Part shown: in pieces, positions 1 to 64,000 of the stretch | Position numbering within the stretch: the first letter of the stretch is position 1 | Layout: every line of letters starts with the position of its first letter | Origin: Sorex araneus | Lineage: Eukaryota > Chordata > Mammalia > Eulipotyphla > Soricidae | Assembly (NCBI RefSeq): GCF_027595985.1 | Contig: NC_073303.1 | Coordinates: 101,758,320-101,822,319 of the forward strand | Direction: 5' to 3' | Length of the DNA stretch: 64,000 bases | Program-made: the position numbers and the translations under genes | Notes under the pieces: model-generated | What the model saw: only the letters and a program-made list of their open reading frames with translations | The model's database searches: none | Told to the model about the DNA's origin: nothing

Positions 1-1352
1 TAGAAGTGAAGAGAAGAAAGAACAAAGCTTTCAATTTTAGAACACAAAATTCAGGGACACCCAGGAGATCCCAGGGGGCGGGTTTGCTGGTCCCCCCCTT
101 TGCAGATACTTAATCACAGCACCACACGGCACAGTCCTTTCTGCAGCTGCATGAGCTCGACCCCGGAGGCACTTAAACTAATTTGGACACGAGCAGCTCC
201 CGGAGAGGACTCCAGGCTGTGATGGGAGCCCCTGGCCCATGCTCTCCAGGCTTCTCCATCATATGAGCACCACAAAAGGGGAGTAAAAGCTAGCAGGGAT
301 GCAACTACTGGCAGAATTTTCCCTGGACTTCATACAAAAAAAACAAAGCCACGTGGCCGCTCGGCCTAATATCTATTCATTGTCAGCAATGTGAAACGGT
401 TCCTTTTTAGCAGGTCTGACTGGGGGGGGAAACTCCAAACAATAATACTGAGTTTTTTGTTGAAATATTGAAGGTAATCAAAGTAGCAGCCACTTCTCTA
501 GACTGTGAACTAAGCCATAACCCCACGCTGGCCGAGGAGAGGAAATATCCTCCTTTCTCGGTTCTTTTCCCTTTTCCGGGAAAAATACAGTGTGGAGTCC
601 GCCATATTATGAGGTCTATTAAGCAGGCACGAACTTAGAGGCGCGGGAATGAGAGGGGGAAAAAAAATTATGTACTTGGAACAGCGGGACACTTGGGCAG
701 TCTCGGGCCGATACCAGCGCATGCTCCGCCGAGATTCTACCCAGGAGGCCACACTCTTGTGTGGCCTCGTTGCTTCAGATCAACCAGAATCCGGAGGAAG
801 TACTTTTGGTTCCAGAAACTGCTTGCAGCCATGTCTCTAGACTGTGAACTAAGCCATAGCCCCAAGCCGGCCGAGGATGGGAAATATCCTTTTTTTCTCG
901 TCGGGCAGCCTGGTGTCAGCCATAATATGAGGACTATTTATTAAGCAGGCATGAACTTGGTGGCGCGGGAAAGAGGGGAAAAATTCTATGTACTTGAAAC
1001 AGTGGGACTTTATATCTCTCCAGTCTCAGCAATGGAAAACTAATTATTAAATGCTTCATTGTCAGTAGGACTGTTTTTCTTGGGGGAAAACTCCAACAAT
1101 AGTGAGCTTTGTGTTGAATTATGTAATGTAATCAAGGTAAAGGGAAAATGAAGTGAAATTTATCAATTATGCAGGGGGGGATGGGGGCTGGGGAGACGGG
1201 GGTTGGGAGGTAGACTAAGGTCTTTGGTGGCGGAATATGGGCACAGGTGAAGGGATGGGTGTTTGAGTATTGTATAACTGAGACATAAGCCTGAGAACTT
1301 TGTAACTTTCCACATGGTGATTCAATAAAATAAATTTTAAAAAAAAGAAAGC
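1..1352 (+). mobile_element. L1 3' UTR, long variant with internal duplication
   Basis: Non-coding 3' end of an L1 element, entering from the window edge. Positions 395-490 and 1025-1135 match the reverse complement of the 3' UTR of the large L1 at 18,580-24,559. The stretch 1,150-1,345 holds the stereotyped end: a G-rich tract, then the words gtgaagggatgggtgttt-like and ggtgattcaataaaa, then an A-rich tail. A block beginning at 495 recurs at 834, so the UTR carries a direct duplication. Short open frames here (510-752 minus, 649-944 plus) are chance reading frames. The part before 395 is assigned by weaker similarity to the long UTR at 26,100-26,260. Confidence 0.7.
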
Positions 1353-1357
1353 ACAAA

Positions 1358-1532
1358 GTGGGCGGAGCAATAGTACAGAAGGTAGGGCGTTTGTTTGCCT
1401 TGAATGCGGCCAACCAGGGTTTGATCCCTAGCATCCCATGCGGTCCCCCAAGCACCGCCAGGAGTAATTCCTGAGAGCACAGCCAAGAGTAACTCCTGAG
1501 CATCGTTGGGTGTGACCCCAAAAGGAAAAAAA
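1358..1532 (+). mobile_element. SINE-A (tRNA-derived, A-tailed)
   Basis: Diverged copy of the dominant SINE of the window. It begins with ggcggagcaatagtacag (A-box region), has a degenerate B-box (gggtttgatccct), the body word catcccatgcggtccccc, and ends in tgtgaccccaaaaggaaaaa. It directly follows the A-tail of the preceding L1 end, as is common when an A-rich tail serves as a target. Confidence 0.85.
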
Positions 1533-1744
1533 GAGCATTAAGTGACAGATAAAGCATTCAGATCATGAAACCCCTCCCTGGCATACCCAAAATCTTTAGT
1601 TCAGGTTTAACAAATCTCCCTAATTCATTTCTTCTCTGTTTGGGTCACCTAGTTTTGAACCCTATCCCCACTTTGCTGACTTGCATTTAAATGTAATTAT
1701 GTACCCCAGCCTATAGCTGGGTTGAACAAGAACTCATAGAAAAG

Positions 1745-1865
1745 AAGGCATAGTGTTATTCTCCATCCAAATTGCATGACTTTATCTTTTCTTGTGGCCA
1801 AGTAGTATACAGTTGTGTATATGTACCACAGTTTTGTTTGTTGTTTGTTTTATCCGGTCATCTGG
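1745..1865 (-). mobile_element. L1 ORF2 3'-end fragment, inverted
   Basis: Reverse-strand L1 sequence coding for the end of ORF2. It contains the familiar run of sequence around the last tens of codons (gtatacagttgtgtatatg and neighbours, related to 19,140-19,200). It abuts a plus-strand L1 3' UTR at about 1,935, an arrangement expected from twin-priming inversion, though two separate insertions are possible. Confidence 0.5.
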
Positions 1866-1934
1866 CATTTGTAGGCAGAAGGTATATGTATAGGTCAGGG
1901 AAGAGTACAGTATGACACGGGTGGAAGAAAGTCT

Positions 1935-2155
1935 CTGGAGGAGAAAGAACACTGAAAGTAGGTGTAAAGTGTCTGCCATAGAGGCAGGTTGAGGATGGGA
2001 AGCAAACTAGAGACATTGGTGGAGGGAAGTGATCACTGGTGAAGGGGTGGTGATGGAATACTGCATAACTGAAACTCAATCATGAGTAATTTTGGAACTT
2101 TGAAGTTCATGGTGACTCAATTTAAAAAGAATAATAAGCATAATGCAAAAAAATT
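1935..2155 (+). mobile_element. L1 3' UTR end
   Basis: Carries the order seen in all L1 ends here: an 'agaggcagg' purine-rich part, acattggtgg, a diverged gaaggggtggtgatgg, gcataactgaaactcaatca, and ggtgactcaattt before an A-rich tail. More diverged than the copies at 7,250 or 8,262. Confidence 0.75.
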
Positions 2156-2639
2156 GAAGGAAAGAATAGTGTTTAAATTTGAGTAGCAGTGTTCTCCAAT
2201 ACCACCCTAATAGCCCCCTGGGGGAGCATTTATTCTGGATTATAATATCTGTCTATTTTCTAATGCTTCTTTCTCAAGAGAAGGGAGCACTTTGGGAGCA
2301 ATGACTTAGTCCTATAGTATTAGTTGGTTGTTGGTATTGATTAAATAGCTTTCTCTCTTTCTCTTTGTCTTCCTCTCTCTCTCCACACACAAATACATAC
2401 ATACGTATACACCACAGACTACAAAAATTATTGAACAATTGAAGCACAGAAAGGTTAACAACTAAGCAAGGTCACAAAGTTGGAAAATAGAAGAGGTAGG
2501 ATATGATCTCAATGTTTTGATGCAAGCTGTCTATCTAAAGAGCCCGCCTTCATGACTGTAAGGGAGTTCAACTCACTGAAGTGGGTACCTGATTCTCTTA
2601 TTTCTTTTCCTCATTTCACACTGGACACCTCAGGCCTGT
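2156..2639. other. Mostly unique sequence with a MIR-like remnant
   Basis: No gene seen. Positions 2,435-2,520 (cacagaaaggttaacaac ... caaggtcacaaagttgg) resemble the core of an ancient MIR element on the plus strand. A CT-rich low-complexity stretch lies at 2,350-2,385. Confidence 0.4.
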
Positions 2640-2644
2640 ATATA

Positions 2645-2708
2645 CTATGTCCTATACTATACTATACTATACTATACTATACTATACTATACTATACTAT
2701 ACTATACT
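2645..2708. repeat. (CTATA)n microsatellite
   Basis: About 12 near-perfect tandem pentamers of the form tatac. Confidence 0.95.
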
Positions 2709-4369
2709 GAATCTGTCACATCTAACACAGTGTCTGTTAAAATGAAAACTCAGTTGTTGAATAGGTGAAAGTTTGAGCAAGCTTACATTGGATTTGTTTC
2801 TTGTTGTATTAATTGAGCTGAGGCTGTAATTGATTGCATTTATAAAACATTGGATTTTACATCTATTGATCAGCATTTCAGTCCATGTGACATATTCAAC
2901 GTATTCCACATTTAATAATAATCCATGAAGGGCAGGTCATCTCCACTCTGTGTGGGCATAAGTATACAAGCTTTTCTGAGTCTTTAGCAGAATATTAAAT
3001 TTAAGACTGTTAAATTTAGGAATATTAAACTATTCTTTAATAGGTGAGTTCAAAGCTCAGTTCAAGTAGTGGGGATAATCTTGTCCAAACTAAGACCCCA
3101 TGAAAGGAGAAATATTTCAAAAGATATATGTTTAATAAATATGGGCAGAAAGTACATGCATGGTAGTAATTTTTGGTTTTAGAAGTTATTGATACAGATT
3201 TTTGGTTGATCTCATTAATCTACATTAAGCAGTAAATATGGAAAACAGGAAAAGCTTAAAACTTAGAGTCAGCGAATCTAACTGTGATTCCATTACCATG
3301 TGAATTTGGGAAAGAGTTTTTTAAACTCTTGTCTACTTTGATTTCTTTGTTTATAAAGCACTGCTGGTTAGTATGCAAATTCATTGAAATAATGTATATG
3401 ACATCAACTCATTGAATAAGACTCTCTCGTGAGATGTAAGAAGATGAAGTTTTTTTTTTTCTTTCCCATTACCACATCACACTATTTACATAAGATTGAC
3501 TGTTCTGTCAGTGCAGGAAAACTACAATGCCTCATGTCAGGCATTTTCAACCATTTTAATTTAAAAACGCAGTCTAGTTCATGTCTAGTCAGGTTCATGT
3601 CTAGTCTGTAATAATCAGAGCTGTGAACTTTATCCAAAAGTAGGAGTTCTCTTCCCACATCCAGGCCGTGTTACTGAGTCCACCAAATCACATCTAAGGG
3701 TCTCTGATTTTCTAGGATAGCCCACTGGACTGCATAAAATCACACACATGACTATGGCTTAGTATGCCAAAAAAAGATGGAAAGCAAAATTAGCAAAGAA
3801 AAAAATAAATGAAACAACATCAGGAAGAAATTAGAAATTAGACCCAAGTTTCCAAACATTTTCTCCTAATGGTGTTAAGCAAGATAAGATAATTTCTCCA
3901 GCAATGAAAAAGACTGCTATCTCAAAGAAAGTTATTAGTGACATGGCTATCAGGATATTTACTGGGGGCCTACACAGCGGTATCTTTTTCCTTGCATGTG
4001 CCAACATTCCAGATACCCAGAAGGAAAGCAGTGATTCAGCATATTGCTCGTGTAAGCAATTTAAAACCGGGACTATTCTGATTGGTTGGAGAGATGAGGA
4101 TTCGAAATTCCAAGGCCCCATACATAAGGCCTAACCCTTCATAAGCAAAACTTTCTCAGAACAAGCAATCATTAACTATGTTAACTAAAGGTTAGCTGCT
4201 TTCTGTGTTAAAAGGATAATTCTCTTCTAGCTTCTGTTCTTAGCTGCTTCCCAACTTGAAGCTAACCTTGGGCAGGATTGAGCAGAGGGAATAAAAGAAG
4301 AGGATTTAAAAATTTGGTTGTTAACTGCTCTGTTTTAACTTTGCCTCATTTTTGTCTCATTTTTAGCAT
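2709..4369. other. Unique sequence, no gene recognised
   Basis: AT-rich. The longest open frames (3,831-4,121 minus, 96 codons, and the opposite-strand 3,904-4,134) overlap each other, resemble no family I know and have no context; I treat them as chance. No clear repeat seen. Confidence 0.4.
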
Positions 4370-4371
4370 AT

Positions 4372-4545
4372 TATTTATAACAAGCTATAAAAAATAAATT
4401 ATTTTGATTCTTCTTTGAGGGCACAGTTTGAGGTTCCGGATGGAAATATGGTAGTGGGAAGGTATGACGGTAGTGGGATTGATGTTGTAGTATTAAATGT
4501 AATCAAATACTGTGAACAACTTTATAAAACTAAAATAAATTTTAA
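4372..4545 (+). mobile_element. 3' tail of a second LINE-like family (tail B)
   Basis: Matches the end at 58,560-58,735: a gttccggatggaaatatgg segment, a 'gtgggaaggta' word, attaaatgtaatcaaatac, tgtgaacaactttataaaac, then an A-rich end. This differs from the main L1 tail, which ends in gattcaataaaa. Other copies are at 17,340 and, inverted, 36,762. Confidence 0.6.
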
Positions 4546-5778
4546 AAATTGGCAAAAATCTCAATATCAACCGATATTTATTTTGAATGAGACAAGAAAC
4601 CACACCAAAATGCACAGGTGAAAAATATTAATCTAAAACTAAGAAAAAACATTTTTTTAACTACCTGACAGTCTTATGTAGTATTTTTCTTATACATTAG
4701 CAGTATCTTTAATACAGGTTGCTTGATAATATAAGTTACTCCACAAGACAATTTTGTAGTATTTTCAATAGTATAAAAAGATACTCCACTCTCCCATAGT
4801 GTAACCATTTGAAATTCATTTCCATTTTGGGTAGATAAAATAGCTTTCTTTCTAAGTCACAGTGCACCTTTGGTTAAGTTATGAGTAGGTTTACTGTTGT
4901 CAAAACTGGAGAATTCTGCCAAACATTGCACTCATGAATTGAGAGACTTGGCAGAAATGTCCCCAGATAAGCCTTTTGCTACATCATGTTCAACATTCTC
5001 ATCTTCTCTGTGCTGGGATCTGTCATCCTGCACCTGTGCCTTAATATCACAAGACTGAGTGGGTTGGCATTAAATTGCAGTGAAATCATTTGAGGAAGTC
5101 ATACCCATACTAGAACTGTAAGTAAAAAATGTGAACTGAATCTAATGCTTCCTGGAGTTCATCAATGTATTTCAATCCAAGTCAAGACACCTGCAAGTCA
5201 ACTTCCCATAGTTCACTGATAATCAATATACAGAGGTTTGATTTTGTTTTCTTAGATAATTTGAGCATAACTCTGGGAATAAGAATGACATTGAGCAGTT
5301 GCTGTGGATGTGTAGAGAGTAGAAGTCAGTGATGCTGGAGACATTTTTCAATGTATAAGACAGCATTCCCAGGGCGAAGAGTTACCTAGCCGCAGATGTC
5401 AAAAGTGAAAATACGGAGGAACCTGGTGAGAAAGACCTGCTACATTGGTATCCATACATTCTTGTCCCCAACACTACAACATGCACACCACTGGAACACC
5501 CCAGGCACTGGTGGAATTGTGAAGAAGAGACAGTTCTGAATGGAAGCAGACCATGGTAGTAAGGCATCAAGGCTGAAATATCTAACTTTTTAAAATTTTA
5601 CAAAATGTAAGGTCAAAGAGTCACATGGTCAGAGTTCTTCCAGGGTCTTAAAGTAGGGCTTGCAAACTTCAGCTTCATTATGTTTGGGTTAAATCTTGTC
5701 TTCCTGCCCCCACTAAACTAGAGGTGTCAGGCAGACCTCTAGCTTAGCAGCTTGTTACATGTACACATTTAGCATGCA
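4546..5778. other. Unique sequence, no gene recognised
   Basis: No convincing coding, RNA or repeat signal. The short frame at 5,382-5,570 (minus) is unsupported. Confidence 0.4.
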
Positions 5779-5794
5779 TACATTTAGAAGGAAT
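5779..5794. repeat. Target-site duplication of RTE copy 1 (left)
   Basis: tacatttagaaggaat, repeated exactly at 7,791-7,806 just after the RTE 3' end. Confidence 0.9.
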
Positions 5795-5950
5795 GATGCA
5801 GGACAACCATGCGAGCAAGCCAAGTTCCGAAAAAGATTCAGCAGGATCAACCATATCCAAATGGTGAATGGTGACCAAACTCATTGAGGTTTCACAAGAG
5901 TTCAAGATGCCGCTCTGTCTAACATTCATCGATTTAAAGAAGGCCTTTGA

Positions 5951-6441
<491 letters not shown>

Positions 6442-7249
6442 AAAGAAGGCCTTTGATTCTGTAGAGACTAAAGTGGTCATCGAAGCCCCAGCCAAACAGG
6501 GCATTCAAACTCAGTACATTAGGATCCTCCGTGAGCTGTATTACGGATTCACCACCAAGATCTCACCATTCTGCAAGGAAGTGATAATCGAAATAAAGAG
6601 AAGGGTTCGGCAGGACACAACATTTCACCGAAAATCTTCAGCGCCACCCTCAAGAACATCATTCGATGACTGGAATGGGAAGGAATGGAAGTGAAGATAG
6701 ATGGTCGGCAACTACACCACCTCCATGTCGCTGATGACATTATTCTAATAACACCAAATATCAGCCAAGCAGCATGAATGCTGACTGACTTCGACCGTGA
6801 ATGTGGAAAGGTTGAACTGCATCTGAATCTCTCGAAAACAATGTTCATGAGAAACAAACTAGTTCCTGATGTTCCATTTGTCCTCAATGAAACGAACATC
6901 TCTGAATGCAGGAGTTATGTGCACCTAAGTCAAGGACTCAACATGAAAATGACCCAGCACCTGAACTGCGCAGGAGGAAGAGAGCAGCTTAGAACGTCTT
7001 CAAGAGCGTCGAAGAAGTGGTTAAGAGGACGAAGAACTTCCAGCTCCGGGCACATCTTTTCTACTCCACCGTTCTTCCTGCACTAACATATGGCTCAGAG
7101 ACCTGGGCCCTACAAAAACAGGATAAGAACGTGATTCGGGTATCCCAAAGAGGAATGGAAAGAGCTATACTTAGAGCATCATGTCTCACTCAAGTGAGAG
7201 AAGGAATCTGGAGTTCCGACCTCCGTAAACGGTCAAGAATCAGGGATGC

Positions 7250-7464
7250 CATCATTTTCCTAAAAGTAGAGAGATGGTATTGGGAATATTTTCTGCCATG
7301 GAGGCATGGGGAGGGTGGAAAAGGAGAGGTATACTGGGGATATTGGTGGTAGGGAATGTGCACTGGTGGAGGGATGGGTGTTTGATCATTGTGTAATTGT
7401 AACCCAAACATGAAAGCTTATAACTTGCAGTGAGTCAATAAAATTTTTAAAAATTAAACAAAAA
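7250..7464 (+). mobile_element. Short L1 3' end inserted in RTE copy 1
   Basis: A 215-bp insert with gtgcactggtggagggatgg, cccaaacatgaaagcttata and gtgagtcaataaaat then an A-rich tail. It is flanked by aatcagggatgc at 7,238-7,249 and 7,465-7,476. The RTE reading resumes exactly after the second copy. Confidence 0.92.
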
Positions 7465-7790
7465 AATCAGGGATGCTATCTCATTTGCCAAGGCCTCGAA
7501 AATCAGATGAGATGGACACATAATGCGATTTAGAGATGACTGCTGGACTAGAGCTGTTGCCAACTGGATTCAAGGGGACATCAAAAGACCGTGTGGCCAC
7601 CCAGCTACGAGATAGTCAGACTTTTTTGTCAAGACTCTGAATGAATGCTTTGAGGCTCTTCGTGTTCCTGGAGTGAGCAGGCACCATTGGACTACACTAG
7701 CACATGACAGGGATGAATGAAGATGTTACTGGTGCCCGCTCGAACAAATCGAGGAACAACGGGATGACAAGTGACAAGTGATACAAGTGA

Positions 7791-7806
7791 TACATTTAGA
7801 AGGAAT
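7791..7806. repeat. Target-site duplication of RTE copy 1 (right)
   Basis: tacatttagaaggaat, identical to 5,779-5,794. Confidence 0.9.
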
Positions 7807-8261
7807 AAGCTGGATCATCTAACAGACTCTCTGGATAATATAACAGGCTAATATATTAACTCAACTTTGTAAAGGTGTGGCAGAGGGAGTTCCCAAGCCA
7901 GACTTCAGCAGGCTGGGAGGTGACCCACTTACGTGATCATTGATTCTCAATGCAGCCTGACCTTAAAGATTATATTTCACAAAGAACACCATATTTGGGC
8001 TTTGGTAAGCATTGCAGAAGCTCTGAGCTTTTGGTCCCAGTTAGCAATAATGGGGTTTATTTCTCATTTCCTAGTCCTCCAGGCGTTGGAATGTGTAAGC
8101 CTGTCCTGTGACTTTGGTTCACTACAAGGGGTTGTACAAATAGACAACTGGCAGAGTATTTGACTTTAACTTTCCATCCTCCCCTTCTAAATGTTGTACA
8201 AACATTCCTTTATTTACATGAGTCATTATTCTTTACTGGAAGAGGCAGAGAAGCTCCTTAA
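7807..8261. other. Unique sequence
   Basis: Nothing recognised. The 76-codon frame at 7,933-8,163 has no supporting evidence. Confidence 0.4.
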
Positions 8262-8757
8262 CATGGAGTATATACTTCTAAGTGAAATGAGTCAGAAAGA
8301 GAGACAGATATAGAATAGCCACTCATTTGTGGAATATAAAATAACATAATATCAGATTAACACCCAAGGAAAGTAGATACAAGAGAACTGCTCCACAGTT
8401 TGAAAGCCTGCCTCATGTGCTGGGGGAGTAGGCAATTGGGATAGAGAAGGGACCACTAAATCAATGATTGAAGGGTTGCTCGAGATGGGAGATGTGTGCT
8501 GAAAGTAGACTAAGGACCAAACATGATATCTCAATATCTGTACTGAAAACCATGATGCCCAAAAGTAGAGATAGAAGGAATAAGGAAGGTGCCTAACATA
8601 GAGGCAGGGGGTGGGGTGGGGGTGGCAGGAGGGTTAATTGGGACATTGGTGGTGAAAATGGGCACTGGTGAAGGGATGGGTGCTCAATCATTGTATGACT
8701 GAAACTCAATCATGAAAACTTTGTAACTGTATATCACAGTGATTCAATTAAAGAAAA
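8262..8757 (+). mobile_element. L1 3' end (end of ORF2 plus 3' UTR)
   Basis: Begins in the last codons of ORF2 (ctaagtgaaatgagtcag, encoding the LSEMSQ-like ending seen also at 19,027-19,269) and continues through the full 3' UTR to gtgattcaattaaag. A possible 7-bp TSD, ctcctta, lies at 8,254 and 8,760. Confidence 0.88.
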
Positions 8758-9384
8758 ATCTCCTTATCTTCTGCAATTTATCCCATACTGTATTTCTACA
8801 AAAATTCAAAGTGCGAGGAAGAATAAATAAATGAAAGTCCCTCTATGGGATGCAACAGAGTCAACTAAAAGACAGCAGGCCTTGGAACTTGTGTTATTCA
8901 TTCAATTCTCCAGGAAACCTGTTTCTTGAAGCAGGTTTGGGGACAGATATCAAACTGATATTCCAAAACCTAAAGTTCAGTGAAATAATGTGAAAATTTA
9001 TGAGCAAATGCATAATAATGATAGGACATGACAACTGTAGTGTAATTACAAATATTATAGATTGTTCATGTTGCTTATGTAATACATGTTGAAGCAACTC
9101 ATGAGTGTGGTCCTTTAGAGCAAAACCTTCTGATCCTCTCCACAAATCATTAATTATTCTCACTCAGGTACCAGATAAACTGTTAGGTGTCAGGTAATTA
9201 AAAAAAAGGCAGATGTGTTTGAACATCCCCTGTCTCTGAATCTTGGAATCTGTCCAGTTATTTGTATTCTTAAGCACATAACTGATGTTATTAACTGAAT
9301 GACATCAGGTTCAGCATTCTTTTTTTTAATGAAAGAATTGAGGCCAGAGTTACTTCTAAGTTTTCCAGTATTGATAAATTTTTT
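8758..9384. other. Unique sequence
   Basis: No gene or clear repeat seen. The 89-codon minus frame at 8,894-9,163 is not recognised. Confidence 0.35.
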
Positions 9385-9772
9385 GTGTGTGTCAACTTAT
9401 ATAGACCACAATGTCCAGATGGGTGGACAAACATTATGGATGTTTCCATGAGGATGTTTTCAGATGAGATAGATATTTAAATCAGAGGACTTTGGGTAAA
9501 GCAGTGAGACCATAGACATCAACCATGTGGATTGCTCTTCTATAATCAGTCCAAGCTCTGATGTAGCAACAGACCAACTTTTCCCAAGAAAGAAGAAATT
9601 CTGTAACAGCCTTTGGACTGAAATTGCATCACCTTATCTGTGTTTTTCAGGCTGCTGGCCTACCTTACTGAGTTTGAACTCCTCAGACTTCATAATCACA
9701 TGAGCAATTTCTTAAAATAAATTTCTCTATGCCCATGCATCCTACGGCTGCTGTTTCTCTGGAGAATGCTTA
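9385..9772 (+). mobile_element. Ancient mammalian repeat, probably old L1-type 3' end
   Basis: Diverged match to a widespread mammalian repeat, recalled by its landmarks: ggtggacaaacattatgg, ttaaatcagaggactttggg, caggctgctggcctac, and the end cttaaaataaatttctctat ... ctgtttctctggagaatgc. The family is given from memory (L1ME-like); the class is not certain. Confidence 0.55.
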
Positions 9773-10012
9773 CTAGTTCGTTCATGGCCCTTTGAGAAGA
9801 TTTTAGGATTTGAGTCTTGTCTTCCTATTCAGTAGCCAACACTTAAATACTCAAGGGCCTCTGGGAAGATATATCATATGTATGAATTGTTCAGCTCCTT
9901 GAAGATAGGTATTTTCCAGATTTTCTATCCCAAGGCAAAAGGATAATGCTCGGATTTAAACATGAGCAACAATGCAGGAGAATATAGCATTATTCCAAAA
10001 ATCAGAGCTGTG

Positions 10013-10192
10013 TGAGGGCAGAAGAGATAGTATGGCATGTAAGGCATTTACTTGTCATGCAAACAATTAATTTAGGCTCATTCCCCAGCACATTATATGT
10101 TAATGAGCATCTACTGAGGGTGATCCTTGAACACAGGGCCAGAAGTAAGGCCTAAGCACAGCCGGCTGTGGCCTATAAGGAAAAAAATCAGT
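10013..10192 (+). mobile_element. Old SINE-A copy
   Basis: Highly diverged, but keeps the order gcagaagagatagtatgg, gtcatgcaaac, ctcattccccagcac, gagcatctactgagggtgat and a final A-rich end. Confidence 0.6.
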
Positions 10193-10589
10193 GCTCTGGG
10201 GGCTAGGATATATATTAGAATTAGACATTTTTAGAAATTAGAAATTTTGCTCTGCATGATGCTTGAAGCTCTGGTTCAGTTACTGGTACTTCAACAATAC
10301 AGAAGGCAAATGAAAAAATAAGAACTAAAAGTCATAATCATTAAATTTAAAAATCAGGGAACTGAAATAGGAAGTTTCCTCCCAAGGAAATAGATGTCAA
10401 AATCAGAGAGACATAGTAAACAGACAAAAGAGCCAAAGTATAAACTGACAAGATGAAACTCAAGATTAGAGGGAAATTCTAGGAAGACAGTGAGGAGTGG
10501 AAAGGCCCAGCTGTTAGAATTCAAACCGGATCAATAAAAACAGGTACAAATATAGACATTAGGAGTGAGGCTCTATGATTCACCCAACA
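10193..10589. other. Unique or very old repeat sequence
   Basis: Nothing assignable. The stretch 10,195-10,320 has weak SINE-like words (gctctgggggctagg) but no clear boundary. Confidence 0.3.
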
Positions 10590-10720
10590 AATATTTACTG
10601 TGTCTCTGTCATATGTCAGGCACCATTCCAAGCTGTAAGAATGAAATGATGAACAAAGGTAACACGATATCTACCTGGGAAGATTGTAGAGGTGTCTTTA
10701 AGTCACTAACAGAAAAGTGA
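10590..10720 (+). mobile_element. L2-like 3' end remnant
   Basis: cccaacaaatatttactgtg followed by catatgtcaggcaccattcc and gatgaacaaagg reproduces the well-known mammalian L2-type 3' end. Diverged; family from memory. Confidence 0.5.
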
Positions 10721-10819
10721 GGCTGCGGCAAGTAAAGGAGAGGCCAGAGCATACCTTGACTTAAGCCTGTTTTCTCTTCTGCAGGGAACAGGAAAGGGAC
10801 ACTGAACTTCCTAAGGAGT

Positions 10820-10885
10820 TCTTTTCTCCTTCCTTCTCCTTCTCCATCTCCTCCTCCTCCTCCTCCTTCTTCTCATTCTTCTTTG
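10820..10885. repeat. Polypyrimidine (TCC/TTC)n tract
   Basis: Almost pure C/T for about 65 bp with ctc and ttc triplets. Confidence 0.85.
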
Positions 10886-10909
10886 ATATTGGGAACTTTT
10901 GAAGGCAAA

Positions 10910-11062
10910 GGATTTTTTAATTGAATTATAGTAAGACACAGTTACAAAGTTGTTCATGATTTGGTTTCAGTCCCATAATGTTCCAACACCCATCCCTTCG
11001 TCATTGTACATTTCCCACTTCCAATATCCCACACACACACCTGCCTCTATGAGACTCACTTT

Positions 11063-11105
<43 letters not shown>

Positions 11106-11200
11106 GCTCACTCTGTCTGTATACTCTCTTCTCTCTCATTTCCTATCCTTTTGGGCCTTATACATTGCAATACTGATACTGAAAGGGTTTCAGGTGGGAC
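10910..11200 (-). mobile_element. L1 3' UTR end
   Basis: Reverse-strand L1 tail: ttttttaattgaattatag at its 3' end, then acacccatcccttcg and cccacttccaatatccc. It contains a (CT)n run at 11,066-11,105 where the UTR normally has a GA-rich part. Confidence 0.8.
11066..11105. repeat. (CT)n microsatellite
   Basis: About 20 CT dimers inside the L1 UTR, a slippage expansion of its agagag tract. Confidence 0.95.
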
Positions 11201-11214
11201 ATTTTTTTAAGAAG

Positions 11215-12500
11215 CCAATTTCAAGTGAGTATGCATTCCTACCAAAAAACAACTTTAAAATCCCTCTTATTTGTATTTGACATGAATTAGAGAAAATAAA
11301 GTTTAGAGATCTCTTTAGGACAGTTGACAATATTTGCCAAAGCTATCAACCAGAATTTGTTTTTATAAACTTAAAGAATTGGGATTTAGACATTTTTTGA
11401 CTTGCAAAAGAGGGCCAGAATGGAGGAAAGTCATGTGCACATCACCTACACATATTCTAGCTCACAACCCCTCTGCATGGACATACATATGCTAGGGCAT
11501 AAGCAAGCCCTGAACAAACTCAGTGCACCATTGCTTTATCCATCAAGGTATGCTGACTCTGTGCCAGAACCAGTGCTTGGTTCTGGGAATGTGGCCCATC
11601 TGGAGCTTAGGGTCCCCTGGAAGATGAAACATTCACACAAATGCAAACATTTTTAATTGCACATTGTTGCAGACCAGCTATGTAGCCAGAAAAAGAAAAG
11701 ATGTGCTGTATTTGGAGAGAATAACTGAGCCAAGACAGGACTCTTGGGTGTCAAAGGGAAAGGTGAAATCAATTGACTTGACATCTTGAAGCAAGAGACA
11801 TGTTCCTCTTTCCGGAGCCATGGAAACACATTATTATTCCTTGCATCTTATATTTTATCTACATATCAGATGTGAAGGTAACAAGGAGAGGGTGGAGGCC
11901 ATTAAACTCTGTGTCAGAGTGATTGATAGGAATGCCATCATCTCCTGAAAATGTTACCTAAATATCACTCATGCTTTAAGTGTGCTTCTTTCACAGTCTT
12001 TTAAGAATTTCATAAATCCTACTTGTAAGGAAGACTGCTGCTAACACTCACAACACAAAGTTTTTTGCAGGTGAGATGCAGACATCTGTGCTTCAGGCAG
12101 ATAGCTCAGCATCACTAAATGTTGGGCTAAAAGAAAATACTGAAAGTTAATATCTTGGGTGCCAAGATCCCAAAGTCAAATTCTTGACTATTACACATAC
12201 TTCTTTATGAGATTTTCTTAGAGAACTGACATGATTTAAAAGTTTTACCCTCCTTCTTTTCAAATAAATTAAAATATAGTTAATTAGGTTTGTCTTGTGG
12301 TTCCAAAGTGTTTCTTAGTAGCATAGTTTGACTTCTTGTATGAACCAAGTGCTCAAGTTGTTAGCAGACTCTAGAGAAACAAAAAGTCAAATAACTAAAG
12401 AAAAAAGCATAAAAATCAATGCAGAGCCTAATTCCTGAGAAAAGAGAGAAGGGGTGGGATATTTCCAAAGAAAATCAGATAACTTTTAGCTGCTAGAAAA
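11215..12500. other. Mostly unique sequence
   Basis: No gene seen. Positions 11,525-11,650 (ctgactctgtgccagaacca ... ggagcttagggtcccctgg) are a weak L2-like match. The 84-codon plus frame at 11,402-11,656 overlaps it and is not supported. Confidence 0.35.
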
Positions 12501-12509
12501 GATGCAAGG

Positions 12510-12860
12510 GACTTTGGCAGCAAGTAGCGGAGGTGCAAAGGAGAAGGAATGGCTCAGGCAGAGGAAACATCACGTTCAAAGGTGCACATGGGAATACTGA
12601 GCCCCCACTGAGGCAGATAACTGTTCAGTGAGTTCCACGAGCAGGAAGCATGAGATGGCAAGTATATTCAGTCTTCAGTCAGAATGAGGACATAGCAGTC
12701 TTAAATGTATGTTAAAAAGTTCTTGCTGATTTTCGTGTTTTCTTGTTTTTATGGAGGCAAAAATAATCTCTGAAAGACTCTAAGCAGAAATGTTATTGCT
12801 ATTGGATTTATGTTTCAGAAATATCACACTGATAACTACACAAAGCAAAAGCAAGAATGC
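12510..12860 (+). mobile_element. Possible L2-like remnant
   Basis: Weak but ordered words: ggcagaggaaacatcacg, caaaggtgcacatgg, then tggaggcaaaaataatctc and ctaagcagaaatgttattg. These recall the 'tcaaaggccc ... agccatgg ... agcagagaagtgacat' part of ancient L2-type repeats. Confidence 0.3.
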
Positions 12861-13264
12861 AAAGAATCAAAGCAACAAGGTATAGCAGGAAGTCAAAGCC
12901 ACATGCATTTAAACTGAGAAAGACTGTTCCATTTGGTGTTATTATTTGCAGGATCTGCTTCCTCCACTTCAGTGTCTGTTTCTAGAGCCTGCCTTTGGAC
13001 TGAAATTGTTGTTTAGTTTAAAGTTCTCTCCTGGAATCCAGCACCAGGTATATCAAAGGGCTGGGATGGAGGCTTTCAAAGCTCACAAGAGCTAATATTC
13101 CAGACTCCTTTCTGAGCTTCCTCCATGACCTCAGCTCTGGAAAGCATCAAACCTGACGACTGGTAATCACTGGTTTAGATTGTGAAACTTTGTCAGTCCT
13201 TAAATACTTTTGCGTACAATGCCCTGGAAATGCATACTTGAAGAGAGGTTGCATCTAATCCACA

Positions 13265-13350
13265 CACAGGAAAGCAGAGGCCCTGATAGGTGAAGTGGCT
13301 TTACTGAGGTTATCACATGTAGTTAGTGGCAGGGTCTAAACTATTATAGT
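13265..13350 (+). mobile_element. MIR-like remnant
   Basis: aagcagaggccctgataggt, then gaggttatcacatgtag and ggcagggtctaaac fit the MIR core (a run on removing, listing and scoring counts of 'gaggttaagtaacttgcc' type). Confidence 0.4.
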
Positions 13351-13424
13351 CACAGCATAGTTTATGAGAATCAACTGCAAGGTTTTTTTTTTAAAAAAAC
13401 CACTGTGTACCAATAATAGATAAT

Positions 13425-14238
13425 GCCAAACATCAGCCAAGCAGCACAAATATTGGCCGACTTCAACTGCAAGTGTGGAAAGGTCGGACTGCAGCTGAAT
13501 CTCAGCAAAACGGTGTTCATGAAAAATGAACAAGTCCTGACATTCCATTTGCTCTCAACAGAACGAACATCTCCAAATGCAGCAGCTATGTGTACCTGGG
13601 TCCAGAACTCAACATGAGGAACGACTTGACACAAGAACTGCGCAGGAGGAAAAGAGCAGCGTGGAACGCCTTCAAGAGCATCGAAGAACTGGTTAAGAGG
13701 ACAAAGAACCTCTGGCTCCAGGCACATCTTTTCGACTCCACCATTCTTCCTGCACTAACATATGCCTTAGATACCTGGGCCCTACGAAAATAGGATGAGA
13801 ACACTACTAGGGTATCCCAAAGAGGAATGGAAAGAGCCATGCTAGGAGTATCACGTTTCACTCAAGTGAGAGAAGGAATCCGGAGTTCCGACCTCCGTTG
13901 ACGGTCAAGAATCAGGGACGCTGTCTCATTTGCCAAGGTGTCAAAAATAAGATGGGCCGGACATGTAATGCGATTCAGAAATGACCACTGGACTAGAGCT
14001 GTTACAGACTGAATTCCACAGGACATCAAAAGACTGCATGGCCGCCCACCAATGAGATGGTCAGACGACTTCATCAAAACCCTGAATGAACAATTTGAGG
14101 CTATTCCTGTTCCTGGAGTGAGCAGATATCATTGGGCTGCACTAGCACGTGACAGGGACAAATGGAGATGTTACTGGTGCCCGCTCGAGCAAATCAAAGA
14201 TCAACGGAAAGACAAGTGAAGTGATACAAGTGACCTTG
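13425..14238 (+). mobile_element. RTE-clade LINE, copy 2, 5'-truncated
   Basis: Second RTE copy, starting later in the polyprotein than copy 1, just after the RT catalytic region. Readable blocks in order: MPNISQAAQILADF with CGKVGLQLNLSKTVFMKN, then in another frame LGPELNMRNDLTQELRRRKR, FKSIEELVKRTKN, LFDSTILPALTYALDTWALR, SKIRWAGHVMRF and GRPPMRWSDDFIKTLNE. It ends ALARDRDKW and CYWCPLEQIKDQRK, just before a stop at 14,217-14,219. At least one frameshift near 13,590 and stops at 13,791, 13,900 and 14,010 disable it. The 3' end again runs into gtgatacaagtgac. No clean TSD was found. It is closely similar to 6,735-7,790, with the nested L1 of copy 1 absent here, which confirms that L1 as a later insertion. 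Confidence 0.9.
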
Positions 14239-14239
14239 T

Positions 14240-14554
14240 TTTCTTAAATGTGTTCTTAAATAGGATAGAAAAGAAGGATATCAGGCTGAATCATTCTCAC
14301 TGGACAGTGGTATTTTTAGCATCTCATTATAAGGACACTAGTGGCAAATGACAAAACCCCAATTTTAGTAAAGTTTAACTTCAAAACAAAAGATAATAAT
14401 TTCTCATGTCTGACATTTACAAATGCATAGGGGACTGAGCTGCAGCTGGTTTCTGGAATTACTGGAAGTCCTGAAACATTATAGGACACCTTCCACGTAG
14501 ATTCCTTGCCCAGAGTGGAATGATCTTAGTATCTCAAACCAGCTTCTTCTAGAT
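14240..14554. other. Unique sequence
   Basis: Nothing recognised. Confidence 0.35.
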
Positions 14555-14803
14555 AAAGCCCTATAGCATTGTAGCACTGTTGTCCCATAGTTCATCAATT
14601 TGCTCGAGCGGGCACCAGTAATGTCTCCATTGTGAGATTGTTTTTACTGTTTCTGGCATATCGAATATTGTAGCTTGCCAGGCTCTGCTATGCATGCAAT
14701 ATACTCTCTGTAGCTTGTTGGGCTCTCCGAGAGGGATGGAGGAACCAAACCTGGGTTGGCTGCTTGGAAGGCAAATGCCCTACCCACTGTGCTATCACTC
14801 CAG
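14555..14803 (-). mobile_element. SINE-B (tRNA head, RTE tail)
   Basis: Read on the minus strand: tRNA-like head (ctggagtgatagcacagtgg, cccaggtttggttcctcc), a middle with tccctctcggagagcc and gcctggcaagctac, atatgccagaaacagtaaa, and an end, ggagacattactggtgcccg then ctcgagcaaattgatgaac, that matches the RTE 3' terminus at 14,168-14,210. Confidence 0.9.
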
Positions 14804-15790
14804 TCCTCTAGAGAGAAAATGTGGATTAAATATGATTACTGGAGAATCTGAGGCATTTTCTCTTAAAACTGCTCAAAGAAACCAACTGCATTTTTCCTCC
14901 CTTAGAAATCATCCTTAGATATATATCCCCAGAGGAAAAATCTGATTGTCTTGGTCTCTGAAACATTCCCCAGTTTCATCTATGGAAATAGTCATGAGAG
15001 AATGCCACTGTGCCCACATAGTTGTAGTTGGGGTTGATCCCAGAAAAATAGTATCTGGGATTAGTGGGGTGGATGACTCAACTCTGTCTTTACAAGAATT
15101 TTTTTACTTATGAATTTTTAAGTTTTACTATCTGTATCTGTTAGGAAGGGAATGTTTTCTCTATATGAATATCATCTATGTATACTTCCTTTAACTGCTA
15201 TTTAATATGCATGAAAACATTTACCCAAGTGAAGTTTTAAACTGAAAAAAAATGGTAAAGAAAATATTAATTTTGAAGTCTATTTTCCAAAGGATCTGAG
15301 CATTCAGTAATTTCAGTCAGGCATGGTTTAACTAATACATATAGGACCCAAAAAGATCACTTATAAAAGGAGAAGCCATATGGACTCATGGTAAAATACG
15401 ACCAATAGGAAATAATTCATGGTCACTGATAAAGTTCCTTCTCTGAAGAATATTCAAGGTAAGGATCAGGTACTACTTTACAATTTACCATGAAATCTGA
15501 AAAGCAAGTGTATCAGGTTGGAACTGGGAATTATAAAATCTTCTAATGCCAAGTACTGATGTAACAGTAACTAAAGAAAGGAATTATTGTTTCTTCCTTC
15601 AGGTGTTGAGAAAAGTTTGTAGTCCTGATATGTGGATGAATTCTTCAAAATAAAAATGGCTATAAAAATAACAATTTCAGGTAATAAAGGAGAGTAAGCA
15701 TAAATGTCAAGGGAGCTTTCATATATAACAATACAGCAAATAAGAATACATAGTATGTGTGACTGTAAAACTACTTTAATTGTAAAGAAA
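14804..15790. other. Unique AT-rich sequence
   Basis: No gene or repeat recognised. Confidence 0.35.
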
Positions 15791-15794
15791 TGAA

Positions 15795-17200
15795 ACTGAG
15801 GAAAGGAAGGGAAGGGAAGGGGAGGGGAGGCGAGGGGAAAGGAGGGGAGGGGAGGTGTGGGGAGGAGTGGAGAGGTGTGGAGAGTGTGGGGAGGGGAGTT
15901 GGGGGAGGGGAGTTTTGGGGAGGGACGTAGAGTGTGGGGAGGGGAGGTGTGGGGTTGGAAGGAAAGGAAGAGAAAGGATCAAGAGAAAGGAAGAGAAGGG
16001 ATCAAGGAAAGGGAGGAGAGGAGTAGAGAGGAGCAGAGATGAGAGAGGAGGGAAGGGGAGGGGAGGGGAATAGAAGGGAGGGGAAGTGAAGGGAAGGGAG
16101 AGAGAGGAGGCGAGGGGAAGAGAAGAGAGGGGAGAGGAGAGGAGAGGAGAGGAGAGGAGAGGAGAGGAGAGGAGAGGAGAGGAGAGGAGAGGAGAGGAGA
16201 GGGGAGGGGAGGAGAGGGGAGGAGAAGAGAGGGGACAGGAGAGGAGAGGAGAGAAGAGGAGAGGAGAGGAGAGGAGAGGAGAGGAGAGGAGAGGAGAGGA
16301 GAGGAGAGGAGAGGAGAGGAGAGGAGAGGAGAGGAGAGGAGAGGGGAGGAGAGGGGAGGAGAAGAGAGGGGACAGGAGAGGAGAGGAGAGGAGAGGAGAG
16401 GAGAGGAGAGGAGAGGAGAGGAGAGGAGAGGAGAGGAGAGGAGAGGAGAGGAGAGGAGAGGGGAGGAGAGGGGAAGAGAAGAGAGGGGACAGGAGAGGAG
16501 AGGAAAGGAGAGGAGAGGAGAGGGGAGGAGAGGGGAAGAGAAGAGAGGGGACAGGAGAGGAGAGGAGAGGAGAGGAGAGGAGAGGAGAGGAGAGGAGAGG
16601 AGAGGAGAGGAGAGGAGAGGAGAGGAGAGGAGAGGGGAGGAGAGGGAAAGAGAAGAGAGGGGACAGGAGAGGAGAGGAAAGGAGAGGAGAGGAGAGGGGA
16701 GGAGAGGGGAAGAGAAGAGAGGGGACAGGAGAGGAGAGGAGAGGAGAGGAGAGGAGAGGAGAGGAGAGGAGAGGAGAGGAGAGGAGAGGAGAGGGGAGGA
16801 GAGGGGAAGAGAAGAGAGGGGACAGGAGAGGAGAGGAGAGGAGAGGAGAGGAGAGGAGAGGAGAGGAGAGGAGAGGAGAGGAGAGGAGAGGAGAGGAGAG
16901 GAGAGGAGAGGAGAGGAGAGGAGAGGAGAGGAGAGGGGAGGAGAGGGAAGTGGACGGATGAGGAGAAGGAAGTGGAGAGAAGAGGAGAGGGGAGGGGAGA
17001 GGAAGGGAGGGGAGAGGAGGGGAAGGAAGAAGAGGTGAGGAGGAGAGAGGAGAGGAGGGGATAAGAGAGGAGGGGAAGGGGAAAGAGGAGAAAGAAGAGG
17101 AGAGAGAAGAGAAGAGAGGGAGAGAGGAGAGGGGAGAGGAAGGGAGGGGAGCGCAGAGGAGGGGAGAAGAGGGGAGAGGAGGGAAAGAGAGAGGAGGAGA
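15795..17200. repeat. 1.4-kb polypurine array, (GGAGA)n with higher-order units
   Basis: The plus strand is almost pure G/A throughout. Core pentamer is ggaga. Variant markers 'gacagg' occur at 16,234, 16,371, 16,488, 16,550, 16,662, 16,724 and 16,821. The 62-112-62 spacing in the middle shows that a 174-bp block was duplicated. The edges (15,795-16,130 and 16,950-17,200) are more irregular. The long open frames across it (to 428 codons) are repeat artefacts. Confidence 0.97.
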
Positions 17201-17334
17201 TAATTGGGAATATCAATTCCAACCAGCCTAGTAAGTCCTCAGACAATGACTTCAGTAACACCATTGTGAACACTGTGAAATGTAACAATTATCACAAATT
17301 GACTTTTACTGACCTAGGTTTTAAAAATTCCATT

Positions 17335-17550
17335 TGCCTTTGGTTTGTAACAAACAGTACAAAGTAAATTTGTTTGGCCTGCTAATGGGTGGTGGTAGGA
17401 AACAGGGGACAATGGTAGAGAGAAAAATCACACTGGTGGTGGAATTGGTGTTGAAATACTTAATGACTGAAACAATTGTATTACGAATAATAGGTAAATC
17501 ATAATAAAAATTGAAATAATTGATAAATCATAATAAAAAATAAATTTAAA
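17335..17550 (+). mobile_element. Tail B, LINE-like 3' end
   Basis: tttgtaacaaacagtacaaa, then cactggtggtggaattggtg, ttgaaatacttaatgactg, and repeated gataaatcataataaaa. Related to 58,560-58,735 and 36,762-36,890 (minus). Confidence 0.55.
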
Positions 17551-18013
17551 AATTAGGAAAAAATGAGAGTAACAGCAAGAGGTTACTTGCTGTTGATGTT
17601 AGAGGGAAAGAAAAAGAAAATGTATGAATGTGTAGAGTTGGCCCTCGGGCACCCAGGAAGGTATAAGTGATTAAAGAATATGGTAATCTCTCTGCTTTTC
17701 CTAGATAAATAGAAAACCCCACCTCTCTTCTCCTTCATATTATGTTTTTCTATATCAGTCTTATCTGTTCTAATTCTTCCCAAATTATTGTTTTACTTAC
17801 TCATCATTTTCATGTGACTTAAAATCTCCACCTATTTGTCACTCATTGAGTAGATGATGGTTTCCCAGTTATTAACTATTATAAGTAGCACTGCAATGTT
17901 CTCAGTATCATGAGAATTAACATATCTCCTTGAGTGAGCATCTTTTAATTTTCAAATAAATAAGTAGTGTGATGACTAGAAGATGTGAAATTTTTATTAA
18001 TTTTTGAGATCTA
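17551..18013. other. Mostly unique; possible old L1 remnant at right
   Basis: No gene. Positions 17,790-17,960 have words of a diverged minus-strand L1 (gttattaactattataagta then gcactgcaatgttctcagta). Confidence 0.35.
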
Positions 18014-18022
18014 TTCATATTG

Positions 18023-18273
18023 TTGGAGCGATAGCACAGCGGGTAGGGCCTTTGCCTTACACGTGGCTGACCCAGGTTTGATTCCTTCATCCCTCTCGGA
18101 GAGCCAGGCAAGCTACCGAGAGTATCCCACCCACATGGCAGAGCCTGGCAAGCTACCCGTGGCATACTCGATATGCCAAAAACAGTAATAAGTCTCACAA
18201 TGGAGATGTTATTGGTGCCCACTCAAGCAAATAGATGAACAACGGGATGAAGTGTGACAGTGCAGGACTACAG
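18023..18273 (+). mobile_element. SINE-B with 9-bp TSD
   Basis: Complete copy. Head ttggagcgatagcacagcgg (A-box) and caggtttgattcc (B-box); middle tccctctcggagagcc ... gcctggcaagctacccgtgg, atatgccaaaaacagtaata; tail ggagatgttattggtgccca and aacaacgggatg matching the RTE 3' end. ttcatattg flanks it at 18,014-18,022 and 18,274-18,282. Confidence 0.92.
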
Positions 18274-18299
18274 TTCATATTGCATTCCACAATGACTGA

Positions 18300-18575
18300 G
18301 CCAACTCACAATTCTTTCATTGACATATATATATTCATTCTCTCCACACCCTAACACTATTTTTTCCTTCTTGATAATAGCCATGTTCACATGTATGAGG
18401 TGATATCTCATTATTTCATTTGCATTTTTAACATTAATATTAATATGTTTATGTGTCAATTGACCATCTGTGTATCGTCTTTGGAGAAGTGTCTATTCAG
18501 CTCTTTGTTAATTGTCATTGAGTTGTTTGTATATTTAGATGTTAGACCTTTGTCAGACATAGTAAACTTTTATTT
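18300..18575 (-). mobile_element. Old L1 ORF2 fragment
   Basis: Reverse-strand L1 coding remnant: cacatgtatgaggtgatatc followed by tcatttgcatttttaac and atgttagacctttgtcagac. More diverged than the L1 to its right, which appears to have landed beside or in it. Confidence 0.65.
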
Positions 18576-19026
18576 TTATTTATTTTTTTATTGAATCACC
18601 ACGTGGAAAGTTATAAAACTTTCAGGCTTAAGTCTCAGTTACATAATATTCGAACACCCATCCCTTCACCAGTGCACATATTCCACCACCAAGAACCTCT
18701 CCCCCCACCCCACCTCCCCAGTCCCCCACCCCGCCTGTGTAGCTGATAAATTTCACTTTACTTTCTCTTTACTTTAATTACATTCAAACAAAAAACTCAC
18801 TATTATTGTTTGGAGTTTCCTCCCCCTCACCCCAGAGTCGGACCTGCTGGAAATGAAGCGTTTGATAATTTGTTTCCCATTGCTGCGAATGAAGAGATAT
18901 GAGGTCCTGTGCCCACAATAGTGGCCACAAGATTCTGGATTTCTGTATTTTAGTATTTTAGTAACTAAGTCCAGAGGAGTTTATGTCAGAAGTTGCATCA
19001 TTGCTAGCTCGTAGCTCACTGCTCCT

Positions 19027-22000
19027 TTATATTCCACATACGAGTACAATCTTTCTCTGTCTGTCTCTTTCTTTCTGACTCATTTCACTCAACATGATAC
19101 TTTCCATGTAGATCCACTTATATGCAAATTTCATGACTTCATGTTTTCTAACAGCTGCATAGTATTCCATTGTGTAGACGTACCAAAGTTTCTTTAACCA
19201 GTCCTCCGTTTTGGGGCACTCCGTTTTTTTCCAGATTGTTGCTATTGTAAACAGTGCTGCAATGAACATAGAAATGCAAGTGTCATTTTTACTATACCTT
19301 TTTGCCTCTCCGGGATATATTCCCAGGAGTGGTATTGCTGGGTCAAATGGGAGCTCAATTTCTAATTTTTTGAGTAGTGTCCATATAGTTTTCCAAAAGG
19401 GCTGAACAAGTCGGCATTCCCACCAGCAGTGAAGAAGAGTCCCTTTCTCCCCACATCCGCACCAACACCGGTCACTTTTGGGTTTTTTTGATGTGGGCCA
19501 GTCTCTGTGGTGTGAGATGGTATCTCACTGTTGTTTTGATCTGTATCTCTCAGATGATTAGTGATGTCGAGCATTTTCTCATGTACCTCTCAGCCATTTG
19601 GAATTTTTCTTTGGGGAAGTTTCTGTTCATTTCATCACCCCATTTTTTGATCGGGTCAGCAGTTTTCTTCTTGTGGAGTTCAACCAGTGCCTTATATATC
19701 CTTGATATCAACCCCTTATCGGATGGGTATTGGGTAAATATCCTTTCCCATTATGTAGGGTGTCTTTGTACTTTCGTCTCTGTATCTTTTGAGGCACAGA
19801 AGCTTCTTAGTTTAAGATAGTCCCATTTATTTATCTCTGTTTTCACTTGCTTGGCCAGTGGCGTGTCAGCTTTGAAGATACCATTGGCTAAAATGTCGTG
19901 GAGGGTTTTGACGACCTTGTCTTCAATGTACCTTATGGATTCTGGTCTGATGTTGAGGTCTTTAATCCATTTTGATCTGATTTTTGTACATGGTGATAGG
20001 TGGAGATCTGAGTCCATTTTTTGCATATAGCTGTCCAGTTTTGCCAGCACAATTTGTTAAACATGATTTCCTTGCTCCACTTCACATTTCTTGCTCCCTT
20101 ATCAAAGATTAGATGATCATATATTTGGGGTGGTGTGTCAGAATATTCAACCCTGTTCCATTGGTCTGCAGCTCTGCCTTTGTTCCAGTACCATGCTGCT
20201 TTAATTACTACCACTTTGTAGTAGAGTTTGAAGTTGGGGAGGTTGATTCCTCCCATTTTCTTTTTCCCAAGAAATAATTTAGATATTCGTGGGGGGTAAT
20301 TGTTCCATATGAATTTCAGGAGAACTTGCTCCATTTCTTTGAAGAATGTCAAAGTTATCTTTATAGGGATCGCATTGCATTTGTACAATACTTTGAGGAA
20401 TATTGCCATTTTGATAATATTAATTCTTTCAATCCATGAGCAGGGAATATCTTTCCATTTCCTCATGTCCTCTTTTATTTCCTGAAGTAGTGTTTTGTAG
20501 TTTTCATTATACAAGTCCTTTGCTTCCTTAGTTAAATTGATTCCGAGGTATTTGATCTTTTGAGGCACAATTGTGAACGGGATTGCTTTTATCATGTCAC
20601 TTTCTTCTCTCTCATTATTTGCATATAGGAAAACCATGGACTTTTGGGTGTTGATTTTATAGCCTGCAACTTTACTATACAAGTCTATCATTTCTAAGTG
20701 CTTTTTGGTAGAGGTTTTAGGGTTCTCTAAGTATAGTATCATCATCTTCAAATAATGAGAGTTTGATTTCTTCCTTTCCTACCTGAATGCCCTTAATACC
20801 TTTTTCTTGCCTAACTGCTATTGCAAGTACTTCCAGTACTATATTGAACAAGAGAGGAGAGAGTGGGCATTCTTGTCTCGTCCCTGATCTCAGAGGGAAG
20901 ACTCTTAGTTTTTCCCCATTGAGAATGATGCTTGCCGTACGCTTGTAGTAGATGGCTTTGACTATATTGAGGAAAGTCCCTTCTATTCTCATTTTGGTGA
21001 GAGTTTTCATCATAAATGGGTGCTGGATCTTGTCAAATGCTTTCTCTGGATCTATTGATATGATCATATGGTTCATATCTTTTCTTTTGTTGATATGATG
21101 GATTATGTTGATTGATTTCCGAATCTTAAACTATTCTTGCATCCCCGGGATGAATCCCACTTGGCCGTGGTGTATGATCTTTTTGATGAGTTGCTGAATT
21201 CTGTTTGCTAATATTTTGTTGATCAGGAATATTGGCCTGTAGTTTTCTTTTTTTGTGGTGCCTTTGTTTGCTTTTGTTATTAGGGAGATATGAGCCTCAT
21301 AGAAACTGTTTGGGAGGGCTTCTGTTTTTTCAATTTCCTGGAAAAGCTTGAGAAGTACTGGCAACAGGTCCTCTTTAAATGTTTGGAAGAATTAGCTAGT
21401 GAATCCATCTGGACCTGGGCTCTTGTTTTTGGGAAGAATTTTGATTACAGTTTCAATTTACTTGATATTAATAGGACTGCTCAGGTATTCCTGGTCTTCT
21501 TGGTTCAGTATTGGGAGATTATAGGAATCCAGGAATTTATCCATTTCTTCTAGGTTCTCTAGTTTTGTGACATCCAGCTTTTCAAAGTAGTCTCTGATAA
21601 TCTTTATAATTTCTCTGGTTTCTGTTGTGATACCCCCTTTTCATTTCTGATTCTGTTTATAAGGGTTCTCTCTCTCTTTTTTTGTGAGTCTTGCTAATGG
21701 TTTATAAATCTTGTTTACTTTCTCGAAGAACCAGCTCTTGGTTTCATTGATCTTTTGGATTGTCTTTTGGGTTTTCATGTCATTGATTTCTGCCCTACTT
21801 TTTTTTTTTATCTCTTTTCTTCTGCCTAGTTTGGGATACTTTTGTTGGTCCTTTTCTAAAATGTTAAGCTGTGAGGTCAAGATATTTATGTGGGCCCTTT
21901 CTTCCTTCCTGAGATATGCTTGCAGAGCTATAAATTTTCCCGTTAACACGGCTTTAGGTGCGTCCCACAGGTTCTGGTAGCTCGTGTCTTCATTCTCATT

Positions 22001-22814
22001 TGTTTCCAGGTACCTTTTGATTTCTTCCTTGATTTCTTTCCTAACCCACTCATTGTTCAACATCAAATTGTTTAATTTCCGGTGTTTGATCTGTTTTTCT
22101 GCATCTGTGTGTGATGCATCATGGTCTGAAAAGATAGCTGATACAATGTCTATCTTCCTGATTCTGTTGAGGTATGTTGTGTGGCCCAGCACATGGTCTA
22201 TTCTGGAAAATGTTCCGTGTGCACTGGAAAAGAATGTGTATTCCCGTTTGGGGGAGTATAAAGCCCTATATAGATCTATTTGTCCTATCTCTTCTATTTC
22301 TTCCTTTAATACTTCCTTTAGCCAGTATTTCCTTTATGGGTTTTAATCTTCTTGATCTATCCAGGGGTGATAGGGCAGTGTTGAAGTCTCCAATTACTAT
22401 CGTGTTATTCGAGATGTTCTTCTTAAGGTCTGTTAGCAGTTGTTGTAGGAATTTGGCTGGTCCCTCATTGGGTGCATACACATTTAGGAGTGTGATTTCT
22501 TCCTGCTGTACATATCCCTTGATTAATAAAAAATGCCCTTCCCTATCCTTTATAATCTTTTTCAATCTGATATCTATGTTGTCCGATACTAGTAAGGCCA
22601 GCCCAGCTTTTTTGAGAGAGTTGTTTGCTTGCAGGATTGTTTTCCATCCTTTGACTTTGAGTCCGTGTTTGTTCTGGTTATTCAGATGCGTTTCTTGCAG
22701 GCAGCAAAATGATAGGTTTAGTCTCTGAATCCATTTTGCCACTCTGTGTCTCTTAATTGGTGAATTTAGATCATTGACATTAAGAGAGATTATTGTTATG
22801 GGATTTTGCGCCAT
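19027..22814 (-). pseudogene. L1 ORF2 (endonuclease-reverse transcriptase), broken
   Basis: ORF2p nicks the target and reverse-transcribes the L1 RNA. Reading starts at the ATG at 22,814 with MAQNPITIISLNVNDLNSPI. The AP-endonuclease part (22,266-22,814) has CCLQETHL and IVIGDFNTALS. The remainder is scattered over other frames: RT fingers with [20 protein letters not shown] near 21,160-21,364; [15 protein letters not shown] near 20,830; the active-site region at about 20,740, reading LFEDD where the family has FADD, with a frame change there. The thumb and C-terminus (19,933-20,751) include [10 protein letters not shown] and [10 protein letters not shown], and the end at 19,027-19,269 has WYVYTMEYYAAV. 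At least six frame changes or stops. Confidence 0.93.
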
Positions 22815-22949
22815 CTTTGTGTAAGGGTTTGTTGTGCTTGTAGGAGTTCTTCTTGTCTTACAATAGTCCCTTTAGTGCTTCTTTTAGGTTTGGTTTTGAG
22901 TCTATGAATTTTCTGAGCTGTTGTTTATCCCCAAAATAGTGTATCATTC

Positions 22950-24242
22950 CTTCAAGTTTGAATGAGATAAAGTATTGTTGGTGAAGCGTTCATTTCATTG
23001 AGTATTTTCACTATATCCCACCACAGACTTCGGGCTTGGAGGGTTTCCTCTGATAGATCTGCTGTGAATCTAAGGGGTGTTCCTTTGTATGCGATTTTCT
23101 TCTTCGACCTTGTTGCTTGCAGTATAGTGTCTCTATCCATGACATCCATCATCGTAACTATTATATGTCTTGGCATTTTTCTGTTAGGGTCTCTTTTAGC
23201 TGGCACCCTTCAGGTGCCTTGAATCTGGATGCCTGCTTTCTCCAGCTCTGGGAACTTTTCAGCAATGATTTGTTTGACTGTGGCTTTTTTGTTGGGTTTG
23301 GTTCCCTGTCCTTCTGGTACTCTAATGATTCTAATGTTGTTCCTCTTGAAATCATCTGCTAGGACTCTGAGTCGCCCTAGAGCTATTTTGAGGTCTCTTC
23401 TCATTGCTTGTTTTTGCCTCTAGGCTTCTTGCAGCTGATTTTTTTACCATACTTTTAAAAATTATTATTATTAATTTTTTTATTAGTGAATCACCGTGGG
23501 GGTACAGTTTCAGAGTTATACAGTTTTGTGCTCATGTTTCCCCCATACAAATTTCGAGAACTATCCCTTCACCAGTGCCCATTTTCACCACCAGTAAACC
23601 CAGCATCCCTCCCACCCTCCCCAGTCCCATCTCCCCCCACCCCACACTGCCACTATGGCAGGGTATTCCCTTTTCTTCTCTCTCTCTGATTAGGTGTTGT
23701 GGTTTGCAATAAAGGTGTTGAGTGGCCATTGTGTTCAGTCTCTAGTCTACATTCCGCATGCGTCACCTTCCTCCATATGACCTCCGACCACGTTTTACTT
23801 GGTGTTCCCTTCTCTGAGTTACCCAGAATGAGAGACCAGCCTCCAAGCCATGGATACAGCCTCCTGGTACTTATTTCTACTATTCTTGGGTGTTAGACTT
23901 CTATCTTCAAGCTCACTAATTCTGTCTTCAGCTGCAGTCATTCTATTGTTGAGGGCAGCCAGAGAGTTTTTAATTTCATCTAGTGAATCCTTCATTTCTT
24001 TTTGTAGGTTTTTTTATTTCTTCTCTCATTCCTTCCCGAATTTTCTTGGCCGTCTGTTATACTGTTTCTGTCAGGTCCTCCTTTAAGTTGTCAATCTTTC
24101 CATTGAGTTCATTGAACATCTTGAGGATTTCAACTCTGAATTCTTTATTGGAGAGCTCAAGTTTTCAGGAAATGCCTATTGAGGTTTCTGGACTCCTTTC
24201 ATCATCCTCTGCTTGTGGTGGGGATTTGCGCTGTTTCTTCAT
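22950..24242 (-). pseudogene. L1 ORF1 (RNA-binding protein), interrupted
   Basis: ORF1p is the trimeric RNA chaperone of L1. The likely ATG is at 24,242. From there: an N-terminal part, then coiled-coil heptads to about 23,900 (ILKMFNELNGKIDNLKED, then AAEDRISELEDR). A nested L1 end occupies about 23,445-23,897. It resumes with the RRM-like part (RRDLKIALGRLRVLADDFKR, NNIRIIRVPEGQG, 23,404-23,210) and the C-terminal domain (23,206-22,952: RHIIVTMMDVMDRD, IAYKGTPLRFTADLS, ETLQARSLWWDI). Several stops and shifts in addition to the insertion. Gap to ORF2 about 140 bp. Confidence 0.9.
23445..23897 (-). mobile_element. L1 3' end nested in L1 ORF1
   Basis: Plus-strand reading ttttttattagtgaatcacc marks its 3' end, then cccttcaccagtgcccattt, accccacactgccactatgg, gtgttgtggtttgcaataaa and cgttttacttggtgttccct. 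It extends to about 23,897 into the UTR part homologous to 43,997-44,090. Same orientation as its host. TSD not resolved. Confidence 0.88.
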
Positions 24243-24559
24243 GTTGTTGTGGTGGTATGGAAGAGGGACCTAAAGATCAGTATCCCTGTTCCCTCTTGTT
24301 GTGAAAAAGGATTCTGGATGGGCTCGGTCAATGGTAGTTGCCTTTTTATTTTCCACTTCTAGAACATGGCCTCCCACTCAGATGTTCCTTTAATCCTTAT
24401 GTGAAGTCTTGTGTTTTATTGTCCTACTGTTTACGAAAAGCTAGGATGTTACTCTTGGACATGATCTAGAGGAGAATATGTGCGGCTGGAAAAGAGGCCA
24501 TGCCCACTTTTGCCTAGGCCACGCCCCCTGGCGATTAGGCCACTCCCCTTTCCCACAAT
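24243..24559 (-). promoter_or_regulatory. Putative L1 5' UTR / internal promoter region
   Basis: About 317 bp between ORF1 and the telomere-like array. Its outer part, about 24,495-24,556, is GC-rich with CACGCCCCC and CACTCCCCTTTCCC words that could bind SP/KLF factors. Promoter role inferred from position only. Confidence 0.4.
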
Positions 24560-24634
24560 CCTAACCCTAACCCTAACCCTAACCCTATCCCTAACCCTAA
24601 CCCGAACCCGAACCCGAACCCGAACCCGAACCCT
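24560..24634. repeat. Interstitial telomere-like array
   Basis: About 12-13 hexamers: six or so CCCTAA, one CCCTAT, two CCCTAA, then five CCCGAA and a final CCCTAG. It sits exactly at the 5' edge of the L1. The switch to CCCGAA indicates local expansion of a variant. Confidence 0.95.
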
Positions 24635-24635
24635 A

Positions 24636-25638
24636 GGCTCTGAACAATAGGAAGGACAGTTACCCAGTGGATGAGTTAAAGGTAGTATACTGGGCACATG
24701 GTAAATAATATGAGCATCTTAAGCACAGTGCAAAGCTTCATTTATTATGTTGAAGATCCAATAAGAATCTAAGCACAACTAAGCAACATCAACACTAGAT
24801 TACTTAGAAAGCAGAGGACTGGTGTTGCACCTGAGCAGGAGTATAACTGGATAGTCAAAAACAACAAGGAAAATAAAAGAAGATACCAAGATCTAAGAGG
24901 GTAGTATGTCAAGGCTGGTGTGATCATCACCAAATCTTGGCAGTTTAATAATGGCCATGTGGCTGCAGGGCACTTAACATGATTTATGTGTTTCTCATCT
25001 GAGGTTGCATCAGTTATATACAACGTTTGCCCAAATTCCAGGTAAAAATCCACCCCATAATGTTAAGTGCCATCACTGATCATTTTAATACATGTGATGC
25101 TCTTGAACATGACCAAACCAAATAAAATATAGTGCCCTTCTTTTCCATATTGTGTGAGTTGACTTTTTATGAGAAAATGATCACAGTTATGCATTTCCTT
25201 TTAAAATTTGTAGAGGCAAAAGCATAAATTTTATGGGAGAAAAAATTAAGTAGTCTTAAAAACATATTCTCTTAGGAACAAGAAAGTTCCCAGGCAATTA
25301 TTGTAACAATCAAATTCTTCTCCGTCTTAATTTTCTTAACACTGCCCACAGCTGGCAGAGAGAGAAGGAGGATAAAAGCAACAAATAGGAACCCTTTGTT
25401 CTGGAACCTACATAAAGTTCCTTTCTCCTTTCCTGAGAGCTGGATCTAACATAAGACTTTCTTTTCTCTCTTTTTTTTTCTTAAATTAATTTTGATTGCT
25501 TTATTTTTAAGGCAGAGGTGAGAAGAGAACTGGAAAAAAGAAGAAAAACAAATTAGTCTCTCTTCAGCAGTTTTTCTAATATAAATCCTAGAATCAACTC
25601 TGTTAGATTGGAGTTGGTTAGCAGCACAATAACTTTTT
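24636..25638. other. Unique sequence with a protein-like minus-strand stretch
   Basis: At 24,769-25,053 (minus) the translation reads FYLEFGQTLYITDATSDEK and further coherent-looking residues for about 55 codons before becoming hydrophobic; it has no start, and a stop lies just upstream. It could be a pseudogene scrap; no family recognised. The rest is unremarkable, with a T-rich run at 25,455-25,490. Confidence 0.3.
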
Positions 25639-25639
25639 T

Positions 25640-26260
25640 TTTTATTGAATCACTGTGAGAACAGTTACAAAGCTTTCAGGTTTAAGTCTCAGTCATACAA
25701 TGATCAAGCACCCATCCCTACACCAGTGCACATGTTCCACCACCAAGAATCCCAGTATTCTCCCCCCCCCCTCCCATCTTACCCCTGACCCTGCCTGTGT
25801 GGCAGATGATTTTCACCTTACTCTCTCGTTACTTTGGTTACATTCAATTTTTGACAGAAAACTCACTATTTTTTTAATTTATTTTATTCTTTAATTAGTG
25901 AGTCACCATGAGGGTACAGATACAGATTCACACATTTTCGAACTTGTTTTTCCCTCATTACAATGTTCACAAACACCAGAAAACTCACTATTATTTGGAA
26001 TTTCCACCCAACAATCAGAACTGCCTAAAAGGCATCATTAGATCATTTGTTTTCTATTGCTGATAATGAAGAGCATATGATGTCACACGGTCTCAACAGC
26101 AGCCGCACGGTTTTGGAATTCTGGTACTTTAATAATTAAGCCCAGAGGTATTTTTGCCAGCAGCCGCTGGGTTTCGAGATTGCTTTGTGTGCAACTGTGA
26201 TCATGGCCGTTCAGGAGCGGAGGAGCCGTTTGTGGGCAGCCGCTTGGGGAACATTTAACA
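25640..26260 (-). mobile_element. L1 3' UTR, long variant, with nested L1 end
   Basis: Plus-strand reading tttattgaatcactgtgag at its 3' end, cacccatccctacaccagtg, accctgcctgtgtggcagat, aaactcactattatttgg, and on to gaagagcatatgatgtcac and the gcagccgctgggtttcgag segment. Homologous to 55,000-55,390 and 18,590-19,020. Confidence 0.85.
25871..25976 (-). mobile_element. 106-bp L1 end nested in an L1 3' UTR
   Basis: Contains ttagtgagtcaccatgag and the A-tail complement tttttttaatttatttt. Flanked by an exact 16-bp TSD, cagaaaactcactatt, at 25,855-25,870 and 25,977-25,992. Confidence 0.93.
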
Positions 26261-26588
26261 AAGTTTCAATGCAGCAAATTTCTATCTTTTCAAAATTTAT
26301 AATGACCCCTTTCAGTTAATTTGTTTTTAAATTTGGAATTATTTTTTAGTTAAATTCCTTGACTATATTTATTCATGAGCATGTTTTTAGATGAGAGAAC
26401 TTGACTTGTATCCATGTATCTAAGGGTAGGAAGAGTAACACAGGAGACCCACCATCATAAAGTTCATCATTGTGATTGATATCATCTTCATCAGCACCAC
26501 CATCGTCATCACTACTGAAGTCCCTGTCATAGGACAGGCAAGACCTTATAAGCTAAAGGGATGCTCATCATTGATCGGTAAGTCACTT
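26261..26588. other. Unique sequence
   Basis: Nothing recognised. A short cat-rich triplet run lies near 26,480-26,515. Confidence 0.35.
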
Positions 26589-26601
26589 ACTTTCATTGTC
26601 T

Positions 26602-26781
26602 TTTTTTTTTTTTTTTTGCTTTTTGGGTCACACCTGGCTATGCACAGGGATTACTCCTGGCTCTGCACTCAGGAATTACTGCTGGTGGTGCTCAGGGGAC
26701 CATATGGGATGCTGGGAATTGAACCTGGGTCAGCCACATATAAGGCAAATGCCCTACCCACTGTACTATTGCTCCAGCACC
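26602..26781 (-). mobile_element. SINE-A with 13-bp TSD
   Basis: T-run at the left is the A-tail; then ggtcacacctggctatgc, gctcaggggaccatatggg, gaattgaacctgggtcagc (B-box complement) and gtactattgctccagc. actttcattgtct flanks it at 26,589-26,601 and 26,782-26,794. Confidence 0.95.
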
Positions 26782-26794
26782 ACTTTCATTGTCT

Positions 26795-28242
26795 CTTACA
26801 AAAACAAGTAAATTCAAGTTATTAGATAAATTTTAAATTACCTTTAGTCATTGAGATATTATATAAGGCTATTGGAAATAAAATCTTGATCTTTATGATT
26901 TTGAATGTTTTGTTCTCAACTAGGAAACTTGGCTTTTTGTAAGGAATTGGAATCCTGATTGTTCAACTTCTAAATAGACACCTGGCTCATTAATAGAGCT
27001 TTTAACTGAGATACAAGAGGACTATGATACAACCTAACTCACCAATAAAAAACTCAGTTGGCACCACATACCACTTAGGCTTCCATTTCCTGATTTGTAC
27101 CATGAGAGTTAGAGCAGCCGATCCTAGAGTCCCCTGATTGATATTCAGTGACACTGTAATTTTAAGGACTAACTAACTGCACTGGAACTCCTCCAAACGA
27201 GAGGAGAGTGGTGGTCTCAGTTTCCTCATCTGTAAGTTAAAAAATAAGATAACTAACCTAGATCTCTACTAAAATCGGTAAAAATATATTGAATGAGTCT
27301 ATACAAAAAAACCAAACCTTGTATTTAACTATCCCCCAAATTCATCAAAAATCATTACTCCCACACCTCTCAACTATGAACAACTATCAACTTGATCCCC
27401 TGGAACCCTGAAAACTCCAAAGCCTTAGGCTGTAGAAGGAAAAGCTATGCTTAGTTTTATAATCACATTCTTTGCTTTATGAAAAGATCCACTAAATGGG
27501 TCCTTTAAATAGCAATCTCTTTTAGAACATTTAAAAGTAATTCAATTTACTTCTTTAGAAACACATTTACCATGCTAAGCCAGGCCCATCTTTATCTCCA
27601 ATCAGCATTTTGAATAGTTAGCAGTCTAATAGAAGCAGGAACATTTTATGCTTCTAAGGGAAAGGATATAAATTCACTGATTGAAAGCATATTCATTGCC
27701 AGCGTATTTACTGACCACTGAATTCTGGGCTAGGCTCTGCAAAGTAATTGTGTGCAAGAGTGGCATAACAGCAACTTTCTGCACAGAATGTTTAAGTCCA
27801 ATGTGTTTGTAGATAATTAAAAGTAATAGCTTACATAAAATAAGTGTTAGGATGAAAGATGTATAGATTTTTTTTTATGGGCACACTGTGAGTGTACCAT
27901 TGGAGACATCTGGAAGAAGTGGCTTTTCAGTAAGACCTAAAGAATCAGAAGAAAATGAGTGAAGACAGGTAGGTGGATAGAAGGATAAACTTATTCCAAG
28001 ATGGGGGAAAAAGAAACCATGGAGAATTAAAAAATTATAGGGAGCATGGCACGTTGAAGAAACTCATAGGAATATAAGACAAGAATGATGTTGTCCAGAT
28101 AAGTAGTGGCTATCTGAAGATCTCTAGATATCTTAGGTGCCTTAGACAAATCACTCAATTTATGTAATTCCAGATTAGTAATCTGAAATACAAGACTATG
28201 TAATCAATAATATCTAAATCTCCCTTAAAACTATGAAATTCA
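26795..28242. other. Unique sequence, possible L2-like scrap
   Basis: No gene. Positions 27,660-27,975 (tttactgaccactgaattct; ggagacatctggaagaag; cttttcagtaagacctaaag) weakly resemble an ancient L2-type repeat. Confidence 0.3.
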
Positions 28243-28405
28243 ATGTTGTGTGCTGAAGAAATAGTACAAAGATTAATTCAACATTGTGCATCTCAAAACC
28301 CCAGTTCAATCCCTGACAACACAAACAGTTTTTGAGCACTAGCATATGTAATCCCTGAAAACAGAACCCAAAGTAAACCCTGAGCAACATTGGGTATGGC
28401 AAAGG
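28243..28405 (+). mobile_element. Old SINE-A whose tail became (GGAA)n
   Basis: Diverged head (ctgaagaaatagtacaaag), ccccagttcaatccctgac, gagcactagcatatgtaat and ctgagcaacattgggtatgg, then a purine tail continuous with the microsatellite. Confidence 0.7.
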
Positions 28406-28598
28406 AAAAAGGAAGGAAGGAAGGAAGGAAGGAAGGAAGGAAGGAAGGAAGGAAGGAAGGAAGGAAGGAAGGAAGGAAGGAAGGAAGGAAGGAAGGAAGG
28501 AAGGAAGGAAGGAAGGAAGGGAGGAAGGGAGGGGGAGAGGGAGGGAGGAAGGAAAGGAGGGGGAAAGGGAAGGAGGGAGGGAGGGAGGAAAAGGAACG
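28406..28598. repeat. (GGAA)n microsatellite
   Basis: About 28 regular aagg tetramers (28,411-28,520), then irregular ggga/gagg units. Open frames across it are repeat artefacts. Confidence 0.97.
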
Positions 28599-28759
28599 AA
28601 ATGTAAAAAAAAATAGGATGTCTAAGGAAGACATCACCCAAATAAACTTCATTAGAGGTAAAGAAAGGCTGAATCATTGCACAATTATTTCTTTATTATA
28701 TAATATGTTTCATGTATAAAATTAGGCATCTATATTAGATGCTTAAGAAGTAGTCATTA

Positions 28760-28917
28760 GGGGCTGGAGTGATAGCACAGCAGGTAGGGTGTTTGCCTTG
28801 CGGCTAACCATTCCCAGCATCCCACATGGTCCCCTGAGCACCGCCAGGGGTAATTCCTGAGTGTAGAGCCAGGAGTGACCCCTGTGCACGCGGGGTGTGA
28901 CCTAAAAAGAAAAAATA
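28760..28917 (+). mobile_element. SINE-A
   Basis: ggggctggagtgatagcaca to ggggtgtgacctaaaaag. Lacks the cgcggccgacccgggttc stretch, so the B-box is partly deleted. tagtcatta lies on both sides (28,751-28,759 and 28,918-28,926). Confidence 0.92.
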
Positions 28918-28926
28918 TAGTCATTA

Positions 28927-29547
28927 AATATGATAATTAGAAAAATGTTTATATAGTCAGATTTTATGAGGGGAAAAATTTCTACCAATGATGTCTACCA
29001 TAGCCTACAGAAATAACTATGCTACTTTATAAAATATTAAGAATGTAACAAAAATAAGACAAAGCAGGCTCTGTCACTTTCAATCACCATTGTAATGGAA
29101 ATCTTAGTTATGCATTGAAACAAAAAGATAAAAGGAGCAAAGAAGAGGAAATAAAACTACTATGTTCAGCAGATAATATGATAGAATATGGAGAGTGTTT
29201 CACCTCATTTTAAAATTCATCAAAATAGAAACAAAACAATGATGGGGGAAACATAACTTATGATTATATGCAATTGCTACATCAAAACTGTCTAAAATTA
29301 TTTTAAATACTATTTCTAGTTAATATCTACAAAATATTTTAGGAAAACTTATGAACTTTTAAAACACATTTAAAATTTTTATTTTATGGGTGAAACCAAA
29401 TCTTATAGCAACATAATATACCCTCCAAAAGATATTTATATCAAATGACATTCTAATCAAAATCACAAATAAATGTTAATAAAACATGGTAAACTATTCT
29501 TAAGATTTATGTTAATACAGCGATGTTATTAAAAGTGAACAACTAGT
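28927..29547. other. Unique AT-rich sequence
   Basis: No gene. Positions 29,060-29,470 have the composition of a very old plus-strand L1 (caaagaagaggaaataaaac; aaaactgtctaaaattattt) but cannot be assigned firmly. Confidence 0.3.
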
Positions 29548-29725
29548 GGAGCTGGAGCAATAGCACAGTGGGTAGAACATTTTCTTTGCACACTGCTGAC
29601 CCAGGTTCGATTCCCAGTATCCCATATGGTCCCCTGAGCACTGCCAGGAGTAATTCCTGAGTGCATGAACCAGGAGTAATCCCTGTGCATTGCCGAGTGT
29701 GACCCAAAAACAAAAAAAAAAAAAA
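29548..29725 (+). mobile_element. SINE-A
   Basis: ggagctggagcaatagcaca, cccaggttcgattcccag (intact B-box), catatggtcccctgagcact, gccgagtgtgacccaaaaa and a poly-A tail. Confidence 0.95.
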
Positions 29726-29929
29726 TGAAAGTTGAATATAAAATATTTGAATTTTTTAGTCTGAAGAACTGTATAATGATTTTTAAAAAGAAAATAAATT
29801 TAACTTTTATGTGAATTTCTGCTTTAAATATAAAGAAAAGGAAGACTGAACATTTTCATAAGATTTAGCAATGTTCTAGAGAACATTTTTTTCATAGAGT
29901 AAGTATATAGATTTATTGTTTATGGGCAA

Positions 29930-30125
29930 TCTATTGCTATGTAATGAAGAACCCTGGCCTTTAGTGGATTAAAATATAAAACATTCATTATCTCAAGTCC
30001 CCAAGTCACAGGAACCCTGAAATGATTTGTCTGAGTAGTCTGAATTTTAATCATTCAGGGGATTGAAATCAAGATATCAACATGGACTTCTGTCATCTGA
30101 AAGTTTAAGCGAGGCAGTAAGATTT
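29930..30125 (+). mobile_element. Ancient mammalian repeat, unassigned
   Basis: gctatgtaatgaagaaccct, cctttagtggattaaaatat and catctgaaagtttaagcg recall the common mammalian repeat containing 'acttagtggcttaaaac'. Class not assigned. Confidence 0.45.
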
Positions 30126-30299
30126 GTTTCCAGTGTGACTTAATTCTATGAATGCCGGTTTGGATCTGATAGTTGGTAGAAGGCCTTAGTTTCTCTCCAT
30201 GTGGGTCTCACCATAGCCTGCTCATATTCTCCATGACATCTGCTTGAGGAAGAAAACTGCTTCCTTGATGAGAAAGTGACCCAAGATGAAGGAGAGCAA

Positions 30300-30665
30300 T
30301 AAGCTTCTTTAACCAGTCGTCTGTTCTTAAGCACTCTGTTTTTTTTTCCAGATTCTGACTACTGTAAACAGTGCAGCAATGAACATACGCATGCTGATGT
30401 CAAGTCGTGCATAAAATAGCTGATAGGAAATGTTTTATGTAGCATTACAAAACTTCTGATTTTTTAAATTATACTTTAGATAATATTCTTACAATAGTAT
30501 TGAAGTTCAGGTAATTGATATACAAGGTCACTAAGCATCACTTTCAAAGTCCCTAGAAACCTTTTTTTCACTTAACATGGGATTGTTGCTTTTGTTGCTG
30601 AGCTTTGTGAGTGATTTATAGATTTTAAATGTTAGTCTTCTATCTTATGTATTGTTGCAACTTTA
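30300..30665 (-). mobile_element. L1 fragments, two ages
   Basis: 30,300-30,400 matches the end of ORF2 (cttctttaaccagtcgtctg, ttccagattctgactactg), as at 19,190-19,270. 30,575-30,665 is an older ORF2 piece (gagtgatttatagattttaa, gttagtcttctatcttatg). Confidence 0.6.
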
Positions 30666-30859
30666 ATTTAATAAAATAAATTGATTAAGCAAAAAGCAAA
30701 AAGCAAAAAGGAGAGCAATAAGCTACTTTGTCTTTATCTAGTATATTAGACACAATCTCTTCTGGTTTATTCTATCCAGCAAGTCCCACCCAAAATCAGT
30801 GAGAGAAAAATTATACTCTACCTCTTGGAGAAATGAGGACCAAATATTTTACAAATATT

Positions 30860-31250
30860 ATGTATATGATATATATGTACACAATGGAATACTACTTGGC
30901 TATAAGAAAGAACTAAATTATGTAATTTGCCATTACTAGAGAGTATTAGATAAATGAAGTTAGTAAGGAGAGCAATAGATATAGAGCGATCTATCTTCTA
31001 TGTGGAGTTTTAAAATACTACAACAAATGGCCCAAAGGAATATAATCTAAGATCTGGTCTATCGAACAGTGTTTACCAGGCAGTGAGCAGGGATGTGGTA
31101 AGATGGAAAGAGAGTGAAGGGGAAACATTGAGAACTGTTGGAGGGAAATGGCATTGTGCTGACAGGTCTGGTGTTGGAATGCTGTATGCCTGAAATCCTA
31201 CCATTGACAGTATGGTAGATTGGTAAATCACGGTCCATAAAAATAATTTT
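30860..31250 (+). mobile_element. Older L1 3' end
   Basis: End of ORF2 (acacaatggaatactacttg, a YTMEYYL-type codon run) then a diverged 3' UTR with tctggtgttggaatgctg and ggtaaatcacggtccataaa. This UTR is intermediate between the main L1 tail and tail B. Confidence 0.65.
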
Positions 31251-31253
31251 ATG

Positions 31254-31393
31254 GGACTAGAGAAATAGTATAGCTGGTAACATGCTTGACTTGCACACGG
31301 CTAACCCAGGTTCAATCCCCAGGATCCCATACAGTGCCGAGCTTGCCAGGAGCAATGACAGAGTGCAGAGCCAGGAGTAAGCAAGCAGGCTGT
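31254..31393 (+). mobile_element. Old SINE-A
   Basis: gggactagagaaatagtata, acccaggttcaatccccagg, gccaggagcaatgacagag and gagccaggagtaagcaagc; 3' end replaced by an (AC)n-rich stretch. Confidence 0.75.
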
Positions 31394-31410
31394 ATAACCG
31401 CCAGCCTCCA

Positions 31411-31437
31411 ACACACACACACACACACACACACACA
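31411..31437. repeat. (AC)n microsatellite
   Basis: About 13 AC dimers directly after the SINE body. Confidence 0.95.
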
Positions 31438-31439
31438 AA

Positions 31440-31808
31440 TACACACTTGCCACACACAATTTTGTTTAAGAAAGTCTTGGTTTAATAACAAACAATTACT
31501 TACCAGAGAAATTTTTCAGGGTAATTTGACCCTAGCCAATTTGAATGATTTGTCTTATTTTCCATCTTGTCCCATTGTAGATGTGACCTCCAATACCCAT
31601 TGCTTACCCCCTCGACTCATTTTCAAATCTTTCCTTAGCTTGTCACTATAGGTCCTCAACAAATAATTCACAAATAAATGCATTCTCTGTGACTCTAATT
31701 AAGTAATTACAACCCTATTTTGATTAAAAAATGTTTGTATATATCTTGCCTATTAATTACTTGAGGAGGCATCACTGTAAAAAATATATTTGCTTTTTTA
31801 AAAAACCC
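31440..31808. other. Unique sequence
   Basis: Nothing recognised. Confidence 0.35.
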
Positions 31809-32078
31809 ATGCTAGAAGGGACCACTAAGTGAATGAATGATGCTTAGAGGGCTTGCTTGGGATGGAGATACATGCTGAAAATAGACTATGGACCAAACAT
31901 GATGGCTGCTTAGTATCTGTATTGCAAATCATAGCACCCAAGAGGAGAGAGAGAGTAAGAGGGAATGTGCCTGTCCTGCCACAGAGGCAGGGGGTGGGAA
32001 GGGGTGGGGGTGACAGGAGGGATACTGAGGACACTGGTAAAGGAATGGCTACTCAATCATTGTATGACTGAAACATAC
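31809..32078 (+). mobile_element. L1 3' UTR, cut short at its 3' end
   Basis: Runs from agaagggaccactaagtg through gactatggaccaaacatgat, a G-rich tract and caatcattgtatgactgaaa, but stops without the usual gattcaataaaa end. The last bases form a short inverted repeat (tgaaacat ... atgtttca). Confidence 0.85.
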
Positions 32079-32189
32079 AATGTTTCAGGATTAACGATTA
32101 ACGAGGAATTAATCCCCACCTTTCTCATTATCAAAACAAAGGAAGCTCCCGCCTAAGTTCTCAGCAGAATAGGAACTCACACACCTTAT

Positions 32190-32215
32190 ACACACACACA
32201 CACACACACACACAC
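32190..32215. repeat. (CA)n microsatellite
   Basis: About 13 dimers with a flanking catgcatata stretch. Confidence 0.93.
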
Positions 32216-32279
32216 GTATACATGCATATACTCACACATACATGGTCCACAAAATTAGAAAAATCTTTGCATCTCTTTT

Positions 32280-32830
32280 ACATTTCATGAAAAACAAATG
32301 AACATCAAATGAATCTGGCTTTCCAGTCAGTTCTGAAATGGCAGGTGGTAATGAGCTTGCTAATTATTATGTCGCCATCTCTAGCTAATCATTGTATCTG
32401 GCGACCTCCTGGATCACCTTTAGAATCCCCAATGCGTCTCTTGCAGATAAAGATTGTCAAGCTGATGATCTGGAGGGAAAAAATCTCCAAATGACCTTCA
32501 AGTGTCTGGGCTAATAAAGGAATTCAATGTGAAATATTAATGCCCCTCATTGAATGTGAACTTTCGACTGTGCCAAAGCCCTCAGAGGCCTTCTCCATAT
32601 GATTCCAGCTTTCTTCATTTTATTGTTATTGTTATTGATATTATTCAACTAGATTTGACTGCCCTCTGAAAGCACGGCAACTCCCACCCCTAAAAGTCAT
32701 TTATGTGCATCATATGGCCTTGAAAGTGATTAAAGGACGATTTCTGCTTCCCTTTAGTCATCTGTTATTTTGCCTTGGATCATAAAAGTCTAGGATAGGT
32801 TTCCAGTAGATGTAATCAAGTTATTGGCGT
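32280..32830. promoter_or_regulatory. Candidate conserved noncoding element
   Basis: 550 bp with no repeat signature, sharply different in texture from its surroundings. It contains clustered homeodomain-type cores (gctaattattatgtcgcc, attaatgcccctcatt), CATATG E-box-like words at 32,598 and 32,711, and no lasting open frame. Function is inference from texture only; cross-species alignment would decide. Confidence 0.3.
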
Positions 32831-32870
32831 ACAATTTTCCAAGACCTATCTCTCTAGATAAGTAGGGCTG

Positions 32871-32985
32871 TTAAAGGGATAAGGCTGAGTTAGACCACAG
32901 TTAAGAGTATTAAAAGTATGAGGCTGAGTTAATCCATAGTTAGGAGTTTTAAAGTGATGAGACTGAGTTAGACCATAGATTTTGC
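32871..32985. repeat. Three-copy 39-bp tandem repeat
   Basis: Units begin with ttaaagggataaggctgag, ttaaaagtatgaggctgag and ttaaagtgatgagactgag at 32,871, 32,910 and 32,949. Confidence 0.9.
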
Positions 32986-34585
32986 CTATCCCTGGTCCTT
33001 CATGGGCTCCTGAACTATCCTTATCTCTGCACTTCAGTCACCTCATTTCTTAAATGATATGATCAATTTTTCTATATTCATAAACAACAAATATTCTGTA
33101 AGTGAGTATTTCTGGAGGGACTCTGAGGATTGTAATTTCCTGACTATTTTCTATGTAAAGAAAATCTGGCATCTGAATAAGTACAGCCAACCCAAATCTT
33201 GGAAAGACCAAGGAGGCCACCATCGGGCTGACAATGTCAGCTTTTCTCAACATCTCTTCTGTCACTGTGATTTGAAGGAAAGTTTACATCTGAATAAAAT
33301 ATCTCTTCTATGTTTCTCAGAATCTTGGACAGTCTAAAGTTCTATAGTTCTACATCCTTGGAGACACTGCAACTTGCAAATGGCCCACCTAGATCACACC
33401 ATAGTCTTGCTCTCTAGTCCATTGTTCTTAAACAAGTGAAAATACTATGGAAACAATTATAGAAGGGAAAATGTATCCTTATTGCTTATTTATATGTGCA
33501 TAAGCTTGGAAAGAATGAATTTGATGAGGCACAAGGTACTGGGAAAAAATGAAGAAGACATGTCTCTGTGTATCTACAGAGTGTGTGTTACAATGAGGCA
33601 GGGACTATCTTTGAAGTTTGGTTTTGTCACATATGTGGTATAGAAAGTGGCATGCTTTTAATGATGAAGACATGTAAGAGAAATTTTACAAATGAATTGA
33701 ATTAGGGCTTGAAAAATATATAATTGTTTTCTAGACAGAGAATCTACCCAGACTAAAGGGACAGGATGAGCAAGAACCCAAAAGAATAAGGTAAGAAGTG
33801 AGGAGGAAGAACCTGAAAAATCAATTTTGTCCAGACGCTAAACTTTTCACATATAATGGGAGCTACTATGTTCTGTAAAACACAAACTTCCATTAATAAT
33901 TTGTAGTGTTCTTCAGGTTGTTATTTCCCCAATTTGAAATTCTAATGAATAATGTGCACATCTAATGCAATGATAAATCAGTGATTTTGAGTACAAACAA
34001 AAGAAACCTTATTCTGCTGAGAATTTAGGTAATAGTTGAAGAATTACCATTTATCAGATTACTTAATTATCAAAAGGGAGAATGTACAGCCATGCAGATT
34101 GCAAAAAGCCTAAAGAAACAGGCTGTCCATAAAGAATACCAATATATGGCATATGGCTAATCCAGCCAAACATCTTATTGTCTTTTACTTTTTTGTATAG
34201 TTTAAAATATTTAAAGCATAAAACAATATCATTGACACCTGTTTTCCCATCACACAACCATAGTGAACTGTGACATATTATCATATGTTTTAATAATTAA
34301 AAGAGAATAATTAATTATCCTTTAGGCATACTTAATTAACTATGCTCTCATGTTATTCTTCAATATACTCATCCAATGGTCATGGCTCTTTATAGTTTAC
34401 ATATATGCTTTCACTGTTTTATTGTACATTTTATACATCATATAAAATATATTTCTTTGTGACTTGCCTCTTTCTCTCAGCTCTTTAATTTTGAGTACCA
34501 GACATAATGATTCATGTACTTTTAATTTACTTCCACTGGAGTAAAATAGTCTATTGTTTAAATAGACACTTGTCTTTCATTTTTC
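32986..34585. other. Unique sequence
   Basis: No gene recognised; the short opposed frames at 33,050-33,337 overlap one another. AT-rich from 34,290. Confidence 0.35.
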
Positions 34586-34591
34586 AGGTCT

Positions 34592-34944
34592 TTTTGGAGG
34601 AGGGTGGCACACTCAACTGTGATCAGGGATTTCTCCTGGCTCTACAGTCAGGGATCACTTCTGGCAGTGCTCAGGGGACCATATGGGATGCCAAGGATGG
34701 AACCTGGTGGCAGCATGCAAGGCAGATTTCCAGTCCATTTTATCACCACTCCAGTAGTAGCCTATAGTGCTGGGAAATGCCAAGATTATCCTGGTGGTAT
34801 TCAGGAGTCTCCACAGTTGCATCAAGCAGTGTTTGGGCCAGGATGGGGTGGGTGGGGATTATGTGGTGCCCAGGATTGAACCAGGATCAGTTACTTACAA
34901 AGTGTGTACTTTAATTCCTGTATTTGCTCTGTGACTCTAGCCCT
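34592..34944 (-). mobile_element. Two old SINE-A copies, tandem
   Basis: First copy 34,592-34,758: tcagggatttctcctggctc, gctcaggggaccatatggg, ggatggaacctggtgg. Second 34,765-34,944: a similar but more diverged order ending in cctgtatttgctctgtgact. Both antisense. Confidence 0.65.
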
Positions 34945-34945
34945 G

Positions 34946-35421
34946 GCCTACTTTATTGAAGAAGAGGGAGGTTGAAGCTAAGTTTCTACTCCTGCATTTC
35001 TGCAATCAAGCAGATGCATTGACTGCATTGTCTTCTCTGCATCCATGGTTGCAGAATTTCTAGAACCTAATTACTAGTCTTACGGGTTTTAAGCTACAAT
35101 CTATAGACCATCCGTTCTGTTGGGGGTGAGAAGAGCAGGACCTGTATTGTTCTGGACTTAGCAGGTGTAGTTAGTTTCTGATCTTGGAAGCTGTTTGTGA
35201 CCATGGCAGAATGCTTCTGAACTATAGAGGTCCTAATATGAAAGAGATAGCAGTTCTGGATGATGGCTTTCAAAATCTCTGGTCTCTTTCTTCAGTACTT
35301 TCCCATAATGATTCAGTAATCTTCATATCCTAAAGTGTTCCCCTTCTTACTTAAATCACCCTGGGAAACTTAAAGCACTTTCATTAGATATTGCTGTTTT
35401 TTTTTCATAATCTGTACTATT
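34946..35421. other. Unique or unassigned sequence
   Basis: No gene. Positions 35,085-35,290 may be an old minus-strand L1 UTR remnant, but the match is weak. Confidence 0.3.
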
Positions 35422-35439
35422 AAAAACATTGGGCATGTT

Positions 35440-35650
35440 GGGGCTGGAGCAATAGCACAGTGGGTAGGGCATTTGCCTTGCACCCGGCTGACCCAGGTTT
35501 GATTCCCAGCATCCCATATGGTCCCCCGAGCACCGCCAGGACTAATTCCTGAGTGCAGAGCCAGGAGTAACCCCTGTGTGTCGCCGGGTGTGACACACAC
35601 AAAAAATAAATAAATAAAAATAAAACCTACTCACTGAAAATTAAAAATAA
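35440..35650 (+). mobile_element. SINE-A with 18-bp TSD
   Basis: gggctggagcaatagcacag to gccgggtgtgacacacac with an A-rich tail. aaaaacattgggcatgtt is repeated at 35,422-35,439 and 35,651-35,668: a young insertion. Confidence 0.96.
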
Positions 35651-35825
35651 AAAAACATTGGGCATGTTTTCTATTGGCTATATGAAAATTTCTCTGGATA
35701 TAAAGGTTCTCAGTGTTACTAAACTTTGACAAACAGGACTTTTTTTCATCTCATATTCCTCTTTTGAGTATGAATTTCCATTTTGCTTTATCTTCACCAA
35801 CTCTTGAAATTGTCCTATATTTTGC

Positions 35826-36075
35826 CAGTGTGTTAGCACAGCAGATAGAAAGGATGTTTGCCTTGCATGCGACCGACCTGGGTTCAATTCCTCTATCCCT
35901 CTCAGAGATTCCAGCAAGCTACCAAAAGTATCCCACCTGCACGGCAGAGCCTGGCAAGTTACATGTGGCATATTCGATATGCTATAAGCAGTAACAACAA
36001 GTTTCATAATGGAGACATTACTGGTGCCTTTTCAAGCAAAAATCGATGAACAAGGGTAGGACAGTGCCATAGTGC
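35826..36075 (+). mobile_element. SINE-B
   Basis: gtgttagcacagcagataga, gggttcaattcctctatccc, gcctggcaagttacatgtgg, atatgctataagcagtaaca and the RTE-like end ggagacattactggtgcc ... aatcgatgaacaagggtagg. Confidence 0.88.
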
Positions 36076-36744
36076 TACAGTGTTTTATAGTCTCACCATT
36101 TTTAGCAGCTAGTCCTTTACCTTTTACAATGTACCTCAATTATTCAGAATTTGAAATTTTTTTAAGATTATTTGGAGCTGCTGACCCATGATGATATTAG
36201 AAAAGTCTCATAAAGAGTTAGGAGTTCAAAAGTGACTAGTGTCTGGTTTTAGTCACTTGTGTGTAAATAACTTTGTGTCTCTTTTTAGCCAAATTTTCTA
36301 ACTGTCATTTTTCTAAAGATTTAATTTCCCATTTGGATATGCCAAAAGAATGCACAAGACATATACTAACCATTTCCAATCTTTGTATCACTTCTCAAGC
36401 TGTATTCTAGAGAGTTATCTAATCAACCTATCTTAAATCATATATATAATAATATTGGGTCAGAGAGGGTGAGTAACATGATTGATAATTCCACAAAGAT
36501 AACATCAGTGGAAGAGAATCTTATATTTATTCACATTTGATGAAGATTGCATTGGTTTCTTTTTAAAATATATGTTACCATTCCACCCATCATCAAAGGA
36601 CAAGTACCCTACACCATAGTCTATTGAATTCTTCCTCCCTATTCAGTTCCTCCTTGATATTCAAGAGGAGTAGGTCTTCAGATATGGATAGAATAGGTAT
36701 CAGGCAAAAACAATGTGTACCCTATTATACCCTATAAGGATATA
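36076..36744. other. Unique sequence
   Basis: Nothing firm. A weak MIR-like word (gggtcagagagggtgagtaa) lies near 36,460. Confidence 0.3.
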
Positions 36745-36761
36745 AAGGATACTGATTTCTT

Positions 36762-37340
36762 TTTTATTTCATTTTTAAATTTTATTTTTATAAGGTTGTT
36801 CACATTAAATTGATTACACTCAATATCTCAACACCAATCCCACCACCATTATACCTTCCCACCACCATTATTTGGAATTTTCCCACCACCATTCAAGTCT
36901 TCCTGCCACAGGTAGATGCTAGATATTTTTTTTTTTATTGCTGATCCTGGAATTCTAAAATTGCAGATGGTTGGAGTTCAGAGACATCTCTGTAGGGAGC
37001 TAATCTTTTTTGACATTCACTTGTGAATCTCTGGGTCAAGCCCCATGATGCCCTTAAATATGGCCCAGAGGCAGTTCATGGGCATGACAGTCAGGACCCT
37101 GAAGGGGCAGGGAGACCGGAGGGACATTGATACCACACACATTGACACCACAATGTGGCCTGGAGTCTTCAGTCCTGGTTCCCTACCTGGGTTTTTCTTC
37201 TGGAAGCTTGTGGCCACCAGGGTTCATGTGGAGTGGGTGGAGATGGACACCCACTGAGGGGCTCCAGTGAAATTGGCTCTGCACAGGGTCTGGAGAAACC
37301 TTCCATGAGTCGCTGTCTTCTGGGATTCACTGCTGCGTCC
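36762..37340 (-). mobile_element. Tail-B retroposon with 17-bp TSD
   Basis: 579-bp insertion. Its 3' end (left) is T-rich in plus orientation, matching ...aaccttataaaaataaaat on its own strand, with ggtggtgggaaggtataat as in other tail-B copies. The 5' part, 37,000-37,340, is GC-richer and matches nothing else in the window; a 66-codon frame (37,017-37,217) is not recognised. aaggatactgatttctt is repeated at 36,745-36,761 and 37,341-37,357. Confidence 0.88.
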
Positions 37341-37357
37341 AAGGATACTGATTTCTT

Positions 37358-38382
37358 AACTATAGCACCAGTGAGTTTGGTCTAAAAACATAACAAAACA
37401 AGATCAATACTTTATTCCATATGGATCAAGGTCAACATAAGGCAATATTCAGGTAACTCTGGAGTTTGAGAGGGGAGATATTCCAGGCAAAGAGAACATA
37501 CCTGGAAAAAAAAGAACTATAATAAGAAAATTCACTGCAGGAAATTTCTAAAAGTTTAATATGGCAGGCATGTAACTTAAAAAAAAATTGATGGGAACCA
37601 TAGGATAAAATTGGTTTGTCCTTTCTGCCTTGCCACAGGGAGCTTAGGTTTATTGTTACTCCCATCACAGTGCTCCCACTCCTCTGTGTTTATTTGTAAA
37701 CTCTTTCTTTGTGCTCTGTTAACTTGTAAATATTGTTTTTCTCTTCTCCTTAGGTCCTTTGCATAGTTAATTCAGAACAATGTCCTTTTTGTATGGACAC
37801 AAGAAAAGACAGTTAATGCTATGCTTTGGTAACTTGGAGTTAACTAACTCTGAATGATATTTACCTCCGGGACATCTGTTCTTTCAACTGAAGCCCTAGT
37901 TGCCCTTACTTCCTAGCACCCCAAACGTGGGGTCTTGACAAGGGACTGGATGGACCCTGGGTAAGCAGTGAGCTATATGCTACCCTGGCATCGAGATGGA
38001 CATGGCCAAAGTGCCATAATGCTTAACTATAAGTTAAGAGCACGGTCATGGACAAATTCTGTCATGATCCAAAAAGTAATAACTGAATTGGGGCCCTGCT
38101 AGGGTTAGGAAAGATTAATCTAGCCTGAGCACTATAGTCTGAATCTATGACGAGATGTCCCCAGGAGAGCCACCTTACAAACCCAATGTATTTCTTACTG
38201 TGTCCATACAGAATAACTAATATGAAGAAGTAGAATTAAGATGTTAATTAAGTTATTGGACTAAGGAAAGAAAAGATACACCTTAAGTGGTATTTTGCCT
38301 GTGAGCAAAGGAAGGGCTTTCTTATGTTGATTTTGCTACCAACAGGGTGTGCTGACTACCCCTAATATGGAGAGAGGTGAGA

Positions 38383-38383
<1 letters not shown>
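37358..38383. other. Unassigned region, possible LTR remnant
   Basis: No gene. The stretch 37,640-38,350 has a texture (direct short echoes, caaacgtggggtcttgacaa, ataatgcttaactataag) that could be an old solo LTR or other repeat. No TG...CA ends or TSD could be defined. Confidence 0.25.

Positions 38384-38385
<2 letters not shown>

Positions 38386-38426
<41 letters not shown>
38386..38426. repeat. (GA)n microsatellite
   Basis: About 20 dimers. Confidence 0.96.
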
Positions 38427-38429
<3 letters not shown>

Positions 38430-38740
38430 AAGAAGACGGATAGAAATTAGTCAAAAATTTTGAAAATACGGTTTGTTTCAAATGTCACGTACTTGTCCAG
38501 AATACATACTGACTTCTGTTTCAGGACACATCAGTATCTTACAAATACATACTCTTGGAAAGATTAATTGGTTATAAAACATTTGATCAATTAACCTCTG
38601 TTTCAAAGCAGCTTTTTTCTGCCATGTGCCAGTTAAACTTAATCAATTTTAAGTTTTTTACTTGTGGAACAGTAACTAAATGACACAGACCATATCTTCA
38701 TTTAAAACAAGCAAACAATGCCAGTACGAAAACTTGTTAT
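38427..38740. other. Unique sequence
   Basis: Nothing recognised. Confidence 0.35.
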
Positions 38741-38878
38741 AGCACTGTAGCACTGCCATCCTGTTATTCATCAATTTGCTTGAGCAGGCACCAGTAATGT
38801 CTCCATTGTGAAACTTGTTATTACTGTTTTGGGCATATCGAATACACCATGGGTATCTTGCCAGTCTCTGCTGTACAG
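38741..38878 (-). mobile_element. SINE-B 3' part
   Basis: RTE-like end (gagcaggcaccagtaatgtc complement) plus the atatcgaatacaccatggg and cttgccagtctctgctg middle; the tRNA head is missing. Confidence 0.85.
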
Positions 38879-39006
38879 GATTTTTTGGTTTGTTTTGTTT
38901 CGTTTTGTGTTTTTATGAGTGCTCATCTGCATAACACTTTGATTTATTTTTTACTATTTTGCTTTGTATTTTGGGAACACACTTTACTATGCTTATGGCT
39001 TACTTA

Positions 39007-39554
39007 CAAGAGAGTCTCTTGCCCGCACGCCTGGCTGTCTTCCCCAGGGCCCCTCAGACGGGATGGGCTCCAGCTTCCCTCCCTGCCCCAAGCAGAGCTC
39101 CCAGCGGCTGAAGACCGCGGGAACCCAGTCACAGCCATGCTCAAGGCCCCTCTCCACACGTTCGGACAAGCCTCACTCATGAAGGTACCAGCAGAGTAAC
39201 CCAGGTGTGTGTAATCCCATCAACGGCAACATCCAGAGACTTAAAAGCAAGCTCCTAGAAGCGATATCTTATAGCCTACTTCTTCTCTCTGGGAGAAACT
39301 CGCAAGCTACTGAGAGCTTCCTGCCCACATGGAACAGCCTCGCAAGCTTCCCATGGTGTATCCATATGCCAATGCCAGTAACCAGCTGAATCTCATTCCC
39401 CTGACCCTGAAGGAGCCTCCAATGCGGCATCATTGGGAAGGCCGAGAAGAGAGAGGCTTCTAAGATCTCGGGGATAGGATGAATGTAGAGGTTACTGAGA
39501 CCACTTGAGCCACTCGACGATCAACAGGATTTCATGATCATGATCGTGATTATG
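39007..39554 (+). mobile_element. Composite RTE-tailed non-autonomous element, 12-bp TSD
   Basis: 548 bp, no coding. 5' module: gagtctcttgcccgcacgcc, ctggctgtcttccccaggg, ggaacccagtcacagccatg, then catcaacggcaacatccag. Middle related to SINE-B: tctgggagaaactcgcaag, cctcgcaagcttcccatgg, plus a segment absent from SINE-B (ctgaccctgaaggagcctcc ... gcggcatcattgggaag). 3' end: gaatgtagaggttactgaga ... cgatcaacaggatttcatg, a diverged RTE terminus with a catgatcatgat-type tail. atggcttactta flanks it at 38,995-39,006 and 39,555-39,566. It has no tRNA head, so it is not simply a long SINE-B. Confidence 0.85.
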
Positions 39555-39566
39555 ATGGCTTACTTA

Positions 39567-40382
39567 TAGCTCTGTAGTGGGGAGCAGGGGAAGGGGTATT
39601 AGCTCAATCAGTTATCTCAACTTAATTATTATTACTATTTTTAGCAGAAAGACCTGGGCTTAAAATTAAGATGTTGGGCTCCAACTCCAATTGTTGGCAA
39701 TTGACAATAGTTGAAAATATAAAAGATGCCTAGGTGCCTACGAATCCTTTATGAATATTAATTACTAGCCATAGAATGAGAGATGTAAATAGCCAAGTAA
39801 GGGACTAAAGCTTTCCTAGGAATTAGTGTCATGACGAGGACTAATAGCTTGAGTAAATAGCCAAGGGCTTTCAGCACCAGCTCAATTGAGTCTTTGTGAA
39901 ATGTGTAAATCTCAAGTCATCATTATGCTCTCAAGAACTACAAATGAAGATTCATAGATGCATGAATTTCCTCTTCTTTGGATCTGAGACTTATATGACT
40001 TACTAAAAGTCTGCATTCAATGAAACTGTCATTTACAGAATTATAAATCACAGCACCTCAATAAAAAAGTAATTTAAAAAAATCAAACGTTCTTACTACA
40101 TCAGTTTTTTTTTAAATGGCAAGGTTCAAGAACAAATGTCACTGATAGTTAAATAAGGGATTAGGAATAGAAAAACATTATTTTACAATTATCTTATAAT
40201 CATCTAGTTTAGGATCCACCAATAGAAATATCCCTGATGAAATTATATTGAAAGTAACCTCAATTTGCTCATTTGTAATTTGACTATATTATATAAAAAT
40301 TTTTCATTCATGTAGTTTGTTGTAAAATCATTCAGTTTAATGTAAATGTTAAACTGAGCTACAGTCAATTATTAACAGAGTC
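39567..40382. other. Unique AT-rich sequence
   Basis: Nothing recognised. Confidence 0.35.
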
Positions 40383-40396
40383 CATGAGTAAATCTT

Positions 40397-40618
40397 TTTA
40401 TTATTTTTTATTGAATCACCATGAGCTACAGTTACAAAGCTTGCATATTTGAGTTTCAGTCATACAATGATCAAACACCCATCCCTCCACCAGTGTACAT
40501 TTTCCACCACCAATGTCCCCAGTATCCCTCCCTCTTAACACCTATCCCACCCCTTCCCCTGCGTCTATGACAATTTCCCTCTTACTCTCCCTCTACTTAT
40601 GGCATTATGGTTTGCAAT
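40397..40618 (-). mobile_element. L1 3' UTR end with 14-bp TSD
   Basis: tttattgaatcaccatgagc, cacccatccctccaccagtg, cattatggtttgcaat. Flanks catgagtaaatctt (40,383-40,396) and catgaataaatctt (40,619-40,632) differ by one base. Confidence 0.9.
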
Positions 40619-40632
40619 CATGAATAAATCTT

Positions 40633-41265
40633 GATGTCAGAGCACTCTGATTTTAAAGTCATGACTGTAATTCACATATTCATTGAATCACACTTTAATA
40701 AACGTGTATTATGGTTCCACTATGTTGTTGGCACCAGCTAAATTGATAAAAAGGCATGAACAAGACAGACATGACAAGGACACATATACTCAACTTCAAC
40801 TAATGCAGTATGCATCATCTTATCTTATGTGAGGATTCACGAAAGACTCCTAAATGTCACATTTTATTTAATTTCTACTTGCAATATAATTCAAAACCAG
40901 TTTAGTAAAAGTGTCAGGAAAGAGGGGTGTCTTTAATAGAGGGTTACCATATTTGAAGACCCATGTGAGATACAAGGCAAGGAAGGAAAAGGAGCAGGAA
41001 CAAAACAGAAAGACACAGATGTGTAGATACAGAGATCTAGACTGAGGTCCATATTGCAATAGCTGTTAAGGAGAGAAGACCGGCAGAAGGAGGTGGAGCT
41101 GGAGAGGAAGTCACGGAGGAAGTAAGACTGAAAAGCTAAGTTGTGGAACCTGGAACTCACCCTATGTTCACTGAAAAATCTTGTGAAAGAATTTTAATAG
41201 TGCTTTGGCAAAGATAAAGGTTGATACAGAAGAGTCCAGGATAGTGGGTTAAAGAGTTATTTTTG
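40633..41265. other. Mostly unique; L2-like scrap at left
   Basis: 40,673-40,775 (ttcattgaatcacactttaa; gttccactatgttgttggc; ggcatgaacaagacagacat) is a weak L2-type 3' end. No gene. Confidence 0.35.
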
Positions 41266-41472
41266 GTATATGATGGTCAAAACTATTAAGTATATGATAT
41301 ATTTAGTATATGTGCTTTCTGCTATGCTCTAAAGCTTGAGCCACATCCTACCTAGGTCGTTATTTCTGAAGAAAAAAAAATTGCATAACCTTATGTAGTT
41401 GGAAAATCACAAATAAAATGAACCTAGATATTTTTGATTATTAATGAGCTTTTTTAGATCACATTCTTTATT

Positions 41473-41501
41473 TTATTATTATTATTATTATTATTATTTT
41501 G
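41473..41501. repeat. (ATT)n microsatellite
   Basis: Nine triplets in the position of the SINE A-tail, minus strand. Confidence 0.93.
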
Positions 41502-41667
41502 CTTTTTGGGACACTCCCGGCACTGCACAGGCTTAACTCCTGGCTCATGTACTCAGGAATTACTCCTGGCGGTGCTCAGGAGACCATATGGGATGCTGGG
41601 AATCGAACCCAGGTCAGCCGCATACAAGGCAAGTGCCCTACCCGCTGTGCTATCGCTCCAGCCCCCG
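41476..41667 (-). mobile_element. SINE-A with 12-bp TSD
   Basis: Nearly consensus: gctttttgggacactcccgg, gctcaggagaccatatggg, gaatcgaacccaggtcagc, gctgtgctatcgctccagc. ttctttatttta at 41,464-41,475 and 41,668-41,679. Its tail has turned into (ATT)n. Confidence 0.95.
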
Positions 41668-42061
41668 TTCTTTATTTTAATACTTGAAGAATCTTTTTTC
41701 TAAATGATTTTCTTGATAATAGACCTTGAAACTCCAATCTTACTAGCAATAAACATGTGTCTCTAGGGTGAAAGAATGAATTCATGCTTATACAAGACTT
41801 TTTAACAATTTTGGTGTATTTTTGTTTAGCATTATTTAGGTTTTTCACATGATAGTATGATCAAGACCTTTGAGGAAGCATCCAATTCCTATCAGAAAAA
41901 AAAATCCCTCTTGTTCATTTTGTCCTTTGGGCTTTACAGTACTGACATTTAGTCCTGAAATATAAGATACTTGTGGAGTGTCTTCAAACCCAGAGTTGTA
42001 AGCAACAGTAGCTCAAGTAACTTTCAAGGTGGCTGGGCTGAGTTAATTTTTTTTCCAGCTG

Positions 42062-42330
42062 TGTCTTTTGGATTTTGGGGTGGTGCTCAGGGATTACTCC
42101 TGGTAGTACTAGGGAAGATCACAGAAGAACCTAGCAAGCTCCCCGTGGCATATTCCATATGCCAAATACAGTAACAATAACAGTCTTATTCCCCTGGCCC
42201 TAAAGAGAGTCTCCAGTCATTGGGAAAAACGAGTAAGGAGAGGCTGCTAAAATCTCAGGGCTGGGATGAATGAAGATGTTACTGGCGCCTACTTGAGTAA
42301 ATCGATTATCAACAGGATGACAGTGAAAGA
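42062..42330 (+). mobile_element. Composite / SINE-B-like element joined to SINE-A scrap
   Basis: Begins with an antisense SINE-A scrap (42,068-42,112: gctcagggattactcctgg), then the composite middle (agcaagctccccgtggcata, ccctggccctaaagagagtc, gtcattgggaaaaacgagta) and the RTE-like end (gaagatgttactggcgccta; cgattatcaacaggatgac). Confidence 0.8.
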
Positions 42331-42544
42331 TATTTAGTATATGATGGTCAAAACTATTAAGGATATTTAGGGTCGTCTCATGATGATCCTGATTGAACAT
42401 ATTTCTATTGGATAAGAATTGACACCCTCCAGGGCTGTGCACCCAGAAAACCGACCCAGAAAACTGCAAGACCCCTCATCTCGGCCAACGTGTTCCCTGA
42501 GCACCCAGGCCAGAGGGATTCCCAGCAAATTTTAGAACTGCATT

Positions 42545-44455
42545 AGAAAAGGGACTTTTATCCTGGAGGAAATGGAAACAAATTCCCTGCTCATGGATTT
42601 GGAGAATTAACATTGTCAAAATGGCAATACACCCAAAGCGTTATACAGATTCAATGCAATTCCTATAAAAGTACCCATGACATGCTTCAAAGACATTGAC
42701 CAAAAACTCCTAAAATTCATATGGAACAACAAGACCCACGAATAGCTAAAACAATTCTTGTGTGTGTTTGGGGGGGGAGGGAGATAGAAGGCATGACTTC
42801 CCCAAACTCAAACTATATTGCAAAGTGGTAAAAATTAAAACAGCATGGTATTGGAACAAAGAAAAATCCACAGTCCAATGGTATGGGGTTGAGTATCCTT
42901 ACACAGAGTCTCAAATATATGATTATCTAATCTTTGATAAGGGAGCAAGAAATATAAAGTGGAGCAAGGAAATCCTCTTTAACAAATGGTGCTGGCAAAA
43001 CTGGACAGCTACATGCAAAAAAATGTGCTCAGACCTCAACCTAACACCATGCACAAAAGTCAAATCAAAATGGATTAAGGATCTCAACATCAGACCAGAA
43101 TCCATAAGGTACATTGAAGAAAAGGTCAGGAAAACCCCCCATGACATTAAAGCTTAAGGTATCTTCAAAGATGAGATGCCACTGACCAAGCAAGTGGAAC
43201 CAGAGGTACATAAATGGGACTGTCTTAAACTAAGAAGCTTCTGTACCTCAAAAGAAACAGTGACCAGAATGCAAAGATAATATACAGAGTGGGAAAGGAT
43301 ATTCACCCTTCTGATAAGGGCTTAATATCAAGGCACTGGTTGAACTCTACAAGAAAAATATCATCCAATCCCATCAGAAAATGGGGCGATGAAATGAATA
43401 GAAACTTTCTCAAAGAAGAAATTCAAATGGACAAAAGGCTCATGGAAAAATGCTCTTCATCACTAATCATCAGGGAGATGCAGATCAAAGCAACTATGAG
43501 ATATCATCTCACACCACAGAGATTGGCACACATCCAAAAGAACAAAAGCAACTTGTGTTGGCATGGATATGGGATTCTCCTTCACTGCTGCTGGGAATGA
43601 TGACTGGTTCAGCCTTTTTGGAAAACAATATGGCCGTTTCTCAAAAAACTAGAAATTTAGTTCCCACTTGACCCAGCAATACCATTCCTGGGAATATATC
43701 ATGGAAATACAAAAAAAAAAAGTAGATATGACATCTACACTTGTATGCTTATTGCAGCACTATTTACAATAGCCAGAATCTGGAAAAAAGACTCAAGTGC
43801 CCAAGAACAGATGACCGGTTAAAGAAACTTTGGTATATCTACACAATGGAATACTAAGCAGCTGTTAGAAAAGATGAAACCATGAAATTTGCATATAAAT
43901 GGATCAACATGGAGAGTATCATGTTAAGTGAAATCAGTCAGAGAGGGACATAGAATGACTGCAGTCATTTGTGGAATATAAAGTAGCATAATGAGAGACT
44001 AACTCCCAAGAGATAAGGGCCAGGAGTATCACTCCACAGTTTGGAAGTCGGCCTCACACGCTGGGAGAAAATGCAGCTGGGATAGAGAAGGGACCACTAA
44101 GTAAATGATGCTTGGAGGGCTTGCTCGGGATGGGAGATATGTGCTAAAAGTAGACTATGGACCGAACATGATGACCGCTTAGAACCTGTATTGCAAACCA
44201 TAACACCCAAAAGGAGAGAGAAAGAGAGAATGTGCCTGCCACAGAGGCAGGGGTGAGAAGGGGTGGGGGTGGCGGGAGAGATTCTGGAAACAACTGACGG
44301 TGAAGAATGGGCACTGGTGGAGGGATGGGTACTCCATTATTGTAAGACTGAAAAGTAATCACAAGAGTGTGTAAGTCTGTAACTGAATCTCACAGTCATT
44401 CATTAAAATAAGTAAATAAATAAACATCATGCAAAAATAATAACAAATAAAATAA
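42545..44455 (+). mobile_element. L1, 5'-truncated, 1.9 kb
   Basis: 3' part of ORF2 plus the full 3' UTR. Coding order: LKLYCKVVKIKTAWYWNKEK and FDKGARNIKWSKEILFNK (42,797-42,990), [16 protein letters not shown] (43,083-43,130), then [15 protein letters not shown]-type residues and the final ORF2 codons near 43,850-43,950. Several frameshifts and stops. The UTR runs from aaactaactcccaag-like sequence to cattcattaaaataag, then a long A-rich tail. Same family as the L1 at 18,577-24,559. Confidence 0.93.
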
Positions 44456-44794
44456 AATGGTAGTTGGAAAAAAAATTGACTCACCATTGGCAAAAGGCGC
44501 TGACCTTTCAAAGACCTTCCTTATCTTAACTATCTTAGCAGGAAACAAATGATATCGGTTGTATGGCCTATCACAATGGTTACCCCAGAGCAAGAGTCAT
44601 CTGGGTGTTTCTTTTCTATGTGGGCTGCAGCTATCCTGTTCTATAAACTCATGACAGTGGCTCTGGAGACAGAAATCCTATCACTTGGCGGAGCAGAGGT
44701 TCAAGAGAGGTAGTTGCTCTACATCAGGCTTCCCAAAGCCTGAACGAACCTTAGAACTCTACCATGCCCTCTTCTTTCTGTCAGAGAAAATATG
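44456..44794. other. Unique sequence
   Basis: Nothing recognised. Confidence 0.3.
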
Positions 44795-45900
44795 CATAAG
44801 GTAATACTTGCCTATTTAAGTACACAGCTCTGTGCCAGTGTCCATTCACCATAATGTCTTCAAGATTCATCCATGGTTCATAGGGTAATGCCAAATTTTC
44901 TTTCCTCGGTGAGACTTAATAATATTCCATTCTATGGAGGGGAGATTGGAATAAACTGCAATTGATACCAACCAGCCTGGCCCTCGTTCCTTCCTTTACC
45001 TGCCCATTGCCATTGGCCTCCCTCGGGTGGGGGAAGTGGACACCACCGAACATGGACGGTGAGAGAGATAGAGCGCTGCTGCCTTTTAGTATATACACAT
45101 GGGATGATACGAACTGAATTCATACCTACCCTTTGTACTATCACTCCAGCCTCCAACAATGAACTCTTACAATAATTCTGAATTCAGTAGTTTTTCTCAA
45201 TTGACTTATTTTTATTTACATATGATATTTCTGATATTTGATGTTGTTATCATGTGTTTTCCTGACTTTTATGAATCAATACATTATATATTTTTAATAC
45301 ATTATATTTTTTAAGGAAATCTAAATTTTATTTAATAAAATTAATATCTTTATCTTTTTCTCTTCAAAAAAAATAATAATATTCCATTCTAATGTTTACC
45401 ACAATTCATCTATCAATACATCATTCATAAACTCACCAGCTTCTATCCTTTAGCAGTTGTGGATAGTGCTGCTATGGATAAATGCACACCATTTATGTTT
45501 GAGACCCTGATTTCAATTATTTTGGCTTTCTAATTTCTCCACATTTTCACCAACACTTATAATTTTTCTTTTACTTATTTTTCATAATAATGAGTCTAAT
45601 AGGAACTGGAATCTCAGTTTAGATTTCACTTACAATTTAAGCATCTTTTCTTGTATTTACTGACCATTTGTACATCTTCCTTAGAGACTGAAATTTTTGC
45701 CTCTTTGTTGTTGATATTAAGTTATAGGAGTTGATTAACTGTTAGGTTGTAGAAGTTATTTACCTACCCTGTATATTACTGCTTAATCAAATTTGTTACC
45801 TGATAGTATTTTCTCCCACTTGAAGGGTTGTTTCTTCACTGCTAATAACATCCTTTGATATGCAAACTTTTAAATATTGATGACATCTCTTATGTTTGCT
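44795..45900 (-). mobile_element. Old L1 ORF2 3' region, split by an insertion
   Basis: Reverse-strand old L1: left part 44,795-44,934 (caagattcatccatggttca, ataatattccattctatgg), right part 45,374-45,900 (gtggatagtgctgctatgg, cacattttcaccaacactta, gtatttactgaccatttgta, ttctcccacttgaaggg). Between them lies an insertion flanked by an 18-bp direct repeat. Confidence 0.75.
44935..45373. mobile_element. 439-bp insertion with 18-bp TSD inside the old L1
   Basis: taataatattccattcta occurs at 44,917-44,934 and 45,374-45,391. The insert holds a diverged antisense SINE-A (about 44,935-45,158, ending gtactatcactccagcctcc) and then 215 bp of AT-rich unknown sequence with a final A-run, so its own polarity is unclear. 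Confidence 0.7.
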
Positions 45901-45937
45901 GTACCTTTGGTATCATACCCAAGAAATCATTTCTGTA

Positions 45938-46155
45938 TATGTAGCACTGTAGTACTGTCATCCCGTTGTTCATCAATTTGCTCAAGCGGGCACCAGTAAC
46001 GTCTCCATTGTGAGACTTGTTACTGTTTTTGGCATATCAAATACGCCACGGGTAGCTTGCCAGGCTCTGCCGTGTGGGCAGGATACTCTCAGTATCTTGC
46101 TGTGCTCTCTGAGAGGGATGGAGGAACTGAACCCAGGTCGGCCGCCTGCAAGGCA
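45938..46155 (-). mobile_element. SINE-B, head truncated
   Basis: RTE-like end complement (gtcatcccgttgttcatcaa, ctcaagcgggcaccagtaac), atatcaaatacgccacggg, cttgccaggctctgccgtg, gagagggatggaggaactga and gaacccaggtcggccg; the tRNA A-box part is lost. Confidence 0.92.
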
Positions 46156-46418
46156 CAATTGGTTAAAACCATTTTGTTCTAAGTGTGAAAAAAAAAGGAA
46201 TAGAAGGTGTGATTCTGTCAACAGTGGAAGGGTGGAGTAATTTAGTTGGTCAGTTTAAATCTCTCCCATTGATAGGTAGCCAATCAAAATAGGTAACAGG
46301 ATAGCTGGGGGTGGGAGATAACTGCAGATTAAATCAAAGCCCATTGAAAAGGATCCAGTCAAAATAGATAGTGGGACAGCTGATGGTGAGAGATAACAGC
46401 AGATAAAAGGAAACCTTT

Positions 46419-46598
46419 CCTGAGGCTGGAGCAATAGCACAGCGGGTAGGGTGTTTGCCTTGCACACAGCCGACCTGGGTTCGATTCCCAGCATCCCATA
46501 TGGTCCCCTGAGCACCGCCAGGGGTAATTCCTGAGTGCAGAGCCAGGAGCAACCCCTGTGCATCGCCGGGTGTGACGCAAAAAAAAAAAAAAAAAAAA
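46419..46598 (+). mobile_element. SINE-A with 14-bp TSD
   Basis: One of the best-kept copies: gctggagcaatagcacagcg, gggttcgattcccagcatcc, gagcaccgccaggggtaatt, catcgccgggtgtgacg and a long poly-A. aaaaggaaaccttt at 46,405-46,418 and 46,599-46,612. Confidence 0.97.
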
Positions 46599-46612
46599 AA
46601 AAGGAAACCTTT

Positions 46613-47260
46613 TCTCCCCATCCCCTTCCCTCCCCTCCTCTTTTCTGGCTTATGGACCACACCTAGCGGTGCTCAGGGGTCACCCCATTTCCATTTATAC
46701 GATCATAAATAATTTTTCCCTCTGATCTCAATCCTTTTAATTAAATAACTTCTAAGTTATGTGGCAAAGGGTATACATACAATGTCACATTGATGGTAAG
46801 TCTGTCTGTTATAGCTATGTTCCCTATTCTTATTACTTACTGACCTAGAACCCTCCTTTTGCTCCTCCCATATACTCTTGATCTTAGTAAGAACTCCAAT
46901 AAGCTATAGTATAATAATAATTAAAAGTTTTCTAATAAAATTATAGCTTCCAAAGATACTGTCATTTTAATCAGTGACAAATAGCCTTAAATCAAGGGAA
47001 GGAAAACATCCCTTTGACATTTTGATCATTTCTAAGAATATGATAGAAAACTTTGCAACTTAGGCTACAACTACAGAAAAAAAAATGGCTCATCGCTTCC
47101 ATTGTTACCATTTCTAGAATTCAGGCCACTATCATCAAGCTGTCTCGCTAATGGAAATTACCAGGATTCATGTGTAAACAGGATAGAGTGGAGGAGTTAC
47201 CCATTAACTGAGAAGATCCAACTAAGTGAAACAAACAAAATTCTGTCTACCCTCCCCCAT
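46613..47260. other. Unique sequence
   Basis: No gene. A SINE-like scrap (cctagcggtgctcagggg) lies at 46,660-46,680. Confidence 0.35.
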
Positions 47261-47269
47261 AAAAGTGAT

Positions 47270-47852
<583 letters not shown>

Positions 47853-48170
47853 TTTACTATTATTAGTGAATCACCGTGAGGTACAGTCACAGGCTTACAA
47901 ACGTTCGTGTTTACGTTTTAGTCATAAAATGATCAAGTACCCATCCCCCAACCAGTGTCCATTTTCCACCACTAATGGACCCAGCATTCCTCCCACCACC
48001 ACCACCCATTCCCTCTACCCCGCCCTGCCTCTGTGGCAGGGCATTCCCTTTTGCTCCCTCTCTCCTTTTGGGTGCTGTGGTTTGCAATAGAGGTATTGAG
48101 TGGCCATCATATTCGGTCTATGGGCTACTTTTGGCATGCATCTTTCATCCCGAATGGGTCCTCCCAACAT
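47853..48170 (-). mobile_element. L1 3' UTR end
   Basis: attagtgaatcaccgtgagg, cccatcccccaaccagtgtc, ccctgcctctgtggcaggg, gctgtggtttgcaatagagg and catcccgaatgggtcctcc. A possible imperfect TSD (aaagtgattt / aaaggtgattt) lies at 47,262 and 48,173. Confidence 0.88.
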
Positions 48171-51015
48171 CTAAAGGTGATTTCTTATTCAAGAAAAGAT
48201 AGTCCCTCCTCCTGTGCAGTGAGAGTTAACTACTTTTACTTTCTTACCACATTTTGTTAAGCCCTATACACATTGTACAATTTGTTTCACAAATAATAAA
48301 GATTATTTTCTAGAATTTTTACTCACATTGTGCAAACAGAAATAAAAGCATGTTATTTTCTCCACTTTCTAAATGTAAGATCTAAATATGATCTCTAAGT
48401 ATGATCTACAATGCTAAGTATGATCTCTCAATCCATATCCTCTATCTAGAGATTTTTATTTTATTTTTGTGCCATTATTCTAAGGTATTCACACACATAC
48501 AGGCATGAAAACACACCAAATAGTTGTGCACATGGAGACTCCATTGCAAATTATTGTTTAGGAAGCAGATAGGAAGCAGAAAGGAGTTTAGTTGCTGTTT
48601 GTGCTTTATTGTATTTTGATTTGTTTTTCCATGGAGAGCACAAGAATTTATACATGTCAAGGTTTATGTATGATGCACAGAGCAAAAACAGGGAAAGTCT
48701 TAGACTATGTAGGTTGTATGAGAGCAGAGGAAGTGATAGGTAAGGTGAGTTTGAAGCTGACACAATTAACAGAGAAGATGGGCAAAAGGTACTCATGGCT
48801 CTGGTAAGACCATTTAGTCAACCTATTGAGGAATACTCTTAACAGACACATGAACACACAAAAGCTGAGTGGCATCTCCTAGGTCTTTATGGTTAAAAAA
48901 AAAATCCAGAGAAGCTTGGGGAGAATGTTGGAAGTCTGGAAAGACCTGATGGATGCTAAAGGAAAAGCACTCTATGCCTAATTTATTACAGAAATTATTC
49001 AAAAATAAGTCAACTGTGAAAATATGGCCACTGGGGTCCTGCCAAGTTTAGTATGAGCCATTAGGATCTTCTGAGCAAATACTAGCTATATAATAAAAAA
49101 CTGCTTGGTTGAAGCTTTACATTCTGATTTTTCTTTATCCCAATTTAAATAAGGAGATGGTGTGTGAGGCAGGCTAAGATGACTATGTTGCAGGTAATTT
49201 TGCTGAGCCCAATAAAACGGCTCCTGGTTTCTCTATCAGAAAGGCAGTTTTTATATTTTTAAATTTCCATTTTTTCTCTCTCCCTCCAGACCTGGATAGT
49301 CACTTCAGATCCTACATAGAAATGACAGCTGGGGTTTTACCACAGAACTATGAGTACTATCTTTTTTATTCAAATTGGCTTATTCTTTACTGGATGCAGA
49401 GGCTTAAAGAAGAACTGAACAAAGCCTGAAAAGGAAAAACTAGGAGGTAGGGGAGTGCAATGGCCTCATCTGGGCTAAGAATTAATTGGCATCAGTGGAA
49501 AGAAAATTCTGTTTGAAAACTCAGTGAATATTCTAACAAGGGTATATTTCACATTGTCCCTTTATTTATAATTACGATCACTGCAGTCCAATGGCAATCT
49601 CTTCCCATATTTGCTCTCTAATGGCCATGTAATAAAATGTAATATATATTCTTATGCTAGCAATAAAAAGGGAGAACCCAGCTGCCCTATCTTACTGAGG
49701 AAGTCTTGGGTCTCCTGAGATGCATATTAGTTCACACAATAAGAAGACACAAATCAACATGGTGGTCGAGCAGGCATGGGTGAGTGATAGTCTCAGCTTC
49801 TAATAAAACCAAATCATGAAAGGCATTAGAAAGATTGATTGGCGTGAAGTTAGATGCCGGTGTTAGCCCGGATACCCCAGGCTGTAATGAAACTGCCAGG
49901 GTTTATTTATGATGAGGTAGGGTTTGGGGTGTAAGTTATGTCTGTCTGGCTGGTACATGTACTTTAGCAGAGACACACACTTTAACCTCCAACATGAATG
50001 GGACTGCAAACACACAATTCCCAGGAGCAACTCTCCAACTGGATGGGATGTCCCACTTTCCCAAGCATTTGCACCAAACGGAGTAAAGATAGACTCTCCT
50101 GCTGAAAGGAAAATGGGTCAAGGTTAAAATATCTCAGTATGAAAAAATCAACCCAAAATATTTTCTGCTAAAAGCAAAGCAAGCAAATGCATGTCTTTAA
50201 TTAAGCCAAAAGTTAAGATGCACGTTTAGTTTAAATGTTTAATAACCCTCTCTGTGCCAGGGATGACTTTATGAGACAACAAAAGGGGGAAGAGAGCAGG
50301 AACAGCAACACTGATTCTGGGTCATGAAGTCTCATGCTCAGTCTCTGAGATCCACAGCTCCAAAAGAGAGGGGTGAGGGTAGACCCAGATGGAGAGCAGG
50401 CCGAGAAGGACTCTGTCACTCACTCAGTTCAGGTATCTGCTGTATTTTGTTTGGCTTTAACATAAATATGGAGGTGGGGATATGAAATCAACTTTAAAAA
50501 CAAGAGTTTTCAAGAGCCATCAGAAACATAATTACATGAACTGGCCAAGATTCTGGAAGTGTCACCCAAATTGATTGTCTTCGTTTCAGCCTGGCTGGTT
50601 CCAACAGACAGAAAGGAAAACTGGTTTGTGGGTTTTGTGATCTTATAAGTGTGACTCTCCAGAAGTCTCCTCTCCTTTAATATTTTGCCAACAATTATGC
50701 TAAAGCATCTGTACAGTGTTGTGGAGAGGCCGACCACTTATGGAGACAGGCTACTGGAGGCTGTTTATGGAGACAGCAACTTTGGGGGTAACAGCACCAC
50801 ATGTCTCCAGAGAGAGGAATGAAGAGCTGGGAGGCAAGGAAAAGTGGGCCAGTCACAATCAATGCCAAGTGTGTTCTTAAGATTCCCCCAAATACTGATC
50901 TTGAGAAAAGACTTGGGTACCCTGAAGAGTTTATGTGGGAGATAACAAAACACAGACACAAGAAAGTAAGGAAAGTAAAAAAAAAGAAAAAAAAAAGGGG
51001 AATAAAGACAATTCA
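48171..51015. other. Long mostly unique region
   Basis: No gene or clear repeat. The part 49,730-50,130 has the texture of a conserved noncoding element (ctgtaatgaaactgccaggg; tttatttatgatgaggtagg; actttagcagagacacacac) and no lasting frame. Confidence 0.35.
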
Positions 51016-51029
51016 AAAATCTGGGATAC

Positions 51030-51222
51030 TGGGTCTGAGGAGATAATACAATGGGTAGGACACTTGCCTTGCATGCGACCTACCTGGGTTTGAATCCTAG
51101 TATCCCATGTGATCACCCAAACCCTGCTAGGGAGTAATTCTTGAATGCAGATCCAGGAGTAATGCAAATCTTGAGCATTATTAGGTTAGCCTCCCTCAAC
51201 TCCCTCCACCAAAAAAAAAAAA
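51030..51222 (+). mobile_element. Old SINE-A
   Basis: gggtctgaggagataataca, acctgggtttgaatcctag, gtaattcttgaatgcagatc and a poly-A. aaaatctgg may be the TSD (51,016 and 51,219). Confidence 0.8.
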
Positions 51223-52038
51223 TCTGGAAAGTACACTGGATACGTTTCAAACAGGCAGATTTTGAGCTATGACTGCTATTTTCCATTAAGCTATGATTGC
51301 TGGTCTCTGTTACTTGAGAGCTGCTCCCATATGACGTTTCTGGATGTTATGATTTGTGCAAGAGTCAGTTCTGAGACATGGCAGAAGCCAACTCACTGGA
51401 GCAGAGAAAGGTCCTGCAGGTGATGAGCTGTCTCCCCACTGGGAATTTCCCATCAGAGCTACAGGTAGGACTGGAGTGGAGGGATACAAAGCAAATTACA
51501 ACTCTAGTTGTCCTCATTCATCTGAGAAGGTTCAGCAGTGAGCAGGACCTACAATAATCTTCAAGTGGGTAAGGCCACTGAGTGAGGCTGCTGAGAGCTG
51601 GAAGCAGCCATATAGACATCAGCTTAAATATTAAGCTGTTCCTAATAATACTTGCCTTTCCCACTAACTCTTGTCCGGAAAATAAAATGGTTTAATTTTT
51701 GAAAACAGTGTGAGGCTTAGAAATTGTCTTTTGTACTCTTTTTCTAGGGCTATGGTAAATAATGACTACCAAATGAGTGACTTGAAATAAACAAATGTAT
51801 TCTCCCTGGTATTAGAGACTAGAAAACTAAAATAAAGTTGAGGAATAAATTTCAAAAAAAATTTATTACTTTCTTGCATATTTAAAATGAACACGTGTCA
51901 GTGCATATTTCTACTTTATTAATGAGAGAAGCCCTAAGGTGTTTAATCCATTTCAAAGGAAAGTCTGAAATGACGGTATCTTTGCAGGAACTCAGGAATG
52001 AACAGAAGACTTGGAAAATAGATTTTTTTAAAACAAAA
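51223..52038. other. Unique sequence with an ancient repeat scrap
   Basis: 51,745-51,830 (tctagggctatggtaaataa; gtattctccctggtattaga) recalls an ancient mammalian repeat of the 'ctagggctgccataacaaag' type; class not assigned. No gene. Confidence 0.35.
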
Positions 52039-52045
52039 CTGGTTC

Positions 52046-53135
52046 GGCCTGCCTGCGAGGTGTGCAGGCCGAGCACAGGTGTCAGTCTCATTGACTCGGG
52101 CAGTTTTTAGGAATCAGTTGCCCAGAAAAAAAATGACTTTTTCTCCTTTGACCCACCTACATAGGTTCCACCACCAGAGACTGAAGACTCCATGCACCTC
52201 CAGCTCATATCAGGGGCGCATCTCTGCAGGGTCTGTGACTGTTTAGGCCCCAAAACGTGCTCCAGGTGTCACAGGCACATTACTGCAGTAAAGAACATCA
52301 GACTCTAGACTGGAAGTTGGGACATAAGCAGCTTTGTGCACAATCAGATAATTTCAGCAATGCAGTTCCAGACCACAACTTCCTTTTCCCAGAATTTGAA
52401 ATTTTAAGAAAAACAGCAGATGAGAATACTCCCGATATTGTGGCAAAAGAGGACTTGGAGATTATAGGGAGTATGGGTGAGCGACTGAAGAAGAATTAGA
52501 ATCCATGGCAAAAAATGAAGCCAGGGAGGATAAGATTTTCCAGAAGTTTAAAACTAAAATAGCTCTTGAACCTGAACAGATTCTTAGATATGGCAGAGGG
52601 ATAGCCCCTGTCTGGATTTCTGGTGAAAATATCCCTCAAGAAAAGGATATTCCTGTGCACTGGTGAAGGGATGGGTGTTTGAGCATTGTATAACTGAGAC
52701 TTAAACCTGAAAGCTTTGTAATTTTCCACATGGTGATTCAATAAAAGAATTTTTAAAAAAGGATATTCCTGATTGCCCCTGTGGTGCAAAAAGAATATTT
52801 GAATTTCAGGTCATGCCTCAACTGCTCAACCACCTAGAGGCCAACAGGCTGGGTATAAGTGTTGACTGGGGTGTTCTGGCTGTCTTCACCTGTGCTGAGA
52901 GCTGCAGGCTGGGAACTGACTGCATGGAAGAATTTGTCTGGAAGCAGGACATCACAGACATATCGTAGAAGTGTTGCCTAATGCTTGACATTCTCAGACC
53001 ATGCAATTTGATTTCTAGGATTTTGTCCTAAGTGATAATATCAGAGTTACAGGTACAACGATGTTTTAAGTGTCATAATGCCTCAGTTGGACAAAACCAT
53101 GCTGGAAATATATTTGGCTCACTTTAAAAAAAAAT
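52046..53135 (+). pseudogene. PDCD2: PDCD2 processed pseudogene
   Basis: Intron-less, broken copy of PDCD2, a nuclear/cytosolic MYND-zinc-finger protein acting in assembly of the 40S ribosomal protein uS5. Seen in order: ACEVC-RP (52,050-52,070, N-terminal part), a deletion, FRNQLPRKNDFF (52,105-52,140), [35 protein letters not shown] (MYND cysteines), [67 protein letters not shown], then after an inserted L1 end [35 protein letters not shown] and the C-terminal VWKQDITD. Frameshifts lie near 52,290, and a stop follows ERLKKN at 52,497. The first 50 or so codons and about 60 internal codons are missing. The natural stop region is kept, followed by probable 3' UTR and an A-run at 53,126. ctggttc at 52,039 and 53,137 may be the TSD. 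Family known well; not expressed as a full protein. Confidence 0.92.
52655..52756 (+). mobile_element. 102-bp L1 end inside the PDCD2 pseudogene
   Basis: gtgcactggtgaagggatgg to ggtgattcaataaaagaatt. aaaaggatattcct flanks it at 52,641-52,654 and 52,757-52,770. It splits the pseudogene between the codons for QEKDIP and CPCG. Confidence 0.95.
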
Positions 53136-54934
53136 CTGGTTCATATCATGCAGAGCAGCAAGCTGTATTTGTGTTTTGCTCCCCTCCCTTCCCTTTGTTG
53201 TCGTTTGGGATGCTGGGGGCAGGTGTTCCACGCTTGGTTATGATTCTCCATATTTGATTGCATTGCATGGCACAAGATGAGAAGTCACATCCTCCCTCAA
53301 CTTTATTTTTTACAGGGTAGATATCAATTGTATTTCTATTGGACAAAATGCATTTCCATTTCTATAGACCAAAAAAAAGCATTTGCTGAACTCTAAACAT
53401 CCTACTCCTAGATGTTCAAAGGTTCAAAGTTCTATGGAATATGAAAAACCCTTGTATATCATAGACATGTTGTTAGTCTGATGAAGAATTAAAAATTCAA
53501 AGTATTAGCTACTGAGTATGGATTTATTTTGCAATGTCATAAAGTCAAGAATCACAAGTCAAGCTATTGTAGACCAGGGACATGTGTACATTTGTTTCCT
53601 TATTCAAAATATATGCTTGATAGTTTAATTTGACTAGCACTTTTCATCATGAAAAAAATTTGAATATGATAGGAGGATACTGTGTGCTATGTTATCTTTG
53701 CTCAAGATTCATATGTTGAAATCTACATCCTGATACTTCAAAATGTCATTCTGTTTTTTCATATTGCACTTAAAAGAGTGATTAAATTAATATGAGTCCA
53801 TTAGAATACGGCACAATATGAAAGATAGCTTATAGTAATATGAAGAAATACAAGCAATAGACACACAGAAATAAAGTTCATGTGAAAACTTGAAGAAAAC
53901 AGTCACCAAAAGCCTTAAAAAAGGATCTTATAAGAAAACAAACTATGATCTTGTACTTCTGGTTTCGAAAATTATGAAAAAATAAATTTCTGTTGCATAA
54001 CCCCCACATATTTGGCTGTGCTCATAAACTAACACAATGTGCTAGTTGCTTTTAATTTAATAATATTTTTCATTATTTTCTGATCAAACTAATAAGCTAA
54101 TAAAACTAATCAAACTAATCTTTTGTATAAAAGACAATCATATCTCTATGCAATTACTTTGAGATCAAACTATTTATAGTCACTAGCTTTTCAGTTCCCT
54201 CACCAAAGGTATATGGATTATATAACATAAACACAAGCTCCAATATGCTACAGTACATTGGAAAACAGAGACAAATAGGTCACCCCAGGAAAGACCTCTG
54301 TGAAATTTCCATTATTCTGCCACTGATGTGTGATTGGCTAACCTACTTTCCAGTTTAGGACTCCAAATGTCCAGTGTTAAAGTATAAATTAAATAAAGCT
54401 TAGTTCCTTCTTTTTACTAAATATTAAAACCAAAACTTTTTACTAAATATTAAAAACAAAAACAAAACAAAAATAGTGTCTTCATATACCCCAGGTCATT
54501 ATTTGCAAGTATGAATGCCCTGATGGTGTATGCCTTGGAGGTTATCACTATAAACAAGACTCTTAAGCACTTAAGTGATAGAGATGTCATTTAAAATGAC
54601 TGCACTGGTGGATCTGTGGGAAATGAATGATGGGTAACTGTGAGTAAATGCAATGAAGAGAGTTCAGAAAGAGGACAATATAATTTTCAAATGGGAAATG
54701 ATAAGAGTGCAAGATGAGGACCCCAATAGTACAGGGGATAGGGCTAGAGCTGGGCAACAGATGAATTATGGGATAGGTCGAGGGTGTGGGGGATATTGAT
54801 TTTAAAACATTGATTGGGATTCAGGATTTGGGAGCTTTGGAAATACAGTAGCTGGTGAGACATTTTATTTTATTTTATTTTTATTTGTTTATTTTTGAAC
54901 ATGAATTTAATTAATTTATTTATTTTTAGGTCTT
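53136..54934. other. Mostly unique; an ancient repeat inside
   Basis: 53,705-54,000 (agattcatatgttgaaatct; cttcaaaatgtcattctg; gatcttgtacttctggtttc; aataaatttctgttgcataa) matches an ancient mammalian repeat of the type ending in 'aataaatttctgttg'; family unassigned. No gene. Confidence 0.45.
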
Positions 54935-55390
54935 TTTTTATTATATTGAATCACCGTGAAAAAAAAATACAAAGCTTTCAGGTATAAGTCTCAGTCGTAT
55001 AATGATTGAAACCCCATCCCTTCACCAGTGCACATGTTCCACCACCAAGAACCCCAATATACCCCCCTCCCAACCAGCCCCCACCTAAGTAGCTAATGAT
55101 CTTCATTTTATTCTCTATACTTTGAATACATTCAATATTTCAATAGAGAACTCACTATTATTGTTTGGAATTTTCCCACAACAGTCAGGCCTGCTGAAAA
55201 GGGCATCATTTAATAATTTCTTTTCATTGCTGAGAATGAAGACTCTATGAGCTCACGCGGCCACAACAGCGCGGTTTTGGATTTCTAATGTTTTAGTTCA
55301 GTTCACAGTCTAGATGCATGTCTGTAAGAAGCCGCTCTGGGTGCCAAAATGGGTTAGAAGAACTCTTGGATCATAGTCTTTAGGAGCAGA
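54935..55390 (-). mobile_element. L1 3' UTR end, long variant
   Basis: attatattgaatcaccgtg, cccatcccttcaccagtgca, ccaccaccaagaaccccaat, actcactattattgtttgg, gaatgaagactctatgagct, ending near gggttagaagaactcttgg. Confidence 0.88.
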
Positions 55391-57206
55391 GCTGCTGAGA
55401 TATTTTAAAAGTGAGAAAAAGTAAAAATATACTTTGGAGAAGTAGAAGATCATGACTTCTATTCTGACCATATTGTTTAGCTTTCTATGGAGCCACTTGG
55501 GAAAACTGTCTGTCATGGAGTAGGAGATTTGTGTCTGAAGCTCACAATGAAAATATACTGTAAATTTTGTATCAAATCCACTAATAATGAGGCACAGAGT
55601 GAAGAGAAAATAGCAAACAGTTTAAGAACAGTTTAAAACAAAAGTAGAGTCTATTTGCAGTGTCCTAGCATCCACTTACTTTTATCCTGCGTTGTAGCCA
55701 ATCCCTGGAGACAGAACTCTGTTACTTCAGGGAACCTGAAGGGTTTGCCAAAGCTTCTTTCTATGCAACAAATAGGCAAGGTGACTGTATGAAGAGGAGT
55801 CAGTGTCTGAGTGCATTTTGTGCCCTAAGACTGAAACTAAGCCTTTTCCCAAAGTACTAGCAGAGAAAGACAAAAAAGCCAGATAACAAATCATGGTGTG
55901 ACAATGGAGTGAAAAGAGAAGAGCTAAGTGAGGAGGCAGAGAGGAGAGGGCGACTCTGTCCTAATATAAGTATCCATTGTCCAGCCTGAAGAGTTACAGG
56001 CATATTGAGGCAAGGGAGAATTGAAGTTTGAATTATTGAGTTATTAAATGGGACTAGTCATCAAGACACAAATGAGATTGTTGGATGACAAATGATCAGC
56101 AGATCAGTAATTATCTGAAGTGATCAGAAGCCACAAAAATGGTCCTGCACTTCTATCGTGGGCAAAAAAAAAAAAGTCCCAGAGTTGCAAGAGAACCACA
56201 ACTTCTCTTTTTTGGTCTTCATCAAATATCATCTCTTTGATGATTATAGCTGCAGGAGTTTAAAAGAAGAAATTAAAGGTCCAGAATGGAGCCTCCCAGA
56301 GGAATGGTTGGAAAAGAGAAGCATGAGCGATGAGAATGAAAAGAAGAGAGGTGGTGGGGAGGATAACTGATGTTGTAGAAGCAGTGGGTTGCCATTTCCT
56401 TTAAATGCTGCCATGTTTTTCCTGAATACTCACACACCTTCCCACCTACACACATACTCGGTGAGATCTTGGGACATCTGTCAAACTTCTGACAGAGCTT
56501 GTGAACTGAACTGACAGCATCATCATGCACATAGTTTCCATCCAACTTTCTCAGTTTTAAAAACAGTGAAACTCTACATCAGGGAGGTTCTTCTTTAACA
56601 TATCTGTGAATGATAAAATCATAAACCTGGGTTTTCGATGCCGAGTCAGCATCCTGGATGGTTGAATGTTTGCTTCCTGTCTTTTATAATACTTTCACCC
56701 AACATCATGAGAGCAGTTGGACACACACATCACACCCGAGGGAGGGAGAACAGGTGTGCCTCTCTGTTGGACAGATGAAGGGAAATTTTTAAAAAGACAT
56801 TGACAGACTTGCTAAGTCTGTCTGGAGTTAGGACAAGAATCCAGGACTCCTAAATCTTGGGGACTGTTTAGAAAGCATGTGGCTCTCTTCCTAAGACACA
56901 GAGATTAAATAATGCCTTTAATTTGCATGACTGTTTACATTTATAAAGTCACTTACTTTACTTAAAATGAGCAACATACCATTTCCTAGATTTTAAAAAA
57001 AGTAACGTGCCATTTCCTAGATTTAAAAAAAAAACTAGCCTGATATCAACACGACCTTAAATCTTTATGAAACCCTTGAACCATAAATGATATAGATTAT
57101 TTGAAGAATGCAATTTTCTATTTTATAGAAATGTTGAGAGACTAAAGAAGATTACATAAGTGTCCAATATGTCGGGATTTTATAAGTGATTATTGATAAT
57201 TTTAGG
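55391..57206. other. Unique sequence
   Basis: No gene. A duplicated word (accatttcctagattt / gccatttcctagattt) occurs at 56,979 and 57,009. Confidence 0.35.
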
Positions 57207-57365
57207 GTTTGGGCCACACCCAGCTTTGCTCAGGGCTTACTTCTGCCTCTGCTCTTAGGGATCACTCCTGGTGGGGCTCAGCGAATGGGAATATGGGATG
57301 GTGGGGATCGAAGTGAGTTTTGCTGCCTGTAAGGCAAGTGCCCTATCTGCTGTACTATCTCTAAT
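57207..57365 (-). mobile_element. Old SINE-A
   Basis: gccacacccagctttgctca, ggatcactcctggtggggct, ggaatatgggatggtgggg; strongly diverged. Confidence 0.7.
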
Positions 57366-57382
57366 TATCCCTTATAAATGAT

Positions 57383-57554
57383 TTTTTTTCTTTTTGGGTC
57401 ACACCTGGCAATGCACAGGGGTTACTTCTGGCTCATGCACTCAAGAATTACTCCTGGCAGTGCTCTGAGACCATATGGGATGCTGGGGATCAAACCCGGG
57501 TCAGCTGCATGCAAGGCAAACGCCCTACCTGCTGTGGTGTCGCTCCAGACCCCA
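57383..57554 (-). mobile_element. SINE-A with 9-bp TSD
   Basis: ctttttgggtcacacctggc, tgagaccatatgggatgctg, caaacccgggtcagctgcat, tggtgtcgctccagaccc. ataaatgat at 57,374-57,382 and 57,555-57,563. Confidence 0.93.
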
Positions 57555-57704
57555 ATAAATGATGAACGTTATCATAAAGAGTTTGAGGCACCACCATGGG
57601 AAAAAGACATACAAGCATTTCAGCTCCAATCTTGGGTATATTGTTGATAAGCGCAACAGAGTCTTGTCTCCTTTCTATAGCCTAAATGAAAAATCTTGAA
57701 TCTT

Positions 57705-58735
57705 TCCATGCTCAAGACAAAAGCAGGTGTCCTTCTCTCTCGGAGAAGAGCATAAAAGGACACTGCCATAGTCATGCTGCCAGATCCCATGCCAGGCTGT
57801 TTCATTCAGGGCCCCTTAGAAAGAGGGGTGGGTGAGGCCTTTCCCCACCCCAAGGGACCCAGCCCTAGCAGCAGACAACCTCCAGAACTCAACTTCGGCC
57901 ATGCTGATGATGCTTACCACAGGCTCAAGCTGAGTCTCACTCACAAATGAATCTGCAGAAGACCCAGGTATGTGGGACGTGTGACTGAAAACTCCAGATT
58001 CAATAGAACCTAGAATTAGTGACCTCTACCCTTTTCTCCCCACATTTCCGGCAACTTGGCAGTCATGACCACAAGCCACCTCTCTGGTGCCAGATAGTCT
58101 CATCAATTGCCACAATCAAGAGACTCATTGGCCTGCTCTCTGGAAAGAGAGTGTAACACAACACTGTCATAGCCATGCCACCAGACCCTGTGCCAGGCTG
58201 TTTCATTAGAGGTACCCCCAAGGAGGCCAGGTGAGGCCTTTCCCCACCCTAAGGGACCTGGCCCTGGCAGTCAAAAACCTCCAGAACTCAACCTCTGCCA
58301 TGCTCATGGCCATTTTCCACACACTAGGCCTAAGGCTTACCCATGAGAAAACCTATCCCTGGACCATGCAGCCACACATCTCATACCTCACACCACCCAT
58401 ACTCCAAGAGTAGCCCACCACATTTGATGTGCTTTAAAGTACAAGGCAACCAATCTTAGAGTGAATATAGAAAGGCTTAATGGATGGCCCCTGAGTGAAA
58501 TACAGCAATCTTCACACACTCTTCTCTAAGGAATGGTTTTTGAAGCATTTTCAGAGGTTTGTTCATAACAAACAATACAAAATAAATTATTTCAGTTCTG
58601 CTTTGGGGCAGGGGTTGGGGTTCAGGATGGAAACATCCAAAATATGCTGGTGGGAAGGTGTCATGGTGGGATTTGTGTTTGAATACTAAATGTAATCAAA
58701 TACTGTGAACAGCTTTATAAAAATAAAATATTTTT
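57705..58735 (+). mobile_element. Composite element with duplicated 5' module and tail B
   Basis: The 5' module of the composite family occurs twice, about 401 bp apart (ccaggctgtttcatt at 57,792 and 58,193; ctccagaactcaacttc / ctccagaactcaacctc). Between them is gcaacttggcagtcatgacc and catcaattgccacaatcaag, homologous to 60,105-60,190. After the second copy comes tail B (58,560-58,735), not the RTE end. The region shows no lasting frame. Confidence 0.7.
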
Positions 58736-58739
58736 GTTA

Positions 58740-59035
58740 AATTTTATTGAATCACCGTGAAATAGTTGCAAGTTTTCATGTTTGGGTTACAATCTCACAA
58801 TGATCAAACACCCATCCCTCCACCAATACACATTCTTCACCACCAATATCCCAGGTATACCCCCCCTTTCCCGCCCTCCCCCTGCCTCCATGGCAGGCAA
58901 TATTCCCCAAACTCTCTCTCTCATTTTGGGCATTATGGCTTGCAACACTGACACTGAGAGGTCATCATGTCTGGCCCATTATCTACTTTCGGCATGCCTC
59001 TCCCATCCCAACTGGTTCCTCCAGCCATCAATAAA
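58740..59035 (-). mobile_element. L1 3' UTR end
   Basis: ttttattgaatcaccgtga, aacacccatccctccaccaa, ccctgcctccatggcaggc, cattatggcttgcaacactg, ctcccatcccaactggttcc. It abuts the A-rich end of the preceding tail B. Confidence 0.9.
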
Positions 59036-59039
59036 ATAG

Positions 59040-59877
59040 TATTTTTTTAAGACAAAAGCAGGACACAAAATTTGAGCTCAGTTTCTGCAACATAAATCTG
59101 ACATGTCTCAGGGAACTTTTCAGCAGGATCCTTTTCAATTATTCCTGCCCCTTGGTTGATGGCCATGATAAATACCATGCAGAGAGCTGGGACTAAATTT
59201 CAAGTGCACAAACCAGCTGGATAGCAGCAAAAACATGTGCGATAGGACTCTTCTCTCTAATGCCCATGGGAGCATACCTGCTCCTCCTTTTTGACAGACA
59301 CCTCAGTGGAGTACTGTTTGATATGTGTCTTGTCAGCATAGCAACAGCAGGGATATATACATTTGAAGTACTTTACATTCATCCAAGCTTTCAGAGTGCT
59401 TTCAACTCCAGCTTTACTATTCGGAAGAGCAGGAGTTTGTATTAACACAGCTAACAAAATGTCTCCAAAAATCCCACCCTTTTATGGGAAGGCGAGGGAA
59501 CTGACCAACTGCAAGGTCTTTTCATGAGTGTCCAGTCCATCACCTCTTGGACACCCATAAAAAATGGTATCCTAGACCTGTCCATCTTAGATACTGAGGA
59601 ATCTGAGATCAAGACCCTAAGAGGAGACAATGCCAACACAGTGTCCATGGCAAGATATAGTCTACATCCTCTGGTCCCAGCTTTCATGACCTTGATGCAT
59701 CAGTGACTATCTTGGTGTTCTGTACAGCTTGTGTGTCTTACTAGTTTGACCATGAGTACCTAAACATTATAGATAAGTGTGCCATCAGTCCCTGGGATCT
59801 CATCCATCATCAAGTGCAGTGACTATTATTTTTAGACCACTATCTACAAAATAAATTTCTTTGAGTATCCCATTGTG
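59040..59877. other. Unique sequence, coherent short frames but no family
   Basis: 59,451-59,706 has a plus frame (SVQSITSWTPIKNGILDLS) overlapped by a minus frame. Neither is recognised. It could be a decayed retrogene. Confidence 0.3.
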
Positions 59878-60480
59878 GCAGAGTCTCCTGCCCCCACACC
59901 TGGCTGTCTTCACCAGAACCCCTTGGAGGGGGAGGTGTTGTGAAAGCTGAGCAGAGCCCTGGCAGCCGAAGACCTCCGGAACCCAGCCACAGCCATGCTC
60001 AAGACCACTCTCCACACGCTTGGACGAGCCTCATGCATGAAAGAACTGGCAGAGGAACCCAGGTATGCGGGACCCGAGGCTGAGATCTTCAAGCCTGCTT
60101 GGATTGGGTAGCTTTCCAGTAGCTTGGTAGTCACACCCACCAACTGCCTTTGGCGCCATGAAATCCCGTCAATGGCCAAGATCCAGAGACTATAAAACAA
60201 AGCTCACAAAAGCACGTGACCTCTTATTGTCTAGTTATCCCTCTCGGAGAACTCAGCAGGCTACAGAGAGTATACTGCCCAAACAGCAGAGCCTGGTAAG
60301 CTCCCCGTGGCGTATTCAATATGCCAAAAACAATAACAATGATGGGTCTCATTCCCTGACCCTGAAAGAGCCATCACTGTGGCACCATTGGGAAATACGA
60401 GTAAAAAGAGGCTGCTAAATTCTCAGGGCTAGGATGAATGGAGATGTTACTGGAGCCCACTTGAGAAAATCAAGCAGTTA
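59878..60480 (+). mobile_element. Composite RTE-tailed element, longer copy
   Basis: Same order as 39,007-39,554: cagagtctcctgcccccaca, cacctggctgtcttcacc, ggaacccagccacagccatg, cttggacgagcctcatgcat. It has an extra 100 bp (aggctgagatcttcaagcct ... cttggtagtcacacccacc) also found in 57,705-58,735. Then comes tccctctcggagaactcag, gcctggtaagctccccgtgg, ctgaccctgaaagagccatc, and the RTE-like end gaatggagatgttactggag. Confidence 0.85.
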
Positions 60481-61159
60481 ATCATAATGCTAGTCAGATT
60501 TCACATTGTAATCCAATAATATCAATGGTGAAATGATGACATCTTTTCTAACATGCTCTCTTATTAATAACTGAAAACAATGTATGTCTTATCTTTGAAT
60601 AGCATGAATATTTTTGTTTGTAGGTACTGCATTCACAGATTTCAACTTTTGTGTATTATTGATTGAATGCTCAGCTATAAAATGACAAAAATGGAAAATT
60701 TCTGTTAAATGGATAGATCTTAAGTATTCTCCCACACTTATGAAAGAAAAGAGATGTCATTGGAAAAATAAAAGAAAAAAAGAAAAGAATTGATGGCTGA
60801 GGAACCAGGGGTTCATTAGACCAACAAACAAGTCCCTGTTACTTTTCTGTAAAAGGACATCGCTAAGTGTCCTCTCTGAGCTTTGGGTTTGGAACTGAGT
60901 TGTATCAAGTTAGTAAGTGATTTTTCCCTTTCTTAGTAAGCAAGTGATTTTTCCTTTTTCCAAGAGTTGTGATCAAATCAAGAGCTGAAAAACCAGAACA
61001 AGGAAGATGTAAGTCCCCTCACAACCACCTGAAAGGAATGGAGTATAGAATTCTCACCTTCCTTAATATGCCAAAGAGTAGGGGCAGAAAAGGAAGTTTG
61101 TTATTTGGAAGGGCAGAGAAATTGCAGTAAATGAGCCATTACCTTTTTTTTTAAATCAA
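60481..61159. other. Unique sequence
   Basis: Nothing recognised. Confidence 0.35.
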
Positions 61160-61440
61160 AGAATTGGGGGAACCAACATGTGTTGGGGGTGGGGGGGGCA
61201 GATTCAGTCCCAGGGCTTCCTGGCCAACTAAGCAGGATGGTTCAATATTAGGACCCAAGGAAGCCATTGAGCAGCTTACATCCTGTAATTTCAGACAATG
61301 CCCTGGGCAACTCCTGGGGGACTCCTGGGCTACACCTCAAAATGCTGTGTTTGGGATGAGAACATGTGATACTGGGATTGAATGTGGCCCAGGAATACAC
61401 AAGACATGTACCTTAATCCCTGTACTATTTTCCTGGTCCT
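61160..61440 (-). mobile_element. Possible very old SINE-A
   Basis: Weak order: cctgggcaactcctggggga, gatactgggattgaatgtgg, ttaatccctgtactattttc. Confidence 0.4.
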
Positions 61441-61524
61441 TATCCCTTTATCCATACCTTCTCAAATTAAGATTAGCCTCCAACTTTTCTCAGTCCCTAA
61501 CATTTTCTAAAAATATGGAATTGT

Positions 61525-61771
61525 GGGGCTGGAGCAATAGCACAGTGGTTGGGCGTTTGCCTTTCACTCGGCCAACCCAAGTTTGATTCCTCCACCCCTC
61601 TTGGAGAGCCTGGCAAGCTACTGAGAGTATCGAGCCCGCGCGGCAGAGCCTGGCAAGCTACCCGTGCATATTGGATATGCCAAAAACAGGAACAATAAGT
61701 CTCTCAATGAGAGATGTTACTGGTGTCCACTCAAACAAATCGATGAGCGATGGGATGACAGTGACAGTGAC
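61525..61771 (+). mobile_element. SINE-B, complete
   Basis: ggggctggagcaatagcaca, cccaagtttgattcctccac, cttggagagcctggcaagct, ggcagagcctggcaagctac, atatgccaaaaacaggaaca and the RTE-like end gagatgttactggtgtccac ... cgatgggatgacagtgac, closing in gacagt repeats. Short duplicates of attgtg flank it. Confidence 0.93.
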
Positions 61772-61791
61772 GAAATTGTGAGGTGATGTTT

Positions 61792-61841
61792 CCAACACTG
61801 CTACCACCAACAACAACCAACACTGCTACCATCAACAACAA
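61792..61841. repeat. 25-bp unit, two copies
   Basis: ccaacactgctaccaccaac and ccaacactgctaccatcaac start the two units; one base differs. Confidence 0.9.
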
Positions 61842-63107
61842 CCATAACACCACACAGGAAATAGAAGCCACTGATTTTATGAAAGTTTCTGAATTACTAG
61901 CAAAGAGATCAGTGCTGTTAGGATGTGAAGAGAAGATCTGTGAATCCAAAAGAGGAAAATGAAAAAAGATCCCACACCACCTTCCTGTGTCATAAAGAAA
62001 TCACATTTCCATAAGTAGGCCTACTGGTACAATATAAGCTGTCTCGTGCTTATACCATACTGGATGCAATACTGTGTTGTATTTTTAAAAAAAGCAATAA
62101 TAATTGTGAAGCTGACCAGCTGGCAATTCACTAGGGCGACCCAGATGGAAAGAGGTTGAGCCTCAATCATACTGTCTCCAGAAAGTTGACTATACAACAT
62201 AAAGAGCCCGGAGCTCTTCTGGAGTGTCTAAGCCAGTTGAGCTCCCAGACTTTCTTCAAAGATTAAACTTGTGATTATTTAAGTCCAAATAATAACAATT
62301 ATTAAGAGAAAATATTTATGAAATAACCACCATTTGCATTTTTTCTTGTTTTTATTTCCATTCCTAAAGAGAGAGGAGCAAGAAGAGGGCAGAGACACAA
62401 ACAAATGAGACAGATGGTGTGAGCCTCATTCCCACACCTGTTCACAGCCAAGGGTTGGGGTGCAAACTCACCTGTGCTTGAGGATCTGGAGATTTGAGAG
62501 AAAGAGAGAGAGAGGAGAGTTTTGGAATAAAGAGAGCTCTATCTTAGTCCTTAAAAGTGAGCAGAATTTTTTAAAGATATGACCAGAATGTCATTAAATA
62601 GCTGACTCTATAATTTATTGCAAATTCCAGGGCACTTATGAGAGTCAAAGGGGACACTATTTATAATTGCTTATGGACAAAAGGTGTAAACCTGAATAAT
62701 CTCCAGAAAATCAGGAATATATGTTACTGTGCCTAAAAACAAGGATGTTCTAGAGAGAACAATCATTAACAAATGTGGAAAAGGGAAAGTGCTTTGGGTT
62801 TATATTTGAAATGAAATCATGAAATAAATGAATGCCTACTTTAGAAAAAAAGTCTTGCATAGAAGTTACTTCTAGAGGTTTCTGTCAAAACTAAAAGTCC
62901 CTCACTTTATAACATGTTAATTCTTGAATTAACAGTTAAAATGAAATAATCAAGGCAAAGGGAAGCACTGCCTACAAGAAGCATGGGTCAGAACCCTTTT
63001 CCATTAGGTCATGGAGGAAGAAGTGCACTATTGGTACATGCAGACAACACACAAATACATGAAAAGAATTGTCACAATAAAAGAAGCCAAAGAAGAGTCA
63101 TGAAAAT
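61842..63107. other. Unique sequence
   Basis: No gene or clear repeat; a short (GA)n-like run at 62,497-62,516. Confidence 0.35.
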
Positions 63108-63118
63108 AAAAGGAGGTT

Positions 63119-63290
63119 TGGGGGCTGGAGTAATAGCACAGCGCGTAGGGTGTTTGCCTTGCACGCGGCCAACCCGGGTTTGATTCCCAGCATCCCATAT
63201 GGTCCCCTTCTCATCTCCAGGAGTAATTCCTGAGTGCAGAGCCAGGAATAACCCCTGTGCATCGCCGGGTGTGACCCAAAAAGCAAAAAA
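63119..63290 (+). mobile_element. SINE-A whose tail became (AAAAG)n
   Basis: ggggctggagtaatagcaca, gcggccaacccgggtttgat, catcgccgggtgtgaccc. aaaaggagg at 63,108-63,116 and 63,396-63,404 may be the TSD. Confidence 0.95.
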
Positions 63291-63400
63291 AAAAAAGAAA
63301 GAAAGAAAAGAAAAGAAAAGAAAAGAAAAGAAAAGAAAAGAAAAGAAAAGAAAAGAAAAGAAAAGAAAAGAAAAGAAAAGAAAAGAAAAGAAAAGAAAAG
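63291..63400. repeat. (AAAAG)n microsatellite
   Basis: About 20 pentamers continuing the SINE A-tail. Confidence 0.97.
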
Positions 63401-63404
63401 GAGG

Positions 63405-64000
63405 AAGATAACTAGAGGTGAAAATGGTTTGTATTTTAAGAAAAGGCAGGCCATAGGCCTAAAATGCAGTCCTTAGGCCAAATATAGTCCTTTGCCAATT
63501 TATGTCAATAAAGTTTAATTGAAACATAAGTATGAACATTATTTTGTATATTTTTCAAGACTGTTGTCATACAACAGTGGTCATACTACAGTGGTAGAGT
63601 TGTATAATTTTAAAGAGACTCGGACCTAATTTATTTACTCTCTGGACCTTTATAGAAGATCTTTGCCGATCCTCTTGCCAAAAGTACTTAAATAGCTAAA
63701 TAGCCTTTCTTATTTCACTGCCAATTTTAAGAGAGATATGCCAAAAAATATAAACCTTCTTTATCACCACTTATTACTTTATAACTTTAGTGGATGATTA
63801 AAACAATAAATGTAAATCCTCAATTCCCATTCCCTTTTGCTTTCCTGTCTACAGGGCTTGAGTGGATCCTGAAATAATAGATATTTATTTCTATATGGCA
63901 AGACAAGTCTGAAGAGATTGTTTCTAATATCCTAGCCCTTCCCCCCTTTTCTTTAAATTAGGTCCCCACAAAAGCAAACCTAAGAAAGCAACTGGAACTA
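63405..64000. other. Unique sequence to window edge
   Basis: Nothing firm. 63,425-63,680 (aggccataggcctaaaatg; caatttatgtcaataaagtt) looks like an old repeat but is not assigned. Confidence 0.3.

Follow-up and report, generated by a model that had tools for sequence, protein, structure and literature searches.

In the SINE Ped-2, as reportedly described by Gogolevsky in 2008, a head is joined to two pieces of Bov-B, one from the 5' and one from the 3' part of this LINE. Mammalian SINE/LINE pairs with RTE partners are tabulated in PMC3747384 (Table 1). In that source, the Bov-B-mobilised Ped-2 and Ped-1 (springhare) and Bov-tA and Bov-A2 (ruminants) have an RTE-clade partner and a LINE-derived 3' end, like the SINE-B described here, and the table lists the BovB 5' end as the promoter part of Bov-A2. 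It also gives AfroSINEs with RTE1_LA (elephant) and SINE2-1_EC (horse), which combine a tRNA head with an RTE tail as SINE-B does, and RTE1-N1_LA (elephant), which is listed with an RTE 5' end, like the headless RTE-N of this report. The mammalian entries examined there include no shrew RTE pair.

For the common shrew, Sorex araneus, PMC6542046 describes RTE1_Sar, a highly abundant RTE reported to have been horizontally transferred between nematodes and this shrew, with the nematode-to-shrew direction favoured there without proof; the terms SINE, tRNA and non-autonomous have 0 occurrences in its main text. Among the titles and abstract starts listed in searches of open-licence literature for shrew RTE SINEs, none describes SINE-B, which Repbase or Dfam may well catalogue. 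SINE-B is a known bipartite RTE/Bov-B-type SINE architecture in a host not found among the listed pairs. Unlike the Bov-B SINEs, it resides in another host, has probably another RTE as its partner, and shares its head with a co-existing poly-A SINE, here called SINE-A.

The window is the whole 64-kb stretch of shrew DNA that was analysed (C2:101,758,320-101,822,319), and the assembly searched comprises 2.406 Gb in 65 contigs, of which C1 measures 452.7 Mb. Long purine-rich (AGGAG)n and TTTC-type arrays lie in the window at 16,005-17,196 and 47,271-47,854. Six copies named in a first-pass annotation of the window proved to be one family, as had been proposed. The SINE-B consensus, 253 bp in length, was built from 33 near-complete copies found in the window and in stretches fetched from the assembly (numbers with the prefix L). 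Against this consensus the six named copies show 82.5-89.5% identity, each reaching into the RTE 3' end:

14,564-14,806, minus strand: SINE-B, near full length, the starting element of the study (consensus 2-251, 83.6%)
18,024-18,262, plus strand: SINE-B, near full length (consensus 6-248, 88.5%)
35,857-36,079, plus strand: SINE-B, alignment beginning within the head (consensus 33; 82.5%)
38,740-38,874, minus strand: SINE-B, 5' truncated (consensus 117-251, 86.7%)
45,940-46,155, minus strand: SINE-B, aligned from consensus 35 (89.5%)
61,525-61,770, plus strand: SINE-B, full length (consensus 1-249, 86.0%)

In the consensus alignment, the last ~70 bp of the family are common to both RTE copies of the window, in agreement with the annotation:

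6,461-7,790, plus strand: RTE copy 1, beginning at least at 6,461, broken at about 7,250-7,461 by another repeat, with the same 3' end
13,420-14,238, plus strand: RTE copy 2, 5' truncated and decayed (in-frame stops), with its final stretch open to ALARDRDKWRCYWCPLEQIKDQRKDK and the stop, then a short-repeat tail

The RTE ends at 7,716-7,785 and 14,161-14,228 match the end of the SINE-B consensus at 88.7% and 85.9%. The 20-mer GGAGATGTTACTGGTGCCCG, allowing at most 3 mismatches, has 8 matches in the window against 0.01 expected, a number reached in 0 of 100 shuffles. Two matches fall in the RTE copies (7,719 and 14,164), five in named SINE-B copies (14,609 -, 18,202 +, 38,785 -, 45,987 - and 61,710 +), and the remaining one (60,440 +) in a headless element absent from the earlier annotation; the named copy at 35.8 kb has diverged too far to match the 20-mer, yet aligns to the SINE-B consensus. 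The word CTCGAGCAAAT, allowing at most 1 mismatch, has 6 window matches against 0.77 expected, reached in 1 of 100 shuffles, and is alone weaker than GGAGATGTTACTGGTGCCCG. Genome-wide, the exact 20-mer GGAGATGTTACTGGTGCCCG occurs 12,985 times and its reversed control 0 times. The different interspersed repeat within RTE copy 1, at 7,259-7,446, has ten more window matches with alignments above 90 bp.

Structurally, SINE-B consists of a tRNA-like head (consensus 1-67), an RTE 5' leader (68-182) and an RTE 3' end (183-253). The first-pass annotation had recognised the last of these parts as shared with RTE, but it overlooked the origin of the middle in the RTE 5' leader, as well as the headless deletion derivatives. 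The 67-nt head is common to SINE-B and the poly-A SINE-A, whose consensus continues past it with a different body and then an A run; 10 head-only matches of the SINE-B consensus in the window stop at 42-68, mostly at 67. One example of the sister family is:

41,599-41,665, minus strand: SINE-A head, with an A-rich tail (92.5% over 1-67)

SINE-A presumably resembles the SOR SINE of shrews. Compared with SOR, SINE-B has the same head, but RTE parts replace the SINE-A body and A tail. ARAGORN finds a tRNA-Ala in the SINE-A head and no tRNA in the SINE-B consensus, and a B-box-like GGTTCGATTCC is visible by eye in the shared head. The sole ARAGORN call in the window, a tRNA-Thr at 41,588-41,660, overlaps the SINE-A head and is most likely no real tRNA gene. 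In two SINE-B copies (L010, about 1,540-1,580, minus strand; L018, about 3,250-3,290) the head carries a tandem duplication of its initial ~20 nt.

As a check that the ~115-nt middle of SINE-B belongs to RTE and not to a neighbouring SINE, 20 RTE 5' ends were fetched, and 19 of them carry it ahead of the RTE frame, L038 being the one without it; these ends (L029-L048) are 20 of 40 scored among 4,426 candidates and were picked by leader plus frame start. Two of the 19, L032 and L034, have a SINE-A sitting in or behind the RTE leader. Against the leader of the long RTE copy L022, positions 112-176 of SINE-B are identical at 58 of 65. The leader match extends back to consensus 66-75, which is nearly the entire SINE-B middle, in 3 of the 20 (L029, L046 and L048); in the other RTE 5' ends the sequence mostly switches at ~112, to a monomer-like unit or to other sequence. 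With SINE-B 184-253 matching RTE 3' ends at 86-89%, the body is composed of a 5' piece and a 3' piece of a LINE, which is the bipartite arrangement of the Bov-B type.

Some further features of the RTE 5' ends were observed. The monomer-like unit (GATAAGTGAGGAGTAGGGAGG, at most 4 changes) lies ahead of the RTE leader in 7 of 21 (6 of the 20 fetched, plus L022); it stands in tandem in L022 (about 7,290-7,450) and in L041, and could be a repeated promoter. An inverted RTE piece lies upstream of the leader in 5 of 20 copies, near it in four (L033, L036, L037 and L047) and farther off in L043, as expected from head-to-head insertion or twin priming. A motif in 4 of 20 (L033, L037, L040 and L043) had suggested a further type of RTE leader, which was dropped because three of the four contain inverted RTE pieces.

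Both joints of SINE-B recur throughout the genome. Its junction 40-mer has 3,157 exact places and its head-body junction 25-mer 1,565, and an RTE-specific 33-mer has 340 and an RTE-N junction 32-mer 709, each with 0 for the reversed control; these patterns are of unequal length. The fetched SINE-B set (L049-L088) is the first 40 of the 3,157 places, the RTE-N set (L089-L108) the first 20 of the 709 and the RTE 3'-end set (L109-L128) the first 20 of the 340, all on C1; these three sets and the RTE 5' ends favour well-preserved copies. A less biased sample of 264 kb, made up of the window and 20 stretches of C1 of 10 kb each, contains 37 SINE-B matches that include both the body and the 3' end, and 31 of these come from the C1 stretches (200 kb); scaled up as a rough extrapolation, this gives a few hundred thousand copies genome-wide.

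The headless relatives, RTE-N, are represented in the window by three elements:

59,879-60,475, plus strand: RTE-N, headless and internally deleted, with a leader bearing a TATA-like CTATAAAA at about 60,190, the RTE 5' core, the junction and the RTE 3' end
39,011-39,530, plus strand: RTE-N, a second, more diverged copy
42,120-42,327, plus strand: RTE-N, 5' truncated, with the same long junction

In 16 of the 20 RTE-N fetched by their junction, the RTE 5' core starts at consensus 67-86, headless and with other sequence upstream; 6 of the 20 have the TATA-like leader by a loose pattern, and one, L097, begins at consensus 119; L089 and L104 are interrupted by SINE-A, as judged by eye. A tRNA-like head on the long RTE-N body was found in 1 of the 20, L103, and L018 4,307-4,620 resembles a second copy of this form. 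The short SINE-B is without ~90 nt that are found in the long bodies. Additionally, 5 of the 20 RTE 3' ends turned out to be further deletion derivatives with at least 2 other junctions (L115, L118 and L128; L116 and L127; by eye). Two RTE-N, L094 and L095, at 19.72 and 19.80 Mb of C1, have nearly identical flanks and hence represent one event, a segmental duplication and not separate insertions.

The 3' terminus separates these derivatives from the full-length element by one base. The end GACAAGTG is carried by 13 of 15 full-length RTE (2 have neither form), in contrast to 0 of 40 SINE-B, 0 of 20 RTE-N and 0 of 5 other derivatives. The end GACAGTG is found in 29 of 40 SINE-B, 14 of 20 RTE-N and 3 of 5 other derivatives, the remainder having neither form. 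Because of this one-base difference, the full-length RTE as it now stands is not precisely the element from which SINE-B derives. The terminal sequences suggest that SINE-B and the deletion derivatives, 65 elements of which none has GACAAGTG, descend from a variant of RTE as a single non-autonomous lineage. By pattern, at least 2 tail units of the AGTGNNACAGTG type occur in 14 of 40 SINE-B and of the GTGACAGTGA type in 7 of 40, the classes not being mutually exclusive; AAGTG-type tail repeats occur in 7 of 15 RTE, their units one base apart from those of SINE-B. SINE-B shows three features by which RTE-mobilised SINEs are recognised, namely a 3' end common with a LINE, no poly-A in the copies inspected, and a LINE-like short-repeat tail. 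Folding of the 3' end gave no significant RNA structure (z -0.56 and -0.02), and these values lend no support to recognition through a conserved hairpin in the RNA.

Since SINE-B has a tRNA-like start and both RTE ends, it most likely borrows the RTE copying enzyme. Judged from sequence, SINE-B is very probably a non-autonomous retrotransposon in which a tRNA-like head is fused to an internally deleted RTE, consisting of the 5' leader and the 3' end, and which is mobilised by RTE. In such a cycle, pol III would transcribe SINE-B from the tRNA-like head, the RTE reverse transcriptase would recognise its 3' end, priming would take place where the RTE endonuclease had nicked the target, and slippage during priming would produce the repeats of the tail. 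The head itself may have been acquired when the template was switched, an RTE-N RNA being left for one of SINE-A type. The order that we propose would lead from RTE to headless RTE-N, then to a head with the long body, and through the ~90-nt internal deletion to the abundant short SINE-B.

It might be supposed that L1 moves SINE-B as it does SINE-A, the RTE-derived end being a passenger. The two families have the same head, so that their transcription could be the same, and both make TSDs: a TSD score of 10 is reached by 21 of 48 SINE-B against 2 of 288 mispaired flanks, and by 24 of 46 SINE-A against 4 of 276. Dropped from this test were SINE-A starting after consensus 6, SINE-B starting at 7-14, short-ending matches and short flanks. 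Compared on these samples, however, SINE-A and SINE-B differ in target-site preference and in TSD length. At least three A in the first four target bases were found in 18 of 29 SINE-A and in only 1 of 25 SINE-B (Fisher p 7.3e-6), counting TSDs of score at least 9 and length below 22, with full and truncated SINE-B matches pooled; the A-rich starts of SINE-A may partly reflect matching of the A tail, because the match fixes where a TSD is taken to end, and an A tail can lengthen this match on the A-rich side. The median TSD is 14 bp in SINE-A and 12 bp in SINE-B (p 0.004). Moreover, the SINE-B copies inspected have no poly-A and end in a gacagt-type tail, both of which the first-pass annotation had noted, and this tail consists of repeats of the RTE-type 3' terminus. 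Neither the poly-A tail nor the TT/AAAA-like target that mark an L1-mobilised SINE was found in SINE-B. The insertions of SINE-A look L1-driven and those of SINE-B do not, which leaves mobilisation of SINE-B by L1 quite improbable; SINE-B most likely moves by another enzyme than L1, RTE's own.

Truncated elements were scored in the same manner. For matches classed as 5'-truncated SINE-B, the frequency of TSDs does not exceed that of the null (at score 10, 1 of 37 and 1 of 222, respectively; at score 8, 2 of 37 and 7 of 222), many of these matches being perhaps alignment fragments, while L051 and L057 look clean; the TSD of SINE-B L080 lies within a TG repeat and is doubtful. Truncated RTE reach a score of at least 7 in 7 of 12, against 3 of 132 in the null, and at least 9 in 3 of 12 against 1 of 132. 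These 12 come from the 20 RTE 3' ends after setting aside the 5 deletion derivatives and L109, L113 and L120, whose start is the reference edge; L114, one of the 7 counted, is TA-rich and doubtful, and the usable RTE target sites number only 6, too small a set to establish agreement with those of SINE-B. In age, SINE-B forms one narrow burst, with a median non-CpG Kimura distance to the consensus of 0.065 (quartiles 0.056-0.078, n=32), and SINE-A is broader, with a median of 0.086 (0.052-0.228, n=59). As a sign of overlap in time, nested SINE-A/SINE-B pairs were sought in the stretches fetched, and none was present in either order.

The direction of transfer between SINE-B and RTE can be read from the RTE protein. 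In RTE copy 2, the piece shared with SINE-B is in the frame of this protein and closes at its stop, directly after ALARDRDKWRCYWCPLEQIKDQRKDK; the shared 3' piece being the in-frame end of the RTE protein, the SINE took RTE sequence, and not the reverse. The first-pass annotation had read this piece as RTE 3' UTR, and this has to be corrected, for it is mostly coding sequence in the RTE frame. SINE-B took the last RTE codons together with the tail, and the RTE 3' UTR is almost absent. The RTE protein contains the reverse transcriptase domain PF00078 (E 8.2e-12 in a piece of L010; weaker on L022, at E 1.3e-4, under the cut-off), its endonuclease match is weak (E 0.054, below the cut-off), and the nearest solved chains to its reverse transcriptase include R2 and L1 proteins; the long partner element is a putative RTE-clade LINE.

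The opposite course, which the annotation had named as contrary to its proposal, is that the shared 3' segment arose in SINE-B and was later acquired by RTE. Exact SINE-B patterns do outnumber the RTE pattern, at 3,157 and 1,565 against 340 for patterns of unequal length, but the segment is the end of a reading frame, SINE-B also contains RTE leader in another, separate stretch, and headless RTE deletion derivatives carrying both parts exist, all of which makes this origin highly improbable. That SINE-B is no mobile family, but merely SINE-A heads that landed beside RTE fragments, has a practically negligible probability and is already refuted by the recurrence of the same two junctions in all those exact copies and by the TSDs that bound the whole unit, although true SINE-A insertions in RTE or RTE-N do occur (L032, L034 and L104). 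The assignment made at first sight, SINE-B to RTE and SINE-A to L1, is thus supported by the shared 3' end, the direction of transfer and the target sites, with the RTE enzyme as the presumed agent.

The RTE of this report is likened to RTE1_Sar by host and by published description, both being abundant shrew RTEs (PMC6542046), and on these grounds the partner of SINE-B is probably RTE1_Sar. A check for nematode contamination confirmed no RTE relative in viral and prokaryote contigs. With moderate confidence, we favour a history in which an RTE of a parasitic nematode (RTE1_Sar) entered a mammal, its internally deleted derivatives swapped 5' leaders, and one of them captured the promoter head of a resident L1-driven SINE to become SINE-B, the last RTE codons doubling as an RNA signal for RTE and SINE alike. 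If this is true, SINE-B would be a datable example of a SINE derived from a retrotransposon gained by horizontal transfer, alongside an L1 SINE that carries the same head. The same head with different 3' ends in one genome represents a natural experiment, in which the tail, the target site and the TSD length change with the 3' end. Should the partner indeed be RTE1_Sar, SINE-B would be younger than the nematode-shrew transfer, and could help to date that transfer and to mark shrew phylogeny.
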